This document shows, piece after piece, positions 1 to 64,000 of a stretch of DNA of 64,000 nucleotides. The notes beneath the pieces are model-generated. The model made no database searches and was not told the DNA's origin. It worked only from the letters and a program-made list of their open reading frames with translations. Source of the DNA: Priestia megaterium NBRC 15308 = ATCC 14581 (GTDB lineage Bacteria > Bacillota > Bacilli > Bacillales > Bacillaceae_H). Where the stretch lies: contig NZ_CP009921.1 of NCBI RefSeq assembly GCF_000832985.1, positions 186,001 to 250,000 of the forward strand, in the 5' to 3' direction. The translations under genes were made by a program, and so were the position numbers. Position 1 is the first letter of the stretch, and every line of letters starts with the position of its first letter.

Positions 1-225
1 AATCAAGGAAAATTCAAGGATCAATTTAAGATTGAAGAAGGAGTAAAAGCAGCAGAGAAATTCTTAACAGCAAGTACAGAAGAAATGAAAATGGCATTAA
101 GAGCAATGGGCAAACGCTCATTAAAAGAATTGTCAAAAAAGGATCTCGTGTCCTATGATGAATTAACTGCAAAAATGGTTGGAATTCCATTTTCCTTCGA
201 ACCATGGGAAGATAAAAGTCATTAA
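1..225 (+). CDS. C-terminal end of FMN-binding glutamate synthase-like protein (partial)
   Basis: The first frame is open from base 1 to a TAA at 223-225 and gives the last 74 residues of a larger protein whose start lies outside the window. The tail has the pattern RAMGKRSLKELSKKDL followed by VGIPFSFEPW. I associate this with the C-terminus of FMN-binding glutamate synthase-family proteins (the GltB synthase-domain fold seen in stand-alone YerD-like proteins). A rho-independent terminator follows about 90 bases later. The family call rests on a short tail recognised from memory, so it is only moderately sure; the reading frame itself is convincing. Confidence 0.5.
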   Translation, partial: NQGKFKDQFKIEEGVKAAEKFLTASTEEMKMALRAMGKRSLKELSKKDLVSYDELTAKMVGIPFSFEPWEDKSH

Positions 226-316
226 ATCCTTAAAGTTGCTTATTAGCATAATAGTTCATAATCAACTCTCTTAAGGGATATTATGGTAATTAAATTCGGC
301 GATATCTGTAAAAATA

Positions 317-355
317 GAAAAGCACAAACCCACTATATATGATTTGTGCTTTTTT
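317..355 (+). terminator. Rho-independent terminator
   Basis: The arms AAAAGCACAAA and TTTGTGCTTTT (317-327 and 343-353) pair perfectly and are followed by a T-run. It closes the partial gene at 1-225. Confidence 0.8.
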
Positions 356-459
356 GAATAAGGAATAGCACTAAAAGAAAAATTGTTTAATAACACGTTA
401 ATAATTTAACGCTTTAAAGTAAAGAACGTCTTTTGTTTCAGGATAATCTACATACGTTA

Positions 460-795
460 AGTAAATGGTAAGGTATTTAATGTGAATTATTAATTTATCT
501 ATTTACTCTTACTAACGAAAAAGACAACTTTTCACTTCTTATCATATACGAACATATCTTCTATTTACCGTTTAATAATTTATTATATTTTTGTTAAATC
601 AACATAAAATTTATAATTATTTAGTATTAATAGGTTTTTAATAAGTTAAATTAATTTAAAGATATATAATTAATTTCTTTTATACAAAGAAGTAAATGAT
701 AAAACTTACTTATATAAATTATAGTTTTATCATTTACTCTAGCTGACGACAAATACAACGTTTTTCTACAAGATAGGTAAATGATAAAACTGTTT
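460..795. repeat. Cluster of direct and inverted repeats in a 750-base non-coding region
   Basis: The stretch 226-976 has no convincing gene and is very AT-rich. It holds AGTAAATGATAAAACT at 691-706, its exact inverted copy at 723-738 and a third, direct copy at 777-791. A longer imperfect direct repeat starting ATTTACTCT lies at 501-532 and 732-765. The arrangement looks like protein-binding sites or the ends of a decayed element; function is unknown. Confidence 0.6.
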
Positions 796-933
796 TTAAT
801 AAAGTATGTTTGTTTTTACTTAATGATATAGTGGAAAGTTAAGATAAACATAATCACTGATCTCGGAACCAATGGATGTATAGACCTATCGCCAATATAC
901 ACAAAGTGAAACAAAGTCGACTATTAGAAACTA

Positions 934-966
934 AAAACACCCACTAATCATTTTAGTGAGTGCTTT
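934..966 (-). terminator. Terminator of the small gene at 977-1252
   Basis: On the minus strand a 12-bp stem with G-U pairs (AGCACTCACTAA with TTAGTGGGTGTT) is followed by T-rich sequence, just downstream of the stop at 977. Confidence 0.6.
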
Positions 967-976
967 CCATATGTTA

Positions 977-1252
977 TTATTCCTTATTATCATCAGCCAC
1001 GACAAAGTATTTAATTGTGTGAATTTCACCTGATTCATAAATACCTTCTTGTAATTCCATTACTCGCAATGCTGTAATTTCATCTTTTGAATCAATTACC
1101 TCAAATACATCCCCGATACCTAACGGAATATTCTTTCCATGCAAACTTCCTTCTTTGAAGAATTCAGATGCTGGACCTTCCATCAATATCTCATCATTGT
1201 AGTAAAACTCTACTTTTTCTTGTCCTGTAATTGTAGTTATAGTTTCCACCAC
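977..1252 (-). CDS. Small protein of unknown function
   Basis: A 91-residue acidic, soluble protein; I do not recognise a family. It has no signal peptide or membrane segment. A good purine-rich ribosome site (AAAAAGGTGG) overlaps the first GTG codons, so the true start could be the GTG at 1252 or a codon slightly downstream. It stands alone between two terminators and so forms its own transcription unit. Codon use looks like that of its neighbours, and the open frame plus flanking terminator make a real gene likely. Confidence 0.55.
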   Translation of the reverse strand: MVETITTITGQEKVEFYYNDEILMEGPASEFFKEGSLHGKNIPLGIGDVFEVIDSKDEITALRVMELQEGIYESGEIHTIKYFVVADDNKE

Positions 1253-1465
1253 CTTTTTCTATAAATTACTTACAAATAACATTTTATACTATTCTGAATA
1301 TTTCTGTTAGTTTTCACTCTTTCGCTCTAAAACGTATACAATATATGTTGATATTATATAAGAAACAATTAACTTATTTCATTATAAATAGCATTATATA
1401 ATATACATGTTGTAGAAAAACCCACAATTAAACTACAACGGTAATTAAGTTCTGTAAAAAAATTA

Positions 1466-1504
1466 AACCAGTATGCCTCAACAAAATGGAAAAACATACT
1501 GGTT
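1466..1504 (-). terminator. Terminator of the aldehyde dehydrogenase transcript
   Basis: On the minus strand the arms AACCAGTATG and CATACTGGTT enclose a 19-base loop and are followed by a run of Ts. It lies about 105 bases past the stop of the gene at 1609-3063. The rest of the 1253-1608 gap shows nothing else. Confidence 0.65.
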
Positions 1505-1608
1505 ATTTGGATTTTTTGTAAATGACTAGTTAATAAAAGCAAGATTAAAGTGAGTAACAACCTCAGTTACTTTTACGAGAACCCACTAGAATCAAATAGA
1601 TAAGGAAA

Positions 1609-3063
1609 CTAAAAAGAGTATTTAATAGCACAAGTTTTAACTTGTGAATAGAAATCTAAAGCTGCTTGTCCTTGTTCTCTAGTATGGGAACTTGACCATT
1701 TCATACCACCAAATGGCACTTGGTATTCAACGCCGGCCGTTTCTTGATTCACACGTACCATTCCAACTTCTGCTTCTTCTAGAAAGAGTAATGCTTTCTC
1801 CATATTATTAGTAAAAATGGAGGCGCTTAGACCGTATTCAGATTGATTGCAAAGCCTTATAGCCTCATCGAAATTTTCTGCTTGAATAATGACGGTAACT
1901 GGGCCAAATATTTCTTCTTTAAAAAGTTTATGCTGTGCTCCAACTCCACTTACCACTATAGGAGGGATATAATAACCTTCACTTATTGTATCGAGCCTTC
2001 CTTCAGCGATAACTGTAGCTTCTTTACGAGCTAATTCTATATATTGAGAAATATTTTCATACTGGTCTTTAGATGCTACAGGACCTAAATAGGCATCAGC
2101 ATCTAAAGCGTCTTTCACCACTAAAGTTGACATAGCTTTTTGTAGGGAATTAATGAAATTAGGGAAGATTTCCTTTTCAACAATAATTCGGCTTGTGGCA
2201 GTGCACTTTTGTCCAGCAGAACGAAATGCACCACTTAAAATCATTGGAATGGTCTTCTCTAAATCAGCATCATTTAAAATAACAGCCGCATTCTTTCCAC
2301 CCATTTCTGTTTGAAACTTTATATTACGTTTGGCGCATATAGATGCAATTTGAGTTCCTGTTTGTGTGGAACCTGTAAAGCTAACGGCATCTATATCTGC
2401 TTTTTCTAATAATGTATCTCCTATCATTCGTCCTTTAGCAATAACAAGATTAAGAACGCCTTTCGGAAGATTTGCTTTTTCAAAGATTTCCATCAATCGA
2501 GTAGCGGTAAGGGCAGAATTTTCTGCAGGCTTCCATACTACAGAATTTCCGCAAATAAGGGCGGGAGCTATTTTCCAGATAGGAATGGCAACTGGAAAGT
2601 TCCAAGGGGTAATTACAGCGACAACTCCGAGAGGAACTCGTTTAGTATATTGTAAAACATGTTGATCACTAGCTGGCACCGACTGTCCGTCAGCCCGTGC
2701 TCCTTCGGCCGCATAATAGCGTAATAAATTTACTCCTCTTGTTACTTCACCCAGCATTTCACTAATAGGTTTTCCCATCTCCCGACTGGCTAGAGTAGCA
2801 ACCTCCTCTTTAGCTCTTTCTAGCTCATCAGCCATTTTATATAAGTAATTGGCTCGTTCTATACCTGTTTGTTTTCTCCATGTATTAAAACCCATTTGTG
2901 CAGATGAAACAGTATATAAAATCTGCTCAGGTGTAGAGAAGTACATATCCCCAACTTTTTCATTAATGTTAGATGGATTATATACAGTTTTACTAGTACC
3001 TTGGAGTTCCTGCCATTCCCCATCTGTATAATTTTTAGTAGTTAAATTTACTTTTGTAATCAA
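1609..3063 (-). CDS. 2-oxoglutarate semialdehyde dehydrogenase (aldehyde dehydrogenase family)
   Basis: A full-length 484-residue NAD(P)-dependent aldehyde dehydrogenase. Visible marks are PWNFP near residue 153, the general-base glutamate in QTEMGGKN near 253, and the nucleophile cysteine in SAGQKCTATSR near 287. In hydroxyproline breakdown this enzyme class oxidises 2-oxoglutarate semialdehyde to 2-oxoglutarate, the last step. The gene is downstream of the DHDPS-fold deaminase on the same strand, 79 bases apart, with a stem-loop between them. The context with epimerase, dehydrogenase and deaminase genes makes this substrate much more likely than a generic aldehyde; the sequence alone cannot prove it. 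Confidence 0.85.
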   Translation of the reverse strand: MITKVNLTTKNYTDGEWQELQGTSKTVYNPSNINEKVGDMYFSTPEQILYTVSSAQMGFNTWRKQTGIERANYLYKMADELERAKEEVATLASREMGKPISEMLGEVTRGVNLLRYYAAEGARADGQSVPASDQHVLQYTKRVPLGVVAVITPWNFPVAIPIWKIAPALICGNSVVWKPAENSALTATRLMEIFEKANLPKGVLNLVIAKGRMIGDTLLEKADIDAVSFTGSTQTGTQIASICAKRNIKFQTEMGGKNAAVILNDADLEKTIPMILSGAFRSAGQKCTATSRIIVEKEIFPNFINSLQKAMSTLVVKDALDADAYLGPVASKDQYENISQYIELARKEATVIAEGRLDTISEGYYIPPIVVSGVGAQHKLFKEEIFGPVTVIIQAENFDEAIRLCNQSEYGLSASIFTNNMEKALLFLEEAEVGMVRVNQETAGVEYQVPFGGMKWSSSHTREQGQAALDFYSQVKTCAIKYSF

Positions 3064-3094
3064 ATTAGGTCCACCTTTCCTACTTAAATTAGTA

Positions 3095-3121
3095 GAAGAG
3101 AAGAAATAATTTCTTCTCTTC
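3095..3121. other. Perfect intercistronic stem-loop
   Basis: GAAGAGAAGAAAT and its exact complement are separated by one base, between the deaminase and aldehyde dehydrogenase genes. It could stabilise or process the joint mRNA or act as a weak terminator; it lacks a clear T-run. Confidence 0.6.
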
Positions 3122-3142
3122 TCAATAGAATGAGCAAAGTTC

Positions 3143-4024
3143 TTATTGAGTTACTTTTTGTACAGCTCGATTAAATGCTTTTTTGATTTGATTATAATCT
3201 TCAGTACTTAAGGAGAGCCTAGGTGGACGAGTAGGACCAACTGGTTGTCCTGCCAGTTCCATCATATATTTGATTGACTGAACAAGCTGAGGTTTTGCAT
3301 CCAAATCAAATAATGGAAGTAAACGACGATATAACTCAGTTGCCTCTTTTATTTTCCCCTCCCTTGATAAACGGAAAAGCTCTACCCCCTCACGTGGAAG
3401 AGCATTTGGAACACCAGCTATCCAACCAGTTGCACCGCAAAGGGGACCTTCCATAGCAAGGTTATCAACACCAGTTAAAACTTCAAGATCTGTTTCTTCT
3501 AAAATTTTATGAACACGACGGATATCACCAGAGAACTCTTTTACAGCCACTACGTTTTCAAATTTCGAGATTTCTTTCAAAAGTTCTGGAGTAAGATCAG
3601 TTGGATAATCTAACGGATTATTGTAAGCAATAATAGGTAATCCAACTTCGGATAAATCTTTATAATGGGCAATAATTTCATTTCTAAGTGGACGGTAATT
3701 AATAGGTGGAAGTGCCATAATAGCATCTGCCCCTACATCTTTAGCATGTTGAACCCATTGAACAGCCTGTTTAGTAGAAGGCGCCCCCGAACCAACAGTT
3801 ACGGTAACTCTTTTGTTAGCTGCTTTCACAACTGTTTCGACCACTTTCGATCTTTCCTCAACCGTCAACGTAGCGTATTCCCCTAAAGATCCTACTGGGA
3901 CTAGCCCATTTACACCCTCATCAATAAGCCAATTACATAGTTCATGTAACCTCTGGTAATCTACCTCATATGAATCTGTGAATGGAGTGACGATCGCAAC
4001 ATGTACACCTTCAAATCTTGTCAT
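3143..4024 (-). CDS. Pyrroline-4-hydroxy-2-carboxylate deaminase (DHDPS/NAL family)
   Basis: A 293-residue TIM-barrel lyase of the dihydrodipicolinate synthase/N-acetylneuraminate lyase family. The GSLGEYATLT loop lies near residue 45, the proton-relay tyrosine in IIAYNNP near 134 and the Schiff-base lysine in VVAVKEFS near 162. In hydroxyproline pathways such a member deaminates 1-pyrroline-4-hydroxy-2-carboxylate to 2-oxoglutarate semialdehyde. Its own sigma-54 promoter is readable about 80 bases upstream, and the aldehyde dehydrogenase that would use the product follows directly. A true dihydrodipicolinate synthase is less likely in this gene cluster. Confidence 0.85.
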   Translation of the reverse strand: MTRFEGVHVAIVTPFTDSYEVDYQRLHELCNWLIDEGVNGLVPVGSLGEYATLTVEERSKVVETVVKAANKRVTVTVGSGAPSTKQAVQWVQHAKDVGADAIMALPPINYRPLRNEIIAHYKDLSEVGLPIIAYNNPLDYPTDLTPELLKEISKFENVVAVKEFSGDIRRVHKILEETDLEVLTGVDNLAMEGPLCGATGWIAGVPNALPREGVELFRLSREGKIKEATELYRRLLPLFDLDAKPQLVQSIKYMMELAGQPVGPTRPPRLSLSTEDYNQIKKAFNRAVQKVTQ

Positions 4025-4100
4025 TTAATTCTTCCCCTTTCAAAATCATTTTTTATTTTTGGTTCGTCTTGGGTGTGAGAATTAACTCTACGCTAATATA

Positions 4101-4119
4101 AATGCAAGTAGTATGCCAA
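4101..4119 (-). promoter_or_regulatory. Sigma-54 promoter of the deaminase/aldehyde dehydrogenase operon
   Basis: The minus strand reads TTGGCATACTACTTGCATT, matching TGGCAY-N5-TTGCA with correct -24/-12 spacing, about 80 bases before the ATG at 4024. It is one of three such promoters in the cluster. Confidence 0.85.
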
Positions 4120-4865
4120 CTTGAATTTGAAGTTTCAGGAGAATTTATATATATATCTATCAGACAAGGAGTTTTAGTACATTCTCACGGAGGAAAGAAA
4201 GATTTAAGCATGAGAATGCCACATTTTAAGCCTTTGAAATCAGGAAATCGAAAACAACATCTTAAAAGAGCATTCTAATTAGTATAAATACTAAGCCGCA
4301 TATAATTCTCTCTTAACCTTAATAGTAATTAGGTGGGAAATATTCAAAATAAAAAAGAGTATTAAAGTGTAAAAAATCTTAAAAGGGAGTGTAAAGATAT
4401 TTATACACTGTATAGACTTTTGATATCTTCCCATCTATTTTATATGCTAAGCATAATAGTACTCAGTTACTGTTTCTTTTTATTGAGAAAGTATAATCTA
4501 AAGATAAAGAGGGCTAAATACTGATATCCCAAATTAAATATCAGTAAAGTAATGCATTTTATAAAAAAAAGACAGTTTCTCCTACAAGGAGAATACTGTC
4601 CAAAATAAATGAAATTCACTTATTATTTATTTGGAATCGAACTATGGAAATAGGTTTAATTAAATATCTATATGTCTTCTTCAAACAAGCACTATCTCTG
4701 AGTAATAGCTATATTATTCTGCTAGAGGAGCAATATTAAAATTTAGGGAAAAGTTTTACGTACAGTATGAAGGAAGGCAAAAAGAAACTAAATACTTTTC
4801 AAAGTAATAGTTCCCTCTTACCTACTCCAAGGGAGATAGAAAGTCAGTCATATCTTATGCTCTAT
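4120..4865. other. Intergenic region with possible coding remnant
   Basis: A plus-strand frame from an ATG at 4102 to a TAA at 4276-4278 encodes 58 residues with gene-like composition, but it has no good ribosome site and overlaps the sigma-54 promoter, so it is probably a remnant or chance. The rest (about 4280-4560) is AT-rich and featureless. Enhancer sites for the activator may lie here but none is certain. Confidence 0.35.
4564..4601 (-). terminator. Terminator of the dehydrogenase subunit operon
   Basis: On the minus strand GACAGT...ACTGTC with an inner TCTCC/GGAGA pairing forms a long stem followed by eight Ts, about 265 bases after the stop at 4866. Confidence 0.7.
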
Positions 4866-6110
4866 TTAAACTATCTTTTTTGGGGTACCCTGGCTACTTT
4901 TCTTTACATAGAGAGCTTTCCAAAGCTCATGCATTTTGCTTCGCCCACTATTAATCTCTGGGTTGAATTGGATCGCAGCCTGTTGACGAATGGCGTGGAC
5001 CTTTTGTATTGCTTGTTGCATTTGTTCATTAATTATATCTAACTTTTTACCAGCATATTTGGTGATCGATAGGCCTGCTACTGTTCCTTGAGCCATGGCG
5101 ATTTTACCACTCTCAATACCGGTGATATTACCGGCTACAAATAGCCCTTCAAGAGGAGTATCCATCGTCTCTGAATGATGAGGTACGTGACCGCCTAATT
5201 CAGGAATATATTCAAATGGACATCCGGCAATGGCAGCAAGCTCTGCAAGTGGATATAAGCCACCTGCGATACAGACAAAATCTGCTTCATAAATCATTTC
5301 AGTTCCAGCAATAATATTGCCCTTAGCATCAATATTAGCCACACGCACTCCTTCAACCTTATCTCTACCAATAATCTCGATTGCTGCTTTTCGAAGTTGT
5401 AGAGGAGTACCATTTATTTTCAAGCCGTTTTTTGGATATAAGTTCAAGCCGGCTTTTCTAATCCAGTCATTTTTCATAAAATGGCTTCCAACACGTAATA
5501 ACTGCGATGGGGCAAGATGAGATGCATTTAAGAGTGATTTCAAGACCTCCTCGGGATTACCTGCTTTTTGACTAAGAGGACTTTTTTCTGGGAGGATAAT
5601 CCGATCAATTGCTATTCCAGCTAACTGTAATTCATTTAAAATTGCAAATGCTAGAATATTTGCTCCAATAATAATACCTTTCTTCCCAACCTGGACACGG
5701 TGGACATTCGTCATTACTTGAGCAGCACCAATTGACATTACACCAGGAAGTGTCCAGCCACTCAGTGGGATAGGGTATTCAGCAGCTCCTGTAGCTAACA
5801 GTAAGAAGGGGGCTTCTAGTGCACCTATGCTAGTATGAACATTCCATAGCTGATCTTCTTTTTCTAAGTTATAAACGGATACACCACAATGTATATTGAC
5901 TGATAGTTTCCGTGCTTCTTGATGGAGGCGTTCAGATTCCTTAATCCCATTCCACCATTCACCAGACGGTTCTTGATGAAGTTGTCCAAGCAACCTGCCA
6001 CCAGGCTTTACAAATTCATCAAGGACGACTACTTTGAGACCAGACTCTGCACAGGCAATAGCACCTGCTAACCCTGCTGGACCTGCTCCAATCACAATAA
6101 CATCAATCAT
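4866..6110 (-). CDS. D-hydroxyproline dehydrogenase, FAD/NAD(P)-binding subunit (HcnB/LhpE type)
   Basis: A 414-residue flavoprotein. The N-terminus VIGAGPAGLAGAIACAESG is a classic FAD-binding Rossmann motif, a second nucleotide-binding stretch follows near residue 145 (KGIIIGANILAFAIL), and the C-terminal GLFVAGNITGIESGKIAMAQG is the usual FAD-contact motif. This architecture is that of the HcnB-like subunit of multi-subunit amine or hydroxyproline dehydrogenases. It overlaps the 2Fe-2S subunit gene upstream by four bases (ATGA), which indicates translational coupling. Together with the DadA-like subunit encoded at 8652 it would form the membrane-linked or soluble D-hydroxyproline dehydrogenase complex. 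The exact electron acceptor cannot be read. Confidence 0.8.
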   Translation of the reverse strand: MIDVIVIGAGPAGLAGAIACAESGLKVVVLDEFVKPGGRLLGQLHQEPSGEWWNGIKESERLHQEARKLSVNIHCGVSVYNLEKEDQLWNVHTSIGALEAPFLLLATGAAEYPIPLSGWTLPGVMSIGAAQVMTNVHRVQVGKKGIIIGANILAFAILNELQLAGIAIDRIILPEKSPLSQKAGNPEEVLKSLLNASHLAPSQLLRVGSHFMKNDWIRKAGLNLYPKNGLKINGTPLQLRKAAIEIIGRDKVEGVRVANIDAKGNIIAGTEMIYEADFVCIAGGLYPLAELAAIAGCPFEYIPELGGHVPHHSETMDTPLEGLFVAGNITGIESGKIAMAQGTVAGLSITKYAGKKLDIINEQMQQAIQKVHAIRQQAAIQFNPEINSGRSKMHELWKALYVKKSSQGTPKKIV

Positions 6111-6439
6111 GGCTTTTCCACCATCCTTCTTACGATATTCGGGTGCTGTTTACCACTCTCAATTACCATATCTTTTTCTACAAGTGTTAGGCAGGCTCTT
6201 ACGTTTGACTGTTCATTCACAGTTACACGACATTCCAAGCAATGGCCAATATTACAATAAACCCCTCTAGGCGTTCCACTATCTTCATGGACACGTAGTT
6301 TTCTTATTCCATTTGCTAAAAGGGCGGCTGCAATTGTTTCATTTTCATACGCCTCATATCTAATTCCGTCAAATTGAAAAAAAATACGCGTTCTATCACC
6401 AAAATCTCCTAAAATGGGATGCTGTATTATTCTATTCAT
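6107..6439 (-). CDS. (2Fe-2S)-binding subunit (HcnA/LhpF type)
   Basis: A 110-residue ferredoxin-like protein with a beta-grasp [2Fe-2S] fold. The cluster-binding pattern is degenerate compared with plant-type ferredoxins: cysteines are seen in GVYCNIGHCLECRVTVNE and again in VRACLTLVEK. Proteins of this kind form the small electron-transfer subunit of HcnABC-like and LhpBEF dehydrogenases. It overlaps both neighbours (four bases each), so the three genes 6708 to 4866 are one tight translational unit driven from the sigma-54 promoter at 6746-6763. Confidence 0.8.
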   Translation of the reverse strand: MNRIIQHPILGDFGDRTRIFFQFDGIRYEAYENETIAAALLANGIRKLRVHEDSGTPRGVYCNIGHCLECRVTVNEQSNVRACLTLVEKDMVIESGKQHPNIVRRMVEKP

Positions 6440-6708
6440 TGGTTTTCACCTACTGTTCCAAATGTGACTGGACGAATTGGAGGCTGGTATTTTAACGGAA
6501 GTTCACCAGGCAAGGTATCAGGGATAACAGTTTCGATAATTTTATCTAATGTGGACCTGCATGTACGCCCTCCACAAAAACCCATTCCTGCTCTAGTTCT
6601 TAACTTTAATTCCCTTGCAGTACATTTATGTTCATCAGCTGTTGATTGAAGTTGTCCATAAGTAACTTCCTCACAACGACAGATAATAATTTTCTCTTTA
6701 TTAGTCAT
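6436..6708 (-). CDS. BFD-like [2Fe-2S] protein
   Basis: A 90-residue protein with the bacterioferritin-associated ferredoxin-like [2Fe-2S] pattern: CRCEEVTYGQL near the N-terminus and GMGFCGGRTC about 30 residues later, four cysteines in the order C-x-C ... C-x4-C. In many Hcn-type flavoproteins this domain is fused to the C-terminus of the large subunit; here it is a separate gene at the head of the operon. It probably hands electrons on from the flavin subunit encoded two genes downstream. The ribosome site GAGGAGGAATTT precedes the ATG. Confidence 0.8.
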   Translation of the reverse strand: MTNKEKIIICRCEEVTYGQLQSTADEHKCTARELKLRTRAGMGFCGGRTCRSTLDKIIETVIPDTLPGELPLKYQPPIRPVTFGTVGENQ

Positions 6709-6745
6709 TTGAAATTCCTCCTCTATGTTCCTTTATGAAAATATT

Positions 6746-6763
6746 ATGCAAAAAACATGCCAA
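6746..6763 (-). promoter_or_regulatory. Sigma-54 promoter of the three-gene dehydrogenase operon
   Basis: The minus strand reads TTGGCATGTTTTTTGCAT, a textbook -24/-12 element, between the activator stop (6782) and the BFD-like gene start (6708). Confidence 0.88.
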
Positions 6764-6781
6764 CATAGAGGGGGAAGAGGC

Positions 6782-8455
6782 TTAATGTAAGCCAAGTCGC
6801 TTCAGCCGGTTGTATAAAGTAGCCCTTGTGATTCCGAGTTGTCTAGCGCATATTAATTTATTTCCATCAGAAAGATGTAATGCTCTTTCAATGACTTTTT
6901 TCTCGTGCTGATCCATTTCTTCCTGTAAGGACAAAATGGTGGAAACACTTTCGATATGTACGTTAGGTTCAATATTTTTACTTTTTTCAAAACTAATACT
7001 GTTTGAATTAAAAGGTAAATAACCCCTTTTTATTACGCCGTCTGTTGCAAATACAACAAGTCGTTCAACAACATTGCGAAGCTCTCTAATATTACCAGGC
7101 CAATCATAACGAAGCAGTTCATGTATAACTTCTGGAGATAGTTCGTGAATTGGTCTGTTATAGTTCAATGAAAAATCATTTAAAAAATAATGAGTTATTT
7201 CAATAATATCTTCTTTTCGCTCTCTTAAAGGAGGGATATGTAGACTAACCACATTCAAGCGATAATATAAATCTTCTCGGAACTTTCCTTCTTTCATTAA
7301 TTCACTGAGATCACGGTTTGTTGCAGCGATGACACGGAAATTGATATTAATCTCTTTTTCTCCACCCACACGATAATATTTTCGTTCCTGTAGCACGCGA
7401 AGAAGTTTTACCTGCATATCAAGTGGCATTTCTCCTACTTCATCAAGAAATAAGGTTCCTCCTTTTGCTAGTTCTATTTTGCCCTTTTTTCCTTTATTGT
7501 CAGCGCCCGAAAAGGCACCACGCTCGTAGCCAAATAATTCACTTTCAAATAAAGACGCTGGTATCGCACCGCAGTTAATTGAAATAAAAGGTGCATTAGG
7601 CTCTTCACTTGCTTCATGAATAGCTTTAGCAAATACCTCCTTTCCAACTCCACTCTCACCCAATATCAGAACTGTTGATTTAACAGAACAAACTTTTTTA
7701 GCTAAATGAACCGTTTTTTGGAGGGCAGCGCTCTTGCCTTTAATAGAATTAAAGGGATCAGATGAGTCCTTGTATTTTGCTACTGCTTGTTCTAAACGGT
7801 GTACTTCATTGGACATGTTAAATAATTTTTCATTGAGCACGACTTGATTTGTGATATTCGTCTCTGAGACCACTGCCCCTATAATCTGATCATTGAAATA
7901 AACAGGATTAGAATTAATTAAGACAAACAGGTCAGACCTAGGTTGATGATGTTGGCTCACAATGCTTTTTCCTTGATACAAAGATTGCAGGATTTCTAGA
8001 TTTTCATAGTCAAAAAAATCGGTAATTGGTCGGCCAATTATATCTTGATGATCCACTGAGAAAATTTTTTCTGCTCCGTCTGTCCACGTGCAGACGCGCT
8101 CATTATTATCAATGACCGTGACTGATGAATCCGTAGTTTGAATGACAGTTTCATAAAATGCCTTTAATTGATTGTAAGAGTTATGAAGAAAACTGATCAT
8201 TTGAGTTGCCGTTATGCAGCCTATAGGATTTCTGTTTTTGTCAAGAATAACGACTATAGAATGATGAGTAAACGCCTCAATTAAGATAGAGAATGAATCA
8301 TCCTCATAAATGGACTTACATGGAAGCTCAACTGTTTGTTCCGTTAGACGATAATAAAACTCACTGTTTCTCTGTATAATGTGATGCTTATCTAAAGATG
8401 TATCCATTACAAGCCTATTTATTATTTCTTGCACTGACGGAAATGAAAATACCAT
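6782..8455 (-). CDS. Sigma-54-dependent transcriptional activator of the hydroxyproline cluster
   Basis: A 557-residue enhancer-binding protein. The order is an N-terminal CBS-like segment (about 1-95), a PAS domain (about 100-215), a sigma-54-interacting AAA+ domain with Walker A GESGVGKE near 266-273, the sigma-54 contact loop as GAFSGA near 325, Walker [13 protein letters not shown], and a C-terminal Fis-type helix-turn-helix ending [11 protein letters not shown]. The contact loop has serine instead of the usual threonine of GAFTGA. The gene lies between the two arms and three sigma-54 promoters surround it, so it is almost certainly their activator. The small-molecule signal, perhaps hydroxyproline or a breakdown intermediate sensed by the PAS or CBS part, is inference. 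Confidence 0.9.
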
Positions 8456-8548
8456 GATATCCTCCCAAATTGTAAAAGTTTATTAACACTGTCAAAAAAA
8501 TTATACATATGTTTATTTAATTTTCAAAATATTTTTTACATTAAATTG

Positions 8549-8563
8549 AATTACATTGTAATT
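8549..8563. promoter_or_regulatory. Candidate upstream activator site
   Basis: AATTACATTGTAATT is a perfect 15-bp palindrome (one central base) about 30 bases upstream of the -24 element at 8592, in the divergent region between activator and catabolic genes. Position and symmetry suit an enhancer-binding protein or repressor site; identity is inference. Confidence 0.4.
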
Positions 8564-8591
8564 TCTTACTTTGTTAAAGGTTAACTTTAGT

Positions 8592-8607
8592 TGGCACACT
8601 ATTTGCA
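8592..8607 (+). promoter_or_regulatory. Sigma-54 promoter of the DadA-like/epimerase operon
   Basis: TGGCACACTATTTGCA matches the consensus TGGCAC-N5-TTGCA exactly and lies 45 bases before the GTG start at 8652. Confidence 0.9.
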
Positions 8608-8651
8608 TTATTAGATTATAAAAGCCATTTGATTGTAGGGAGGAACATTAT

Positions 8652-9827
8652 GTGGAACATTGCGATGTTTTAGTGATTGGTGGGGGGATTATTGGCTGTT
8701 CGATTGCCTATTATGCTTCCAAATATGGAAGAGATGTAACGGTAATTGAAAAAGGAGAATTCGTTAGTGGTACATCTTCACGATGCGATGGTAACATTTT
8801 AGCGATTGATAAGGATCCAGGTTTTGATAGTCAAATGTCCTTATTTAGTCAGAACTTAGTGGACGAATTAAGCAGAGAATTGGAGCATCCCTTTGAATAT
8901 AGGGCACCAGGAAGTATTCTCGTTTGTGAATCAGAAGAGGAGATGGAAGCCGCACAAAAATGGGTGAATCGTCAAAAAGCTGCCGGTTTACCATTCCGGA
9001 TGCTAGATCGACAGGATATTCGGCAAGATTCCTCTTTTTTTGCTGATGACTTATTAGGGGGGTTGGAATGTGCTACTGATTCTACGGTCAATCCTTATTT
9101 ATTAGCCTTTTCACTTCTTGAGGGGGCAAAGAAACGAGGGGCTAAGGCCTTGAAGCATACCGAAGTAACACAGATGAGGAGAGAAGAGAGTGGTTCATTT
9201 ACTGTAGAAACAACAAATGGTGGTTTTACCGCAAATCATGTTGTGAATGCTGCTGGAGTATGGGCACCTCGAATAGGAGAGATGCTTGATCTTTCAATAC
9301 CGATTGAACCAAGAAAAGGACATATTATCGTTGCTTCAAGACAGCAACATGTGGGATCTAGAAAGGTAATGGAATTTGGTTACCTAATTTCTAAATTTGG
9401 TGGAAAACGTCGTGTAGATGCACTGACCGAAAAATACGGAGTGGCTCTGGTTTTTGAACCAACCGAAAGTCAAAATTTTCTAATCGGAAGCAGTAGGGAA
9501 TTTGTTGGATTTAATACAAAAGTAAAAAATGAAGTAATAAACTGTATCGCTAAACGAGCAATAAGATTTTATCCGAAAATGGCAGATATGCTGATGATTC
9601 GTTCATATGCAGGATTACGTCCTTGGACAGAAGATCATTTGCCAATCGTTTCACGAGTGGACAAAATTCCTAACTATTATATTGCAGCTGGTCATGAAGG
9701 TGATGGAATTAGCCTTGCAGCAGTAACAGGGAAAATTATAGAGGAACTAATTAACGAAAAAGAAACGTCTATTCCTATTGAGCCAATTAGTTTTAATCGC
9801 TTTAAAGAAAGGGTGTTAAGCAGATGA
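8652..9827 (+). CDS. FAD-dependent D-amino-acid dehydrogenase-like subunit (LhpB/DadA type)
   Basis: A 391-residue flavoprotein of the DAO/DadA family. The N-terminal VIGGGIIGCSIAYYASKYG binds FAD, VVNAAGVWAPRIGEM is the family's middle motif, and AAGHEGDGISLAA near the C-terminus closes the FAD site. It would oxidise cis-4-hydroxy-D-proline to pyrroline-4-hydroxy-2-carboxylate, working with the small subunits encoded on the other arm. The GTG start at 8652 is chosen because AGGGAGG lies eight bases upstream; an ATG two bases earlier is in a frame that closes quickly. It overlaps the epimerase gene by four bases. Confidence 0.82.
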   Translation: MEHCDVLVIGGGIIGCSIAYYASKYGRDVTVIEKGEFVSGTSSRCDGNILAIDKDPGFDSQMSLFSQNLVDELSRELEHPFEYRAPGSILVCESEEEMEAAQKWVNRQKAAGLPFRMLDRQDIRQDSSFFADDLLGGLECATDSTVNPYLLAFSLLEGAKKRGAKALKHTEVTQMRREESGSFTVETTNGGFTANHVVNAAGVWAPRIGEMLDLSIPIEPRKGHIIVASRQQHVGSRKVMEFGYLISKFGGKRRVDALTEKYGVALVFEPTESQNFLIGSSREFVGFNTKVKNEVINCIAKRAIRFYPKMADMLMIRSYAGLRPWTEDHLPIVSRVDKIPNYYIAAGHEGDGISLAAVTGKIIEELINEKETSIPIEPISFNRFKERVLSR

Positions 9828-10858
9828 GGGCAGAAAGAGTTTTTACAACAATTGATACACATACAGGTGGAAATCCAACGCGAACATTAATTAGTGGTCT
9901 CCCGAAGCTACTGGGAAAAACAATGTCAGAGAAAATGCTTTATATGAAAAAGGAATATGACTGGATTCGCAAGCTTCTAATGAACGAACCGCGTGGACAT
10001 GATGTCATGTCTGGTGCTCTATTAACAGAGCCATGCCACCCAGAAGCAGATATTGGTGTGATTTACATAGAGACGGGTGGCTACCTTCCAATGTGTGGAC
10101 ATGACACCATAGGAGTATGTACTGCCTTAGTTGAATCAGGGTTGATTTCCGTTCAGGATCCTATTACATCCTTAAAGTTAGATACACCAGCCGGTCTCGT
10201 GGAAGTGAATATTTTTGTGGAAAATGGAAAAGCAAAAGAAGTGTCCTTTTGCAACATCCCAGCTTTTCTTTTAAAAAGCATTTCTGTTGATGTTGAAGAA
10301 TTTGGACAGGTAGGTGTTGATATTGCGTATGGGGGGAATTTTTATGGGATTATTGACGCCAAATCAGTTGGATTAGAGTTAACTCCTGATAATGCTTCCC
10401 ACATAATTGAAAAGGCAATTAATATTCGAAATACCATTAATGAGAAATTTGAAATCGTTCACCCTCAACATCCATTTATTCGAGGATTAACTCATATTGA
10501 GTTTTTTACTGAACCAACTTATGAGAAAGCAGACGTGAAAAACACAGTTGTTGTTCCTCCTGGTGGAATCGATCGATCTCCATGTGGAACAGGTACTTCT
10601 GCTAAATTAGCTGTGTTATATGCTAATCGGGAAATTTCAATTGGAGAAGAATTTGTTCACGAAAGTATTGTCGGTTCTTTATTCAGGGGATGTATACTTG
10701 GAACAACTGATGTTGAGGGTGTAGAAGCTGTTGTGACCAAAATCGTGGGTTCAGCCTGGCTGATGGGAATGCACAAATTTTTTTACAATGAAGAAGATTT
10801 GCTTAAAGAAGGATTTCTACTTATTCCGCCAATGGAACATGAAATGGAGGAAGTGTAA
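9824..10858 (+). CDS. 4-hydroxyproline 2-epimerase (proline racemase family)
   Basis: A 344-residue member of the proline racemase family. Both catalytic cysteines are present: MCGHDTIG near residue 89 and SPCGTGTSA near residue 254. A Cys/Cys pair indicates a racemase or 2-epimerase rather than trans-3-hydroxyproline dehydratase, which carries Thr at the second site. In this cluster the likely reaction is trans-4-hydroxy-L-proline to cis-4-hydroxy-D-proline, the first step. It is coupled to the DadA-like gene by an ATGA overlap and to the next paralogue by TAATG. Proline racemase activity cannot be excluded from sequence. Confidence 0.85.
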   Translation: MRAERVFTTIDTHTGGNPTRTLISGLPKLLGKTMSEKMLYMKKEYDWIRKLLMNEPRGHDVMSGALLTEPCHPEADIGVIYIETGGYLPMCGHDTIGVCTALVESGLISVQDPITSLKLDTPAGLVEVNIFVENGKAKEVSFCNIPAFLLKSISVDVEEFGQVGVDIAYGGNFYGIIDAKSVGLELTPDNASHIIEKAINIRNTINEKFEIVHPQHPFIRGLTHIEFFTEPTYEKADVKNTVVVPPGGIDRSPCGTGTSAKLAVLYANREISIGEEFVHESIVGSLFRGCILGTTDVEGVEAVVTKIVGSAWLMGMHKFFYNEEDLLKEGFLLIPPMEHEMEEV

Positions 10859-11814
10859 TGAATATTCAAAAGGTATACTCAACAATAGATGTGCATGTAG
10901 CTGGTGAAGCTTTCCGTATTATTAAAGACTTACCATTCTTTCATTATCAAAGTTTAGAGCAACTAAATGAGCAACTCCAAGAGGAGTTTTTAGAGAGCAT
11001 CCATCTTCTTTTAAATGAACCACGTGGATCTGCAAATTTAAATGGCTGTCTTATTGTTCCAGCCGTTAGCCAAGAAGCAGATGCTGCAGTTTTATTTTTT
11101 AATTATAATGGAAAGGTTCCTCTTCATTACGGTGGTATCGTTGCTGTAATTACAACTTTATTGGAATGTGGTCACTTGCACCCAAGGACGTCCAGTGAAT
11201 ACAAAATTGAAACGCTCAGTGGAGTAATTTCAGCTACTGCAATTATGGAAAAGGATGAAGTGATCTCAGTCACCATAGAGAGTAGACCATGTCAATTAGT
11301 CCAAAGAAATATCCCCTTGTCTTATTTACATTTAGATACAAGTTTCTCACTCGTGCAGGCTAATCAATTATATGCGGTATTTGAGAAACGTGATATTTCT
11401 GCAGAGATTCATATTGAGAAACTTTCTGAATTGAAGAGATGGGGGCAAACAGTACTTCAAGCTCTGGAGTCAATAATTCCTGTAAAAGGTGTTATTCTAA
11501 TGGATGATTCTCATCTAGAAGGTGGCCAGATTAAAACAATCACCTTCGATGAAAACGAGTATATTGTACGTTCTCCGGGGTTCGAGTCAACAATGGCATG
11601 TTATACTAGCTTGCTTGCTAACGACAGAGTGTTAAACATAAAATCACCATTGATGAATAAAAGTATTTTTGATAGCTACTTAACAATACAAGCATCCACT
11701 CAAACAGAAACTGGATTTCGTTTTATCGTGTCAACCCGCGGGTTTATTACCGGAATGCAAACTTTTGTATTAGATCCGACAGATCCTTTTCCTTCGGGAT
11801 TTTTATTAAAATAA
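10858..11814 (+). CDS. Proline racemase-like paralogue lacking both catalytic cysteines
   Basis: A 318-residue protein that aligns along its length with the epimerase just upstream: NEPRGSANLNGCLI matches NEPRGHDVMSGALL. However, the first catalytic motif CGHDTIG is replaced by YGGIVAV and the second, PCGTGTS, by a segment around FESTMACYTS. It should therefore not racemise substrate. It starts at the stop of the epimerase gene (TAATG) and is translated with it. Possible roles are partner subunit of the epimerase, ligand sensor or a changed chemistry; none is shown. The family fold is sure, the function is not. Confidence 0.75.
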   Translation: MNIQKVYSTIDVHVAGEAFRIIKDLPFFHYQSLEQLNEQLQEEFLESIHLLLNEPRGSANLNGCLIVPAVSQEADAAVLFFNYNGKVPLHYGGIVAVITTLLECGHLHPRTSSEYKIETLSGVISATAIMEKDEVISVTIESRPCQLVQRNIPLSYLHLDTSFSLVQANQLYAVFEKRDISAEIHIEKLSELKRWGQTVLQALESIIPVKGVILMDDSHLEGGQIKTITFDENEYIVRSPGFESTMACYTSLLANDRVLNIKSPLMNKSIFDSYLTIQASTQTETGFRFIVSTRGFITGMQTFVLDPTDPFPSGFLLK

Positions 11815-11984
11815 CGTTATTTAGGCTACATTCTTTCATTGGTCATCTTTATACCTAAGCTTCTATATCAAAACTTTCCTTGCCTATAGTGATTTCTCGA
11901 AACTATTTTAAGGGAGGGAAAGTAGTTTTATTTGGAAACTGAATTTTTAAAATTTTCTAATATTAGAGGAGGAGAGGTTGGAGT

Positions 11985-13601
11985 ATGTCTAACAAAGGTA
12001 AGTTTAAAAGAGAAATATCATTAATGGATTTAACTTTTATAGGCTTTGGATCTATGTTTGGATCGGGTTGGTTATTTGCTGCTAGTCATGTTGCTGGAAT
12101 AGCCGGCCCTGCTGGAATTATATCATGGGTAATTGGTGGAGTATCTATTTTATTATTAGGACTTGTATATTGTGAACTGGGAGCGTCACTTCCAAGGGCT
12201 GGAGGAATCGTTCGCTATCCAGCTTATACTCATGGCCCTATACTTGGATATCTTTTAGGGTTTATTACCCTTATTGCTTTTTCTAGTCTGATAGCCATTG
12301 AGGTAGAGGCAGCTAGGCAATATGCTGCAGCCTGGTGGCCCAGCTTGACTAAGGAAAACTCTACCTTGCCTACTTTAAGTGGATGGCTCCTTCAATTCGG
12401 ACTTATTGTTGCTTTCTTTCTTTTGAATTATTGGAGTGTAAAAGTATTTGCTAAATCGAATTTTATCATAACTATCTTTAAATTTTTTGTACCAGCTTTA
12501 ACAATCGTTGTTTTGTTAATACATTTGCATGGTGATAACTTTTCAAGTGTTGGATTTGCACCGTTTGGTTTTTCTGGTGTACAAGCAGCTATTTCTGCAG
12601 GGGGAGTAATTTTTGCTTATTTGGGACTTACACCTATTGTATCGGTTGCTAGTGAAGCGAAAAATCCTCAAAGAACAATACCAATTGCTCTTATTTTATC
12701 TGTAATTTCTTCAACTATTGTTTATGTTCTCTTACAAGTAGCGTTTATTGGAAGTATCCCAACGGATATGCTTGGCCAGGGATGGGCCAATATTAGTCAT
12801 GAATTTAGTTTGCCATTTAAAGATATTTCCGTTATTTTAGGGTTGGGATGGATGGTTTATTTTATTGTTTCTGATGCAATAATATCCCCAAGTGGCACAG
12901 GTAACATTTATATGTCAGCTACTCCTCGTGTTGTATATGGATGGGCTAAAAGTGGAACCTTATTTCAAATCTTTTCTAAAGTTGATGCAAAATCAGGTAT
13001 ACCCAGACCTGCACTTTGGCTTACGTTTGTCTTTTCTATTTTCTGGACATTGCCATTTCCTTCATGGGAAGCGTTAATTAACGTTGTTTCCGCAGCGCTA
13101 GTTTTAAGTTATGCTATTGCCCCAATTACCACGGCAGCGCTTAGAAAACGTGTTCCTGAGCTAGATCGTCCATTTTGGGTAAAGGGCATGTCAATTATTG
13201 GACCTCTTTCGTTTATCGTTGCATCGTTAATCGTTTATTGGTCAGGATGGAAGACCTTATCTTGGCTACTATCTTCTCAGGTTCTAATGTTTATAATTTA
13301 CCTATTCTTTAAAAAAAGAGTGCCTACCTCACAGGTTTCTTTTACCCAACAAATTAAATCCTCATTATGGCTGATTTTCTACTATGTTGCCTTAATGATT
13401 GTTTCTTATTTTGGTATGTTTGGTGGTGGCAAGGGCGTCTTAATTTATTCAACCGATTTAGTTGGAGTTACAATTGTCTCTCTGATTAGCTATTATTGGG
13501 CAGTCCATACTGCTTTACCAGTTGTTCATTTAGACGATGATGAAATTCAAGATAACGATCATTTAAAAATAAGCAATATAGATATTCCAGTTAGTAAATG
13601 A
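11985..13601 (+). CDS. APC-family amino-acid permease, probable hydroxyproline transporter
   Basis: A 538-residue inner-membrane protein with about 12 hydrophobic segments. The N-terminal stretch with FGSMFGSGWLFAA followed by AGIAGPAGIISW is the amino acid-polyamine-organocation superfamily signature. It follows the epimerase pair by 170 bases with a clear AGGAGGAGAGG ribosome site. A separate sigma-54 promoter is not visible, so it may be read through from 8592. Substrate is inferred from the cluster. It ends before a strong terminator. Confidence 0.85.
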   Translation: MSNKGKFKREISLMDLTFIGFGSMFGSGWLFAASHVAGIAGPAGIISWVIGGVSILLLGLVYCELGASLPRAGGIVRYPAYTHGPILGYLLGFITLIAFSSLIAIEVEAARQYAAAWWPSLTKENSTLPTLSGWLLQFGLIVAFFLLNYWSVKVFAKSNFIITIFKFFVPALTIVVLLIHLHGDNFSSVGFAPFGFSGVQAAISAGGVIFAYLGLTPIVSVASEAKNPQRTIPIALILSVISSTIVYVLLQVAFIGSIPTDMLGQGWANISHEFSLPFKDISVILGLGWMVYFIVSDAIISPSGTGNIYMSATPRVVYGWAKSGTLFQIFSKVDAKSGIPRPALWLTFVFSIFWTLPFPSWEALINVVSAALVLSYAIAPITTAALRKRVPELDRPFWVKGMSIIGPLSFIVASLIVYWSGWKTLSWLLSSQVLMFIIYLFFKKRVPTSQVSFTQQIKSSLWLIFYYVALMIVSYFGMFGGGKGVLIYSTDLVGVTIVSLISYYWAVHTALPVVHLDDDEIQDNDHLKISNIDIPVSK

Positions 13602-13628
13602 CATATCAAATGAGTAAAAAAAGCTAAT

Positions 13629-13664
13629 CAAAAGGCAACCGATTAATGTATCGGTTGCCTTTTG
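13629..13664 (+). terminator. Terminator after the permease
   Basis: A perfect 15-bp stem (CAAAAGGCAACCGAT and complement) with a 6-base loop, preceded by an A-run and followed by T-rich DNA; could work in both directions. Confidence 0.9.
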
Positions 13665-13870
13665 ATTTTATCCTTTGTAATCACAAATGAGCCCTTTTTC
13701 TACATTATATGTAATAATTAAAACTTATTTTAATGAAACATTTTAATCTTTATATTGGTTAAATATCCAACTCTTTCGACTGAATAGAGATAAAACGTTA
13801 AGTGCATCCTCATGAAATACAGTGAATATGAGCATATTAAACCTATCCAACCCAAACTAGGAGGTACACG

Positions 13871-14044
13871 ATGAAAAATCAGTCTAACAATTCTCAGCCT
13901 GCAATAGGGGATGACAGATTTAATACTGCTGGATATACTTCTGATGAAGCAAATATCAATGATGTGCAAGGAAAACATCTATCTAACTTCAATGATAAAG
14001 TTTCTACCTCTGAGAATGAGGATGCTTCTTCTACGAAACCATAA
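13871..14044 (+). CDS. Small hydrophilic protein of unknown function
   Basis: An ATG preceded by TAGGAGGTACACG opens a 57-residue frame rich in Asn, Ser, Asp and Glu, without cysteine or membrane segment. Two hairpins follow at once. I do not recognise a family; the composition is like small stress- or spore-related proteins of Bacillaceae, which is only an impression. The ribosome site and the flanking terminator make it a real gene. Confidence 0.6.
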   Translation: MKNQSNNSQPAIGDDRFNTAGYTSDEANINDVQGKHLSNFNDKVSTSENEDASSTKP

Positions 14045-14052
14045 AGTCTTTT

Positions 14053-14117
14053 CTAACGAGAAATCTTTTAAGTTCTCGTTAGTCTGAAAAGCAGGTTAAT
14101 ATTTATTAACCTGCTTT
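14053..14117 (+). terminator. Two consecutive hairpins, terminator
   Basis: CTAACGAGAA/TTCTCGTTAG (14053-14082) is followed by AAAGCAGGTTAA/TTAACCTGCTTT (14088-14117) with downstream Ts. They close the small gene at 13871. Confidence 0.75.
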
Positions 14118-14123
14118 CTTTAT

Positions 14124-14269
14124 TATTGATTATGACGATACATATGAGGATCATCTGGTTGTTCTTCACGTTCTACTTTTGTTACTCTTACAATGGGAAG
14201 CGTCTTTTGGAATACTTTGAACCAATACCTAAAAGTATTCCTTTGACTAGTAAGATGATCTACTTATTA
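14124..14269 (-). pseudogene. Possible coding remnant
   Basis: On the minus strand an open stretch of about 45 residues with gene-like composition (FKVFQKTLPIVRVTKVE and a Gln/Asp-rich tail) ends in TAA at about 14124. No start codon or ribosome site is present, so it looks like the end of a lost gene. Family unknown. Confidence 0.25.
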
Positions 14270-14361
14270 CTTATAGATTTAGCATAAAGAGTGGATTTTT
14301 CAACATAATTATAATAAGGATAAATTGCATCTATTAAGTAACCTAAAGGCGGTGAGTCCTT

Positions 14362-14508
14362 ATGAAAAACAGGGATAAAAGACGAAAAAAGAAACGTGAT
14401 TTTTTAAAGGATTACTTAAAAAACAAGTTAGGAAATTGGAACCCTAGACTTGGCAAAGAGCCTACCTCCAACTCTAAGACGACGCAAGAAAATAGAAACC
14501 TTGATTAA
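14362..14508 (+). CDS. Small very basic protein of unknown function
   Basis: A 48-residue frame starting at an ATG with the ribosome site AAAGGCGGTGA. The N-terminal third is almost all Lys and Arg (MKNRDKRRKKKRDFLKDYL), which suggests binding to nucleic acid or membrane, but no family is recognised. A terminator follows within 50 bases. Confidence 0.55.
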   Translation: MKNRDKRRKKKRDFLKDYLKNKLGNWNPRLGKEPTSNSKTTQENRNLD

Positions 14509-14553
14509 ATAATATTTGGGTGTAGGTATTTAGAAGTTTTTCACCATGAAAGA

Positions 14554-14588
14554 TAGCCCCCTTTAGAAGTCTATCTCCAGAGGGGGCT
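14554..14588 (+). terminator. Terminator
   Basis: AGCCCCCT and AGGGGGCT pair around a loop containing a smaller stem; it lies downstream of the small basic-protein gene. Confidence 0.6.
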
Positions 14589-14604
14589 TGATTAAAAGGC
14601 ATAT

Positions 14605-14652
14605 TTATTTAACAGCTTCTTTTAATTCTTTTCCTGGTTTAAAACCTTTATT
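14605..14652 (-). pseudogene. C-terminal remnant of an HU-family DNA-binding protein
   Basis: The minus strand reads NKGFKPGKELKEAVK followed by a stop. HU proteins end in FKPGKALKDAVK or close variants, so this is very probably the last 15 or so codons of a lost hup-like gene. Nothing upstream continues the domain. Confidence 0.5.
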
Positions 14653-14736
14653 ATATATTTCTTTTAGAAAAAGTTAATACTTCCTTTTAAGATCAAGCTA
14701 ATTTCCTTAATAAGGAATAGGATAGTTAAGGTAAAT

Positions 14737-14934
14737 TTAGCATGGATTTGACGTTGTGAAAGTTAACATTGCTTTAAGTATATTCTGAAAGCCCACGCGT
14801 TCCATGTCCTTCCCACTAGCCTTATTATTGTAAATATACTTTCCATCTGCGATATAAGGTTTTATTACTTCTAACTGTCTATCTAAATTTTGTTCATTTG
14901 TACCTACACGAATATAACCAAAATTAATTCCCAT
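14737..14934 (-). pseudogene. N-terminal fragment of a serine recombinase (resolvase/invertase)
   Basis: About 65 residues align with the start of Tn3-type resolvases: GYIRVGTNEQNLDRQ, then KASGKDMERVGFQNILKAM, after which the frame runs into unrelated residues and stops. The nucleophile serine expected in RVST is glycine here, and the rest of the catalytic and DNA-binding domains is missing, so it cannot be active. The start is placed at the Met before GINFGY. A large inverted repeat lies just upstream. Confidence 0.7.
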
Positions 14935-14977
14935 TACTAAAATCATCCTTGTTTTTAGTAGACAGTTTAGCTATATA

Positions 14978-15035
14978 AAAACCACTAACAAAAGGTCTAT
15001 TTCTAAGATTAAATAGACCTTTTGTTAGTGGTTTT
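14978..15035. repeat. 25-bp perfect inverted repeat upstream of the recombinase fragment
   Basis: Arms at 14978-15002 and 15011-15035 match without error around an 8-base spacer. The right arm and following bases resemble a diverged copy near 21147-21215. It may be a remnant recombination (res-like) site or a strong bidirectional terminator. Confidence 0.7.
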
Positions 15036-15584
15036 CCAGTGTTTAAAAAGATGTACATTTTTGTACTATATCATCGGACAGACTTAATCCTAGGTTATGT
15101 ATTGTCCCCTTTCAAGATTTCTTGCCCTGCGAGGTTTTTTGATGTATTCCGGAGAGATACATTATGGTAACTAAACATGCATACGATATACAACTTAAAA
15201 ACCGAGAAAACACTAACCCTAATCAGTGTCTTTTCTGTTCAGAATTCGAATAAGAAAAGTGGTAGATGCCTCACGGCGTCTTGGGTAGTTTGCTTCAGAT
15301 ATGAGGTGTTATTTATTTTACTATGTTCTGTGTTTTTCAATTTTAAAAGGTTATCGATAATAATAGAGTTAAATAAAACAATAAAAATACTAGAAAGAAT
15401 AATAAATGCAGAATAAAAATTGATTCATAAGAAGGAATGGAAAATAAAGATAGATAAAAATGTCTTAGCTATTAATCGGCTAAGACATTTTCTCTGTGTT
15501 GAATGTATTGTTATAGGGCTGTATTTATAGTTTTTTCTCTTTTGGACATATTATATATGGATATATTGAATAGGAGGTTGTTTT
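15036..15584. other. Gap with a terminator-like hairpin and no sure gene
   Basis: Short frames are present but lack ribosome sites and recognisable families. A hairpin with 13-base arms (AAAATGTCTTAGC and complement, 15457-15491) is a good bidirectional terminator and suggests that something upstream was once transcribed. Confidence 0.5.
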
Positions 15585-16591
15585 ATGGAAAATAAACATA
15601 ATCATGTTATGTTAACTTCTTCTAAATTATCTTATTTATGGACGACTTATCTTTCGGATAGTATGTCAATTTGTATTTTCAAACATTTTCTTCAACATAT
15701 CGAAGATGAAGAAATTAAAGCTATCGTTACTTTTGCCATGCAATCATCAGAAAAACACATTAACTTTATTCGTGAGATTTACTCAAAGGAAGATATTCAA
15801 ATTCCACAAGGTTTTACTGAAGCTGATATTAATTTAAAAGCCAAGCGCTTATTTTCTGATGTGTTTTACCTTCAATATATTAAGAACATGTCTAAAGGAG
15901 GATTAGTAACTTACGGTAGAGTGATACAAAACATTTATCGTCAAGATATTCTTACTTTCTTTAACACTTGTTTAATGCAGACCATTGAACTAAATACCAA
16001 GGTAACTAATCTTTTACTAGAGAAAGGAATCGCACTTCGTCCACCTACCATTCCATATCCTAAAAAATAGAATTTGTACATAAACAATCCTTTATTTTAG
16101 AGGGTCTAGGAAGAAGAGGAGCATTCACAGGAACAGAAGTAAATAATCTGTATGCAAATATCCAAACAAACTATTTAGGTACTGCTTTAGCTACGGCCTT
16201 TAGTCAAGTTGCTGAATCCGATAAGCTTCGTAAATATTTCCTAAGAGGAAAAGAAATTGCATTAAAACATATTAAAGCTTTTTCCAGTTATTTGGAGATG
16301 TGTTCACTACCAACACCTATGTCATATGACCAAGATATCACGGATTCTGAAGAACCACCTTTTTCTGATAAATTAATGGCATTTCATTTTAGTTTAATGA
16401 TTTATGCTGGAATTGGAAACTATGGGGTATCTATTTCTGAAGATCAGAGGACGGATATGGATGTAGATTATTACCGTTTAATAGCTGAAATTCTAAAGTA
16501 TTCTGAGGATGGTGCTAATATTATGATTGCAAATGAGTGGTTAGAACAACCACCTTTAGCAGCTAATCGAAGGGATTTAGCAAAGGATTAA
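15585..16591 (+). pseudogene. DUF3231-family protein gene interrupted by a frameshift
   Basis: The first 161 codons (from an ATG with AGGAGGTTG upstream) encode one helical DUF3231 repeat with the typical end LRPPTIPYPKK, then TAG. After stepping back one base at the A6 run (16062-16067) the frame continues IEFVHKQSF, AFTGTEVNNLYANIQTNYLG and on to 16591, giving the second repeat. Family members are about 330-340 residues with two such repeats, so the original was one gene. A lost A in the homopolymer explains the break. The small downstream frame is not an independent gene. The role of DUF3231 proteins is unknown to me beyond their occurrence in spore-formers. Confidence 0.75.
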
Positions 16592-16597
16592 AACAAT

Positions 16598-17041
16598 GTG
16601 GCAAACAAAGAAGAAGCATTGTTGTGGAGTATTGCACTTCCAGGATTCGGACAGTATTTAAACGGCAAATTTTTAAAAGATTCCATTTTGATACTATTAG
16701 AATTAGTTGTTAATGTTCAATCAAACTTTAACGAAATCATTATTTTAAGTTTTCACGGAGATATTGAAAAATCTATCCAACATGCTGATTATCGATGGCT
16801 GATGTTTTATCCATGTTTATATTTTTTTGCAATGTGGGATGCTTGGAAAGATATAGGTGGAGGAAAAGACAGGCATGCTTTTCTTCCCTTTGTGTTTGCA
16901 GCTTACTTTGTTACGCTGGGATGTATTTATTCCTCTAGCGTTAAGCTGTTTGGGGTATTATTAGGACCTATTTGGCTGCCCATGTTATGTGTAATACCAG
17001 GATTAGCTTTGGGAACCATATTGAGAAAAATATCGAATTAA
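16598..17041 (+). CDS. Small membrane protein of unknown function
   Basis: A 147-residue protein with the N-terminal pattern ALLWSIALPGFGQYLNGK followed by about four hydrophobic segments. The PGFGQ-x-L-NGK start is typical of small multi-span proteins found widely in Firmicutes. The start is GTG at 16598 (AAAGGA 11 bases upstream); an overlapping ATG two bases earlier is in a closed frame. It follows the DUF3231 gene by six bases and probably shares its transcript; a strong terminator follows. Confidence 0.65.
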   Translation: MANKEEALLWSIALPGFGQYLNGKFLKDSILILLELVVNVQSNFNEIIILSFHGDIEKSIQHADYRWLMFYPCLYFFAMWDAWKDIGGGKDRHAFLPFVFAAYFVTLGCIYSSSVKLFGVLLGPIWLPMLCVIPGLALGTILRKISN

Positions 17042-17044
17042 CTA

Positions 17045-17083
17045 AAGCTAAATTTCTCATTGTATAAATGAGAAATTTAGCTT
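17045..17083 (+). terminator. Terminator
   Basis: A perfect 17-bp stem (AAGCTAAATTTCTCATT and complement) with a 5-base loop and a following T-rich stretch, directly after the stop at 17041. Confidence 0.85.
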
Positions 17084-17265
17084 GTTTTATTTGAATTTCT
17101 TTAGTCTTATAAATCCACATTTTCTTAGTGTTATTCCAATTATGAGTTTAATGCTGTTAATAATGATTATATAAACCATTTTTGTGATTGCGGATAGGTA
17201 AGTTCATATAATATAAACTATCGTATGTAAATAGCTGCTGAATTTGTGATTTCAATTTTTTTAGC

Positions 17266-18159
17266 TTATTCATTGTGCATGGATAAAAGAACAACCGCAG
17301 CGGTAATAAGAAGTCCACCTAACAGTTGATACATTCCAAATGATTCGTTTAACCAAATGATTGAAACAACTGCTGCAACTAGTGGTTCAATGCTAGATAA
17401 TAGACTTGTTTCCGTTGCGCTTAAATATTTAAGACTACCAATGTAGAGGATAAAAGATAACGTCCCACTAATAATTACGAGAAACAATATTAATAACGTG
17501 TTAAATGTTAATGTATGTGTCAAATGTACCGCACTAAAACCTTCGCTGTATATAAGTAAAGCAATGCCACCAATTAACATGCCCCAGCCAACGATGATAA
17601 CGGTCCCCCACTCTTTTATCAATGCTCTAGGATGGAGGGTATAAAAAGTAAAGCCCAGTGTTGTAAGTAGACCAAGGATAATGGCTTTCTTCGAAAATAC
17701 AATATTTTCAACAGAACCATTCGTAATTAGAAAAAAAGTTCCCACTAAAGCTGCAACGACCGCCAATAGTTGTATTATCGTTGGTAGTTTCTTTGTTTGT
17801 ATTGTGATGTAAATGGTGATTAAAACAGGACCAAGAAATTGAAATAGCATTGCCGTAACGGCATTACTCACACGGATGGTTTCAATAAAAGCATACTGAG
17901 CGCCAAGCATCCCTAGAACACCAAATATAATTAGTTGGACCCAATGGCTTGGATGCTTCCAAACACCAAATATATTTTTTTTAGTAAGATATAGTAGTGT
18001 CAAAGTTATAATGCCGGCAAGTAGTAACCTTACAATGAGAAATTTACTTGATGTGAGGCTACTATTTTGAAAGAGCCATTGTATCATTGGACCCGAGACT
18101 CCCCATAATGCAGTCCCACTAATAACCATTAAAAATCCAATATGCTGCGATGTTTTCAT
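17266..18159 (-). CDS. EamA-family (DMT superfamily) exporter
   Basis: A 297-residue membrane protein with about ten hydrophobic segments in two EamA repeats; the second ends LSSIEPLVAAVVSIIWLNE, a typical EamA motif. Such proteins export amino acids or other metabolites. It is transcribed divergently from the MocR-type regulator at 18284, whose binding site probably lies in the 124-base gap, so the regulator is likely to control it. Confidence 0.85.
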   Translation of the reverse strand: MKTSQHIGFLMVISGTALWGVSGPMIQWLFQNSSLTSSKFLIVRLLLAGIITLTLLYLTKKNIFGVWKHPSHWVQLIIFGVLGMLGAQYAFIETIRVSNAVTAMLFQFLGPVLITIYITIQTKKLPTIIQLLAVVAALVGTFFLITNGSVENIVFSKKAIILGLLTTLGFTFYTLHPRALIKEWGTVIIVGWGMLIGGIALLIYSEGFSAVHLTHTLTFNTLLILFLVIISGTLSFILYIGSLKYLSATETSLLSSIEPLVAAVVSIIWLNESFGMYQLLGGLLITAAVVLLSMHNE

Positions 18160-18283
18160 GATGAATCCCCCTTGTTGAGATGTTTCTATGAAGATAGAAA
18201 TAATTTTATAAAAATATTATAATGAGTACCTGGCTTTTTATGGAGGGTCACATTATACTTTATCGAAGGGGTCAGTTAAAATA

Positions 18284-19666
18284 ATGGAATTAACACCAAT
18301 GCTTGATTTACATAGTAGAAAACCTCTATATGTACAGTTGTATAGTTTTATAAAACAGGAAATCGAAACAGGAAAGCTCCCACCCTACTCTAAGCTGCCT
18401 TCCAAACGGAAACTTTCTAGGCATTTACAGGTTAGTCAAAATACCATTGAAGCAGCATACGAGCAACTTGTTGCAGAAGGATATATCGAAGGAATTTCAC
18501 GTAAAGGGTACTTTGTATGTAAAATAGAGCAATCATTTCGTAACCTAAAAGAAAGCGTTATATATATCAAAGAAAAGTCCTATAAAAATAATTTCGCCTT
18601 TGATTTCACTCAAACAGGCGTAGATTATTACTCATTTCCTTTTACAGTATTCAGGAAAATATCTAATGATATATTAAGGGATGAAAATAAAGACTTATTA
18701 AGGATAGGACATCCTCAGGGAGAATATGATCTTCGTGAAGCCATCGCTTTATACCTTTACAAGTCTCGAGGTGTTCGAGCATCACCAAGTCAGATAATTA
18801 TTGGATCAGGTACACCAACACTTATTAGACTTTTATTTAGGCTAGTAAAAGGAAGTTTGTATGCTGTGGAGGATCCTGGGTATCATCGCAGACTTGTAAC
18901 CTTTGAAAAGGGGAACGCAAATGTACGTCTAATTGCCCTTGATGATGATGGGATAATGATATCTAAATTAGAGGATAGTGATGCTGACATAGCTTTTGTT
19001 ACCCCATCACATCAATTTCCGTGTGGAATGATTATGTCCATTTCAAGACGGAAACAGCTTTTAAACTGGGCTCAAAAAAAAGATGGGCGTTACATTGTAG
19101 AGGATGATTATGACAGTGAGTTTCGTTATTCAGGAAAGCCAATTCCGGCTTTACAAAGTTTAGATTCTCAAGAGAAAGTAATCTATATGGGGACGTTCTC
19201 AAAAGCATTACTACCCTCATTACGTATAAGTTATATGGTACTCCCCCAACCATTAATTGAAAATTTTCATAAAAATCACTTTAGCTTCGTTCAGTCTGTA
19301 TCACGCCTTGACCAAGAAATCATTAAAAGATTTATGCAGGAAGGCTACTGGGAAAAACATATTAATAAAATGCGAGTTGTTTACAGAAAAAAAAGAGATG
19401 GACTCATCGCAGCAATTTCAACTTATTTTCCAGACTCCGTTGAAGTTATTGGGCTTAATTCTGGGTTACATTTTTTAATGCAGCCAAATAATGGTATGAG
19501 TGAACAAGAACTTATTGAAAGCGCAGCAAAATATAGTATCAAAGTCTACCCAGTATCGGAATATGGGCAGAATAATAACCAAACTGTTCTGTTAGGCTTT
19601 GCAGTCCTATCTGAAAAAGAAATTCATACGGCAATTCAATTGTTAGCAAAAGCTTGGATGGGATAA
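18284..19666 (+). CDS. MocR/PdxR-type regulator (GntR HTH fused to aminotransferase domain)
   Basis: A 460-residue protein with an N-terminal GntR winged helix (about 10-75; LSRHLQVSQNTIEAAYEQL) and a PLP-dependent class I aminotransferase-like domain. The PLP lysine is visible in MGTFSKALLPSLR near residue 307, and YIVEDDYDSEFRY matches the family's PLP-contact region. These regulators usually sense PLP or an amino acid and control a divergent transporter or biosynthetic gene; here that is the EamA exporter. No pyridoxal synthesis genes are adjacent, so PdxR proper is less likely than a transporter regulator. Confidence 0.88.
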   Translation: MELTPMLDLHSRKPLYVQLYSFIKQEIETGKLPPYSKLPSKRKLSRHLQVSQNTIEAAYEQLVAEGYIEGISRKGYFVCKIEQSFRNLKESVIYIKEKSYKNNFAFDFTQTGVDYYSFPFTVFRKISNDILRDENKDLLRIGHPQGEYDLREAIALYLYKSRGVRASPSQIIIGSGTPTLIRLLFRLVKGSLYAVEDPGYHRRLVTFEKGNANVRLIALDDDGIMISKLEDSDADIAFVTPSHQFPCGMIMSISRRKQLLNWAQKKDGRYIVEDDYDSEFRYSGKPIPALQSLDSQEKVIYMGTFSKALLPSLRISYMVLPQPLIENFHKNHFSFVQSVSRLDQEIIKRFMQEGYWEKHINKMRVVYRKKRDGLIAAISTYFPDSVEVIGLNSGLHFLMQPNNGMSEQELIESAAKYSIKVYPVSEYGQNNNQTVLLGFAVLSEKEIHTAIQLLAKAWMG

Positions 19667-19682
19667 CCCTTTTGTATGAAGA

Positions 19683-19717
19683 GTACTCATGTCATAAATT
19701 ATCTATGACATGAGTGC
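19683..19717. terminator. Terminator between convergent genes
   Basis: The arms AGTACTCATGTCATA and TATGACATGAGTGCT (one mismatch) enclose a seven-base loop. It ends the regulator gene and also overlaps the 3' end of the minus-strand frame at 19699. Confidence 0.75.
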
Positions 19718-19920
19718 TTTCCTCTGCATTTATCTCTATTTTGGGGGAATTTGTTTAACTGTGCCATCCAATTATTAAAAAAGACCTCTATATCCAGTTC
19801 TTGACCCTCGTATTCTACGATATAAGGCACTTCTCCATCTCTTCCAAAAGGAAAAAAACCACCTCCTGCGGGAACTTCACTTATATAACTTTTTGGAAGG
19901 AACTCTATTTCAACACTTAT
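19699..19920 (-). CDS. Small protein with non-standard (ATA) start or decayed start
   Basis: The minus strand holds a 73-codon open frame of clearly gene-like composition (SVEIEFLPKSYISEVPAGGG, then FFPFGRDGEVPYIVEYEG). A good ribosome site, AAAGGGGAG, lies six bases before an ATA at 19920; no ATG, GTG or TTG fits. Either ATG has mutated to ATA, or this rare codon is used. The C-terminus (CRGKHSCHR) overlaps the terminator of the convergent regulator, so the end may also be altered. Family unknown. Confidence 0.5.
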   Translation of the reverse strand: MSVEIEFLPKSYISEVPAGGGFFPFGRDGEVPYIVEYEGQELDIEVFFNNWMAQLNKFPQNRDKCRGKHSCHR

Positions 19921-20094
19921 TAGATACTCCCCTTTGAAAATAAGAATGTATTCCTAAATATGATTATAACTAATAACCAGTAAGAAAATTAATTCTTATA
20001 AATGCTTGAAATTTAAATTACACAAGGTATTCCAAATACTGCGTTGAATGAACAAAATATCAATCATTTATTAAATGAATAAGGGGGGAGAGTT

Positions 20095-20658
20095 ATGCAA
20101 GGATATTTTGCAATCATATCATTACTTTTAATGATGATAATGGTTATAATTCGTGCTAAACAGTTGGGGAAAAAGGGAATTAAAGCTTTTAAATTTGGTG
20201 AGCTAGATAAAAAAGATTTCTTTATTATCCCATTTGCATTACTGTTTTTTTATCTTATTTTCTCTAGTGTTTTTGATTTGCCCAAACTAGGTACCAAACT
20301 ATTTAGCAATGAAGTCTTTAGTTGGATAGGTGTAGGTTTATGCACGATGGGTTTAGTATTATTCTCGTTAAGCATAATTTCATTTGGGAAAAGTTTTAGA
20401 GTTGGAATTGATGAAGAAAAACCAGGTGAACTTATAACAACAGGTGTTTTTACGATTAGCCGTAATCCCATTTACACAGCTTTTGGATTTGTTTTAATAG
20501 GGATATTCTTAATTTTACCAAACTGGATATTATTATTGTACGTATTTACTGGAATTTGGCTTTTTAATCGTCAGGTTCAACTTGAAGAAAAATCCTTGAA
20601 AAAGATTTACGGTGAAGAATATGAAGCATACTGTAAAAAAGTTCGTAAATACCTTTAG
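20095..20658 (+). CDS. Isoprenylcysteine carboxyl methyltransferase-like membrane protein
   Basis: A 187-residue protein with about five hydrophobic segments. The C-terminal half has GELITTGVFTISRNPIY and, later, EEKSLKKIYGEEYEAYCKKV, which is the conserved SAM-binding pattern of ICMT/PEMT-like integral membrane methyltransferases. Bacterial members have largely unknown substrates. The start follows AAGGGGGGAGAG. It stands alone. Confidence 0.75.
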   Translation: MQGYFAIISLLLMMIMVIIRAKQLGKKGIKAFKFGELDKKDFFIIPFALLFFYLIFSSVFDLPKLGTKLFSNEVFSWIGVGLCTMGLVLFSLSIISFGKSFRVGIDEEKPGELITTGVFTISRNPIYTAFGFVLIGIFLILPNWILLLYVFTGIWLFNRQVQLEEKSLKKIYGEEYEAYCKKVRKYL

Positions 20659-20832
20659 CATTAGTTGTTGGTGGCAAAGGGTAAGTCTTTCATTCATATT
20701 AAAAGTAAAAGTGGAAGATTAACATAGCCAAAAAAATAAAGAATGTGGAAATATGTACTTAACCAAACGGTTGTGTTAGTTTAAGATGATAGTATTTTGG
20801 GATCGGAAAGTTTGAAAATAAGAAGGCAAAAT

Positions 20833-20875
20833 AAAACCCTGATTCTTCTACTTGGCGTAGATAAATCAGGGTTTT
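20833..20875. terminator. Terminator
   Basis: AAAACCCTGATT and AATCAGGGTTTT pair around a loop containing a small inner stem; T-rich DNA follows. Confidence 0.75.
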
Positions 20876-21015
20876 ATTTCCTAAAAGTGTCTTAACGTAG
20901 GCTTTGAAAAAAAGATGTTTTGGGGGGACAGAATTTTACCGATGAGCATGCAATTGATGATTTAAAAGAATTGCTTTCATCAATTGATACATTTTAAAAA
21001 CTTTAATTATAGATG

Positions 21016-21046
21016 AAAAGAGTCCTCATGGAATAAGGGCTCTTTT
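21016..21046 (+). terminator. Terminator
   Basis: AAAAGAG pairs with CTCTTTT around a short loop, with Ts following; it lies just after the remnant ending near 20997. Confidence 0.6.
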
Positions 21047-21146
21047 TGTTATCTCTGTAACTCACATTATGGCAACTGAAATTGAATATGACATATTGTC
21101 TATAAAGATTAATTACTTTTTGTGCGTGCAAAAACATCTATTTTAA

Positions 21147-21215
21147 AAATTAAATAGACGTTTCATTATTGATTTTTTCGGTATCTAAAAAGGTGTACTT
21201 TTTTAGACTGTCTTT
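21147..21215. repeat. Diverged copy of the repeat next to the recombinase fragment
   Basis: ATTAAATAGACGTTT, then TTTTTTCGGTATCTAAAAAG and GTGTAC follow the same order as at 15009-15060 (ATTAAATAGACCTTT, TTTTCCAGTGTTTAAAAAG, ATGTAC). These are probably relics of one recombination-site or transposon-end family. Confidence 0.5.
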
Positions 21216-21334
21216 TTATCGATAAGTGTGATCTTGGAGTGAACAGGATAAAGATAAATTCGAAATAAAGTAACTAGCAGTTTTCTTTAATTAACAGTAT
21301 ATGGTATATTTGGTTAAAAGGGAAAATTAACCTT

Positions 21335-21814
21335 ATGATAGGACTTATTATTGCTATTATTCTGTTTAACTTTATTGCGTTTAAAACAAATAAAAGATTG
21401 ACGGCAAATCAAATCGTACATATTTGGGCATTTACAATTGCTTTGCAACAACTCGGCGATTTATATATTGATACAAAATATCATGGCTATTGGTACTTTT
21501 CTAAAGATATTGATGGGTGGCGTGAAATTCTTACATTAACAGTATTGATTCCACCAGTGAATATGATGTTTCTAAATTGGTATCCTTCTGGAGAAGCCTT
21601 TCATAAACGTATTATGTATATTTTTTATTGGATGATAGCTATTTTACTTTATGAAGCCATCACATTATTACCTGAACCGTGGGGATACTTTAAATACGGT
21701 TGGTGGAATCTATGGCATTCAGCCGTTATGGATCCTTTACTTTTACTTATTGTATTAGGATATTATAAATGGATATATAAGTTGGAAAATAAGCTCTTAG
21801 CAGGAAAGAAATAA
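21335..21814 (+). CDS. CBO0543-family membrane protein
   Basis: A 159-residue protein with four to five hydrophobic segments. The sequence YHGYWYFSKDIDGW and later EPWGYFKYGWWNLWHSA are typical of the CBO0543 family of small clostridial and bacillary membrane proteins, whose function is unknown. It starts at an ATG a few bases after AAAAGGGAAAATTAACC, a weak ribosome site. It appears monocistronic. Confidence 0.7.
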   Translation: MIGLIIAIILFNFIAFKTNKRLTANQIVHIWAFTIALQQLGDLYIDTKYHGYWYFSKDIDGWREILTLTVLIPPVNMMFLNWYPSGEAFHKRIMYIFYWMIAILLYEAITLLPEPWGYFKYGWWNLWHSAVMDPLLLLIVLGYYKWIYKLENKLLAGKK

Positions 21815-21821
21815 AAACAAA

Positions 21822-21852
21822 ACGCCACCCCTCAGGAGACAAGGGATGACGT
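21822..21852 (-). terminator. Terminator, minus strand
   Basis: ACGTCATCCCT and AGGGGTGGCGT pair on the minus strand with two mismatches and are followed by TTTTGTTTTT. It would end the AbrB-like transcript from 22236. Confidence 0.55.
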
Positions 21853-21954
21853 AACATCAAAATTTATCCTTTATACATAATTTTACACATTATAGATTTA
21901 TCAAGGCTTCAAGCCTTTGAAAAATTACCTCTACTCCATAAAACCATGAATAAA

Positions 21955-22236
21955 TTAAGCTTTTATATTGAACTTAAACTCTATTTCATTCTTTAAAATT
22001 TCCGCCCCTCTTGGACTTAGCACTAAACCTTTTGCATATTCCCTATTTTGAGGAGTGATGTCACCTGTTACTATACATTCGTTATAAGACATGTATTTCT
22101 TTAAAATAATTTGATTCCCATCAACAAAGATCTCGATAGGGTCTTTTTCTTTAATAGCAAGAACCTTTCTTAGCTCAACTGGAATAACAACTCTACCTAA
22201 TTCATCTACTTTTCGTACAATACCTGTTGATTTCAT
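21955..22236 (-). CDS. AbrB-family transition-state regulator
   Basis: A 93-residue DNA-binding protein. The N-terminal STGIVRKVDELGRVVIPVEL followed by RKVLAIKEKDPIEI is the swapped-hairpin AbrB domain, and the C-terminal half (ECIVTGDITPQNREYA) matches the AbrB/Abh multimerisation region. AbrB proteins repress many post-exponential genes. A paralogue lies at 50430-50714, and both stand near a gene for the same small zinc-ribbon-like protein. The start has a GGAAGGGGAG ribosome site. Confidence 0.9.
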   Translation of the reverse strand: MKSTGIVRKVDELGRVVIPVELRKVLAIKEKDPIEIFVDGNQIILKKYMSYNECIVTGDITPQNREYAKGLVLSPRGAEILKNEIEFKFNIKA

Positions 22237-22336
22237 TTTATATTCTCCCCTTCCTGCTGCAATATTCTACTTCATTTGATTTTCTATGAATAGATTTATC
22301 AATCCAACAAAGGAACCTTAAGTGCTCCTTCCTACA

Positions 22337-22432
22337 TCATATAAATGGTACTAAAACAAGCTTAGCCTGTTTATGTAGTCTCAACGCTGTCGAATGTTTA
22401 AAATAGTCCCATTCTATAACTACTCTAGCCAT
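22337..22432 (-). CDS. Very small protein, possibly truncated
   Basis: A 31-codon frame starts two bases after the stop of the gene upstream, with the ribosome site AAAGGTGA nine bases before its ATG, so it is probably co-translated. The peptide starts MARVVIEWDYFKHSTALRLH. It could be a complete small protein or the head of a larger lost one. No family recognised. Confidence 0.4.
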   Translation of the reverse strand: MARVVIEWDYFKHSTALRLHKQAKLVLVPFI

Positions 22433-22433
22433 C

Positions 22434-22745
22434 TTATGATTCACCTTTTATTTCTTCTTGCATCATTTTCTTATTCTTACGAATAAACGAAGGGATTTTG
22501 CTAAAATAGTGTCTCTTCACTTCACCATAAGGTATCCAAATTTCTTTTCCCTCAATAAGATCATAAACTTCGTCTAAAATTTGATCTCGTTTCTTGGGAT
22601 TTAGTTTGACATGAGGGTGGTTGATCGCACTAATATAACGTTGTCTTAATTCGTTCGTTATCCATTCTTTCTGCTTTTGCTTTAATGCTGAAAATTTTTT
22701 ATTCGTTTGAATTAAACGTCCATTTTGATAAACATGATTTTTCAT
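22434..22745 (-). CDS. Basic protein of unknown function
   Basis: A 103-residue, Lys-rich, soluble protein with the central pattern KRDQILDEVYDLIEGKEIW and IPYGEVKRHYFSKI. I have the impression of a family found on Bacillus plasmids but cannot name it. The start follows GGGGAAACGAC. It lies upstream of the 31-codon frame and in line with the zinc-ribbon and AbrB genes on the minus strand. Confidence 0.6.
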   Translation of the reverse strand: MKNHVYQNGRLIQTNKKFSALKQKQKEWITNELRQRYISAINHPHVKLNPKKRDQILDEVYDLIEGKEIWIPYGEVKRHYFSKIPSFIRKNKKMMQEEIKGES

Positions 22746-22801
22746 GTCGTTTCCCCCCTTTTCCCCGTAGTTCCATATAAAATCATTGAATCTTCATTTA
22801 C

Positions 22802-23020
22802 CTAGTAGGCTTTTTTCTTAAATTGTTCTTTCACATAGATACAATTTCGTTTATGTTCACGGGAAAAGAAATGATCGTGTTTATAATGTACTTTGACTTC
22901 ACATGAAGGACAGACAAAAAAACCTATTCTTATTTTATCTTGATTGACCTCATGCGCATAAAACTCTCCTGTAGCTCTAAACATTACCACATGTTTAGCC
23001 TTTTCGATTTTTGCTCGCAT
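22802..23020 (-). CDS. Small zinc-ribbon-like protein, paralogue of the gene at 50113
   Basis: A 72-residue protein starting MRAKIEKAKHVVMFRATGEF. A CPSC pair and a later HKRNC provide possible zinc ligands, together with HDHFFSREH. The start at 23020 is preferred over an in-frame ATG at 23050 because AAGGAGGA lies just before it and the paralogue begins MRAKIEKANHVVMF. Both paralogues sit close to an AbrB gene. Function unknown; DNA or nucleoid contact is a guess. Confidence 0.65.
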   Translation of the reverse strand: MRAKIEKAKHVVMFRATGEFYAHEVNQDKIRIGFFVCPSCEVKVHYKHDHFFSREHKRNCIYVKEQFKKKAY

Positions 23021-23090
23021 AACCATATCCTCCTTCACCATATTTTTCATCTATTTCCATGATAAGGGCTATATAGAAAGAAGACAAAGA

Positions 23091-23121
23091 AAAAACAGCA
23101 TCCCGTCATAACGGAATGCTG
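23091..23121 (-). terminator. Terminator after the L,D-transpeptidase catalytic part
   Basis: CAGCATTCCG and CGGGATGCTG pair on the minus strand and run into six Ts, nine bases past the stop at 23130. Confidence 0.85.
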
Positions 23122-23129
23122 CCTAATCA

Positions 23130-23555
23130 TTAGTTGTTTTTTAACTTGTAGCCTTTAAACGTATATCCATAAATCTTAGTGAGATCAATAAAGCTCTTAT
23201 AGGAATACGTAATCGCAACCGGTGTACCAATCTGAACTTTCTCGTAAAGCTTCTCCACATCTTTATTATGCATTCTAACACATCCGTGACTCACGTATTT
23301 TCCGATGCTACTTTCATTGTTATTACCGTGAATGGCATAGGTATTGCCATTTGTACGATTTACATCTAGTCCTAACCAACGTTTTCCTAAGGGATTGCGA
23401 GGGTCTCCCCCAGGAATATGTCCTGTATAATAAGGCCGATTTTTAATCTTGTTCACGATTTTAAAGATGCCCACAGGTGTTTTCTCCCATGTTTTACCCG
23501 TAGCCACTGGATTAATAACTTCTATATAGCCATTGTGAAAATAAGCAAGTTTGTT
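23130..23555 (-). pseudogene. C-terminal (catalytic) part of an L,D-transpeptidase, split by a Tn554-like element
   Basis: The frame is open from about 23555 and reads NKLAYFHNGYIEVINPVATG, then the YkuD catalytic region with AIHGNN and SIGKYVSHGCVRMHNKD (nucleophile Cys, partner His). YkuD enzymes cross-link peptidoglycan and need an N-terminal signal or LysM part, which is missing here. That part is found at 27615-27761, ending NQDFIIINKHYNLN, on the far side of the transposon. A GTG at 23507 could start a 125-residue cytoplasmic fragment, but it would not be exported and lacks the first strands of the domain. Confidence 0.8.
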
Positions 23556-23597
23556 GTATTATATTTAGGTTAGACAAGTAAAACTGTTGAAAATAAA

Positions 23598-23637
23598 AAG
23601 CCCTCACATTTTAGATATGTCTAATATGTGAGGGCTT
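23598..23637 (-). terminator. Terminator after tnpC
   Basis: AAGCCCTCACAT and ATGTGAGGGCTT pair on both strands around a 16-base loop, five bases past the tnpC stop; it also lies about 45 bases from the inferred element end. Confidence 0.8.
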
Positions 23638-23641
23638 AACT

Positions 23642-24037
23642 TTATAACTTTGTAAAGTAATCGGTGAGCTTTTCATTTTCTTTTTGGCGCAACTCTCTAT
23701 TTTCTTTTTCTAATTGTTGATTTTTTTTCTCTAACTTTTCAATTCTTCTTTTGAGGGAAGAGATGACCGCGTTCTGATTATTTTCATCCCGTTTAATTCT
23801 ATCATCCACAAATGCTTTTTCTTGTTGATTTCGCAAGAAATCAATGCGCTCTTTGAGTTCTATATGATTGTATAGGGTAGCTTTCGCTACACCTGCTTCT
23901 TTTGCCACACTATTAAAGTTTATTGCTTTAGAACTCTTTATAAGACGTTTAATAGCCTCCTCAACTTTATCTTTAGTTGCTTGTTTTCGCTGTTTATGTA
24001 GTTGCCGTAGTTGCTCCTCACGTTCAAAATTAGCCAT
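23642..24037 (-). CDS. tnpC: TnpC-like transposition accessory protein (DUF6262 type)
   Basis: A 131-residue protein with an N-terminal helix-turn-helix-like stretch (NFNSVAKEAGVAKATLYNH) and a long C-terminal coiled coil (about 75-125; ISSLKRRIEKLEKKNQQLE). This is the layout of Tn554 TnpC, which influences orientation and frequency of transposition. The start at 24037 (AGAAAGGTG upstream) is preferred over GTG at 24046. The gene overlaps the end of the broken tnpB. Confidence 0.75.
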   Translation of the reverse strand: MANFEREEQLRQLHKQRKQATKDKVEEAIKRLIKSSKAINFNSVAKEAGVAKATLYNHIELKERIDFLRNQQEKAFVDDRIKRDENNQNAVISSLKRRIEKLEKKNQQLEKENRELRQKENEKLTDYFTKL

Positions 24038-26162
24038 GTTTAACACCTTTCTTCTGTTTTCTTTCTAACTGTTTCTTCACACGTTCAAATTTTCCAAAAA
24101 TTACATTCCCACCCTTGATTGTTTCATAAATGCTCTGGTATCTCTCCAAGTTTTTTTCATTAGCTTTGACCATATCTTCGCGACCATATTTTTTGGAGGC
24201 TTCAATCCACTTTGTAGTGGTTTCTATTAGAAGTTCATACTTTTTAACGTCAAAACTCGTCATACCTACAGCTAAATCAAAACAAGGCTTTCCATCGTTG
24301 GCTGTGAGACAAGGAGGTTCTGCTGCTAATGGGCAGTTTCCTTTCACTCTAGCACGACAAGTTCCGTAGGGGTTGTCCAAAGCGTTTAGCTTTTCATCTT
24401 TCCACATCATATCTAGAATGTCTTCAGGGATATCTTCTGTTTCAGATACTTGATGAATTTCCCCATTTAGGTTAAAGGAAAATACACCTTGCTTAACCAC
24501 CTTTTCAAACGCTTCCGTTTTGTATCGTCCAATAAACGGGCGTATCGCAGGGTCATTTCAGGCGAGGCATGAGCTAGTAATTCCTGGACGGTTAAAATGT
24601 CAGCGCCACCATTCAACATCTTGACCGCATATGTATGTCGAAATTGGTGTGATTTGAAATGGAATACATTGCCCACTTCGTCAGTAATGTTCTTTCGAAA
24701 GCTAGTTTTCCAAGTTGATCTCGTACCCAAAACTGGGAAAATGGTTTTCCCTTACGGGAACCTTTGTACCGAACGAAGATGTATTTATTAGGGTTGTTAT
24801 CATCGTTACTGAGTTCCTTGGATTTATGGATTAAAACGGCAATCATATTTGCTAATTGGTCGTCAATCGGGATTTTATGACCATTCACATATATTTTTTC
24901 AATATCGGTTTGAATAGAATATTTGCCATTTAACCGAACCAAACACTCCTGTGTTAATCCTAATGTATCGCTGATACGCAATCCAGTTTTAAAAGCAATC
25001 CACACGACAGGTTGTACATCTGAATGAAGGTCGTTTATATTGTCAAATAATTGCTCTAATACATAGTCAGGAATGTAATCAATAGTATCATCTGATTTCT
25101 TATCAAGAGAAGGATAATCCTCAGAGTAAAGTAACTTTGTAGTTGATTTCTTAGGTGCAATACTGTAATCGTAACGCTGGGTATCTCTTAAAAATGAATA
25201 AGTGCACTCCACGTTTATATATATAAATTTATCCGGGTTGGCATTTCTATTCTTTAAGTTATTTTGGGCATAATGATGAAGAAACTCTACATACTTTTCT
25301 ATATGCTGTCTTGTAAGATCTTTTAAATCATCCCATTCAGGTTCTAATTCATTAATAAAATTAAAGAACTTGGGAACCCATCTCACATAATTTTGAGCAG
25401 TTGACCAAGAAAATTTCCTGCCACCTAGTAATCTAGTTTTAATATATTTTTTTAAATATTGTCTAAAAGTAACATTTTCAATTTTTGTGAAATCAATATA
25501 ATAAAGTGGTAGTGAGGCGTTGTAATCTACTCCATAATTGGCATTTAACACCCTAACATCCCATCTATCTTTTCCCCATTCCTCACGGGTATCGGTTAGA
25601 TTAAATAATTTCTCATATATGGAACGGAAGAAAGTCGCTATTGGTGTTTTAGTCTCAAATTCACCATACTGCACACTTTTTCTTGCTAGGGTTGTTTTTA
25701 CACCTTTGTTGTTCAACCACCAAATCCACTCTTTCTCAGTTTTCTCAACGTCCAAATCAAGGAGAGAATAGAGGTGAGAATGTTTTCGTTAAGAAATAAA
25801 ACTAATTTGTTTAGGAATGTTTTGTAAGTATGAAAAAAGCTGTTTAAACTCCATTCATCGTTAAACAACTTACAATAATAAACAAATTTAAGTTCTAAGC
25901 CAATAGTTTTGTTTTCGGTTGGAAACTTTTGATTCCTACTAGGAACTTTGTATCTGTTGAAGCTTTCCTCAAAGTTAGGGATGTTACCAATATCATTTAC
26001 ATTCCAAATATCATTGACTAAAAAGTAATCATTATTCACGACTCTCCTTGTTACTTTTCCATCAGGAGATATATCCTTAACCTCGTAAGAGGAGAGAGTA
26101 GATGTGATTAAGTTCCAATATTCATTTTTTGTAATTGCATTGTTTGCTATGATTTTATCCAA
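24030..26162 (-). pseudogene. tnpB: TnpB of the Tn554-like element, broken by three frameshifts
   Basis: Four overlapping frames join into one protein of about 700 residues. The N-part (26162-25713) continues after a shift near 25755 into EKEWIWWLNNKGVKTTLARK. A second shift near 24695 (ERT to NITDEVGN) leads to the tyrosine-recombinase motif HQFRHTYAVKML and LLAHASPEMTLRYARL, and a third near 24515 leads to the cysteine-rich C-terminus (CRARVKGNCPLAAEPPC). All recognisable integrase residues survive, so the damage may be recent. The shift near 24695 looks like loss of one A in a short A-run. Confidence 0.8.
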
Positions 26163-26192
26163 TAAATTGCCTCCTAAAATTCTAACTAGCTT

Positions 26193-27362
26193 CTAAAAAG
26201 GAACTGCTTCGTCAGGGATATTTGATTGAAAGTCTTCCATGTTTTCTTGCCCAATCTCAAATGCATGGGCGGCTTTCTCCCAATCCTTTCGGATTTCATC
26301 CTCAGAGGGGTGAATGTATAGGTTCATCGTGGTTTGAATTTGGGCGTGACCTAAACGTTCTTGTACCAGCTTGATATTTTTGGTTTGAAGATAATAAATT
26401 GTAGCATGAGTGTGTCGAAACATATGCGGGGTAATATGTATACCTGTTTTTCTTTCAAGCTCTTTAAAGGTCGCATAGACATCGGAGTAGGTGAGGGGGT
26501 CTCCAGCATTCTTTCCCCAAATCTTCACAAACACAAAATTATGGTCCGGGTTATATTCATCAACCACTTCGTACAAATAATCGTCGTATAGGTTCATGAG
26601 ACCCTGAGAGATGTCTAATTTTCGCTCTCCAGTCTTCAATTTACCTCCGTTTGGCAATTCACCTCTATTGGTCAGTTGGATTTTGTGCTTTCTTTGTTTA
26701 GCATCGAATTGAAGATCTTCAAGAAACAGGGAGAGAACCTCTCCGATACGCAATCCACTTTCAAAAAGCAACCGCACAAGAAATTTATCTCTTATATTTG
26801 TAGTAGAATAATAGATTTCTTCGACTTGTTCTTTCGTAAATACTTGGACGCGTTTCCTGGGTTCCTTCAGCTTTAGAATATTTTTAGAGATAGGTTTCCC
26901 TCCATTTACATGGTGTAAGAAACCCTTGTACCCATTCCCACCAGCACCAATGAACATCTTCTTCATAAGCTTTTCAACCATGTCTGAGTCCACTAAATCA
27001 TTTCTGTATAAGTAATCATAAAATGATGCCACGACCGTAAGGTAATTGTTTACTGTGCTTTCCCTGCGTTTAGCTTTTACTGTTTTATGGAGTACAACGT
27101 TATTGTTTTCATAGGGATTTCTAAGCCAAACAACGAAGTTAGATAACTTTTCAAAGCTCACCTGTTGATAATCAATTCCTGTTTGCTCCAAGTATGTAAA
27201 GTAAAATTTCAAAGCCGTACAGTACGTCTGTAAAGTATTACTGCTCCTCTCACTGTTGTATAGGTATTTCATATACTTTGCAACAGGTTCAACAGGTAAT
27301 CCACTTGTACCAATTAGAAGATATGCCTTTCTATTACCAACAGATATTTCTTCTACTCTCAT
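26193..27362 (-). CDS. tnpA: TnpA tyrosine recombinase of the Tn554-like element
   Basis: A 389-residue site-specific recombinase. The N-terminal SAM-like core-binding domain spans about 20-130. The catalytic set is complete: Arg in LLFESGLRIGEVL, HMFRHTHATIYY with His and Arg, GHAQIQTTMNLYIHP with the final His and the nucleophile Tyr. Tn554 TnpA acts with TnpB in site-specific transposition. The start at 27362 follows GGGAGGCGTTTTC; an in-frame start 15 bases earlier is possible. It ends 30 bases before tnpB. Confidence 0.85.
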   Translation of the reverse strand: MRVEEISVGNRKAYLLIGTSGLPVEPVAKYMKYLYNSERSSNTLQTYCTALKFYFTYLEQTGIDYQQVSFEKLSNFVVWLRNPYENNNVVLHKTVKAKRRESTVNNYLTVVASFYDYLYRNDLVDSDMVEKLMKKMFIGAGGNGYKGFLHHVNGGKPISKNILKLKEPRKRVQVFTKEQVEEIYYSTTNIRDKFLVRLLFESGLRIGEVLSLFLEDLQFDAKQRKHKIQLTNRGELPNGGKLKTGERKLDISQGLMNLYDDYLYEVVDEYNPDHNFVFVKIWGKNAGDPLTYSDVYATFKELERKTGIHITPHMFRHTHATIYYLQTKNIKLVQERLGHAQIQTTMNLYIHPSEDEIRKDWEKAAHAFEIGQENMEDFQSNIPDEAVPF

Positions 27363-27416
27363 GAAAACGCCTCCCACATAATGTTATCTAGTTATCGTTA
27401 TTTCTTTAAGATCCTC

Positions 27417-27456
27417 GAACCTAACGGTTCTGCGGAGTGCTGTCCTCGCACCGAGG
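27417..27456 (-). promoter_or_regulatory. Structured leader upstream of tnpA
   Basis: Two small hairpins, GAACC-GTTA-GGTTC and CCTCG-GTG-CGAGG on the minus strand, lie 55-95 bases before tnpA in an unusually GC-rich patch for this DNA. They could control tnpA translation or belong to the transposon end; function inferred only from structure. Confidence 0.4.
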
Positions 27457-27567
27457 CTTTGTCCTCCACTTAAAACCAAACTAACACTCTTATCTACAAT
27501 CACATTTTATACATATTAAACTATTATTTCAATATTCATTTTTCTAATCTATTATGTAAATAAAAAA

Positions 27568-27600
27568 GGATAGTTAGACCACATAGCAGACTAACTATCC
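27568..27600 (-). terminator. Hairpin near the right end of the Tn554-like element
   Basis: GGATAGTTAG and CTAACTATCC pair around a 13-base loop, with a T-run on the minus strand. It would stop transcription entering from the truncated L,D-transpeptidase and shield tnpA. Confidence 0.7.
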
Positions 27601-27614
27601 TATGAATTATTACC

Positions 27615-27761
27615 TTAATTTAAGTTATAATGCTTATTAATAATGATGAAGTCTTGATTAACAGTTTTACTGGCTGCTTCTGTTTTCCCCACTGAAACCA
27701 CACATAGGGTTATCATTAGTAATGTAAAAATAGTGATTAATTTAATAAATAGATTCTTCAT
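27615..27761 (-). pseudogene. N-terminal part (signal peptide) of the split L,D-transpeptidase
   Basis: An ATG with AGAGGAGTG upstream starts MKNLFIKLITIFTLLMITLC, a clear signal peptide with a likely cleavage after KTEAA, then SKTVNQDFIIINKHYNLN and a stop. FIIINK-x-x-N followed by LAYFHNG is the expected start of a YkuD domain, and LAYFHNG is exactly what appears at 23530-23550. The stop codon belongs to the inserted element. As it stands it encodes a 48-residue secreted peptide. Confidence 0.75.
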
Positions 27762-27801
27762 CTCAAACACTCCTCTTTTTATCATGTGTATATAAAACAG
27801 A

Positions 27802-27832
27802 AAAAACACCTTCTTTATTTGAAGGTGTTTTT
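27802..27832. terminator. Bidirectional terminator
   Basis: AAAAACACCTTC and GAAGGTGTTTTT pair around a seven-base loop just upstream of the signal-peptide gene. Confidence 0.8.
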
Positions 27833-28176
27833 CGTAACAATCATTTATGAACAAAAACCTATTTCATTGATGATTTTGACATGTAAAGAAACATTCTCTA
27901 TCGCAATTAACGTTTGTTTTGCGTAAGTACATTTGATGCAAATATCAGTGTCTTAAAATACACATAAAAAAAAACCCACTCAATCAGTTAGAAGGAAGAT
28001 TGAAATAGGGTAAGTGTGATTGAATCCCTTTGGGGAGAGAACAATACCATTACACTGATATTATGTGATGAATCCAATGATTTATACATAAAAAATATCC
28101 CTTCACCAATCAGTTAAGACTAGTATATGGACTCATAACATCGGCTCCTTTTTAGAGCAAGAAAAAACAGACCTTA
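27833..28176. other. Intergenic region with short repeats
   Basis: No gene seen. CAATCAGTTA occurs twice (about 27982 and 28106), each after an A-rich run and CCC, an imperfect direct repeat of about 25 bases. It separates the mobilisation operon from the L,D-transpeptidase locus. Confidence 0.4.
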
Positions 28177-28842
28177 CTATACCGAAGGTCTGCTCTTACT
28201 TACTTCCTTATTAATTTTTTCCGTATGACGACAAGAAGGGAAAGAGGAACAACCAAAAAAGCGAGTGCCATTCCCATCTCGTACGACTAGATCTTGCCCA
28301 CACTTTGGACATTTACGAGGTTCTGGTGTGATATTTTCAAAGATTTCTCGTGCCTTGAAAACAGGATTGACTTCATTGATAAACTTTTGAAGATCCGCAC
28401 GATCCATTAAAGTCACATCACATGCAGCTGCTAACTCTTTAGCCTGTTTCGTAAAATAACTATTGGTCACGACCCAAGCTTGATTCGCTTTATAATACGC
28501 TTTTGCTCCATAAACTTCTTGTACAGCAGAAAGACTCACCCGGTTTTTAACTCCATATCGTTTGGCCTGAATCACAATCTTATCCTTGCCTTCCATCACC
28601 AAGTCAGCCCCAAAATCACCAGACTTTTGCGTCACTTGAGTTTTGTAACCTAATTGCTGAAAAAGTGCTTTTAGATAAATTTCGAACTGATAACCATCCA
28701 TTTTATCAATATAGGGCATACCTGATTGGGCTAGCTCTTTCATATACTTCCGTTCACGAATGACACGGTAAGCAAATTGAGAAAGCTTAAATAAAATGAT
28801 GATAAGAAAAAGATAAAATACACTTTGAAACACTTTATCCAT
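28177..28842 (-). CDS. Membrane-anchored Mrr-like nuclease with C-terminal zinc finger
   Basis: A 221-residue protein with a hydrophobic N-terminal anchor (about 7-24), a restriction endonuclease-like (Mrr/PD-(D/E)XK) core with GDFGADLV and IVIQAKRYG near 78-98, and a topoisomerase-type four-cysteine zinc finger (CPKCGQDLV ... FFGCSSFPSC). Such proteins cut or process DNA and are common on plasmids. It is the last gene of the leftward mobilisation operon and overlaps the Toprim gene by eight bases. Role in transfer, or in defence against other DNA, is open. Confidence 0.8.
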   Translation of the reverse strand: MDKVFQSVFYLFLIIILFKLSQFAYRVIRERKYMKELAQSGMPYIDKMDGYQFEIYLKALFQQLGYKTQVTQKSGDFGADLVMEGKDKIVIQAKRYGVKNRVSLSAVQEVYGAKAYYKANQAWVVTNSYFTKQAKELAAACDVTLMDRADLQKFINEVNPVFKAREIFENITPEPRKCPKCGQDLVVRDGNGTRFFGCSSFPSCRHTEKINKEVSKSRPSV

Positions 28843-29824
28843 TCATTGAAAGCTCCTGTTCTTTTTGTTTATTTCGGAGACGTGATGCCACAGGTTGAAT
28901 GCTTTTTCCATTCTTCTTTAATTGATCGTTCCAGTCTTTCGCTCCCTTTGGAATATCTGCTCTTATTAAATCAGCATTAACGATTTGGTTCATTTTGTCA
29001 ATAAATTCTTTTCCTCCTTGGTCATTATCGACAGCTAGCACCATTTCTTTAATGCCTAAGCCTTCTCTTCGAGCTTCGATATAAGATTGGGCAACAGTTT
29101 TAGGTTTTAAGCCATTCATACTAATAAGGCGCGTATTCTGCAATTTATTTTCCTGTATACTCCAATAAGAAAGAAGATCAATGGGGCTTTCAAAGAAATA
29201 AATATTATTTGGACGACCAACATCAACTGAAAAGCCTGTATGTGGGTTATCGTTCGGTAATACTTGTTTAAAAGAACCTCGTTTATTTTTTATCGAAGCT
29301 GTACCTTGCCGATCTGCCCCAATTACCGTTCCTTTACCTCCATGTTCACGCCATTTAAACACCACATTGTTCCGTTTGTCCTGGGCAATTAAATCTCTTT
29401 GAAGAAGCCAGTCAACTAACCGAGAATCTATTTTGCGTTCTTTTATGAGATAATCTTTTATTTTGCTTTGATCCTTTACCTCTAACTCTTTTGGATAGCG
29501 AAAAGGCTCTTTTGATGGTGAAACCGACGGTTGTTCATGCGACTGAGAAAGCTCTTTATAATCGCCTTTGTTGATATCTAATACGGCTTGTGGAAATGAC
29601 ATCCCATAATACATTTGAGCGAAACTGATTGCTCCATATCCTGTTTCATTCCGGCTGTTCCAAGCGTACATATTTCCTTTAATGAGTAAGCTATCATGTT
29701 CCGTATGACGATAGTACTTTCCTTCTTTTACAAAGGTTTCGCCTTTGGCTTCCAGATACGACAACAAATCAACATCTCGTGCTTTCATGATTTCCCCCTC
29801 ATTGACGTGTTTTCGTTCTCCCAC
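28835..29824 (-). CDS. Toprim-domain protein (DUF3991/primase-like)
   Basis: A 329-residue protein. The N-terminal part (DVDLLSYLEAKGETFVKEG ... GYGAISFAQ) is the DUF3991 zinc-finger-like module without zinc ligands, and the C-terminal part has the Toprim signature MVLAVDNDQGGKEF near 235-250. This pair occurs in plasmid and integrative-element primase-like proteins linked to mobilisation. The GTG at 29824 has GGAGGG upstream; an ATG at 29788 preceded by GAGGGGG is an equally good start. It probably acts in DNA processing after transfer. Confidence 0.75.
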   Translation of the reverse strand: MGERKHVNEGEIMKARDVDLLSYLEAKGETFVKEGKYYRHTEHDSLLIKGNMYAWNSRNETGYGAISFAQMYYGMSFPQAVLDINKGDYKELSQSHEQPSVSPSKEPFRYPKELEVKDQSKIKDYLIKERKIDSRLVDWLLQRDLIAQDKRNNVVFKWREHGGKGTVIGADRQGTASIKNKRGSFKQVLPNDNPHTGFSVDVGRPNNIYFFESPIDLLSYWSIQENKLQNTRLISMNGLKPKTVAQSYIEARREGLGIKEMVLAVDNDQGGKEFIDKMNQIVNADLIRADIPKGAKDWNDQLKKNGKSIQPVASRLRNKQKEQELSMNG

Positions 29825-29902
29825 CTAAATCCCTCCTTCACTTCACCCTATGCAAAAAGGGAGCTTTTCAGCCCCCATTCATTTCCAATTTTTTTGCCAT
29901 TT

Positions 29903-30934
29903 TTAGCGTTCTATTTCTTGCGTTTCTTGCCGTTTCTTTGAAGAAAATGCTCCATTATTCCGTGCAAAAAACTTCGTAAATCCATTCTGTGATTTCTCTT
30001 CTTTTTTCTGCTTGTCATGATCCTTTTTCTCCGTGTCTAAAGCCTTTTCAAGCTTAGTTAATTTCTCACGTTGAGAATCAGTCAAATTGAGCTCTTTTAA
30101 TTCCTGCAGCACTTCTTTTTTTAATTTGTACACCTTATCAAAGGAATGCTTTTGTTCAAACTCCTTCATTTTGGCCAAACGCTGTTCTTTCTCTTGAGGT
30201 GTTTCTTGCTTCAGCTGCTTTTCGACAGGAGCTTTTTCTGCTTCGGCTTCTTTTTTCGCTTCTTTAGAAGAATCTTTTTCATCTGATATGTCTAATTGAG
30301 CTAACAAGTTTTGTTTAAACAGTTGCTTATACTGTGTTTCTTCACTAGGCTGCTGCATAACTTCTAGTACTTCTTGTTTGTAATCTTCTTGATATCGGTC
30401 CTTCTCTTGTGTCTGTTTACGAGCTTGAAACTGATGAGAAAGCTCATTCTCCATGCCTTTCAATTGGTCAGAGGTGAACTGCTTTTCCTTTAAGGCACTT
30501 GATTTCAACATGACATAATCGTTTTCTGCATTCACACGGGCTAACATGCTATCAATATCTTGAGGTTTCTCTTTGTCATGAGCCTGTAAAAACGTAATAT
30601 AGCTCGTTTTGAGCTGCGTTTCTCGATCTTTCTCTAAAACAGGGTTCACATCATGACTCTTTAAAAAATCAAGTGTTGTTTCACTTTTGTAGGCTTGTTT
30701 TTGTCCTTTTTTATCCGTAGAAACAAGTAAAACCTGCGGTTTTTCTTCCCCTAGAGCTGATTGTGTTAAGTAAACAGCACCAGAAGGGATGTCTTGCAGC
30801 TGTTTCTCACTGATGTTCGCCCAATCTGCCTCGATTTTTTCATTTTGTGGGTGCTTCATAAACTTCTTTAATTCTCGTTTATCGGAAACAAGCATTTTAA
30901 ATTGGTCATTTGAAAGAGATGTTACTTTTTGCAT
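29903..30934 (-). CDS. Charged coiled-coil protein of unknown function
   Basis: A 343-residue, very hydrophilic protein rich in Lys, Glu and Gln with coiled-coil character in the middle and C-terminal thirds. A short block, IDSMLARVNAENDYVMLKS, matches a block in the ArdC-like protein next door, so the two share a module. The start at 30934 follows ATGGAGGAATCGATC. No enzymatic motif is visible. It lies between the ArdC-like gene and the Toprim gene on the same strand, after a possible attenuating terminator. Confidence 0.65.
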   Translation of the reverse strand: MQKVTSLSNDQFKMLVSDKRELKKFMKHPQNEKIEADWANISEKQLQDIPSGAVYLTQSALGEEKPQVLLVSTDKKGQKQAYKSETTLDFLKSHDVNPVLEKDRETQLKTSYITFLQAHDKEKPQDIDSMLARVNAENDYVMLKSSALKEKQFTSDQLKGMENELSHQFQARKQTQEKDRYQEDYKQEVLEVMQQPSEETQYKQLFKQNLLAQLDISDEKDSSKEAKKEAEAEKAPVEKQLKQETPQEKEQRLAKMKEFEQKHSFDKVYKLKKEVLQELKELNLTDSQREKLTKLEKALDTEKKDHDKQKKEEKSQNGFTKFFARNNGAFSSKKRQETQEIER

Positions 30935-30970
30935 GATCGATTCCTCCATTTAATTCATATTTGGACATGA

Positions 30971-30993
30971 AAAAAGAGAGCATGTACGCTCTC
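30971..30993 (-). terminator. Intra-operon terminator
   Basis: GAGAGC and GCTCTC pair around six bases on the minus strand and run into six Ts, directly after the ArdC-like gene stop. It may lower expression of the downstream genes. Confidence 0.7.
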
Positions 30994-32346
30994 TCACCTT
31001 TCTAGCTCCGGTTCTTCTTTTTTTCGTCTAGCTGTACCTGTACGTTTTTGGAATTGCATTTGACTGCCCACTTCCATACGGTCTTGAAAAGTAAGAGATT
31101 GTTCCTGAACTTGACCATTCATGACCCCCTTCTCGTTTTTAGTCATGGTTGAATCAATCTGATGTTCAAGTTTCACGACTTCCTCCTTTGTCATCCATCC
31201 ATTTTTGATCGCTTGGGTTTTGGTTGAATAATATTTCTCTTCAGCCGTGACACGATCTAAAATACTATCTACATTTTGTGCCGATTCCTGTTGCTGCTTT
31301 TGTTTATAATCTTCATATCCTTCTTTCATTTTCTCTTGTACATTTTCAGAAGAAAGAGGATCTGCTTGCTGCTGCTTTTCATCGTTTTTTTCTGGTGACC
31401 GATTTTTTTCTCGTTCTTTTACCAACGTTTCTTCTATTGTTTCAATAAAGCCAACTGATGTTTCATGTACTTCTTTTAAAAGTTTTGTTTTATCCTCAAA
31501 GGTCTTTCCTTTTGTCCAATTTGAGAGGTAATCCAACGAATAAGAACTGGTGTCGATCCCAAAATAAGATGAAACTGTGTAAGCTGTCATTTCTGCCTGA
31601 AATTCTTTTTCCGCAGCTGTATAGTTTAGATATGTGTCCTTTGTATGAAGTTTGGCATGTGTGAGTTCATGCAAAAGTGTTTTTACATTTTGCTTTTCTG
31701 AATTACGAGGATTTAACGCAACTTCTTTTGTTAACGTGTAAGATACACCTTTTGCGCTTCCTAGTTCTTCTTTAGGAGCAATGATGGAAATACCATTCTT
31801 TTCAGCAATAGCTTCCATTCCTTTATAGAGTGTCTTGTAATCCTCTACATTGCCTTCTAACCAACGATTTGGAAAAATCTTAGGTAAATCATTAGCCGTC
31901 GCGTTCGTTTGACTGATGTCGAAAACATGGCCGACTGAAAAATACAGTCGGCCATGAGTGACTTCTTTTTTCCCCTCTTGAATCAACTTCTTTTCTTGAG
32001 GGGTGGCTTTATTAATCGACTTCCATTTCCCTTTTTCATCCTTAAATTTGGGAACGGTTTTATTTGGAACAAGAATTTTAATGCCTTTCTCCCCTTTATT
32101 GACGGAGAACCCTTTATCTTTCCAAAACTTAAATGACCCAACAGCTTGAGCACCAAAAAACTGTTCTTGAATAAGCGCTGTGTTTGACATGGAGTATTGA
32201 TAAAACTTACCCATGAAAGATAAATAGTCTTTTAGTTCTTCGGCAGAATGAAAATGCTGCTCAACTTTCTTTTCCATACCCTTCGTTAACTCTTCAACCT
32301 CTTTACGCTTATCTTCGACAGATTTCTTCGCATATGTTTTACTCAT
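30994..32346 (-). CDS. ArdC-like antirestriction protein (ssDNA-binding plus zincin)
   Basis: A 450-residue protein. The N-terminal domain (about 35-150; YSMSNTALIQEQFFGAQAVG, SVNKGEKGIKILVP) matches the ArdC N-terminal ssDNA-binding domain, and the next part holds a metallopeptidase motif LLHELTHAKLH near 225-235. ArdC-type proteins protect incoming single-stranded plasmid DNA from host restriction during transfer. The C-terminal third is charged and carries SILDRVTAEEKYYSTKTQ, a block shared with the protein encoded at 29903. It overlaps the upstream small gene by eight bases. Confidence 0.75.
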   Translation of the reverse strand: MSKTYAKKSVEDKRKEVEELTKGMEKKVEQHFHSAEELKDYLSFMGKFYQYSMSNTALIQEQFFGAQAVGSFKFWKDKGFSVNKGEKGIKILVPNKTVPKFKDEKGKWKSINKATPQEKKLIQEGKKEVTHGRLYFSVGHVFDISQTNATANDLPKIFPNRWLEGNVEDYKTLYKGMEAIAEKNGISIIAPKEELGSAKGVSYTLTKEVALNPRNSEKQNVKTLLHELTHAKLHTKDTYLNYTAAEKEFQAEMTAYTVSSYFGIDTSSYSLDYLSNWTKGKTFEDKTKLLKEVHETSVGFIETIEETLVKEREKNRSPEKNDEKQQQADPLSSENVQEKMKEGYEDYKQKQQQESAQNVDSILDRVTAEEKYYSTKTQAIKNGWMTKEEVVKLEHQIDSTMTKNEKGVMNGQVQEQSLTFQDRMEVGSQMQFQKRTGTARRKKEEPELER

Positions 32347-32614
32347 CTTCCCCCTCCTCTTTTTGATAGGAGATTCCCTTTAATTCTTCTAATTCTTGTT
32401 CATACCAAGGTTCCTCTAAATCCACAAAAGGCTTCTGTGTTTTAATATTCATTGGCACCAACATATTTTCTTGATGCACCACATATTGATGAAACTCCTT
32501 CGCTTCTTCTGGACTTAAATTCACCTCTACTTCTTTGTCTTGATACTGTACAATGGCATGATCCTCTCCTACAGCTTTAATCGAAGCTAACACTAAATCT
32601 TTGTTAAAAAACAT
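32339..32614 (-). CDS. Small acidic protein of the mobilisation operon
   Basis: A 91-residue acidic protein, no family recognised; DHAIVQYQDKEVEVNLSPEE suggests a small beta-rich fold. It overlaps the ArdC-like gene by eight bases and so is translated with it. The start follows AAGGAGGAATTAATC. A partner or regulator of the ArdC-like protein is a reasonable guess. Confidence 0.65.
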   Translation of the reverse strand: MFFNKDLVLASIKAVGEDHAIVQYQDKEVEVNLSPEEAKEFHQYVVHQENMLVPMNIKTQKPFVDLEEPWYEQELEELKGISYQKEEGEDE

Positions 32615-32664
32615 AAAGATTAATTCCTCCTTTTAGTAGTTAAATCTCTTTTTATATGAAACAA

Positions 32665-33144
32665 TCAATGAGATTGTTGTTTCCCCCTCGATTCTTCCCA
32701 ATCAATCCGTTTTTGACGCTGATTTGCAATTCGTTTCTCAACTGTTTCCTTCGCTACTCTTGTACTATCCATCTCCTGCATACTGGTGGTCATCAATCCT
32801 TTAAATCCATGATGGAAGAAAAGACCGTTCATATATTCAATTAAAATTTGTGTATTTTTATCTGCTGCGTTCGCCCCTAGTTTTGTTTTTGTCATCTCAC
32901 CTTTTAATGTATGAATCTCTTCTCGTAAAGCTTGAAACTCATTTTTTAAGGACTCATGGAGATGATGACTCACTACTTCCGTAATATACTTTAATGACCA
33001 TTCATTACTTTTAGATGCTTCATGTTCCTTGCAAATTTGTGCAATGGCATCACCCGTGTAGCGCAATCCATGCTCCTCTTTAAATGATTCAATATACGCT
33101 TTTGACTCATCCTCAATGGCTAATTTCATTCGTTGCTTCTCCAT
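32665..33144 (-). CDS. Mobilisation-associated protein of unknown function
   Basis: A 159-residue protein with a helical middle (FQALREEIHTLKGEMTKTKL) and basic tail. It starts three bases after the relaxase stop and probably forms part of the relaxosome. The N-terminal part (MKLAIEDESKAYIESFKEEH) has no clear HTH. Family unknown, context firm. Confidence 0.65.
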   Translation of the reverse strand: MEKQRMKLAIEDESKAYIESFKEEHGLRYTGDAIAQICKEHEASKSNEWSLKYITEVVSHHLHESLKNEFQALREEIHTLKGEMTKTKLGANAADKNTQILIEYMNGLFFHHGFKGLMTTSMQEMDSTRVAKETVEKRIANQRQKRIDWEESRGKQQSH

Positions 33145-33147
33145 CGA

Positions 33148-34368
33148 TTAATAGCCCCTTTCATAGTCGTTTTGTTGGTTACGATCACGTTCTGTTTCAC
33201 GTTGCATTCGTTCATAATGCTGTTGGTTTTTCCAACTTTCATATTCACTTTTGAACGCTTTTTCTATTTTGCGAAGTGAAAAATGTACAGGTACATGCTG
33301 CTTATATCTCGCTGTTTGATTTCCAGATTGCTTTCTATCCAACAGACGTTTTACATCTTGCTGCTTTCGATCATAAGCTTTCATTTCTTGCAAAAAAGCA
33401 TTTCCCATTCGCTTATATAAATCATCTATTTTCGTTTGCTTATAATTTTCGTAGCGTCCTTTATCCCTCGTCCCCTCCCCATATGCTTTCTTTAATTCTT
33501 TTACTTCTTTATCTAAGTTCTTTATTAATTGTTGATACTCTTTTTGATGATATTTTTTGATGTATTTTTCACTCAATGTATCAATATAAGGTTTCAATGG
33601 TTTAATGGTATTGTAGCTATATTGCCATTGCCTTTTATCTTGTGGAAGATGATTATAGACCATTAAAAACAAGGGTTTTAATTCTCTATTGCGCCATGCA
33701 AAAGAAGAATTTTGTTTCTTTTGGTCAACCATTTCTTTGCGTATTAAATGATTAATTCTATTCTGATTTTCTCCTCGATCCATAATTTGATTAACAACGG
33801 TTGACTTCATCACATCCAATGTTTTTGGCTTTCTTTTTCCCCGACTACGTGTAGGAGCTGGTTCAACTGTTGCAATATGAATATGTATGTTGTCCGTGTT
33901 GTGGTGTATAGCTGCTGACCAAATAGCTGAACCATCTAACTTTTCCCTTTCAAGCATTTTGTTCATAGATTGTCTTGTTATTTGTATTAACTTTTTTTCA
34001 TCCACTGTATGAGTACGTGAGTCATATAAACCCTGTTCTTCAAGCCAAGGATTATGAAATGTAATGACATCCTGCCACATAATACTGTTATTTCTTTGTG
34101 CTTCCTCAAAACCTTTTTTTAATTCTTCTTTCTGTTCCCCTGTCAATCGATCAGAATGTTGGGTAAATAAAGAAGAAGTCTTATCAGGATTATCCATATA
34201 ATCCTGATAAAGAGAAAACAATTTCTCATGCGCTCCAAGTTCTCTTTTTGCTTCCTCACGATCAACATAATCAACATACTCTTGAAAGGCTTTATGAGAA
34301 GCTGTAATGAATTTTGTTTTTAATACAACGCCTGGTACAACTGTTGAACTATTTGTTTTTTCTAGCAC
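33148..34368 (-). CDS. MobP-type relaxase
   Basis: A 406-residue relaxase. The HUH metal-binding motif is HHNTDNIHIHIATVE near residues 155-169, and N-terminal tyrosines (YVDYVDREEA near 31-40) are candidates for the nicking nucleophile. TFHNPWLEEQGLYDSRTHTV is a pattern I associate with the MobP2 group. The enzyme nicks at oriT and leads the strand into the recipient. No type IV secretion genes are in the window, so the plasmid seems mobilisable with help. Upstream lie the RHH protein and candidate oriT. Confidence 0.85.
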   Translation of the reverse strand: MLEKTNSSTVVPGVVLKTKFITASHKAFQEYVDYVDREEAKRELGAHEKLFSLYQDYMDNPDKTSSLFTQHSDRLTGEQKEELKKGFEEAQRNNSIMWQDVITFHNPWLEEQGLYDSRTHTVDEKKLIQITRQSMNKMLEREKLDGSAIWSAAIHHNTDNIHIHIATVEPAPTRSRGKRKPKTLDVMKSTVVNQIMDRGENQNRINHLIRKEMVDQKKQNSSFAWRNRELKPLFLMVYNHLPQDKRQWQYSYNTIKPLKPYIDTLSEKYIKKYHQKEYQQLIKNLDKEVKELKKAYGEGTRDKGRYENYKQTKIDDLYKRMGNAFLQEMKAYDRKQQDVKRLLDRKQSGNQTARYKQHVPVHFSLRKIEKAFKSEYESWKNQQHYERMQRETERDRNQQNDYERGY

Positions 34369-34416
34369 ATCTGCTTACCTCCGTTAACCCAATTGAATTT
34401 TTCTAAAGGATCTGTA

Positions 34417-34674
34417 TTATTCTTCTGGATCTCCAATCATTTCAAGCAAAATATGATTCATATTTTCCATAGAAACAGCACACTTTTCCATCATCTTAAT
34501 ATTCTTTTCAATCAAGTTTTCAAGTTCATTTTCACGGTCTGTTTGTTTACGGAAAAAAGCCAGCGTTTCAAGCTGACTTTTTAAAAATTCTTGCCTTGAT
34601 ACCTTACGTTCTTTTGCTAACTCATCAATTTTTTTAACTGCAATCGGATCTACATTTCTTATTTTAATTTCCAT
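34417..34674 (-). CDS. Ribbon-helix-helix mobilisation protein
   Basis: An 85-residue protein with the RHH pattern MEIKIRNVDPIAVKKIDELA followed by KERKVSRQEFLKSQL, and a C-terminal amphipathic helix. RHH proteins at the head of mob operons bind oriT, recruit the relaxase and repress the operon. It is the first gene of the leftward operon, and the hairpins and iterons lie immediately upstream; they are its likely targets. Confidence 0.78.
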   Translation of the reverse strand: MEIKIRNVDPIAVKKIDELAKERKVSRQEFLKSQLETLAFFRKQTDRENELENLIEKNIKMMEKCAVSMENMNHILLEMIGDPEE

Positions 34675-34737
34675 CTTTCATGTCAACTCCTCAAAATAGT
34701 GGTGCTCCTCAAAAAATAGAGAGAAGAGCATAAGGGG

Positions 34738-34795
34738 TTTTTGCCCCCACCATAGGTGTGGGGCTAGGCAGAGCCTAGCAAAACCGTGGGTACAA
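34738..34795. other. Candidate oriT with two hairpins
   Basis: CCCCAC/GTGGGG (34745-34763) is followed directly by the perfect stem GCTAGGC-AGA-GCCTAGC (34763-34779) and then AAAACCGTGGG. The location between the RHH gene and iterons, and the GC-rich hairpins in AT-rich DNA, fit an origin of transfer. The nick site cannot be named. Confidence 0.5.
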
Positions 34796-34810
34796 AGAAA
34801 ATCGCTAAAT

Positions 34811-34922
34811 GTCCCCTTTGCGTCCCCTTTTTTTGGTGTACGTCCCTTTTACGTCCCCTTTTAAAATCCCGATGTCCCCTTTATGTCCCCCTATTTTGGA
34901 GCCATGTCCCCTTTGCGTCCCC
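34811..34922. repeat. Iteron array of paired GTCCCC boxes
   Basis: Eight boxes (seven GTCCCC, one GTCCCT) begin at 34811, 34822, 34842, 34853, 34874, 34885, 34906 and 34917. Spacing is 11 bases inside each pair and 31-32 from pair to pair, so all lie on one face of the helix. Typical unit: GTCCCCTTTGCGTCCCC. It is a binding array for a plasmid replication or relaxosome protein. Confidence 0.85.
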
Positions 34923-35457
34923 CTGGGTTTTTTCACTTCATGGCTAAATCTTGTTGCTTTTCATTCATTTTTTCATCTTTTCACGTAAAATTTTCTGCTT
35001 ATATTCATGAAGCAGGATGCTTTTAGCATCAAAGTGAATCTTTTATATCCTTGTTTCTGTTTCTCTATTCTTTTGATAAAAATTAAAGACATGTACTTTT
35101 CAAATTAAAAATTTTTCATTAATTCACTAAATAACTTTTTAAGATTTTATTATCACCCTAATATATAACTAAACAATTAGATTTTCTTTTTTCTTCTGCA
35201 AGAATCTAACTCTATTTTTTAAAAAACGAGTTAATTATCACTAATTTAGAATCAATTGAATTAAAATTAACTCAACAAAAAGAAGTTTAATTTAATTAAA
35301 ATAGGGCATATTAACTTGTCTAATTAAAAGCTGTCGAATCTATATTTTTTATACCCAATTAGTAATTAATTGATTTAAATTAATTTCAATTAGGTATACA
35401 CAGACTAAATGTACCAATAAAAGGTGGCTCTACCTAATTAATTCTCGTTCAAATAAG
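34923..35457. other. Very AT-rich non-coding DNA
   Basis: No gene seen. TTAATT/AATTAA motifs are dense, as in melting regions of plasmid origins or centromere DNA. Nothing more specific can be supported. Confidence 0.4.
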
Positions 35458-35495
35458 ATAACTAATCCAGACTCAATTGAGTCTGGATTAGTTAT
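35458..35495. repeat. 38-bp perfect palindrome
   Basis: The arm ATAACTAATCCAGACTCAA (35458-35476) is followed without spacer by its exact complement. No T-run follows on either strand, so it is more likely a protein-binding or replication structure than a terminator. Confidence 0.75.
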
Positions 35496-35644
35496 GACTA
35501 ATGGACAAAATTAGGAAATGAACATAAGTGGGAGAAAATAAAATGATGACTTAAAAAACAGATTATGTATTTATACCATGCTGAAAACTTGGTTAAATAA
35601 TTAAGCAGCGAATATAGTGATCAAAAGTAACAATTTATAACTGC

Positions 35645-35791
35645 GTGAATGTATTAACATCTTTTAATGCAGAGGAAAGATCTCTAATACCTAGAGAATT
35701 AGCTAAGATTCTTCAAAAAAGAGGCTATGGTCATATTGAAGAAAAAGCAAAACACATTTTAGCGTTTCAAAAATTTATCAAATCTCTCTAG
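35645..35791 (+). pseudogene. Short remnant frame
   Basis: A GTG-started 48-codon frame with gene-like composition (PRELAKILQKRGYGHIEEKA) but no ribosome site, located next to an IS remnant. Probably a fragment; family unknown. Confidence 0.3.
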
Positions 35792-35807
35792 ACAATGAGT
35801 GCCTGAA

Positions 35808-36150
35808 ATTAAGTATGTCTCTATGATACGAGGCGGTTGGTGTTGTTTAGCATCTTCATTAAATTCACATTAAAGAAATTGTGTACTATTTTTTCTCGTT
35901 TAATCACATCAGAATTAATCATTGAAGCACTTCAAAAAGCTTACACTGTCCAAAAGCCCTAAAAAGGTATATCTATTCGTAACGATTTCGATTCACAATA
36001 AATAAGACATGAGTTTACTAAGCATGTCCACAAATAAGAGATAAAGCATCTTTTCAGCCAAAAAGACTGCTTTTATGATAATGCCTACATAGATATGTTT
36101 CACACCATATTACAGAAGAAGTGTATTATCTAAACAGAATCGACAGTAGT
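35808..36150 (+). pseudogene. Remnant of an IS3-family transposase (orfB)
   Basis: Pieces in different frames follow the order of an IS3/IS150-type orfB: IRGGWCCLAS, then SELIIEALQKAYTVQKP, HEFTKHVHK, and KDCFYDNAYIDMFHTILQKK, the last being the diagnostic YDNA-x3-F-x3-LK-type segment with catalytic-region spacing. Several stops and shifts interrupt it, and no inverted terminal repeats are clear, so it is an old relic. Confidence 0.7.
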
Positions 36151-36245
36151 CTCAGCTATTAAAATCCTCAATAGATTGAGGATTAAATGAGAAAAACAAC
36201 TTAACACATAACTTTTTTGTTCTAAATTACCAATCCAAACTTGAT

Positions 36246-36640
36246 AGTTTAACTTAAGATTAACTTAAAATAACCTCGTAGCATACAAACCTAATTTAGT
36301 TGAACTTAAAATGAAGTAAGTTAAACTAAATTAAATGTAAATAAATAAAAGTTTAATTAAAATACAATTAGTTGGACTTAATTGCATTTTAATTAAACTT
36401 ATTGTAATATTTTAAAAAACTATAATGGATTTGTAGTTTTTTGAAGAACTCAGTACAAATTTAATTGAACTACATAACGTAAAATATAATAAATTTAATT
36501 CAGTTAAGTGTGAAATCTGCTAGAATAATAAAGACAAGCTTTAAAATAAGTCTAATTTAATTAGTCAGGACCAATTAAGTTAGACTTAATTGAGTTATTA
36601 AAAATATTTCATATAAGAAGATACTAACTAAGTTAAATTA
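36246..36640. repeat. AGTTGAACTTA-like repeats, candidate centromere
   Basis: Several variants of TTAGTTGAACTTAA lie upstream of the gene at 36666: about 36246 (GTTTAACTTAAG), 36297 (TTAGTTGAACTTAA), 36317 (AAGTTAAACTAAA), 36369 (TTAGTTGGACTTAA), 36459 (TTAATTGAACTACA), and AAGTTAGACTTAATTG near 36577. Clustering just before a DNA-binding gene next to the replication gene suggests partition or operator sites. Confidence 0.5.
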
Positions 36641-36665
36641 ATTCGTTTGTGAGGGAGGTACAATT

Positions 36666-37241
36666 ATGAGCGAAGAAACAATGGTTATTTCAGAAGTTGC
36701 TAGAAAATTTAATATAGAAAATCATCAGTTACGGGACTGGTGCGAAGTCGGGTTAGTACGACATAAAAGAATTGGAAGAATAAGATACATATTTACTGAT
36801 GAAGATAAAAAAATCGAGAAGATTATTGAACTAAAGGAAAAGTTCGGAAAACATGCACCAAATGAAATGATTCGTGAAGAATTAATTAAAGCAAATTTAA
36901 TGAGCGAAGAACAAACAAAAATTATTAACAAGGATTTAGAGGAAGAAGATATAAACGAAAACTCCTTTAAAGAAGCATTTTTATTACTTGCTAAAAAAAT
37001 AGAAGAAATGGATAAAAAAATGGAAAAGAAAGAACAACTAACGCTTCCATCTGAAAATTTGGCAGAAAAAAAAGATGTTATAGAAATAAAAGAACAGATG
37101 AATAAACTTGAACAAGACAATCAGCGTTTAAAAGAAGTGAATGATCAATTACTTAAAAAACTAGATTCTATCCATTCAGCTATGACCGAAATTCAAAAAG
37201 AACAAGGAAAAAGCATATGGAAAAGAATGTTCACAAAATAA
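36666..37241 (+). CDS. MerR-type HTH/coiled-coil protein, candidate single-protein partition factor
   Basis: A 191-residue protein with an N-terminal MerR-like helix-turn-helix (about 5-70; SEVARKFNIENHQLRDWCEV, RIGRIRYIF), a Lys/Glu-rich linker, a coiled coil (about 140-180; LEQDNQRLKEVNDQLLKKL) and a basic C-terminus KSIWKRMFTK. This resembles RacA and the Par protein of staphylococcal plasmid pSK1, which bind repeats upstream of their own gene and stabilise the plasmid alone. Its place before the replication gene and behind a repeat array fits. A simple autoregulator is the main alternative. The start follows GAGGGAGGTACAATT. Confidence 0.65.
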   Translation: MSEETMVISEVARKFNIENHQLRDWCEVGLVRHKRIGRIRYIFTDEDKKIEKIIELKEKFGKHAPNEMIREELIKANLMSEEQTKIINKDLEEEDINENSFKEAFLLLAKKIEEMDKKMEKKEQLTLPSENLAEKKDVIEIKEQMNKLEQDNQRLKEVNDQLLKKLDSIHSAMTEIQKEQGKSIWKRMFTK

Positions 37242-37242
37242 T

Positions 37243-37284
37243 AAAACAGCTTCTAATTACTGGTCAGTAATTAGAAGCTGTTTT
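37243..37284 (+). terminator. Terminator after the HTH/coiled-coil gene
   Basis: A perfect 20-bp stem (AAAACAGCTTCTAATTACTG and complement) with a two-base loop, followed by Ts, directly after the stop. Confidence 0.9.
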
Positions 37285-37416
37285 ATTATTTTTGTAGCAG
37301 TTGTCAGAGAAAGTTCTCTTAATACCTTCAACAATAAATTCATTTGAATATAGATAGGATTTGCACCTCATAAAAGGTGCAAAACTAAATCTTTTGAGAT
37401 ATATTACTAATTCTTA

Positions 37417-37446
37417 TTGAATTATGAGATTAATTAACGCTATAAT
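37417..37446 (+). promoter_or_regulatory. Sigma-A-type promoter before the rep leader
   Basis: TTGAAT (37417-37422) and TATAAT (37441-37446) are 18 bases apart. It would make an RNA with a long leader before the replication gene. Confidence 0.65.
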
Positions 37447-37479
37447 AAAACTAACAAAAATGACCGGAATAGAAAAAAG

Positions 37480-37698
37480 ACTTCAACTGTTTAAGACGTG
37501 TTGGTAGCACTCTTAAACCGTTCCCCCTAGTTACAGTAGGGAAAACACTTGTCGAAGTCTCTTGTTAATAGAGTTAGTTTTTCTATAAAATAAAACTTAT
37601 GGTTTTATTTTATATGAAATAGCTGTCTATTTCAAGGGCTTAGTTCATCAAAATCACGACATTGTTTTCCTTTTTCCAGGGAAACAGTGTCTTTTTTT
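37480..37698 (+). promoter_or_regulatory. Structured leader and attenuator of the replication gene
   Basis: The leader holds AGACTTC/GAAGTCT, GTTTAAGA/TCTTAAAC, CCC-loop-GGG and a hairpin ATAAAAC/GTTTTAT. It ends in the terminator-like stem GACATTGTTTTCC/GGGAAACAGTGTC with seven Ts, just before the ribosome site. This layout is typical of transcriptional attenuation of plasmid rep genes, possibly with an antisense RNA. Confidence 0.6.
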
Positions 37699-37723
37699 GT
37701 TCCTTAAAGGAGATAATGAACAA

Positions 37724-39025
37724 ATGACAAAAATATTGACCTGCTATTTAAAAGATGTAGACACCTTCAACGGACGGTTTAAGTGGTTATGGAAGAACAA
37801 ATCCACACTTCGGAAAAAGAAAGAAGAGTTTTTAGAAATTATCCGTACTCATTATAAACAGAACCAATCAGCTATACATAAAGAATTTCCTAAAAAAAGA
37901 ATGGAAATGCTTGATCATGTCATTTATAACCTAGTGGCTACAGGCATCCAAGCCATTCGTTCTGAAACACTCATGAAGAAATTTAAAGTTTCTAAAAGTA
38001 CGGTTTCTCGTTTTGTACGTTCGTTAAAAGCGACACCTTTTATACTTGTAGCACGTTACATTAAAGAGGATGCAACAGGTACTCACCCTGATAGCTATGT
38101 ATTTATTCTTAAAAGCCATAAGAACTTTAATCGGATTTGCGACGAAATCTTTTTTGCCCATGATACAACAGGTATACAAATGGTCCAACAAGAAGAAATG
38201 ACAACTCCTGTGACGCTTCCTGTGATGTGTCCAGAAAGTGCTGAAAACGTTGATACACCAATCTTAAAGGCCGATAAATCACCTGGTGCCTTTATTAACC
38301 TTGATTTACCTGTAAATCATATAAATAATCATTTAATGTCTGTTTCACAGTCATTTACCTATATCAAAGGTGTTCCTAAGAAAGTCAATCAAGTATATGC
38401 AGGTAAGTATGGTCATCAACTAAAAGACTTTTATGCTCGGATTCAAAATGCTGCAAAAACGGTAAAACGAGATACAGAGATTGATATTACCAAAGGGCAA
38501 GTACATGAAATTGCGTATACATCTATTATTGGGTTAGACAAATATGTACATGAAGCTAATCATAAAGGAAATTCCTTGTCCTTAGATAATATGTGCCAAT
38601 TACTCTATAAAATTGCGAAAAACCAATTCTATCAGTTGGTGAATCCTAAAAATCAGGATTATTCATCAGTATATCCAACTCATGAGGAAGTTATACATAA
38701 AGAGGCGTCATCAACAAAATTATTTATACCAAAAAATATTATCCGTAAAGAAATCGTTCCTGATTGGTTAAAGGCTGAGCAGGATCAAGAAATGGGTACA
38801 CAAGAAACAGAAGTGACATTGGAACAACAGCTTGAAGTAATCTATCTAAAGCAAGACCTAGGGCAAAAACTTACAACAGAAGAGGAATGCTTGCTGCAAG
38901 AACACTGCTCTACGTACAGTTCACTAGAAATGGCGGAACTGAAACAAGATTTAGGACAAGCATTAACACCTGAAGAGCAGGAATTGTTGAATCAACATGC
39001 TAAATTAAAGGAACCAGCTTCTTAA
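37724..39025 (+). CDS. Plasmid replication initiation protein
   Basis: A 433-residue protein with an N-terminal helical region and a helix-turn-helix at KKFKVSKSTVSRFVRSLK (about 95-112). Its size, AT-rich surroundings and attenuated leader indicate the replication initiator. From memory it resembles the theta-type Rep proteins of large B. megaterium plasmids, which I cannot check here. Near the C-terminus two related blocks, YLKQDLGQKLTTEEECLLQ and ELKQDLGQALTPEEQELLN, form an internal repeat. The start at 37724 is chosen for AAAGGAGATAATGAACAA; an in-frame ATG 27 bases earlier lies in the attenuator and has no site. Confidence 0.7.
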   Translation: MTKILTCYLKDVDTFNGRFKWLWKNKSTLRKKKEEFLEIIRTHYKQNQSAIHKEFPKKRMEMLDHVIYNLVATGIQAIRSETLMKKFKVSKSTVSRFVRSLKATPFILVARYIKEDATGTHPDSYVFILKSHKNFNRICDEIFFAHDTTGIQMVQQEEMTTPVTLPVMCPESAENVDTPILKADKSPGAFINLDLPVNHINNHLMSVSQSFTYIKGVPKKVNQVYAGKYGHQLKDFYARIQNAAKTVKRDTEIDITKGQVHEIAYTSIIGLDKYVHEANHKGNSLSLDNMCQLLYKIAKNQFYQLVNPKNQDYSSVYPTHEEVIHKEASSTKLFIPKNIIRKEIVPDWLKAEQDQEMGTQETEVTLEQQLEVIYLKQDLGQKLTTEEECLLQEHCSTYSSLEMAELKQDLGQALTPEEQELLNQHAKLKEPAS

Positions 39026-39092
39026 TTTTTAAACATAACTAAAGCACAGCAAGGACTTTTACTATTTTTAACGTATTCAGTGTTTTAAGTGA

Positions 39093-39176
39093 GGACTTGG
39101 CAGGATTTGAACCTGCAAGACACCAAAGTTGTATAGTGTAATACGACTGGCTGCTCTACCATTGAGCTACAAGTCC
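39093..39176 (-). tRNA. tRNA-like gene with a 20-base anticodon loop
   Basis: The minus strand gives a perfect 7-bp acceptor stem (GGACTTG/CAAGTCC), D arm GCTC-AATGGTA-GAGC and T arm GCAGG-TTCAAAT-CCTGC. Where a 7-base anticodon loop is expected, the best stem GCCAG/TTGGT encloses about 20 bases; an alternative 6-bp stem is ACACTA/TGGTGT. Length is 84 bases, about 12 more than a normal class I tRNA, and no proper long variable arm forms. No CCA is encoded. Amino-acid identity cannot be assigned; it may be a decayed tRNA or a tRNA mimic. Confidence 0.65.
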
Positions 39177-39336
39177 ACACTATAAGTATGCACATAGTCT
39201 TTGTTTATATGTACGACAGAAGAAAATGTAAAAAGTAAAGAAATCCCTTAGAAGCTAAATTATTGTTAGGATATGTTTATTTAGAATACTGTTCTAAATA
39301 ATAAATAAATCTATATCTACGCAGGAGGAGCACATT

Positions 39337-40116
39337 ATGCCACATAAAATTACGTTAACTGGATCAGCCACAGGACCACTACGAGAATACGATCGCTATG
39401 TTGCCTTTGATATGCGTGAAAAAGGGTCACCATCTGCACCTAAAGGCTTGAAGAAGAGTACGTTTATTTCGTACACGGTATTTGTTGCAAAGAAGGCTTT
39501 TAACAAAACAGGTCTCACGAAAAAAAGTATTATGCATGAAAAGATCTTAATTCAAGGAGAACCAACTTTAGACATTCCGATTGATGAATGCCCTGGTGAA
39601 GTAGGTGTAATCTGCTTCCAGATTACCGTTCTCCCAAATAAGAAAGACAAAGAAGACAATGAACCAAACGATAAAAAAGAGGCCAAACAAGAGGCTTCTG
39701 CAGCGCAACAAGAAGTTGCTGCTACTAAGCAGGCAGAAAAACCGGTAACTACTTCTCAACCTGCAGCAAATGAAGAGAAGAAAGCTGAAAAAGTACAGGC
39801 AGAAGTGAAGGAGACACCTGTTCAAGAGAAAAAGGTGGAGCCACAAAAGAAACAAATAACAAATCAGCCAAAAGGGACACAAGATCTTCTAAGTTTCGAC
39901 GAAATCATCGTACCTGAAGAGTTCTTAAAGACACGTCCAAACCCTCAAAAAACACAAAAGGTCATTGATTTTGTGAAACGTACAGGGCGTCTGGATGAGC
40001 CATTAACGATTGAAAAAGGATCGAATATCTTGAAAGATGGTTATCGTCGTTATATTGTGGCCAAAACCGTTAAAATGGATAAAGTTCCAGTTATGTATGA
40101 ATATCAAAAGTCATAA
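39337..40116 (+). CDS. ParB-like nuclease-domain protein with an unusual N-terminal domain
   Basis: A 259-residue protein in three parts. Residues 1-108 form a compact beta-rich domain (REYDRYVAFDMREKGSPS, then STFISYTVFVAKKAF) of unknown family, somewhat like an OB-type nucleic-acid-binding fold. Residues 109-180 are a Lys/Glu/Ala/Gln-rich linker. Residues 185-259 are a ParB-type domain (IIVPEEFLKTRPNPQK, GSNILKDGYRRYIVAKTV). The start has GCAGGAGGAGCACATT. No ParA is adjacent, so the ParB-like domain may serve replication or repair rather than partition. Confidence 0.7.
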   Translation: MPHKITLTGSATGPLREYDRYVAFDMREKGSPSAPKGLKKSTFISYTVFVAKKAFNKTGLTKKSIMHEKILIQGEPTLDIPIDECPGEVGVICFQITVLPNKKDKEDNEPNDKKEAKQEASAAQQEVAATKQAEKPVTTSQPAANEEKKAEKVQAEVKETPVQEKKVEPQKKQITNQPKGTQDLLSFDEIIVPEEFLKTRPNPQKTQKVIDFVKRTGRLDEPLTIEKGSNILKDGYRRYIVAKTVKMDKVPVMYEYQKS

Positions 40117-40163
40117 TGTATTTCCTTGAAGCTGATCCATTGTAAGGAGATTGATAACAATTC

Positions 40164-40550
40164 TTGAAACACTATAACGGATGTACAGTAATAGATTCTA
40201 CACCACTAACAGCCATCAATAAGAGGTGGCAAATTGAACGTTTTTTAGGCATTATTAAAAACTTTAGTGAGCATCCTTATGGTGTGTATAATATTGGTTG
40301 TTGCGAAACTTCTTTAGGAGAACAAGGCCGGAATTTTTATGATGAAGATCTCATCGGATCTGAATTAATTCCAATTGCGAAGCTAGCATGGGGAGATTAT
40401 TTATGTTTGAACTTTCACTATGATAAAAACAATCCGTCTGTTGATTTTCTAGATTACGAAGAATCATATGAGTGTGATCCAGCTACATCAAAGATTGCTG
40501 ATACCTTTCAAGAGTTTTTGAGTATGTTATTATCTAAGGATACAAAATAG
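40164..40550 (+). CDS. SMI1/KNR4 (SUKH) family protein
   Basis: A 128-residue protein. LIPIAKLAWGDYLCLNFHYD followed by NPSVDFLDYEE and IADTFQEFLSMLL is the SUKH-family core. Such proteins often act as immunity proteins to nuclease or other polymorphic toxins. The likely TTG start at 40164 follows AAGGAGATTGATAAC. It is slightly short at the N-terminus, and no matching toxin gene is next to it, so it may be an orphan immunity gene. Confidence 0.75.
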   Translation: MKHYNGCTVIDSTPLTAINKRWQIERFLGIIKNFSEHPYGVYNIGCCETSLGEQGRNFYDEDLIGSELIPIAKLAWGDYLCLNFHYDKNNPSVDFLDYEESYECDPATSKIADTFQEFLSMLLSKDTK

Positions 40551-40621
40551 CAGAAAATGCTATTTCGTAATGAGATCATCTACTCATTTTGATTTTCAAT
40601 CATAAAAGAGGAAGTGTCGCC

Positions 40622-41041
40622 ATGAAAAAGTGGCTTTGGATCATGTTATCCTTTGGAGTAATTTTTCTTGTATTTGTCATGAATCATTTCTTGGATAAAA
40701 GCCAACAACAGCCAAACTTGATACGTAACGTCTCACTTACGACCAGCACATCTCCTAATAAACAAAACATTGTTGAAGTAAAAAAGATGTATAAACAAAC
40801 CACTGATTACTTTGATTATGAGCAAAAACAAAAGGCTGATTCTCTTAGAATGTACTACGGACAACCCGGAAGCACCCTTAACCAATATAAAGAGCTTCAA
40901 GGAATTCAACCTTCTATGATTCATGATGTGAATGTGCATTGGAAAAGTGAGCAACATGTCATCATTAACATTATGAAAACGAATCACCAACACAAAAACA
41001 AGGTATACAAACAATTTAAATATAACCTTAGCGAAATGTAG
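40622..41041 (+). CDS. Membrane-anchored protein of unknown function
   Basis: A 139-residue protein with one N-terminal hydrophobic segment (about 4-20; WLWIMLSFGVIFLVFVMN) and a soluble outer domain with VHWKSEQHVIINIMK. The start at 40622 follows AGAGGAAGTGTCGCC. No family is recognised. It stands between the SUKH gene and a decayed RDD gene on the same strand. Confidence 0.55.
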   Translation: MKKWLWIMLSFGVIFLVFVMNHFLDKSQQQPNLIRNVSLTTSTSPNKQNIVEVKKMYKQTTDYFDYEQKQKADSLRMYYGQPGSTLNQYKELQGIQPSMIHDVNVHWKSEQHVIINIMKTNHQHKNKVYKQFKYNLSEM

Positions 41042-41052
41042 GCTTCGAGTCT

Positions 41053-41218
41053 ATGGTTTTACGTGTCTTAATCGTGAGTCTCATGTGTGGTCTTACAATA
41101 GGAATAGTTGCTATCATTAGATTTTTTATGGTGGTTTTCAAGTTTACACAATTTGATGGCAGCTACCTATGTGAAACGTGTAGATCCTATCAAAGTAGAC
41201 AGCTCTAAACTTATTTAA
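41053..41218 (+). pseudogene. C-terminal remnant of an RDD-family membrane protein
   Basis: The frame LRVLIVSLMCGLTIGIVA...FFMVVF, followed after one shift by LHNLMAATYVKRVDP, aligns with the end of the intact RDD protein at 41834 (LRVLVAGIVYGITLGIALIV, FMVVF, LHDMMAGTYVTYAKP). A few residues are deleted at the shift. It is a decayed duplicate of that gene. Confidence 0.7.
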
Positions 41219-41300
41219 AGCTTTTTTAAAAGAGCAATGTTATATATTCAATAACCCTATTATTTTTTATTCTTTTACATTTCAAAAAGAAGATACTTAT

Positions 41301-41648
41301 ATGAAAAAATCAACACCTTGTCCAGGGTGTCAAAAACCTATTACAATTGAGCATTTCGAAGATTTTTCAAGTCCTTTTACAATGAAATGCCCGCATTGTC
41401 GAGAAAAACTGAAGGAAACCCAGATGACCCCGTGGTTATTGTTATTAGCTGTTATTATCATTCCTTTATTGGTTTACCAAGGAATCACGGTTAAAAGTTT
41501 CTTGTCCGGCCATTTTCCTATTGTTGAAAAGGTACCAACTATGATTGTATTTATGGCTTTTTGTTACCCTTTGTATGCCTTATATGAAGCTTACAATGCC
41601 GTTATTATCTTTAATAAAGGAAATTTACAACTAAAAAAATCTAATTAA
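41301..41648 (+). CDS. Small zinc-ribbon membrane protein
   Basis: A 115-residue protein with two CxxC pairs (CPGCQKPI and CPHCREKL, about 22 residues apart) at the N-terminus and two to three hydrophobic segments behind. It matches the general CxxC-20-CxxC type of bacillary proteins, of unknown function. The ribosome site AAAAGAAGATAC is weak. Confidence 0.6.
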   Translation: MKKSTPCPGCQKPITIEHFEDFSSPFTMKCPHCREKLKETQMTPWLLLLAVIIIPLLVYQGITVKSFLSGHFPIVEKVPTMIVFMAFCYPLYALYEAYNAVIIFNKGNLQLKKSN

Positions 41649-41833
41649 TCTTTTATCTCTTTTCTATGAACAAGTCTTTAGTAATATCAATACTAGAGAC
41701 ATATATTTTACTATTAGTGGGTAAATTTAAAATATTTTATATTTTTTACCTTCCTCTTTAATCATGTTATCATCATCTGAGGAGCTATTTAGATAGATAA
41801 AGTGTTAATTTACAAGAAGGGGAGAAATATAAA

Positions 41834-42280
41834 GTGGATCAAGTAACAAAACCAGCAGGATTTTGGATACGCCTATTAGGAAATCTGTTAGATGGCATTA
41901 TTGTAAGTATTCCTTTGGGGCTTATTGGTTTTCTTATCACAGGAGACTTTGATCGTGAAGATCCCATTACATCACTCATAGGTTTCATCTATGCGGTTGC
42001 TGTACCTATTTTATGGTATGGATACACTATAGGGAAACGAATTGTTGGAGTTAGAATTGTCAAAGTCAATGGAAAGAAACTTGGGGTTGGAGCAATGCTA
42101 TTAAGAGTTCTTGTAGCCGGCATTGTTTATGGTATTACATTAGGTATTGCATTAATTGTAAGTGTGTTCATGGTGGTTTTCCGTAAGGATAAAAGAAGTC
42201 TTCATGACATGATGGCAGGCACGTATGTTACATATGCAAAACCAGGTGAAATAGAGGATAAACAAGCATTTATAGATTAA
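41834..42280 (+). CDS. RDD-family membrane protein
   Basis: A 148-residue protein with three hydrophobic segments. GFWIRLLGNLLDGIIVSIPL carries the R-x-x-x-x-x-x-D signature of the family, YTIGKRIVGVRIVKVNGKK follows, and RKDKRSLHDMMAGTYV ends it. RDD proteins are thought to act in ion or small-solute exchange. The GTG start follows AAGAAGGGGAG. A decayed copy lies at 41053. Confidence 0.8.
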   Translation: MDQVTKPAGFWIRLLGNLLDGIIVSIPLGLIGFLITGDFDREDPITSLIGFIYAVAVPILWYGYTIGKRIVGVRIVKVNGKKLGVGAMLLRVLVAGIVYGITLGIALIVSVFMVVFRKDKRSLHDMMAGTYVTYAKPGEIEDKQAFID

Positions 42281-42472
42281 TACCCAATCTACAATAGAAT
42301 AAATTGTAACTTATTACCTTTTGTTGTTCCAGATACAGGTAGCAAATTGGGATGGTTGCCATATTCAATAGGAAAGATACTTTTGATAGAAATAATATGG
42401 AAAGTTAAACTTTCATTTCATTTGCAATACCGTATACCCTCTGTTTCTAATCTAATATTCGGGACTATTTAA

Positions 42473-42503
42473 AAATCCTACACCTCAGTGTGTAGGATTT
42501 TTT
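42473..42503. terminator. Terminator
   Basis: AAATCCTACAC and GTGTAGGATTT pair around a short loop, followed by six Ts. The rest of 42281-42584 holds nothing recognisable. Confidence 0.8.
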
Positions 42504-42584
42504 CTGTGTGTCACCTGCCCTGTATAGGTAGTTCTACGCTATATATAAGAAAATTTTTAAAAAGGTGAAGAGGATAACTGTAAA

Positions 42585-42716
42585 TTATTGAACATACTTA
42601 TTACTTTCTTCTTTGGTTATCCATACAAGTAGTTCTTTTTCCTTGGCATTTAAATGTCGATCTAACCGTTTTTCAAAATCAGAGACTAATTCTGCGAAAC
42701 GAGGACTATTTTCCAT
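42585..42716 (-). CDS. Very small protein of unknown function
   Basis: A 43-codon frame starts at an ATG with CAGGAGGTATGTAA upstream, an excellent ribosome site. The peptide (MENSPRFAELVSDFEKRLDR, then NAKEKELLVWITKEE) is amphipathic and helical. No family recognised, but the site and composition make it a real gene. Confidence 0.6.
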   Translation of the reverse strand: MENSPRFAELVSDFEKRLDRHLNAKEKELLVWITKEESNKYVQ

Positions 42717-42843
42717 TTACATACCTCCTGTGTCATTTTTATTATAAAATATATAAAGATATATTTTATATGAATCTTTATGCTTGTTTTTCGTTACCTA
42801 AACTCTTTCCACTCTCCAAAATTTTTTAATCATATTTACAACA

Positions 42844-42881
42844 AAGACCGCCCATTATGCATCAGTTTATAAGGCGGTCTT
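42844..42881. terminator. Bidirectional terminator
   Basis: AAGACCGCC and GGCGGTCTT pair around a 20-base loop between the 43-codon gene and the next minus-strand genes. Confidence 0.7.
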
Positions 42882-42938
42882 AACTGTATTCATGCTATAT
42901 ATTTATGACCAAAATATCGACATTATTCTAAAAAGACG

Positions 42939-43163
42939 TCAGCTAAAAAAGGCTATTGCTAAAATAGCTGCGACACAAGCTAAATAGACACTCCCACTCC
43001 AATCCCTCTTTTCTTTTTCATTCACTGCATAGCTATTATAAGAACCTTCAATCGGTTCTATTTTAAGTTTTCGTTGTAAGGCTACTTCTTTACCTGAAAT
43101 CAAGTCTAATTCCTCCATTGTTGGATAGTCGTAAGGTAGGAACCGTCCTTGTTCGTCTCTCAA
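42939..43163 (-). CDS. Small tail-anchored protein of unknown function
   Basis: A 74-residue protein with a C-terminal hydrophobic segment (about 57-73; SVYLACVAAILAIAFF). It overlaps the gene upstream by four bases (ATGA), so the two are translated together. No family recognised. Confidence 0.5.
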   Translation of the reverse strand: MRDEQGRFLPYDYPTMEELDLISGKEVALQRKLKIEPIEGSYNSYAVNEKEKRDWSGSVYLACVAAILAIAFFS

Positions 43164-43567
43164 TCTGTTGCTGACGTCTCGTGATACGTGATACGTGCTG
43201 CCTTTTCTCTGGCAGAAGACTGTTGATTGGGTTGAATAGCTGTTCCTGACATGGATTGGCCATCTGTTGATGTTCCAAGTAACGTAAAAGCGCTTGTAGA
43301 CGTTCCTTTTCGCTCAAGGTTATCATGTTTGCCTGCTCCTTTCTCTTCGATGTTGGGCTCTTGTTCCATCCATAACGGGTGAGAAGAAGGCTGCCATGGA
43401 GAGGAGGGGAGAGGGGCGTCACTCATTTTATACTCATTCATTAATGCTAAGAAAATAGGGTTATGCGCTGCTGTAAAAAGCGCACACCTCATAATTTGGC
43501 TTCGGTCTAATTCGGTAGCGTGAAATAGACTATCTACATATGTACGATAAATAGAATGATACCGCAC
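43160..43567 (-). CDS. Protein of unknown function
   Basis: A 135-residue frame; the N-terminal half is helical (TYVDSLFHATELDRSQIMRC), the second half is Pro/Ser/Thr-rich and looks unstructured. The GTG start at 43567 has no clear ribosome site, and another frame overlaps it at 43090-43422, so start and even frame are uncertain. Coupling to the tail-anchored gene downstream supports this frame. Confidence 0.45.
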   Translation of the reverse strand: MRYHSIYRTYVDSLFHATELDRSQIMRCALFTAAHNPIFLALMNEYKMSDAPLPSSPWQPSSHPLWMEQEPNIEEKGAGKHDNLERKGTSTSAFTLLGTSTDGQSMSGTAIQPNQQSSAREKAARITYHETSATD

Positions 43568-43604
43568 GGTTGGTCGATAGGTTTCTATGTGATTTTTCGG
43601 CTTC

Positions 43605-43721
43605 TTATTTTACTTCATACGCGTTTTTCTCTTTCAGGATGACCTCTAACATCTGCTTACCTTCTAACGTTAAATAGACGTCTTTTCGATTCAATAACGA
43701 GATTGCTAATTCTTTTGTCAT
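43605..43721 (-). CDS. Very small protein of unknown function
   Basis: A 38-codon frame starts at an ATG preceded by ACTGGAGAGAGTAGT. The peptide begins MTKELAISLLNRKDVYLTLE and is basic and helical. It lies upstream of the previous two minus-strand genes and may be in one operon with them. Confidence 0.5.
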   Translation of the reverse strand: MTKELAISLLNRKDVYLTLEGKQMLEVILKEKNAYEVK

Positions 43722-43892
43722 ACTACTCTCTCCAGTCCTGATGATTTAAGGTGACGTCTCTTTTTGACGTCTTAATAAATGATATGAGCTGATGCTTGTC
43801 CAATATGTGCAAAAGAATGAAATAAAGTGCAAAAGAATGTATATCATGTTTTTTAAATGGGCAGTATGATAACAAAAACAGGAGTGGTAAAG

Positions 43893-44117
43893 TTGTGGTG
43901 GAAAAATCCAAAGAGGAGCAAATTTGGAAAATTTCTAGATCGGGAAGGTATCACACAAAATGAATTTGCTAGCGAGAGTAAAATATCTAAACGAACAATT
44001 TCTACTTTGTGTAATGACTCTACATACGAACCTAGCCCTAAAACACTAAAGAAAATTATGTTAGGTGTAAAGAAAATAGATAAAAGTAAACAGCCTCATG
44101 ATTTTTTTGATATATAA
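43893..44117 (+). CDS. XRE-type helix-turn-helix regulator
   Basis: A 74-residue protein: WWKNPKRSKFGKFLDREGIT then QNEFASESKISKRTISTLC is a Cro/CI-type HTH. The TTG at 43893 is chosen because AGGAG lies eight bases before it; an earlier in-frame ATG at 43857 lacks a site. The WWKNPKRSKFGKFLD start is typical of a small regulator family on Bacillus plasmids and chromosomes. Targets unknown; the minus-strand small genes start 170 bases away and are candidates. Confidence 0.75.
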   Translation: MWWKNPKRSKFGKFLDREGITQNEFASESKISKRTISTLCNDSTYEPSPKTLKKIMLGVKKIDKSKQPHDFFDI

Positions 44118-44181
44118 GTAGAAAATGCCCTAACAATCTTAGGAATGATACGTAAATGTTTTATAGAATTTAACGTAGCAT

Positions 44182-44217
44182 AAAGAAACCACTTGTTATA
44201 TACGAGTGGTTTCTTTA
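44182..44217 (-). terminator. Terminator overlapping the glycosyltransferase stop
   Basis: AAAGAAACCACT and AGTGGTTTCTTT flank the stop codon of the gene at 44196-45395, so the last codons form one arm of the stem. Confidence 0.7.
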
Positions 44218-45395
44218 AATTTTAGAATAACTTCTACTGCTTTTTTATATCCTCCTGCTTCTCTTAAAGACTTTCCAACTAAAGAACTCTTATCCTTAAA
44301 TGAAGCGTTTGATAGCACTTGTTCTGTTGTGTTTCGTAATGTAGGAGCATCTAGGTTCAAACGATTAAGTTGTAAACCAGCTCCTAACTTTTCAATTTGA
44401 TTAGCAACTATTGGTTGATCCCCCATAACAGGAATGACCACAAGAGGAACTCCAAAGTAAAGTGCTTCACTAGAACTATTCATTCCACCGTGCGTGATAA
44501 AAACATCTGCTTGCTCTAATATTTCTAATTGAGGTACATATTGATGCACTCTAAAATTGGAGGGAATATCATCAAACTGATGAATATCCGTCTGTTTTCC
44601 TACTGCTAGTATAACGGTATGGGGGCTTTTCCTAAATGCTTCAAAACATGTTGTATATAATTCAGGTTGCTGATTAAATACGGTTCCCATGGAGATAAAG
44701 ATAAGTTTAGTATCATGCTGTACTTTAAATGGAATGTGCTCTATATCGTGACGTTTTGCAATAGATGGCCCAACAAAAATAAAAGATTCATCAAATTCTT
44801 CAGCATTAGGTTGATAGAACTTTGAGGTGTATACAAGGGTGATATCGCCAGGGCATGTCATAAGATTTTTTTTATTAGTAAGAATCACGCCATACTTATC
44901 TTTCCATTTTGTTTTAATCTCTTCAATCTCTTGATACTTTGAAGAGGTTTTATCCATTTCTCCTCTATTTTGCATAAGAGTGGAGAAGATTTCTCGATTA
45001 ATCGCAAATGTTGTACAAGAAGAAATTTTGGGTAGATTTAAAACGTCAGCAATAATCCACCCTGCAGCAAAGTTATTGTCATAAATTACGTAATCGTATT
45101 TCTCATCTCTTACTTCTTTTAAAACCTTCTCTACGGTTGCATCCATGGCTTTCCCCATATACAACAGCATTTCAAGAGGGTCTATTTTTTCATTTACTCT
45201 TTTTGTGATATGGCTAGGCGTTAGAAAATTTTCGTAAGGTCGAAACAATGCGCCCGTTTTCTCTATTTTAGTTTTATATTCTTCTACACAATAATATACA
45301 ACCTCCTCACCTTGCTTTATCAATTCTTCTACCAATGGAATTGTAGGATTAATATGACCTTCTCCAGGGAAATTAAAGAACAAAACTTTTCCCAT
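44196..45395 (-). CDS. Macrolide-family (GT1) glycosyltransferase
   Basis: A 399-residue GT-B enzyme. The start MGKVLFFNFPGEGHINPTIP and the C-terminal nucleotide-sugar motif FITHGGMNSSSEALYFGVPL with VIPVMGDQPIVANQI place it with the macrolide glycosyltransferase/YjiC group. Such enzymes attach glucose from UDP-glucose to macrolides, flavonoids or other small molecules and can detoxify antibiotics. It stands alone, with AAGGAGGGAATTAG upstream, and may be a resistance or detoxification gene. Confidence 0.88.
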   Translation of the reverse strand: MGKVLFFNFPGEGHINPTIPLVEELIKQGEEVVYYCVEEYKTKIEKTGALFRPYENFLTPSHITKRVNEKIDPLEMLLYMGKAMDATVEKVLKEVRDEKYDYVIYDNNFAAGWIIADVLNLPKISSCTTFAINREIFSTLMQNRGEMDKTSSKYQEIEEIKTKWKDKYGVILTNKKNLMTCPGDITLVYTSKFYQPNAEEFDESFIFVGPSIAKRHDIEHIPFKVQHDTKLIFISMGTVFNQQPELYTTCFEAFRKSPHTVILAVGKQTDIHQFDDIPSNFRVHQYVPQLEILEQADVFITHGGMNSSSEALYFGVPLVVIPVMGDQPIVANQIEKLGAGLQLNRLNLDAPTLRNTTEQVLSNASFKDKSSLVGKSLREAGGYKKAVEVILKFKETTRI

Positions 45396-45680
45396 CTAAT
45401 TCCCTCCTTGTTCAAAGATATTTACTACCTTCAGATTTTACTATATGCGTAGCTTTCCCTTAGTTTAAAGGCAGAATGACATTTATTAAATGGATAAAAT
45501 AAATAAGAATTAAACTTTCCGTTTCTTCATTGCTCTTAATTAAGGTGTAAGCATCACTACATAAGTTTCTTACGTTAAGGTAAAACATATCCTTTATTAA
45601 GAGTTATGTATATAAACAACTCCACCCTGGCTATAGATGTCGTAAAGTATTAGAAGGAGAAGATTCTTACAAACGGAAAA
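45396..45680. other. Intergenic region without visible features
   Basis: AT-rich spacer between the glycosyltransferase promoter side and the spore-protein terminator. Apart from likely promoter DNA for the glycosyltransferase nothing stands out. Confidence 0.4.
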
Positions 45681-45706
45681 AGGAAGAATGGATATCCATT
45701 CTTCCT
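45681..45706 (-). terminator. Terminator of the spore-protein gene
   Basis: AGGAAGAATGGAT and its exact complement form a 26-bp palindrome, followed on the minus strand by Ts, 24 bases past the stop at 45730. Confidence 0.8.
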
Positions 45707-45729
45707 CCAGCCATCATTATAAAGTTTTA

Positions 45730-45939
45730 TTAGAAACGTCCGCCGCCAAGTTGTTGCTCAGCCATTTGTACAAGACGTTTTGTGATTTCGCCACCTACTG
45801 ATCCGTTTGCACGTGCAGTTGTGTCAGCACCAAGGTTTACACCAAATTCGCTAGCGATTTCATATTTCATTTGATCGATTGCTTGTTCAGCACCGTATAC
45901 TAATAATTCGTTGTTGTTACTGCTTTTGTTGTTTGCCAT
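45730..45939 (-). CDS. Alpha/beta-type small acid-soluble spore protein
   Basis: A 69-residue [24 protein letters not shown] contains the GPR protease cleavage region near EIASEFG, and [15 protein letters not shown] is replaced here by the close form [16 protein letters not shown], a hallmark of the family. These proteins coat spore DNA and protect it from UV and heat. The ribosome site AAGGAGGTGACACAAC is strong. Presence shows that the host forms endospores. A forespore promoter was looked for but could not be fixed with confidence. Confidence 0.95.
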
Positions 45940-46296
45940 GTTGTGTCACCTCCTTGTTTCTTTTAAGTTTCCTATGATAAGAGAAGTGTATACATGGTAA
46001 ATAATGGACGTATAATTTGGTATTCATTTCACATACTAAATGTTAGAAACTAATGACACTGTAAAAAGTGAAATCAGACGTTTCATTTCCTTGTGTTGAA
46101 GACTAAAACGATTGCCATGTACAAGAAAAAGGATGACACCTTGAGTGGTCATCCTTTTTCTCATGTTAAAACTTCATTGTGAAAAGTGAAAAAAAGGGCA
46201 TACTCGTATCTTGTTTGGATGAGGACTTTAGCAAGTATTAGAAATTTGATTTTTGCTAGTTATTGTACATTAATAATTAAGAAAAGAGGATCACTT
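45940..46296. other. Intergenic region with one terminator
   Basis: Holds the hairpin GAAAAAGGATGAC/GTCATCCTTTTTC (46125-46160), followed by T-rich DNA, and otherwise no sure gene. A short frame starting at 46186 is better explained as upstream debris of the DUF421 remnant. Confidence 0.5.
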
Positions 46297-46627
46297 ATGA
46301 ATATGCTTAGAGGTTATAGTCAGAGTAGTTCTGTCATTCTTAGTACTTTTAATCTTAACAAGGATAATGGGTAGAAAAGAGATTAGCCAGATGAATTTTT
46401 TTAACTTTTTCTCAGCTATTACAATTGGTACTCTGAGTGGAGCTTTGGTTACAGATCAAACTCTTAGTATAGGAAATGGTCTTATTGCTCTGCTTGCTTG
46501 GAGTATTTTAACGATTATTATTGGAATTATGACGATTAAATCTAAAAAGACGAAACAACTAATAGATCGTGAACCAATCATTTCACTATTTCACCTGAAT
46601 TTTATTCAAGCTATCTTTACTAATTGA
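46297..46627 (+). pseudogene. DUF421 (YetF-like) membrane protein, frameshifted and truncated
   Basis: An ATG with AGAGGATCACTT upstream starts MNML, then one extra base near 46309 shifts the frame to EVIVRVVLSFLVLLILTRIM, GRKEISQMNFFNFFSAITIG and on to LIDREPIIS. This is the membrane part and first strands of a DUF421 protein (usually over 200 residues). The rest is missing after about residue 100, where unrelated residues lead to a stop. Both damages make it non-functional. Confidence 0.7.
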
Positions 46628-46776
46628 TGATGAATTAAATAACGTTTTATATCAGTTTTTGCCCATCCCTCAAAATGATTTTTAATGTAACTGTGTTTAG
46701 TTATACGGTGTGGTATAGGAAGAGGAAATCTAGACGTGATATACTAATAATAAACATAAAGATAATGGAGGGCATT

Positions 46777-47655
46777 ATGACAAAACGATTAGACTTACGT
46801 GTCGACTTTGCGTTTAAATCGTTATTTGGCACCCATGGCAATGAATCCATTCTAGCTGCTTTTTTAAATGCAGCACTTCGCTTTCCAAACGAGAAAAAAA
46901 TTCAAACGGTTCAGTTATTGGATCCACATTTTAATAAAGAAAACCAAGAAGATAAACGCTCAATTTTAGATGTACACGCGCAATTAGAAGATGGAAGCCG
47001 CGTCAATATTGAAATTCAGCTTAATAATAAACATGACATGGAAAAGCGAACACTCTATTACTGGTCCAAAATGTATAGCAGCCAAATGAAAGAAGGTATG
47101 GACTACGGAGAGCTTTGTAAAACAATTACAATTAATATCGTTAACTTCCGTTATTTGTCCCATATCCATGATTATCACTCAACTTTTCAGCTGTATGAGC
47201 GTGAACAAAAATTGCTCTTAACAGATATGCTGGAAATTCACTTCATGGAGCTACCTAAGTTATTAATCAAATGGCGTAATAGAGAAGTGGACCCACGAGA
47301 AGATCAACTTGTGCGATGGTTATTATTACTTGAAGCATCTGAAGATGAAGAAATCACTCAAGTATTGGAGGAGATTGCGATGCAAGAAGATCAAGTGTTA
47401 AAGAAAGCCATAGATGAATGGGAACGTGTGAGTCAAGATCCAGAAGTATTATTAGCTTATGAGGCCCGTAGAAAAGCGTTGTTAGATGAAAAGTCAGCTT
47501 TAAAAAGAGCAGAAACGCTTGGAGAAAAAAAGGGAAAAGAAGAAACGCTAAAAAAAGTGGCCTTAGGTATGATTGAAAAAGGACTTGATGACGCTGTAAT
47601 TGCTGAGTTAACAGGATTTACTCAAGAAGAAATTGAAAAGCTTCGTCATCAATAA
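46777..47655 (+). CDS. Rpn-family recombination-promoting nuclease (PD-(D/E)XK)
   Basis: A 292-residue protein. LRVDFAFKSLFGTHGNESIL is the N-terminal signature, and LDVHAQLEDGSRVNIEIQL carries the PD-(D/E)XK nuclease core (D ... E-x-Q). The C-terminal region is helical and ends with a short HTH-like segment (DDAVIAELTGFTQEEIEKL). Rpn proteins are nucleases that raise recombination or act in defence, and many genomes hold repeated copies. The start at 46777 follows GGAGGGCATT; an earlier in-frame ATG lacks a site. Confidence 0.88.
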   Translation: MTKRLDLRVDFAFKSLFGTHGNESILAAFLNAALRFPNEKKIQTVQLLDPHFNKENQEDKRSILDVHAQLEDGSRVNIEIQLNNKHDMEKRTLYYWSKMYSSQMKEGMDYGELCKTITINIVNFRYLSHIHDYHSTFQLYEREQKLLLTDMLEIHFMELPKLLIKWRNREVDPREDQLVRWLLLLEASEDEEITQVLEEIAMQEDQVLKKAIDEWERVSQDPEVLLAYEARRKALLDEKSALKRAETLGEKKGKEETLKKVALGMIEKGLDDAVIAELTGFTQEEIEKLRHQ

Positions 47656-47660
47656 AAAAC

Positions 47661-47682
47661 GGTGACCTAAAATTAGGTCACC
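47661..47682 (+). terminator. Terminator after the Rpn-type gene
   Basis: GGTGACCTAA and TTAGGTCACC pair around two bases, six bases past the stop. Confidence 0.75.
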
Positions 47683-47852
47683 TTCTAATGATTTTATTCT
47701 ATCAAATAAATTGTGCACTCAATAAATTTTCAGTCTACCATTTATTGAAAGGGGTTACAAATTATTTATATTATGTCTTTTCTCATTTTTATTATCAATT
47801 TCGTTTAATTTTATTATAATCTAAGGCTCTTTAAATTTAATTCTAAATAAAA

Positions 47853-48197
47853 TTAGATAAACAATAGGAGGTTTTTCTTTGTGGTTAGTTGCTGAGAAAG
47901 ACGTTCAACGTGGTGAAAATCATTTTGAGAAATAGTTGATTGTTGATTTAGAATGTTTTTTATATCTGTTAATATACATAATTCATGTAACTCATGATCT
48001 GTGAAGATATCTTGAAGGGGACTTAGCCTAAAGAATAGTGGAAGGTTATCACAGAGGAGAGTTCCACCCTCGACGAAAAAAATTTGTCTCCATAAATGCC
48101 CAAAATGTCTGGTCATTTCTTTTTCAATTATACCTACTAATGCCAATTCAATCTCGAATAACAAGGCATACGATTCAAATAAGAGCTCTTTCTTCAT
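47853..48197 (-). CDS. Protein of unknown function
   Basis: A 114-residue helical protein starting MKKELLFESYALLFEIELAL with GHLWRQIFFVEG in the middle. The pattern of an N-terminal helix with FEIELALVGIIEKEM recalls HEPN-type proteins, but I cannot confirm that. It appears monocistronic, with a modest ribosome site. No neighbouring nucleotidyltransferase is present. Confidence 0.5.
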   Translation of the reverse strand: MKKELLFESYALLFEIELALVGIIEKEMTRHFGHLWRQIFFVEGGTLLCDNLPLFFRLSPLQDIFTDHELHELCILTDIKNILNQQSTISQNDFHHVERLSQQLTTKKNLLLFI

Positions 48198-48658
48198 TCA
48201 CATGCCACCCTTTATAAGATTTTAAAAGTAGTCAAATTACAGTTACTACAGAGTCAAGTCAAGTTTTCCATGATATGTAGCATAAAAACATTTTTTATAA
48301 TAAAGCCTTTTTTGCTTATATTTTGCATCCAACGTTTTTGTGTGTTTGGCTATAACATAATAGCTGAAAACACCTCATTTTCAAATTAATTAGAGTTACG
48401 GTTAACTATATATGGTAATTTAAACATAAGATCATCCCTTCCTAAAATGTCAATTGCGCTTAATTCTTAAAATAGCACATTTCGTTACTATTTACCTCCA
48501 TTTTGTTACTTAACTTCACATATAACATGACTTTTCTCATCTTTATAAGTAAAAATATTCAATTTTTTCATATTAACGGATGATTTCATGTAGTAGAATT
48601 AATTTTGCTATAAATGAACAATACGTATGAAAATCCATTTATAAAAGGGGATAAAACA
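48198..48658. other. AT-rich intergenic region
   Basis: About 460 bases with no gene or strong repeat. It contains the divergent promoters of the helical-protein gene and the secreted metallo-beta-lactamase, neither clear enough to place. Confidence 0.4.
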
Positions 48659-49507
48659 ATGAAAAGTCGTGTTATGAAGATTGTTACTTCGCTAGCTATA
48701 GGAATAGGGATTTCCGCAGCTCCTGCATCATCATACGCAGCAACACCTAAGACCATGAAAGTACATTATATTGATGTCGGTCAGGGAGATAGTATTTATA
48801 TTAAAGCTCCTAATGGCGAAGACATTGTCATTGACGGAGGAAACAAAGGAAAAGGAAATCTAGTCGTAAGCTATTTAAAGAAGCAAAAGGTCGATGATAT
48901 AGAGGTCTTAATTTCTACTCATCCAGATGCTGATCACATTGGGGGATTAGATGAAGTTATTAACGCGTTCAAAGTAGAAAATGTTTATGCACCAAAGGTA
49001 AGTAATAACACTCAAGCTTACAAAGACTTTTTAAATGCAGTTAAAAAGAAAAAGCTAAAGATCCAAACAGCACAAGCAGGCGTAAAGCTACCTGTTAAAG
49101 ATGTAAACGCTCAAATTGTAGGGCCTACCAAAACATATACTAATAGTGATTTAAATGACTGGAGTGCTGTTGTACACATGACTTATAAGAAAAATACATT
49201 TTTATTTACAGGTGATGCTGAAACAAAAGCAGAAGCAGACATGATCAAGGCCAAGAAAACACTACGTGCAGATATACTTAAAGTAGGTCATCATGGCGCT
49301 AAAACCTCTACAAGTAAGAATTTCTTAGATGTTGTAAAACCTAAGTATGCTGTCATCAGCGTTGGTAAAAATAGCTATGGACATCCTACTTCTCAAGTAG
49401 TGAACTTGTTAAAAAATTCGAAAGCAAGTATTCTGCGCACAGACCAAAGTGGTACGATTATTATCACTGGTGATGGAACATCTTACTCTGTTAAAAAATC
49501 GAGGTAA
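48659..49507 (+). CDS. Secreted ComEC/Rec2-like metallo-beta-lactamase-fold hydrolase
   Basis: A 282-residue protein with a signal peptide (about 1-28; VTSLAIGIGISAAPASSYAA) followed by a metallo-beta-lactamase domain like the C-terminal domain of ComEC: HYIDVGQGDSIYIKAPNG, then STHPDADHIGGLDE (HxDxDH) and KVGHHGAKTSTS, GHPTSQVV. This type is thought to be an extracellular nuclease or phosphodiesterase. The start at 48659 (AAAAGGGGATAAAAC) fits the signal peptide. It is followed after two bases by the DUF3006 gene. Confidence 0.88.
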   Translation: MKSRVMKIVTSLAIGIGISAAPASSYAATPKTMKVHYIDVGQGDSIYIKAPNGEDIVIDGGNKGKGNLVVSYLKKQKVDDIEVLISTHPDADHIGGLDEVINAFKVENVYAPKVSNNTQAYKDFLNAVKKKKLKIQTAQAGVKLPVKDVNAQIVGPTKTYTNSDLNDWSAVVHMTYKKNTFLFTGDAETKAEADMIKAKKTLRADILKVGHHGAKTSTSKNFLDVVKPKYAVISVGKNSYGHPTSQVVNLLKNSKASILRTDQSGTIIITGDGTSYSVKKSR

Positions 49508-49509
49508 TT

Positions 49510-49731
49510 ATGAAAAAGATAAAAGGTATTATTGATCGGTTTGAAGAGGGATTTGCTGTTGTTGAAATTGAAGGAAAAACAAAGGATTACCCTAAGGGTA
49601 TCTTCCCTCGTGAAATACAAATTGGGGATGTCGTTTATATTACAGGAGACAAAGTTGAGATTGATAGACGCGAAACAAAAAAACTAGCAAAAGAAATTGA
49701 AGATTTAATGAATGAAGTCTGGGAAGATTAA
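49510..49731 (+). CDS. DUF3006-family protein
   Basis: A 73-residue protein starting MKKIKGIIDRFEEGFAVVEI with FPREIQIGDVVYI in the middle, the DUF3006 pattern. These genes regularly follow ComEC-like metallo-beta-lactamase genes, as here with a two-base gap; a joint function is likely but unknown. A terminator follows. Confidence 0.85.
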   Translation: MKKIKGIIDRFEEGFAVVEIEGKTKDYPKGIFPREIQIGDVVYITGDKVEIDRRETKKLAKEIEDLMNEVWED

Positions 49732-49779
49732 ATTTGCTTACTAATTATAGACGCAGGGATATAGATATTAAATGATTCA

Positions 49780-49811
49780 AAAAGCTGAAATTTACCTTTT
49801 CGGCTTTTTTT
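49780..49811 (+). terminator. Terminator
   Basis: AAAAGCTGAAA pairs with TTTTCGGCTTTT (one mismatch), ending in seven Ts. Confidence 0.75.
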
Positions 49812-49822
49812 GTTACCACTAA

Positions 49823-49925
49823 TCCGTTTAGGCAAAAGAATGAATTAGTTCGTCAATGTTATCCTGAACACATTGAAAAGATCCGCATGTTTATCTTAAA
49901 AGATAAACGTGCAGATGATGAATAG
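49823..49925 (+). pseudogene. Short C-terminal coding remnant
   Basis: A startless frame (FRQKNELVRQCYPEHIEKIR, then MFILKDKRADDE) ends in TAG. Composition is gene-like; family unknown. Confidence 0.3.
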
Positions 49926-49967
49926 CTTAAGGGATAAAACTTAAAAGTGTGTATAGAAATAGCATTG

Positions 49968-50010
49968 AAAGCAACAATCTCATATGCAAATGGCATGACA
50001 ATGTTGCTTT
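49968..50010 (+). terminator. Terminator
   Basis: AAAGCAACA and TGTTGCTTT close a long loop and run into Ts, just before the zinc-ribbon gene. Confidence 0.65.
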
Positions 50011-50112
50011 TTTTCTGCAGATATAGGTATATACTTATACATTTTCTTTTACAATTCAACATATTAAACCTTATTATGGAATTAAACTTAAAATAAGGTG
50101 GGAGATGCTTGT

Positions 50113-50325
50113 ATGAGAGCTAAGATTGAGAAAGCGAACCATGTAGTGATGTTTGAAACAGCTGGTGAGTTTTATGCGCACGAAGTGACTCAAGGTCCTA
50201 AAGTGGGTTTCTTTGCTTGCCCCTCTTGTGGAGTGAAAGTTTATCATAAACAAGATCATTTCTTTTCACGTGAACATGCACGTACGTGTACTTACGTACA
50301 AGAGCAAATTAAGAAGAAATTTTGA
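50113..50325 (+). CDS. Small zinc-ribbon-like protein, paralogue of the gene at 22802
   Basis: A 70-residue protein, MRAKIEKANHVVMFETAGEF, CPSCGVKVYHKQDHFFSREH and a final HARTC. About two thirds of residues match the paralogue at 22802-23020. Possible zinc ligands are the CPSC pair and the later Cys/His. The start at 50113 (AAGGTGGGAGA upstream) agrees with the paralogue. It is followed by an AbrB gene 105 bases on, the same neighbour as in the other copy. Confidence 0.65.
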   Translation: MRAKIEKANHVVMFETAGEFYAHEVTQGPKVGFFACPSCGVKVYHKQDHFFSREHARTCTYVQEQIKKKF

Positions 50326-50429
50326 ACTTATATCTTGAGAGCTGATTTATAAACTCCCTATAGGTTAATTTATACATTTATAGTATAATATGAAAGTTAT
50401 GCTTATGAGTATATAAAAGGAGAGTCAGC

Positions 50430-50714
50430 ATGAGAGGACTAAGTACATTGCGAAAGATAGATGCAGTAGGACGTATAGTAATTCCCATTGAACTCAGAAA
50501 GGTACTGGATATAGGTAAAGACGATTCAGTTGAGATTTTATTGGAAGAGGATCATATAGAAATAAAGAAATACAAAGAATGCAACAAATGTGTAATTACA
50601 GGTGAGATAACAACCGAAAATCGTAAATATGCAAATAACCTAGTTCTAAGTCCATCAGGTGCAGAAATATTATATAAAGAAATAAAAGATAAGAAAAAAG
50701 CCTTTGAATCTTAG
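50430..50714 (+). CDS. AbrB-family transition-state regulator (second copy)
   Basis: A 94-residue AbrB/Abh-type DNA-binding protein: LRKIDAVGRIVIPIELRKVL and, in the C-terminal half, CVITGEITTENRKYANNLVL. It is clearly paralogous but not identical to the protein at 21955. AbrB homologues can form mixed oligomers, so the two plasmid copies may interfere with the host's. The start follows AAAGGAGAGTCAGC, and a terminator overlaps the stop. Confidence 0.9.
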   Translation: MRGLSTLRKIDAVGRIVIPIELRKVLDIGKDDSVEILLEEDHIEIKKYKECNKCVITGEITTENRKYANNLVLSPSGAEILYKEIKDKKKAFES

Positions 50715-50730
50715 ATTCTAAGGCTTTTTT
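50694..50730 (+). terminator. Terminator overlapping the abrB-like stop
   Basis: AAAAAAGCCTT and AAGGCTTTTTT are perfect arms around a 15-base loop; the stop codon lies in the loop. Confidence 0.85.
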
Positions 50731-50738
50731 AGGTGGAA

Positions 50739-51383
50739 TTATTTTTTATGTTGCATACTTTCTAACCAATTTTGTACAGAAGAACCTAGGTTAGTGGCCC
50801 CAACTTTTAATTCATCCATAATATAAGAAATTAAATTGTGTAAACTGTACTCTTCCTTATACGGATTGTTTTTATTGATGAATTTTAATACCTCTTTTAA
50901 TTCCTTTAGCCGTCCCTGATCCAACTCTTCTTCTAAATGTCGAGTCATGTACTCATCTACAAAATCAGAATTCCTAATGCTCGCTTCAATTAAGAAAGAT
51001 GCTGCTAATGCAGGAGAACAATCTAAAGCATAGGCTAAACGTTTTAGAACATCATATGTTTCTCCGTGTCCATCTTTTAAGCGAGTAGAAACACGTTCTT
51101 TTTCTATGTTTTTATATAACTGTCTAATTGGCTCTTTGGACATATCCCCCATATACACTGTACTTCCACAGCTAAATCCTCTTCTGAAATAATTTGATAA
51201 GTAGTCCATAACTTTTGAAGAAGCAAGACCTGAGATACAAATTGATTCAACTACATTTTTTACAGGGGTATTTGTAATATAGGATAATCGATAAATACAT
51301 TCTTTAAGATCAATTGGAAGTGATGGCTTTACATCTCGTTTTTTGTCACTTCGAATTCTCCTCTTCTTCTCTTCTACTCTCAC
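50739..51383 (-). CDS. Protein of unknown function
   Basis: A 214-residue, mainly helical and basic protein. The N-terminal part (KPSLPIDLKECIYRLSYITN, VKNVVESICISGL) could bind DNA, and the middle part (LKRLAYALDCSPALAASFL) looks like another helical bundle. No family recognised. The GTG at 51383 with TAGGAGTGATTGT before it is preferred over a frame start 90 bases upstream. Plasmid-type copies of such proteins near partition genes are common in my memory, but no role is proved. Confidence 0.5.
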   Translation of the reverse strand: MRVEEKKRRIRSDKKRDVKPSLPIDLKECIYRLSYITNTPVKNVVESICISGLASSKVMDYLSNYFRRGFSCGSTVYMGDMSKEPIRQLYKNIEKERVSTRLKDGHGETYDVLKRLAYALDCSPALAASFLIEASIRNSDFVDEYMTRHLEEELDQGRLKELKEVLKFINKNNPYKEEYSLHNLISYIMDELKVGATNLGSSVQNWLESMQHKK

Positions 51384-51535
51384 ACAATCACTCCTAAAAT
51401 CTAAATTTATCTCTAGGACAATGACTTTCTGTACATACCTAAAACATATATATGGCAGGGGAGGGAAGAGCATGTATAATTTTTTTAGATATTGGAAAAA
51501 ACTTATAATAGTAGAACATGAGAGGAGTCTTTTGT

Positions 51536-51643
51536 ATGAAAATGACGAAAGAAGAGGCGCAAGAAATCGCTAAAAAAATAAAGGAAAACTCTAATAAGTA
51601 CGGATTGCCTGTAAAGAAAAAGAAAAATGCTAGTTCAACCTAA
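51536..51643 (+). CDS. Very small basic protein
   Basis: A 35-codon frame at an ATG preceded by GAGAGGAGTCTTTTGT, with the peptide MKMTKEEAQEIAKKIKENSN and a basic tail. A terminator (51662-51694) follows 18 bases after the stop, so it is a complete small transcription unit. Function unknown. Confidence 0.6.
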   Translation: MKMTKEEAQEIAKKIKENSNKYGLPVKKKKNASST

Positions 51644-51661
51644 AAAAGAATATATAAAATA

Positions 51662-51694
51662 AAGCCTTCCACCTAATAAAAAGAGAGAAGGCTT
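51662..51694 (+). terminator. Terminator
   Basis: AAGCCTTC and GAAGGCTT pair around 17 bases, followed by T-rich DNA. Confidence 0.7.
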
Positions 51695-51800
51695 ATATTT
51701 TTCTACTATACTTATGGAATAACATTTACTAAATTACGTAATGAAGGTAAAAGGAATTCATAATAAAGCTTCAAAAAGATATGTTTTACTTTAACAACTA

Positions 51801-51825
51801 AAGCCACTAGATGTACTAGTGGCTT
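51801..51825 (-). terminator. Terminator of the parM-parR operon
   Basis: AAGCCACTAG and CTAGTGGCTT form a perfect 10-bp stem with a five-base loop, six bases past the parR-like stop. Confidence 0.7.
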
Positions 51826-51831
51826 AGGCTT

Positions 51832-52206
51832 TTAAAAATCACTAAATTCTTCAAGATCATCATCATCTAAAGATCCAGACACTTGTTCTAAATCTGCAAT
51901 TTTTCCTTCTTTGATAGCGTGGTTTTCTGAAGACTTCTCTTTAATATCGTCTGATGCATTGGCAAAACCATTAGCTTGAGCTAATTTCTTTAACTCCCGC
52001 AGCTCAGAATTGATATGTTCGAGCAGTTCTTCTGTTCTATTCTCCTGTTCTACTTGATCGGTAGATGTATGATGGAGTTCACGAACAATTAAAGATGAAA
52101 TATAGTCCCCCAATTTTCGAGACTTTGCATATTTTGCAAGTACGTCATAGACTTCATCACTTAACTGGTTGGTTTTTATCGTAAAGGCGTTCTGACGCTC
52201 TGACAT
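51832..52206 (-). CDS. ParR-like centromere-binding protein
   Basis: A 124-residue protein following the ParM-like gene after 17 bases. The N-terminal half (AFTIKTNQLSDEVYDVLAKY, LGDYISSLIVREL) fits a ribbon-helix-helix DNA-binding fold and the C-terminal half is acidic and flexible (DDDDLEEFSDF), as in ParR proteins whose tail contacts ParM. The start at 52206 is chosen for GTAGGTGATAACC. The call rests on position and fold rather than on sequence identity. Confidence 0.75.
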   Translation of the reverse strand: MSERQNAFTIKTNQLSDEVYDVLAKYAKSRKLGDYISSLIVRELHHTSTDQVEQENRTEELLEHINSELRELKKLAQANGFANASDDIKEKSSENHAIKEGKIADLEQVSGSLDDDDLEEFSDF

Positions 52207-52223
52207 GGTTATCACCTACGTTG

Positions 52224-53405
52224 TTAGGATTTAACGGCTTTCTTCTCGGCTTGTTTCTTTTGAAGATATCCAAGGCTTCGAATTTCTAGGCCAAATAAAT
52301 TTAAGTGACGACTATCTTCTGGCACCTTATGATATTTCTCTGTACGTTCTTCACCGATTTTTTCATTCATGATATTCATAATGGCTACTTCTAGTGTCGG
52401 AGCAACACCACCACTATATACATATTTACGAATTTTATTTGCTGGCGGTGGGGCTACATCGTTTAACTTCGCTAGTAAAATCTCTACATAGTCTTTTAAA
52501 GAAGATCTAATTTGAGCTGTTAAGTCGATGGATTCACCTGTGTTTTCATTTTTCAACTCGAATTTTTGTTTGCTGTAATTATCTAAAATAAACTGATCAA
52601 AAGCACGTAAATCGGTAAACAGCTCTGGGAATTTCTCTTTTCGTAACTTATCGATATGAGCTAAATAGGGAATACCCTCGATGCTTTGGAATGATTCACG
52701 GCTGTTCGCAGCTTTTAATCCCTCTGGTAAAATAACGACATCAATTGATCCTCCACCGATATCAACCATTACGGTTTCGCATTCCACATATTCATTAGCA
52801 TCTTCACGGTCTTGAAGCGTTAGGTCTTTCTTTAACGCAAAGCGTGCAATTTCTCCTTCTTTTAAGCATGCACTTTCTTCCACAGAAACTTTTATTTCTT
52901 TTTCAAACCCTGGTGTATGAATATGGAAAGCATGGTCCCCTAAGAAACGAGTTGCCATTGCTTTTTGTGCTTCACCAAATGTGCTTTCTTTTTTTAGTAA
53001 CCAGATTGGTAACATCGTAGAGAAATAACCAATCTCAATGCTATTATCCTTTTGATCTTTCGCATGCAATGCATGATAGTATGCAATGGCAGCCAAAAAT
53101 GTCACGTAAGGAATATGGCTTGTAATTTTATTATGTAAACGATTAATGTGATTGTTCGCAAGTTGTTGGCTTGCGGCGATGTCACCGACTAAGAAATAAC
53201 GTTCTTTCTCTTCGTCACCGATTGTTGTAGATAGTAAGATACGCTTCTTAAATTCTTCTGGTGCCGTCACAGCATCTGTAAAGAATGAATCAGCAGCTTC
53301 TTTTTGAAGTTCTACAACGTTGGTTGGGAAGTCAAATAGGTACCCATCCATAATGTTCATATCCACGGAGTTTCCACAGTCTTTATTAAAACGTGAAATT
53401 TTCAT
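52224..53405 (-). CDS. ParM-like actin-family plasmid segregation protein
   Basis: A 393-residue actin-like ATPase. Phosphate-binding loops are readable: the N-terminal NKDCGNSVDMNIMDG and the second loop VMVDIGGGSIDVVILPE near 215-232, with the adenosine motif YVYSGGVAPTLEVAI near 340. Such proteins polymerise and push plasmid copies apart with ParR and a centromere. The ParR-like gene is downstream and a repeat-rich region lies upstream. The start at 53405 follows ATGAGGTG. It differs from R1 ParM and belongs to the wide Alp/ParM group of Bacillus plasmids. Confidence 0.85.
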   Translation of the reverse strand: MKISRFNKDCGNSVDMNIMDGYLFDFPTNVVELQKEAADSFFTDAVTAPEEFKKRILLSTTIGDEEKERYFLVGDIAASQQLANNHINRLHNKITSHIPYVTFLAAIAYYHALHAKDQKDNSIEIGYFSTMLPIWLLKKESTFGEAQKAMATRFLGDHAFHIHTPGFEKEIKVSVEESACLKEGEIARFALKKDLTLQDREDANEYVECETVMVDIGGGSIDVVILPEGLKAANSRESFQSIEGIPYLAHIDKLRKEKFPELFTDLRAFDQFILDNYSKQKFELKNENTGESIDLTAQIRSSLKDYVEILLAKLNDVAPPPANKIRKYVYSGGVAPTLEVAIMNIMNEKIGEERTEKYHKVPEDSRHLNLFGLEIRSLGYLQKKQAEKKAVKS

Positions 53406-53423
53406 CTCTATACACCTCATTTT

Positions 53424-53550
53424 TAAGTTAAACTTCTGTTGAACTTATTATACAAGAAGAAGGGCAGAATTTCAACCCTTTAGTTCAACTTATTCACCTT
53501 CAAAAACTTACATATATCAACAATTATTTTTATCTAGTTGAACTTATTTT
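53424..53550. promoter_or_regulatory. Repeat region upstream of parM, candidate centromere (parC)
   Basis: Four variants of AGTTGAACTTATT occur: AAGTTAAACTT (53426), TGTTGAACTTATT (53438), TAGTTCAACTTATT (53481) and CTAGTTGAACTTATTTT (53534). They surround the presumed promoter, as in parC sites bound by ParR. Confidence 0.65.
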
Positions 53551-53825
53551 GGCATTAGAAGAATAGGTGATTAGGGATTCTCTTTTAATCATAAATTACG
53601 CTTTTTTATTAAGGACAATTTATTACAAGTAATTTTGCGTAATGTACCTTATAGATAGTGAAATTAAATATTAATAGCCACACTTACAACTAGAGGTGGC
53701 GCTAATTTCTAAAATATTCAAATGTTTATTTGATTATTTTTAGAAATTAGACCTAAATTCATATTGGACAAACATATGCTGGGTAACAGAGGATAGGATA
53801 CGGTTGATGCAAAAGGGGGAAATGC

Positions 53826-54077
53826 ATGACATATCTTAAAGTATTGAAAGTATTTTATGTGCTTTTGGCTGTAGTGGGAGCCATTCTAGCTATCGTTTCT
53901 TACTTTCAACATTCACTTTATTTAAAGTCATTTGGCCTTGTTTTGTTAGGGTCATCGCTCGTTTTTAATAGTTACACTACCCATTTAGAGTGGAAAGGAA
54001 GGGGGTCCTTTCTTTACATGGCCATAGGTCTAATAGTGATTGCCATAGCTATAGGTGGTTTTACTAATGCATGGTAA
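53826..54077 (+). CDS. Small membrane protein of unknown function
   Basis: An 83-residue protein with three hydrophobic segments (LKVFYVLLAVVGAILAIV, LKSFGLVLLGSSLVF, FLYMAIGLIVIAIAIG). The start has AAAGGGGGAAATGC. No family recognised, though small proteins of this layout are frequent in Bacillus. Confidence 0.6.
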   Translation: MTYLKVLKVFYVLLAVVGAILAIVSYFQHSLYLKSFGLVLLGSSLVFNSYTTHLEWKGRGSFLYMAIGLIVIAIAIGGFTNAW

Positions 54078-54358
54078 CTATTTTTGTTAATGAAGAAAAA
54101 TCTATATAGTTAATATTATAGATTGGACATTTTAGCTTCTAGCATCTAAGAACAACCAAACTATCCTCATTTTTAATAAAGTTGTCTTTCTAGGATCAAT
54201 TTTAGTTAACATAAAACCTATTATCGGTAATCATATTTAGAATTAATTAGATTACTAAAAGTTATTGTATCTTTTCTCGACATAGCGAAACTTCGAAAGT
54301 AAAATTACAAAGTATAAATGTATTTTTTTGTAAAATAGAATAATGAGAGGTGTGAACA

Positions 54359-54871
54359 TTGAAAATTGCATTCTTTGACAGAGACGGAACTATAATTGAA
54401 GATTATCTAGATCATGAATGGACTAGAATAGAGCGTCCTATATTTATAGAGGGTTCAATTAACACGTTAAAAGAAGTCATAAAAAAAGGTTATAAAATTA
54501 TACTCATTACAAACCAATACATTATTAACGAAGGATACATTACAATTGACCAGTATCACGACATAAATAATCAAATGATAAATGAGTTAAAAGTCCAAGG
54601 GGTTGAATTGCTTGATGTTTTTTATTGCCCACATGGTAAAGACGAAGGTTGTACTTGTATAAAACCTGAAACTGGAATGATTATGAAAGCAATTTATAAA
54701 TATCCTGAAATTAGATTGGAAGAATGTTTTATGATTGGTGACTCAATAGTTGATATAGAACTAGCGATAAACATGGGAATTAAAGGTTTTGGAATAGGAA
54801 TAGGCTCTAATTATAAGCAAGAAAATATATATCAATTGAATACTATCAAAGATTTGCCAACTTATATTTAG
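54359..54871 (+). CDS. HAD-IIIA phosphatase (histidinol-phosphatase/GmhB type)
   Basis: A 170-residue HAD enzyme. The nucleophile motif FFDRDGTIIED is at the N-terminus, motif II is ILITNQ near 59-64, three to four cysteines and a histidine (CPHGKDEGCTCIKPE) form the zinc loop typical of GmhB-like phosphatases, and motif IV is MIGDSIVDIELA near 125. Members dephosphorylate heptose bisphosphate or related sugar phosphates. The TTG start at 54359 follows GAGAGGTGTGAACA. It is an orphan without sugar-nucleotide genes nearby. Confidence 0.85.
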   Translation: MKIAFFDRDGTIIEDYLDHEWTRIERPIFIEGSINTLKEVIKKGYKIILITNQYIINEGYITIDQYHDINNQMINELKVQGVELLDVFYCPHGKDEGCTCIKPETGMIMKAIYKYPEIRLEECFMIGDSIVDIELAINMGIKGFGIGIGSNYKQENIYQLNTIKDLPTYI

Positions 54872-54925
54872 ATTTAAAAGGTAAATCTAACAACCTTAAT
54901 TAACATAATGTGAATTCTAGGTATC

Positions 54926-54967
54926 AAAAAAAGCTTTTAAGTGTTATGTTTCTTAAAAGCTTTTTTT
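54926..54967. terminator. Strong bidirectional terminator
   Basis: Perfect 16-bp arms (AAAAAAAGCTTTTAAG and complement) with a ten-base loop separate the phosphatase gene from the minus-strand small genes. Confidence 0.9.
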
Positions 54968-54977
54968 GTATGAATTA

Positions 54978-55079
54978 TCATCTAGTGAAGAACATATTTA
55001 AAATCTTTTTCAAAAATTGTTCGTAGGACTTAAACATAGAGCTAAATTTTGAACTTTGCTTTTCTTTTGGATTCATCAT
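54978..55079 (-). CDS. Very small basic peptide, coupled to the gene upstream
   Basis: A 33-codon frame (MMNPKEKQSSKFSSMFKSYE, amphipathic FLKKILNMFFTR end) starts four bases after the stop of the gene at 55084, with GGAGTAGGAAT before the ATG. Translational coupling and the basic amphipathic C-terminus are notable. No family recognised. Confidence 0.5.
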   Translation of the reverse strand: MMNPKEKQSSKFSSMFKSYEQFLKKILNMFFTR

Positions 55080-55083
55080 ATTC

Positions 55084-55686
55084 CTACTCCCTATGTAAAT
55101 GTTGATTAAAAGTCTCAGCAATAAACATAAATTCTACATCGTCTTTATGTATAAAAAATGTAGTACATCCCTCAATATCTGTGATCCTGTTTGATTGAGA
55201 ACATATAACGTCTACCTCAACTAATTCAAAGTTAACAGCATCAGTATTCTCAGTATCCAAACCAGTTGTTAAATAGTGAACACTATCTCCAAAAGACTTG
55301 AAAACAAGCCTTTTTCCTTTTAGTTCTTCATCGTTGACCTCAAAATAATCGTTATTCAGTATGCCTTTAAAAGGTGTCATTTTTGGAAAGCATTCAATAT
55401 GATGGATACCTTCATAACGTCTTAAGCTAAACATATAAGAGTGTGTTTCATTTGGCTCAATCTCAATACCGTATTTATAAGTAAACGTCTTATAAACCAT
55501 TTCATAAAACAATGGAATGATAATATCGTCCCAAGCATCATAAGCATGAGCATGTATAGGAATTAGATGAGGGTATAAGCTCGTAATTGCTTGTTGGAAA
55601 TTCAACAAAATGTCTGTGTCAGTAAGTTCACTCAAAGAATCATCCACTTCATGATTCTTAATCTTAGATAATCTATTATCAATCAT
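55084..55686 (-). CDS. Protein of unknown function
   Basis: A 200-residue soluble protein, acidic, with KTFTYKYGIEIEPNETHSYM in the middle and an N-terminal helix. The start at 55686 is chosen for AGGAGGAATGGCTTA. I do not recognise the family; its size, acidity and place among other orphan genes would fit an immunity protein, which is only a guess. Confidence 0.55.
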   Translation of the reverse strand: MIDNRLSKIKNHEVDDSLSELTDTDILLNFQQAITSLYPHLIPIHAHAYDAWDDIIIPLFYEMVYKTFTYKYGIEIEPNETHSYMFSLRRYEGIHHIECFPKMTPFKGILNNDYFEVNDEELKGKRLVFKSFGDSVHYLTTGLDTENTDAVNFELVEVDVICSQSNRITDIEGCTTFFIHKDDVEFMFIAETFNQHLHRE

Positions 55687-55797
55687 TAAGCCATTCCTCC
55701 TCATAAGAAAAGTGTTACTCCTTAATTATACCTTTATCGAGATTAATAACTGTAACCCATATACAAAATCAGTTTACATAATCAAAATTACAGGAAC

Positions 55798-55836
55798 AAA
55801 AAAGCAGTTGAACATATCGGTTTCAACTGCTTTTTT
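55798..55836. terminator. Terminator
   Basis: AAAAAAGCAGTTGAA and TTCAACTGCTTTTTT are near-perfect arms around eight bases. Confidence 0.85.
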
Positions 55837-55844
55837 TTTTGATA

Positions 55845-56015
55845 TTATTTATGGGTAATTTTAAAAGAAACTAATTGTACAGCTTTCAAACTTAACATTC
55901 TCAATAGTTTATAACTTAAATAGCCTATATAAGCACCAAAGACATTGAGTATAATATCATCAACATAGCTTTTCTTGAATCCATTTTTATATCTCCATTT
56001 TGTTTTCTTCTTAGT
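55845..56015 (-). pseudogene. C-terminal remnant of a VanZ-like protein
   Basis: The minus strand reads YKNGFKKSYVDDIILNVFGA and YIGYLSYKLLRML before a stop. VDDIILN-x-x-GA-x-x-GY is the typical end of VanZ-family membrane proteins. No start or N-terminal segments remain, so it is a fragment. Confidence 0.55.
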
Positions 56016-56021
56016 AGAAAC

Positions 56022-56495
56022 TTAATCCCAGTAGTTATAAAGAACTTCCCCTAAAGTAATTGGTTTCCAATATGCTATTTGCGCTAATTCTGCACTATTT
56101 AGTTGGTTGTCATTATTTATTAGTACAGATCCCTTTTTACGGGTGTACATTAACTTTTCATTCAGTGACTCTGCACCTAGAATCGTGTAAAAAGCTGAAA
56201 AGAAGAAGCTTAGTTCTTTGTCATTAACAAAGGTGATTCTCTCTTCATGAACAGAAGAGGCAAATGCAACAAATGGATAATGCTTATTTAGCAATACGTA
56301 GACCTCTTTATTACTAATTCTTAAAACGCTAAAAAGAAAATTGGAATGAACGTCTGTATCGTTACATTCCAATAGTTCTCCATTATAAGTTCTTGCAGCT
56401 TCATAACTATGTATTTTAAACTGCTTAAGACTGGTAGCAGGAGGTTTATCCTTTAGGTCTATATAAAAACCTGTTACACCATTTAGTAGTTCCAT
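56022..56495 (-). CDS. Protein of unknown function
   Basis: A 157-residue soluble protein with YIDLKDKPPATSLKQFKIHS near the N-terminus. AAGGAGGTATCTT precedes the ATG. It follows the gene at 56523 by 27 bases, so the two form an operon. No family recognised; the layout of two small soluble orphan proteins could fit an immunity or toxin-neutralising role, unproved. Confidence 0.55.
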   Translation of the reverse strand: MELLNGVTGFYIDLKDKPPATSLKQFKIHSYEAARTYNGELLECNDTDVHSNFLFSVLRISNKEVYVLLNKHYPFVAFASSVHEERITFVNDKELSFFFSAFYTILGAESLNEKLMYTRKKGSVLINNDNQLNSAELAQIAYWKPITLGEVLYNYWD

Positions 56496-56522
56496 AAGAT
56501 ACCTCCTTATAACTCCGTTTAC

Positions 56523-57059
56523 TTAGGCGTTATTACTAAAAAGAAGCTTTATATCTTGTTCTTCTTCACCATTGATAGTCAAATGTTCGATAGCTTCAAT
56601 GTCTATGAACCTTTTCCCATCAACAAAACCAAATGAGTCCACTTCAGATATAACTACAGTTTCATTCTCAATAATTTCTTTTACAAATCCAGTAGTTGAG
56701 TACTCTTCACTATCTAATAGCATAAGTGAGACAATATAATTCTGTGCTTTAGCAAATTCTAAGCCGCCTCTAATTAGGTCCTCAGTGTTTCCTGTATATG
56801 TTGGATGAACTTGTTTCTTAAGGTCGTAGAGATTTTTGATTTTTTTCAGGTATTCAGTTTCAGTAGCTACTGAAACAACGCTTTCTGTAGAAATAACGTA
56901 GTGTCCGTCATATAAACCAGAAGTCCCAACTGTTGCTAACAGTGTATACTCTTCATTGGTTTGAAGAATATATGCTACTAAGCATTTGTTGACGTCACCT
57001 TCGTATGTATAAATCTCCAGTAAATCTGTGTTCTTAAACCTATCTAATAAGTGTTTCAT
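56523..57059 (-). CDS. Protein with two related beta-rich repeats, unknown function
   Basis: A 178-residue acidic protein. Residues 10-65 (EIYTYEGDVNKCLVAYILQ, GLYDGHYVISTESVVSV) and 108-165 (LMLLDSEEYSTTGFVKEII, FGFVDGKRFIDIEAIEHL) follow the same order of short beta strands, so an internal duplication is likely. The fold resembles small Sm-like barrels by eye only. It heads the two-gene operon. Confidence 0.55.
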   Translation of the reverse strand: MKHLLDRFKNTDLLEIYTYEGDVNKCLVAYILQTNEEYTLLATVGTSGLYDGHYVISTESVVSVATETEYLKKIKNLYDLKKQVHPTYTGNTEDLIRGGLEFAKAQNYIVSLMLLDSEEYSTTGFVKEIIENETVVISEVDSFGFVDGKRFIDIEAIEHLTINGEEEQDIKLLFSNNA

Positions 57060-57193
57060 ATAATTTCCCCTTAACTGAATATGTTTTTTCTATTTTTTGG
57101 ATACCGAAAATTATATCATATTGTTATTCATTTGATTTGTCCATTTTTCTGTATCCGTCCGTTCATTCAAGCAGAAAGTTTAAATGAAGAATT

Positions 57194-57628
57194 CTAAGCT
57201 GGGTCTCTGCACTCATACACTTCATGAGGTTTCAAATTTCTTACTTTAAATGACTTCATCTCCCAACCGTTAGTGTGATAATCTTTTCTAATCGTCACTT
57301 TGAAAATATGAGAAGGTGAATTATGAGGGCCAAAGTATGACACCCCTTCAAGTATTGCTTCAAACATCATGGAACCTGGATGGTCCAATTTTTTAATGGA
57401 TAATACCTGCTGACAATCAAACCGTACTCCCTTACTATTTTTTGCACCGTAGTATTTTTCTGCTGCTTGTGTCATTTGACTATCTAATAAATCAATCACG
57501 GCATCTTCCAAAATGTTTTCGCGAGTTGCTTTTGTCTTAGTGGGTAAGTCCCTCGTTGCATAAGCTGATGAAGCGTTTGATACTAGCAACAGAGTAAAAA
57601 TAGCTACGATGATTTTTCTCATGTTCAC
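57194..57628 (-). CDS. DUF3888-domain secreted protein
   Basis: A 144-residue protein with a signal peptide (KIIVAIFTLLLVSNASSAYA). The mature part has ENILEDAVIDLLDSQMTQAA and a late GWEMKSFKVRNLK, the DUF3888 pattern of spore-formers. Two starts are possible, GTG at 57628 or ATG at 57622. It lies downstream of another secreted-protein gene by 19 bases, so both belong to one operon. Function unknown. Confidence 0.75.
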   Translation of the reverse strand: MNMRKIIVAIFTLLLVSNASSAYATRDLPTKTKATRENILEDAVIDLLDSQMTQAAEKYYGAKNSKGVRFDCQQVLSIKKLDHPGSMMFEAILEGVSYFGPHNSPSHIFKVTIRKDYHTNGWEMKSFKVRNLKPHEVYECRDPA

Positions 57629-57647
57629 ATTTACCTCTTAAATTCTT

Positions 57648-58406
57648 TTAATTTGAAATCATAGAATTTGCAATTTGGAGCAAATTACTCACCGCAACAT
57701 TTTTCTTTGTAGATTGACTAATTCCAATGGTGTATCGTATTTTCCCTCGTTGAAACAGTAGTTGTTTTGCTGGAATATAGTTTGGCTGATACAAAGCTTT
57801 CGTACCATCCCTTAGCGTATACGATACAACATTATTGCTTGCATATTCCTCTAAGGAATGACTCGTCTTTGTTACCTTTAACTGAAACAGGCCGTGTAAG
57901 TTATCATTTCGGTAACGAATAATTAACGCATCCTTATCCTGATGTGTGTCAACATGTGTGACTTCAAAAGGAAAAATTGTGGGTTTCAGTATATCAACAT
58001 GATGTCTTTTCTCGTATTTTTCAATGGTTTTGATTTCATTCATAAAAGGGTTAGATCCATTGTATACTTCGTTTATGTTTGTAATTTGAGTTTTAGTAAA
58101 TGAGACTTTCCAAATGAATGCGATTCTCTCATTTGCTACTTTTTTATCGTTAAAATATCCAATAAGGATTAGTTCATTTTCTTTGGATGAAGGCAACCCT
58201 TGTATGGTAAGTAAAGGTGTATCTTCACGTATTTCTGGAATATCTACGTTTGGAGCTACGTATTTTTCTGCTTGTTCACTTCCCATTCTCGTCAAAGAAT
58301 GAACGAAGTTGTACAAAGCAGGTCTAGTATCCGAATAGGCCGAAGCCATTGGAGTTTCTGAAAATAGGAAACCAATAGCAAGAATTAAGCATATAAACTG
58401 TTTCAT
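57648..58406 (-). CDS. Secreted protein of unknown function
   Basis: A 252-residue protein with a signal peptide (FICLILAIGFLFSETPMASA). The mature part is a mixed alpha/beta domain (FTKTQITNINEVYNGSNPFM). No family recognised. It is the middle gene of three secreted-protein genes read leftward between 58919 and 57194. Confidence 0.6.
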   Translation of the reverse strand: MKQFICLILAIGFLFSETPMASAYSDTRPALYNFVHSLTRMGSEQAEKYVAPNVDIPEIREDTPLLTIQGLPSSKENELILIGYFNDKKVANERIAFIWKVSFTKTQITNINEVYNGSNPFMNEIKTIEKYEKRHHVDILKPTIFPFEVTHVDTHQDKDALIIRYRNDNLHGLFQLKVTKTSHSLEEYASNNVVSYTLRDGTKALYQPNYIPAKQLLFQRGKIRYTIGISQSTKKNVAVSNLLQIANSMISN

Positions 58407-58466
58407 TTTTTGTACATTCCTTTTTTAAAATTTACACCTGCGTTGTTTTTTAGGTTCGTAAAAGAG

Positions 58467-58919
58467 TCACTTACATAGAGCCATTCTTGCTTGCAGTATA
58501 GGAGGACCAAGCTTTTCTGTTTTTGAATTCGAAAGACGAATCTGTATTTTCACATTTTTCATATCTACTGTAATTAAATCGAAACGTCCCGCCCATGTAG
58601 GACTTTCATCTTCAGGCGTGGGATACATACGGAACCTCCAACTTACTTCATTAGGTACAGAAGCAACCCCTTCATATCCATCATAGCGTCCGTATGAAGA
58701 AGGTTTAGGAAGGTGAACGCCTAAAATACTAATGTTTGTTCGAGGAAAACTAGGTGGATTCAATTGTACTTTGTATATTAAGGCTGTGTCTTTTGCGTTT
58801 TTTAAATGTTTATCTATAGGTTCTAATATCAAACTACAAGGCATTTTACTGGCATTAGCTTGATATGGATAAACAAGTACTATAAACGACAAGACTATAA
58901 CTAAGGTAAGTTTTTTCAT
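58467..58919 (-). CDS. Secreted protein of unknown function
   Basis: A 150-residue protein with a signal peptide (LTLVIVLSFIVLVYPYQANA) and a beta-rich mature part with two cysteines near the ends (KMPCSLIL and ARMALCK), which could form a disulfide. It heads the three-gene leftward group. No family recognised. Confidence 0.6.
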   Translation of the reverse strand: MKKLTLVIVLSFIVLVYPYQANASKMPCSLILEPIDKHLKNAKDTALIYKVQLNPPSFPRTNISILGVHLPKPSSYGRYDGYEGVASVPNEVSWRFRMYPTPEDESPTWAGRFDLITVDMKNVKIQIRLSNSKTEKLGPPILQARMALCK

Positions 58920-59070
58920 GTTATTCCCTCACATTTCTTAGTTACTATCCCCTATTGAATACATTATTATTATGATGGAATCAAAGCAGCATTTACTTCA
59001 GGAAACCTGAAGAATAGTCACAACCTAACTGGGCAAAAATACAACAAAATATGAATATAGGGTGAGATAT

Positions 59071-59574
59071 ATGAATAAAAGGGCAGCTCTTTTACTGCTG
59101 ATAATTGGTATCTTCGCTTATGGAATAAATTACGGAACTGCATTTGCCAATTCAATAGAAGAAAGAAATCGACCTGAGAAAGCTTGTAGCGAGGAATTTG
59201 AAAAGTATCGTAAAAAACTTGATGATAGGGTGCTAAAAGATATTGTTAAAAGTTATAGCTTAGATTTATCTGGGTTTCAGGAATTCACAAACAGAGAATT
59301 AGATTTAAAAGTAGGAGATAGCATGAATGACCACTCTGATCAGATCTCATTGCAACACTTGTTTGTCGGAGGTAGCATTGGATCAATGAGATTGTTTTTG
59401 GAGAATAGCTTAGAAGGAACAAGAGGATATTTCCTTTATAAGAGAGTTGACGGAAATAACGTATTGAAAGTATTAAATAAAATGGGGAACATTTGGGTTG
59501 TTATGACAGTCGATGAAAAAAAAGCAGATAAGCTTGAGCAAAAGCCTTTTAATTGGGACAAATGTGCTGATTAA
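59071..59574 (+). CDS. Secreted protein of unknown function
   Basis: A 167-residue protein with a signal peptide (AALLLLIIGIFAYGINYGTA). Two cysteines (EKACSEEF and DKCAD) near the ends of the mature part may pair. The ATG at 59071 with AGGGTGAGATAT is preferred over the GTG nine bases earlier. It is read divergently from the secreted-protein genes to its left. Confidence 0.6.
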   Translation: MNKRAALLLLIIGIFAYGINYGTAFANSIEERNRPEKACSEEFEKYRKKLDDRVLKDIVKSYSLDLSGFQEFTNRELDLKVGDSMNDHSDQISLQHLFVGGSIGSMRLFLENSLEGTRGYFLYKRVDGNNVLKVLNKMGNIWVVMTVDEKKADKLEQKPFNWDKCAD

Positions 59575-59580
59575 GTAGAC

Positions 59581-59612
59581 CAAAGAAGCAAGCATTCTGT
59601 GCTCGCTTCTTT
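59581..59612. terminator. Terminator between convergent genes
   Basis: AAAGAAGC and GCTTCTTT with an inner GCA/TGC stem; it overlaps the stop region of the minus-strand gene at 59612. Confidence 0.75.
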
Positions 59613-59881
59613 TAACTTTCACCAAAATTCATTGCGAAAAATAGCATACCTAACATAATAAGTAGTGGGATTACGACAAAAGAGGTCAAACTAAAGTATT
59701 TCATTAGACCTCTTTCATGTTTTCCAAAAGCTATTACTCCACATGTAAAGCCGGCAAGATAAACAACGACTCCCATATAAAGAATATTTAAGCTATATAT
59801 TGACGTGAAATATTGTCCCACTCCAATAACAATTCCAAGCAACGATAACCACAAAGAGTATTGACTAAAACGTTTCTTCAA
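59612..59881 (-). CDS. Small membrane protein of unknown function
   Basis: An 89-residue protein with three hydrophobic segments (LWLSLLGIVIGVGQYF, LYMGVVVYLAGFTCGVIAF, FVVIPLLIMLGMLFFAM). No family recognised. Its ribosome site is GGAGGATCAAATTG. Confidence 0.6.
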   Translation of the reverse strand: MKKRFSQYSLWLSLLGIVIGVGQYFTSIYSLNILYMGVVVYLAGFTCGVIAFGKHERGLMKYFSLTSFVVIPLLIMLGMLFFAMNFGES

Positions 59882-60037
59882 TTTGATCCTCCAAGAACTA
59901 AATATATGGTTAATTATACTATTTATCTATCTGTTAGTTAATATAAAACCACCTATGTAAAAAAATGGGCTTTCAGGATAGTATATCTGTTATGATAAAA
60001 CAATATAGTTTTAAATCTTTTGTAAGGGATGAAGTCT

Positions 60038-60226
60038 GTGAAGGATTTTTTATCTAGCTTTCTACTTATAACAAGTTGGCTTATATTTGCTATAAGTGCC
60101 TATTTGTTCGTTATTGTTTTAATCGCACCGTCTTATGTATTTATTCCTTTTTGTAAGGTAGCAGGTGCTGGATTAGTTTGTTTTTATTTATCAAAAAAGC
60201 TCAATAAAAAAACGAAAGTTAATTAG
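60038..60226 (+). CDS. Small membrane protein of unknown function
   Basis: A 62-residue protein with two hydrophobic segments and a basic end (KKLNKKTKVN). The GTG at 60038 lies just after TAAGGGATGA; an ATG at 60029 is within that ribosome site. No family recognised. Confidence 0.5.
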   Translation: MKDFLSSFLLITSWLIFAISAYLFVIVLIAPSYVFIPFCKVAGAGLVCFYLSKKLNKKTKVN

Positions 60227-60283
60227 CTTTAATCTTTATATACTATACATCCGTAGAATAGACCAGAAGGGTGTGTAAAGCCA

Positions 60284-60676
60284 GTGACATTTAAAGAGCT
60301 TTTACCATATCATGCGTTGACAGTTATTAGCTCTAGCATCTCTTATTCCATATTTCTTATTATCATTGAGCCTAGTTATAGAGCTGTCATTGCATTTTTT
60401 ATGATCTTACTTATTACAATCATTCCTTATTCTGTTGCAGCCGTACCACTGCAGATATTTCTAAATAAATGGCCTAAGAAGTTCAATGTTTTCTACTTAT
60501 TTACCTACTGTGTCGTAGCAATCCTATTCCTTTATATCTCTTATAAGCTTCAAGGAAATTGGTCTGATCCAATATGGAATTATCGTAAAATGTTTATATT
60601 TGCAGTAGGTGCAGCCATCATATACTGGTTTTGGGATTCCGTTATCATGAACAAGAAGGAATATCCCTATTATTAA
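60284..60676 (+). CDS. Small membrane protein of unknown function
   Basis: A 130-residue protein with four hydrophobic segments; the GTG start at 60284 follows GAAGGGTGTGTAAAG. It lies downstream of the 62-residue gene on the same strand by 57 bases and ends before a strong terminator. No family recognised. Confidence 0.55.
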   Translation: MTFKELLPYHALTVISSSISYSIFLIIIEPSYRAVIAFFMILLITIIPYSVAAVPLQIFLNKWPKKFNVFYLFTYCVVAILFLYISYKLQGNWSDPIWNYRKMFIFAVGAAIIYWFWDSVIMNKKEYPYY

Positions 60677-60706
60677 AATTCAAACCTAAAGTAACTAATT
60701 TACATA

Positions 60707-60743
60707 AAAGAGCCAGCTGTTGTGAGCAGACAGCTGGCTCTTT
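60707..60743. terminator. Strong bidirectional terminator
   Basis: Perfect 14-bp arms (AAAGAGCCAGCTGT and complement) with a nine-base loop between convergent genes. Confidence 0.9.
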
Positions 60744-60745
60744 AA

Positions 60746-61177
60746 TTAAGTTTTTTGCTTGTTAAGAATCCTATTTATAAGTAGCAGGACATGATAAAAG
60801 ATATTTGATGCAAAAATACCTAAGGCAAAAAAATAAAATAATAATCGGTAATCTAACTTGATTCCTGTGAACAGAAAGTAAAATGCTAACGCAGGAATCA
60901 CCCCTACTAACGAGTACATTGCTAGTTTAGAAACGTACACTTTTGTTGTCTGCATTTTATTTGCCATCATATCGATTAGATAAGAGAAAATAATTCCAAC
61001 AACTATATAAACGGGAAAAGTATAAATGAATGTAAACACAAATGTATCTGTAAAACCAAAGTAATAAATATTAGGTTCTTGCTCACTTTTAGGTGTTAAG
61101 TTAATTATCCCGTAGGCAGTACTGAGAAAAATAGTAGATAAAAAGGCCGCAACAACTAATTTTATAAAATCTCTCAA
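60746..61177 (-). CDS. Small membrane protein of unknown function
   Basis: A 143-residue protein with four hydrophobic segments (first LVVAAFLSTIFLSTAYGI, last FFALGIFASNIFYHVLLLI). Preceded at 29 bases by another membrane-protein gene on the same strand, so an operon is likely. Family unknown. Confidence 0.6.
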   Translation of the reverse strand: MRDFIKLVVAAFLSTIFLSTAYGIINLTPKSEQEPNIYYFGFTDTFVFTFIYTFPVYIVVGIIFSYLIDMMANKMQTTKVYVSKLAMYSLVGVIPALAFYFLFTGIKLDYRLLFYFFALGIFASNIFYHVLLLINRILNKQKT

Positions 61178-61206
61178 AATAGCTCTCCTTTGATTTTATA
61201 TTCATT

Positions 61207-61473
61207 TCAACTTTTTTTACCCACCTGTTCTTTTTGTTTGCTCTTCCATAAGTCAAAAATTAACATAGACCCTCCAAGTAACATAAATAAAATACTCAAC
61301 ACATAGGGAAACCATCCTATAATTTCATCCAGTACCACTATTAGCTTACCAGGTGGGTCACTCCACTCTCCTAGATGTGGGATATATAAGGCGATAGCTA
61401 AATGCATAAGACCAAACAATATAATTCCTGAAATAAATAAAACTGTACCAAATAACTGTAAACTCTTTTTCAT
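61207..61473 (-). CDS. Small membrane protein of unknown function
   Basis: An 88-residue protein with two hydrophobic segments flanking an outside loop (HLGEWSDPPGKLIVVLDE) and a basic end. The ATG lies after TTAGGGAGATTAT. It precedes the four-segment protein in one probable operon. Confidence 0.55.
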   Translation of the reverse strand: MKKSLQLFGTVLFISGIILFGLMHLAIALYIPHLGEWSDPPGKLIVVLDEIIGWFPYVLSILFMLLGGSMLIFDLWKSKQKEQVGKKS

Positions 61474-61580
61474 ATAATCTCCCTAAAAACTATCTTCTTT
61501 ATATAACTGATTATCATCCACATGTTAACTTAAATTGAATCATGTTATCTTCGACTACCCTCTTCGGTAAGTCCATATTT

Positions 61581-61997
61581 CTAAAAAGGATTATATGATC
61601 GCTCTAATGGAAATGTTTCCTTGTGACTTCCTTTAGAATCATTCCATTCTATTTGAACTATATAAGTCTCATTTTTTTGTGGACGGTCACCTAAAGACAT
61701 AAAATCAAAGGATTTTTGAGAAATTGTATCCTTATCAGGAGAATAGTTCACTTTTTGACCATTCTCTATAATAATAAACTTATGTAATGTAACATTACCT
61801 TCAGATGAGTGCTTTAGGGTTCCTTCCCAATATGTATCATAACGTGTGTATTCAGCTTTCCATACTTTACTTGGTGATTGACCAGTAAGATGTGGTTGAC
61901 TACTAAAAAAATAGTAAAGATACATTCCAGCAAAGATAATTAAAACACTGGTAAAACCCCAACGGTATAGGTGTAATTTGCGTATCAAGTAGGCCAT
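61581..61997 (-). CDS. Membrane-anchored protein of unknown function
   Basis: A 138-residue protein with one N-terminal hydrophobic segment (GFTSVLIIFAGMYLYYFF) and an outer domain with WKAEYTRYDTYWEGTLKHSS. This pattern of an anchor followed by a W-x-x-x-Y-rich beta domain occurs in several orphan Bacillus proteins, without known role. Confidence 0.55.
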   Translation of the reverse strand: MAYLIRKLHLYRWGFTSVLIIFAGMYLYYFFSSQPHLTGQSPSKVWKAEYTRYDTYWEGTLKHSSEGNVTLHKFIIIENGQKVNYSPDKDTISQKSFDFMSLGDRPQKNETYIVQIEWNDSKGSHKETFPLERSYNPF

Positions 61998-62242
61998 AGA
62001 TACAATCTTCCTTTAACTAATAGATTTTACTGTAAAGAGATAGCAATATTATTAAAACTTGATCTTATACAAGAAGTGTTCCACGAATAATAATATAGCA
62101 CTATAAAAAAAGAAAATATATGAAAATTAATAAATATATATGAACGTTTGAGTTTGTTTTAATTAAATGAATTCAGTTAATTAACATGCTATAAATTAGA
62201 TTTGATTTAATAATTTGGATACAAAAAACTTAACAGAATTAA
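61998..62242. other. AT-rich spacer
   Basis: No gene, repeat or strong hairpin seen apart from the remnant that begins at 62243. Confidence 0.4.
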
Positions 62243-62383
62243 AGCAATAACAGTGAAAGCAGCATTGGGAAATACGTGAGTCAAGGTTGCATGAGAATGT
62301 ATAACGCAGATGTTGAAACGCCTTTTGACGAAAATCAAATGGTACACATTCTAACTACAAAAAGAGCCTTTCACAAGCACTGA
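62243..62383 (+). pseudogene. C-terminal remnant of a second L,D-transpeptidase
   Basis: The open stretch reads SNNSESSIGKYVSQGCMRMY followed by NADVE, matching the catalytic motif SIGKYVSHGCVRMHNKDVE of the enzyme at 23130. A stop lies just upstream and there is no start, so only the active-site region remains. The His of SHGC is Gln here. Confidence 0.65.
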
Positions 62384-62396
62384 GAAGGCTCCTTTT
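62360..62396 (+). terminator. Terminator
   Basis: GAGCCTT and AAGGCTC pair around 14 bases within the end of the transpeptidase remnant, followed by TTTT. Confidence 0.65.
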
Positions 62397-62636
62397 ATTT
62401 ATACCTATATCTGTATGCTTACTGACGATGGATATCGTCTTTTTCTACTTAAACTAACTTGAATTTAGAAATTAGATATACCTTTATATAAGAACTTAGA
62501 AGTTTTGAAAATAGAGTTAATATTTATTTAATAATTATATAGCAAATCCCTTCTTATCCGATTATAGTTAATTAGCAGTGATTTTTATCTTAGATATTTA
62601 CTACTATGTTACAACGGACGAAAGAAGGGATTTAGT

Positions 62637-64000
62637 TTGGAACGGGTTTATATGAAAAAGAGAAGTAAAAGGTTGATGGCTATATTTGTAGTTGCATTTG
62701 TAGCTTTTATTCTTTTTCCAACGAGATTTGCAAGCGCAGAATCTGTTATTACTTTAGCACCTAACGAAACAATAGAAATTTTAGGAGATGGAATTATTAC
62801 GGTTAGTGATGTACATGACTTTGTACGTTATAAGGGTAATACGGCAGAAGAATATTATGCTAGCTATTATGCAACAAGACATAAGGTTATGGACAACGAT
62901 GAACGAATGGTTATTCAAAACACAAGTGGGGTAGCTGAAACGGTAAGTATTTACTCTCAACCCTATAAAAAAGTCGATCATCCTGCATTGAAGAAAGCAA
63001 GTATGAAAACGGGGGAAAGTTTAGAGTATACTGGCGGTTCAGATTTTGCAATACCCGATAGCTATGAAAGTGCTTATTATCGAAAAGATGGAACAGCTTA
63101 TGCTTATAATCCGTCTCAATATCACAACCATGTTTCAACATTTGAGTCTGCTGAAATTAGTAGAGCTGTTTTTACAATGAAAGATGATCAGGTAATATAT
63201 GGACCTTACGATACATTCAAAATGCCAAAGAGAAGTGAAACACCGGCGATTAAAAGGGTGAATATGAAAAAAGGCGACAGTTGGGAATATAGAGGAGATT
63301 CAGATTTTACGATACCAGGTCATTATGAAAGTGCTTATTATAAAGAAGATGGAACAGCCTATGCGTATTATGACTCCAGTTTTAGTGATCGTTTCACCAA
63401 GTTTTTACCTGGGTTTTCAGATGAAGTAAAACGGGCTGTCCTTACTATGTCAGAAGACCAAGTAATATATGGGGCGTATGATACATTTAAAGTTCCTAAA
63501 GTAAGTACATATCCAGCTTTAAAGAAGGTAAGTGTTAAAAAAGGCGATAATTGGGAGTATAAGGGAGGTTCAGAGTTTACAATACCAAGTCATTATGAAA
63601 GTGTATACTACAAGGAAGATGGAACGGCTTTATCTTATAATGACTCAGATTATAGCCATCGAATTAATAACCTTTCAGATGCTGGAGCAAAACGAGCAGT
63701 TTTTACAATGGTGGAGGATCAAGACGTATATGGTCCCTATGAAACATTTAAAGTTCCTGAACAAAGTAAATCTCCAGCTTTAAAAGAAATGAACCTTAAA
63801 AAAGGGCAAACTATAGAATTTAAGGGAGATACAGATTTTACAGTTCCATACGAGTTTCAAAAGGCATCTTATAAATCCGATGGAACAGCTAATTTCTATA
63901 CAGAAGGGGGTTACAGTGAGCGCTTTAATAAATTTTCTTCAAATGAAGTAAAACGAACGGTTATTACAGTCAAGAGGGACCAAACCATATACGGTCCTTA
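62637..64000 (+). CDS. Large secreted protein with tandem 87-90-residue repeats (3' end outside window)
   Basis: The frame is open from 62637 to the window end. A TTG at 62637 has AAGAAGGGA six bases upstream and gives a basic start before the signal peptide (LMAIFVVAFVAFILFPTRFA, with cleavage likely after FASA); an ATG at 62652 is the alternative. The mature part begins with one diverged unit and then repeats starting at about 62985, 63246, 63516 and 63777, each opening with PALKKVSVKKGDNWEYKGG-like residues, then FTIPSHYES-x-YYKEDGTA and ending VYGPYETFKVP. Such repeats suggest an extracellular, wall-associated or adhesive protein. Family unknown. Confidence 0.75.
   Translation, partial: MERVYMKKRSKRLMAIFVVAFVAFILFPTRFASAESVITLAPNETIEILGDGIITVSDVHDFVRYKGNTAEEYYASYYATRHKVMDNDERMVIQNTSGVAETVSIYSQPYKKVDHPALKKASMKTGESLEYTGGSDFAIPDSYESAYYRKDGTAYAYNPSQYHNHVSTFESAEISRAVFTMKDDQVIYGPYDTFKMPKRSETPAIKRVNMKKGDSWEYRGDSDFTIPGHYESAYYKEDGTAYAYYDSSFSDRFTKFLPGFSDEVKRAVLTMSEDQVIYGAYDTFKVPKVSTYPALKKVSVKKGDNWEYKGGSEFTIPSHYESVYYKEDGTALSYNDSDYSHRINNLSDAGAKRAVFTMVEDQDVYGPYETFKVPEQSKSPALKEMNLKKGQTIEFKGDTDFTVPYEFQKASYKSDGTANFYTEGGYSERFNKFSSNEVKRTVITVKRDQTIYGP

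Follow-up and report, generated by a model that had tools for sequence, protein, structure and literature searches.

A cargo-free Tn554-family element and its recurrent target in L,D-transpeptidase genes of Priestia megaterium

The window analyzed here is a 64,000-nucleotide stretch (positions 186001-250000) of the 301,264-bp contig NZ_CP009921.1 of the soil bacterium Priestia megaterium NBRC 15308 = ATCC 14581, whose 5.75-Mb genome is assembled in 7 contigs. On the minus strand, an ATG frame that starts at 27761 and encodes an apparent signal peptide, called by eye rather than by a predictor, is followed by tnpA, tnpB, and tnpC and then by a YkuD catalytic frame ending at 23130 (Table 1). The two halves and the tnpABC block between them lie on one strand and at the places given in the earlier note on this DNA. 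The YkuD gene on this plasmid is broken after codon 46 by the tnpA-tnpB-tnpC element, and the break falls within the YkuD domain match, which begins at residue 37. The N-terminal frame reads on into the element and ends in HYN-LN-stop, with the stop codon at 27617-27615.

Table 1. Positions of the split gene, the inserted element, and their parts in the window
Feature	Positions	Strand	Basis or remark
L,D-transpeptidase, N-terminal half, 46 codons	27624..27761	-	Matches the uninterrupted P. flexa gene at 100% over 138 aligned bases
Left 6-bp core TATAAC, native target core	27624..27629	-	Identical in intact alleles L010, L012, L013
Tn554-family element, 4065 bp	23559..27623	-	4068 bp in four other copies/assemblies compared
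Terminator-like hairpin and T run, just within left end	27567..27601	-	Fold z -4.79
Conserved leader ahead of tnpA, two predicted hairpins	27390..27480	-	Alignment A2, 12 elements
tnpA, tyrosine recombinase	26193..27362	-	PF00589, E 6.6e-30, in the NBRC copy, which is identical
tnpB, long tyrosine recombinase, 711 aa in NBRC record	24030..26162	-	PF00589, E 7.4e-22, NBRC copy
tnpC (DUF6262)	23642..24037	-	PF19776, E 1.2e-13, NBRC copy
Terminator-like hairpin and T run, just within right end	23598..23637	-	Fold z -7.78
Right 6-bp core TACAAC, footprint, unlike native core	23553..23558	-	Junction comparison
L,D-transpeptidase, C-terminal catalytic half	23130..23552	-	PF03734, E 1.5e-24, model positions 13-146 of 146; query extended by three bases on its 5' side

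The element has the gene order of the Tn554 family, with PF00589 matched in both TnpA and TnpB and DUF6262 in TnpC (NBRC copies), and no gene was found within it besides tnpABC. Its ends, TTAAATTAAGGTAA and TTATATTTAGGTTA (the second reverse-complemented), form imperfect inverted repeats as judged by eye. Terminator-like hairpins lie just inside both ends and would halt transcripts entering or leaving the element; neither was among the terminators reported by a consensus scan. The leader ahead of tnpA gave a z-score of only -1.85 when folded as a single sequence, and covariation lends its hairpins little support, with 1 of 15 predicted pairs changed on both sides and a slightly positive covariation term (0.17). 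The one Rfam match in the region, to a snoRNA family, scored below the gathering score, lies outside the element, and was set aside.

In the window copy the tnpB frame is shifted by three one-base gaps that are absent from the other four of five aligned copies or assemblies. Together with one substitution in copy 2 of the assembly studied, these gaps make up all the differences among the five. The gaps and the substitution are likely to be sequencing errors because the gaps are missing from the NBRC version of the window copy, and the substitution from copy 2 as recorded in ATCC 14581 pPmT-2.

An intact gene of 186 codons (561 bp) was present in the same neighborhood in 4/4 related plasmids fetched, which had been chosen as apparently uninterrupted: P. 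flexa KLBMP 4941 (NZ_CP016791), P. megaterium CDC 2008724129, and NCT-2 pNCT2_1 and pNCT2_2. In the window plasmid and all four of these, a toprim-domain gene and a restriction-endonuclease gene precede the L,D-transpeptidase gene, with a reverse-transcriptase gene and a small gene placed between the first two in P. flexa. Over 138 and 426 aligned bases the window halves match the P. flexa allele at 100%, a comparison that leaves out the right core, where one base differs. The empty site is therefore known exactly. The P. flexa protein has the YkuD catalytic domain at residues 37-160 (PF03734, E 3.6e-26). The earlier note had read the locus as an L,D-transpeptidase gene split by a Tn554-type transposon, had expected uninterrupted homologues on related plasmids, and had proposed that the empty gene would define the target site, all of which the intact alleles bear out. 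It had also predicted that the joined halves would make one frame of about 170 codons; the single gene exists but is longer, at 186 codons.

A protein search at E 1e-30 matched 87 plasmid records (86 from Priestia and 1 from Paenibacillus), in 65 of which 80% or more of the query matched at a single place. Among the 60 plasmid matches listed, four start at residue 45 and the other 56 no later than residue 26. The four (H134-H137) are the records that carry the window insertion, so that the late-starting homologues that would have spoken against a split gene are the split gene itself. A 5.6-kb nucleotide query across the locus matched 65 plasmid records, all from Priestia, the best (H1, NBRC 15308 = ATCC 14581) with full cover at 99.9%.

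The empty site reads AATAAGCAT-TATAAC-AAACTTGC. At the left junction AATAAGCAT-TATAAC is followed by the start of the element, TTAAATTAAGG, and at the right junction the end of the element, CTAAATATAA, is followed by TACAAC-AAACTTGC. Junctions of four insertions and the intact alleles contain no target duplication longer than this 6-bp core. In the window allele an inverted repeat was seen by eye around the core. It is missing from the other alleles compared and was dropped as a feature of the target.

A 246-base left-end probe hit three places in the genome and detected no further copy. Two are on the window's contig, one being the window itself and the other copy 2, and the third is on the chromosome, which is the largest contig. 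Each of the three copies interrupts a YkuD gene, and codon and orientation are the same every time. A fourth insertion was found in strain CDC 2008724142, where plasmid pPmC-142-1 has the junctions of the window copy and the junctions of pPmC-142-2 match none of the three, both elements being judged from their junctions. The four distinct insertions thus share one codon, one orientation, and one gene family, as expected of a site- and orientation-specific element. With these four insertions, and with the gene intact in the four related plasmids, the split in the window is not due to chance. The earlier note had regarded insertion into a cell-wall gene as unusual. It is not an isolated case, and the YkuD gene looks like the regular target of the element. 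Because the same spot has been hit in several related genes, the landing site is a gene family rather than one gene. The sample of events is small, since the element at 99% identity or more was found solely in records of ATCC 14581 and CDC 2008724142 (7 records). On the 301-kb contig the two plasmid-borne copies lie in opposite orientation, so a fusion of two plasmids is not accounted for by simple recombination at these copies. Apart from the insertion, the chromosomal host gene carries a stop within the frame and a frameshift, and for that reason it may have been a remnant before the element arrived.

The interrupted genes are paralogues whose halves diverge among the three copies by 16-31% (N-terminal) and 21-24% (C-terminal). 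As the elements themselves are nearly identical, the insertions are best taken as separate events. One ancestral insertion could have given the same picture if it had been duplicated along with its host gene and if gene conversion had later kept the elements identical while the flanks diverged, and both the practical identity of the copies and the paralogy of their hosts would follow. Such a history is very improbable, however: the P. flexa allele that is 100% identical to the window halves carries no insertion, so that this gene lineage was uninterrupted until recently, and the right cores are not the same between copies.

Both junctions of each insertion have a 6-bp TAYAAY core, and in 4/4 insertions the right core is unlike the left. 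The left/right pairs are TATAAC/TACAAC in the window, TATAAC/TATAAT in copy 2, TACAAC/TATAAC in the chromosome, and TACAAT/TATAAC in pPmC-142-2. In SEs and Tn554-related elements the left core of the donor turns up at the new right end, according to PMC10214605 and PMC12486829. We infer that here, too, the right core was carried over from the donor site, a reading based on the two variable bases of the core. For three of the four insertions a donor with a matching left core is among the copies seen, such a match naming a candidate and not proving the donor. The donor of copy 2 would have had TATAAT, which is not a left core of any copy in the genome studied. An order of moves from an unseen donor to copy 2, from there to the chromosome, and on to the window copy could account for the cores. 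The same cores also occur in other Priestia genes, one of them as TATAAT (L055).

The range of the target was surveyed at 43 loci, which yielded 36 sites in 35 genes (L003 and L071 are the same gene). A TAYAAY core was present at 12 surveyed sites, in genes whose products share 68% or more identity with the target protein; some genes at this level of identity are without it, such as L053. The YkuD search of the genome listed 11 matches: the three split genes, a C-terminal fragment in a chimeric remnant, and seven others. TAYAAY was found in none of the four other YkuD genes that gave a site (L001, L002, L003, and L007). L004 and L008 gave no site, and the seventh gene was outside the survey. 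The target gene family is common on Priestia plasmids and is also found on large, probably chromosomal, Priestia contigs.

A short, AT-rich core, along with relatives of the element at quite different sites (below), might suggest that the element takes AT-rich sequence of many kinds and that the shared site is an effect of sampling. That reading is extremely improbable when 4/4 distinct insertions occupy one codon of one gene family in one orientation and the left-end probe detected no extra copy elsewhere in the genome. An assembly artefact, in which the halves were wrongly joined via an element that is repeated in the genome, is of virtually negligible probability even though type-strain assemblies differ (one 301-kb plasmid versus two smaller ones), given that three further P. 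megaterium records (H1, H2, and H3) have the whole 5.6-kb arrangement at 99.9% and that the P. flexa gene shows both halves to belong together.

We therefore consider it very probable that the locus contains a cargo-free, site-specific transposon of the Tn554 family whose target is the conserved coding motif I-N-K-x-Y-N | K-L-A-Y-F, with the DNA core TAYAAY, in L,D-transpeptidase genes. TnpA and TnpB, with the help of TnpC, would recombine the 6-bp core via a circular intermediate, a reaction after which the left end would have the native core and the right end the left core of the donor. The host gene would be inactivated, with the catalytic half lacking an apparent export signal and terminator-like hairpins within both element ends; an exported enzyme is unlikely because this half has no N-terminal leader. 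With targets available on more than one replicon in the same cell, the element could move between plasmids and chromosome.

A scan of species genomes found TnpA relatives at 13 loci in Bacillota (L036-L048), 12 of them with 66-85% identity and one a decayed remnant (L048). These relatives have the left end and the leader in common with the Priestia element. No YkuD homologue was found at E 1e-3 at the 13 loci or at 12 further ones (0/25); in several of them the flank is short or the sequence stops at the element. Six relatives (L039-L043 and L045) interrupt endonuclease-type genes at two places in that gene family. Pfam Endonuclea_NS_2 scored above its cut-off in 5/5 tested, and L043 was classed from its matching translation. 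The right junction is recognizable in L039. At L036-L038 no long open frame crosses the left junction, and L047 has only frames of 62 and 65 residues there. In a more distant genome there are four copies, all identical, whose 6-bp cores are GC-rich.

The comparison of TnpB covered seven distinct proteins whose targets had been assigned; L043 was left out because it has the same TnpB as L041. Over residues 51-350, identity was 81-97% in the 7 same-target pairs versus 43-66% in the 14 different-target pairs; over residues 351-711, the corresponding values were 88-94% and 76-87%. The ratio of divergence in the first segment to that in the second was 0.34-2.22 for same-target and 2.15-3.29 for different-target pairs, ranges that touch. 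The target class of L044 was assigned from a 10-base flank, nine bases of which match L040 and L045, together with the likeness of its TnpB; with L044 excluded, the four remaining same-target pairs have ratios of 1.25, 1.34, 1.64, and 2.22. Seven pairs with relatives of unnamed target gave 1.88-2.52. Ancestry is a confounder of this pattern because target class and clade coincide. In a distant group, L033 and L034, both in an apparent DNA-ligase-like gene (judged by eye), differ from L030 and L035 in the same direction over residues 201-350 (50-56% versus 21-46%), with hardly any contrast over residues 51-200 (36-48% versus 26-46%). TnpA and TnpC contain no block of this type. Within TnpB residues 245-304 there are matches to two SAM-like Pfam models, both below cut-off, and at E 0.01 no solved chain matched TnpB before residue 387.

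These comparisons tentatively point to TnpB residues ~51-350, before and including the core-binding domain, as a possible target-selection module, with new targets gained by replacing or diversifying it while TnpA, TnpC, and the catalytic portion of TnpB remain conserved. If this is true, changes in the module gave the YkuD motif and the two endonuclease sites as targets. The element and its relatives make up a natural set of closely related recombinases that differ in target, so that site choice by Tn554-type recombinases becomes testable, and the comparison of TnpB across targets is a more novel lead than the new target. The target itself is fully mapped, down to the exact empty site, and the type strain of this harmless laboratory species offers several separate events with footprints that can be read. 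In the open-licence literature no paper was listed as reporting a Tn554 element in a transpeptidase gene, and none brought Tn554 together with the name Priestia; on TnpB and target specificity this literature yielded the SE paper.

Among known systems, Tn553 is grouped with Tn552-II as close to the Priestia element. Tn552-II is reported in a yolD-like gene (PMC12486829). In common with the Priestia element it has Tn554-like tnpABC genes, a target that is not radC, and a right-end core brought from the donor; it differs in having a 7-bp rather than a 6-bp core, and it carries a resistance operon and a gene like its target gene, neither of which is present in the Priestia element. The earlier note had deemed insertion away from the usual chromosomal target unusual. 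With Tn552-II also elsewhere, and six relatives in endonuclease-type genes, it is less unusual than that. We treat radC as a usual but not a defining target of the Tn554 family, because Tn552-II has another one too.

The SEs share with the Priestia element two tyrosine recombinases, one of them large, and a 6-bp footprint that passes from the donor left end to the new right end, as set out in PMC10214605. SEs, which are known from Gammaproteobacteria, have a Tfp gene between the recombinases. The Priestia element has no such gene: in place of the set IntA-Tfp-IntB-Srap it has three genes only, with none between the two recombinases. Nor is it a RIT element with three adjacent tyrosine recombinases, as TnpC is a DUF6262 protein with no integrase match.

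The Priestia element resembles Tn554, Tn558, Tn559, Tn5406, and Tn6188 in its tnpA-tnpB-tnpC order, its 6-bp junction sequences, and its insertion in a conserved coding motif (PMC3788773 and PMC10214605). These five target radC (att554), whereas every copy of the Priestia element found is in a YkuD gene; the kind of element is known, and its recurrent target is new. The Priestia element further differs from Tn554 and its radC relatives in lacking resistance or other cargo and in being present in several copies on different replicons of one cell, where a landing site that is itself a gene family on several replicons would aid its spread between them.

The tnpB reading frame of the window element (24030-26162) is broken by frameshifts in the window assembly only; the gaps responsible were absent from all four of the other copies or assemblies compared. 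Upstream of tnpA, an alignment of 12 elements (A2) revealed a conserved leader with two predicted hairpins (see the table). Besides the window element, it is present at the equivalent place in the loci L031, L036-L042, L044, L046, and L047. Covariation across the 12 aligned sequences was weak, and a search of Rfam returned no family for the leader. A pattern search did not detect it in the more distant loci L030 and L032-L035.

Conserved leader of the window element
Feature	Window position	Strand	Basis
Conserved leader before tnpA, two predicted hairpins	27390-27480	minus	Alignment A2, 12 sequences

Matches to the L,D-transpeptidase were found in 86 Priestia plasmid records at an E value of 1e-30. 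The location of such a gene beside toprim and restriction-endonuclease genes is a recurrent arrangement on many Priestia plasmids. At a chromosomal remnant (L079, G000:C6:4719000-4723500), pieces of a toprim protein and an L,D-transpeptidase are joined in a single frame; this locus is apparently decayed plasmid DNA.

Records of the type strain conflict on whether the 301-kb window contig is one plasmid (NZ_CP035095, 301,273 bp) or a pair measuring roughly 157.5 kb and 143.7 kb (NZ_CP069289/90 and NZ_CP120604/06), which sum to the same size as the single plasmid. Window positions 39001-64000 match NZ_CP035095 in two pieces split across about 32 kb, whereas NZ_CP069289 and NZ_CP120604 each give a single 25-kb matching piece. 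This difference points to a rearrangement or insertion between assemblies. On a P. megaterium plasmid, the "OXA-60-like" prediction in the PLSDB table (L030:4560-4682) is probably spurious because its 123 bases are far below the length of such a gene.

Close relatives of the element (L039-L043 and L045) split genes of the DNA/RNA non-specific endonuclease type, in which they occupy two distinct sites, and L044 probably also lies in a gene of this type. A distant Tn554-like element occurs as four identical copies within one genome (L110-L113), with 6-bp junction cores such as GGGCCA and TGGCCC.
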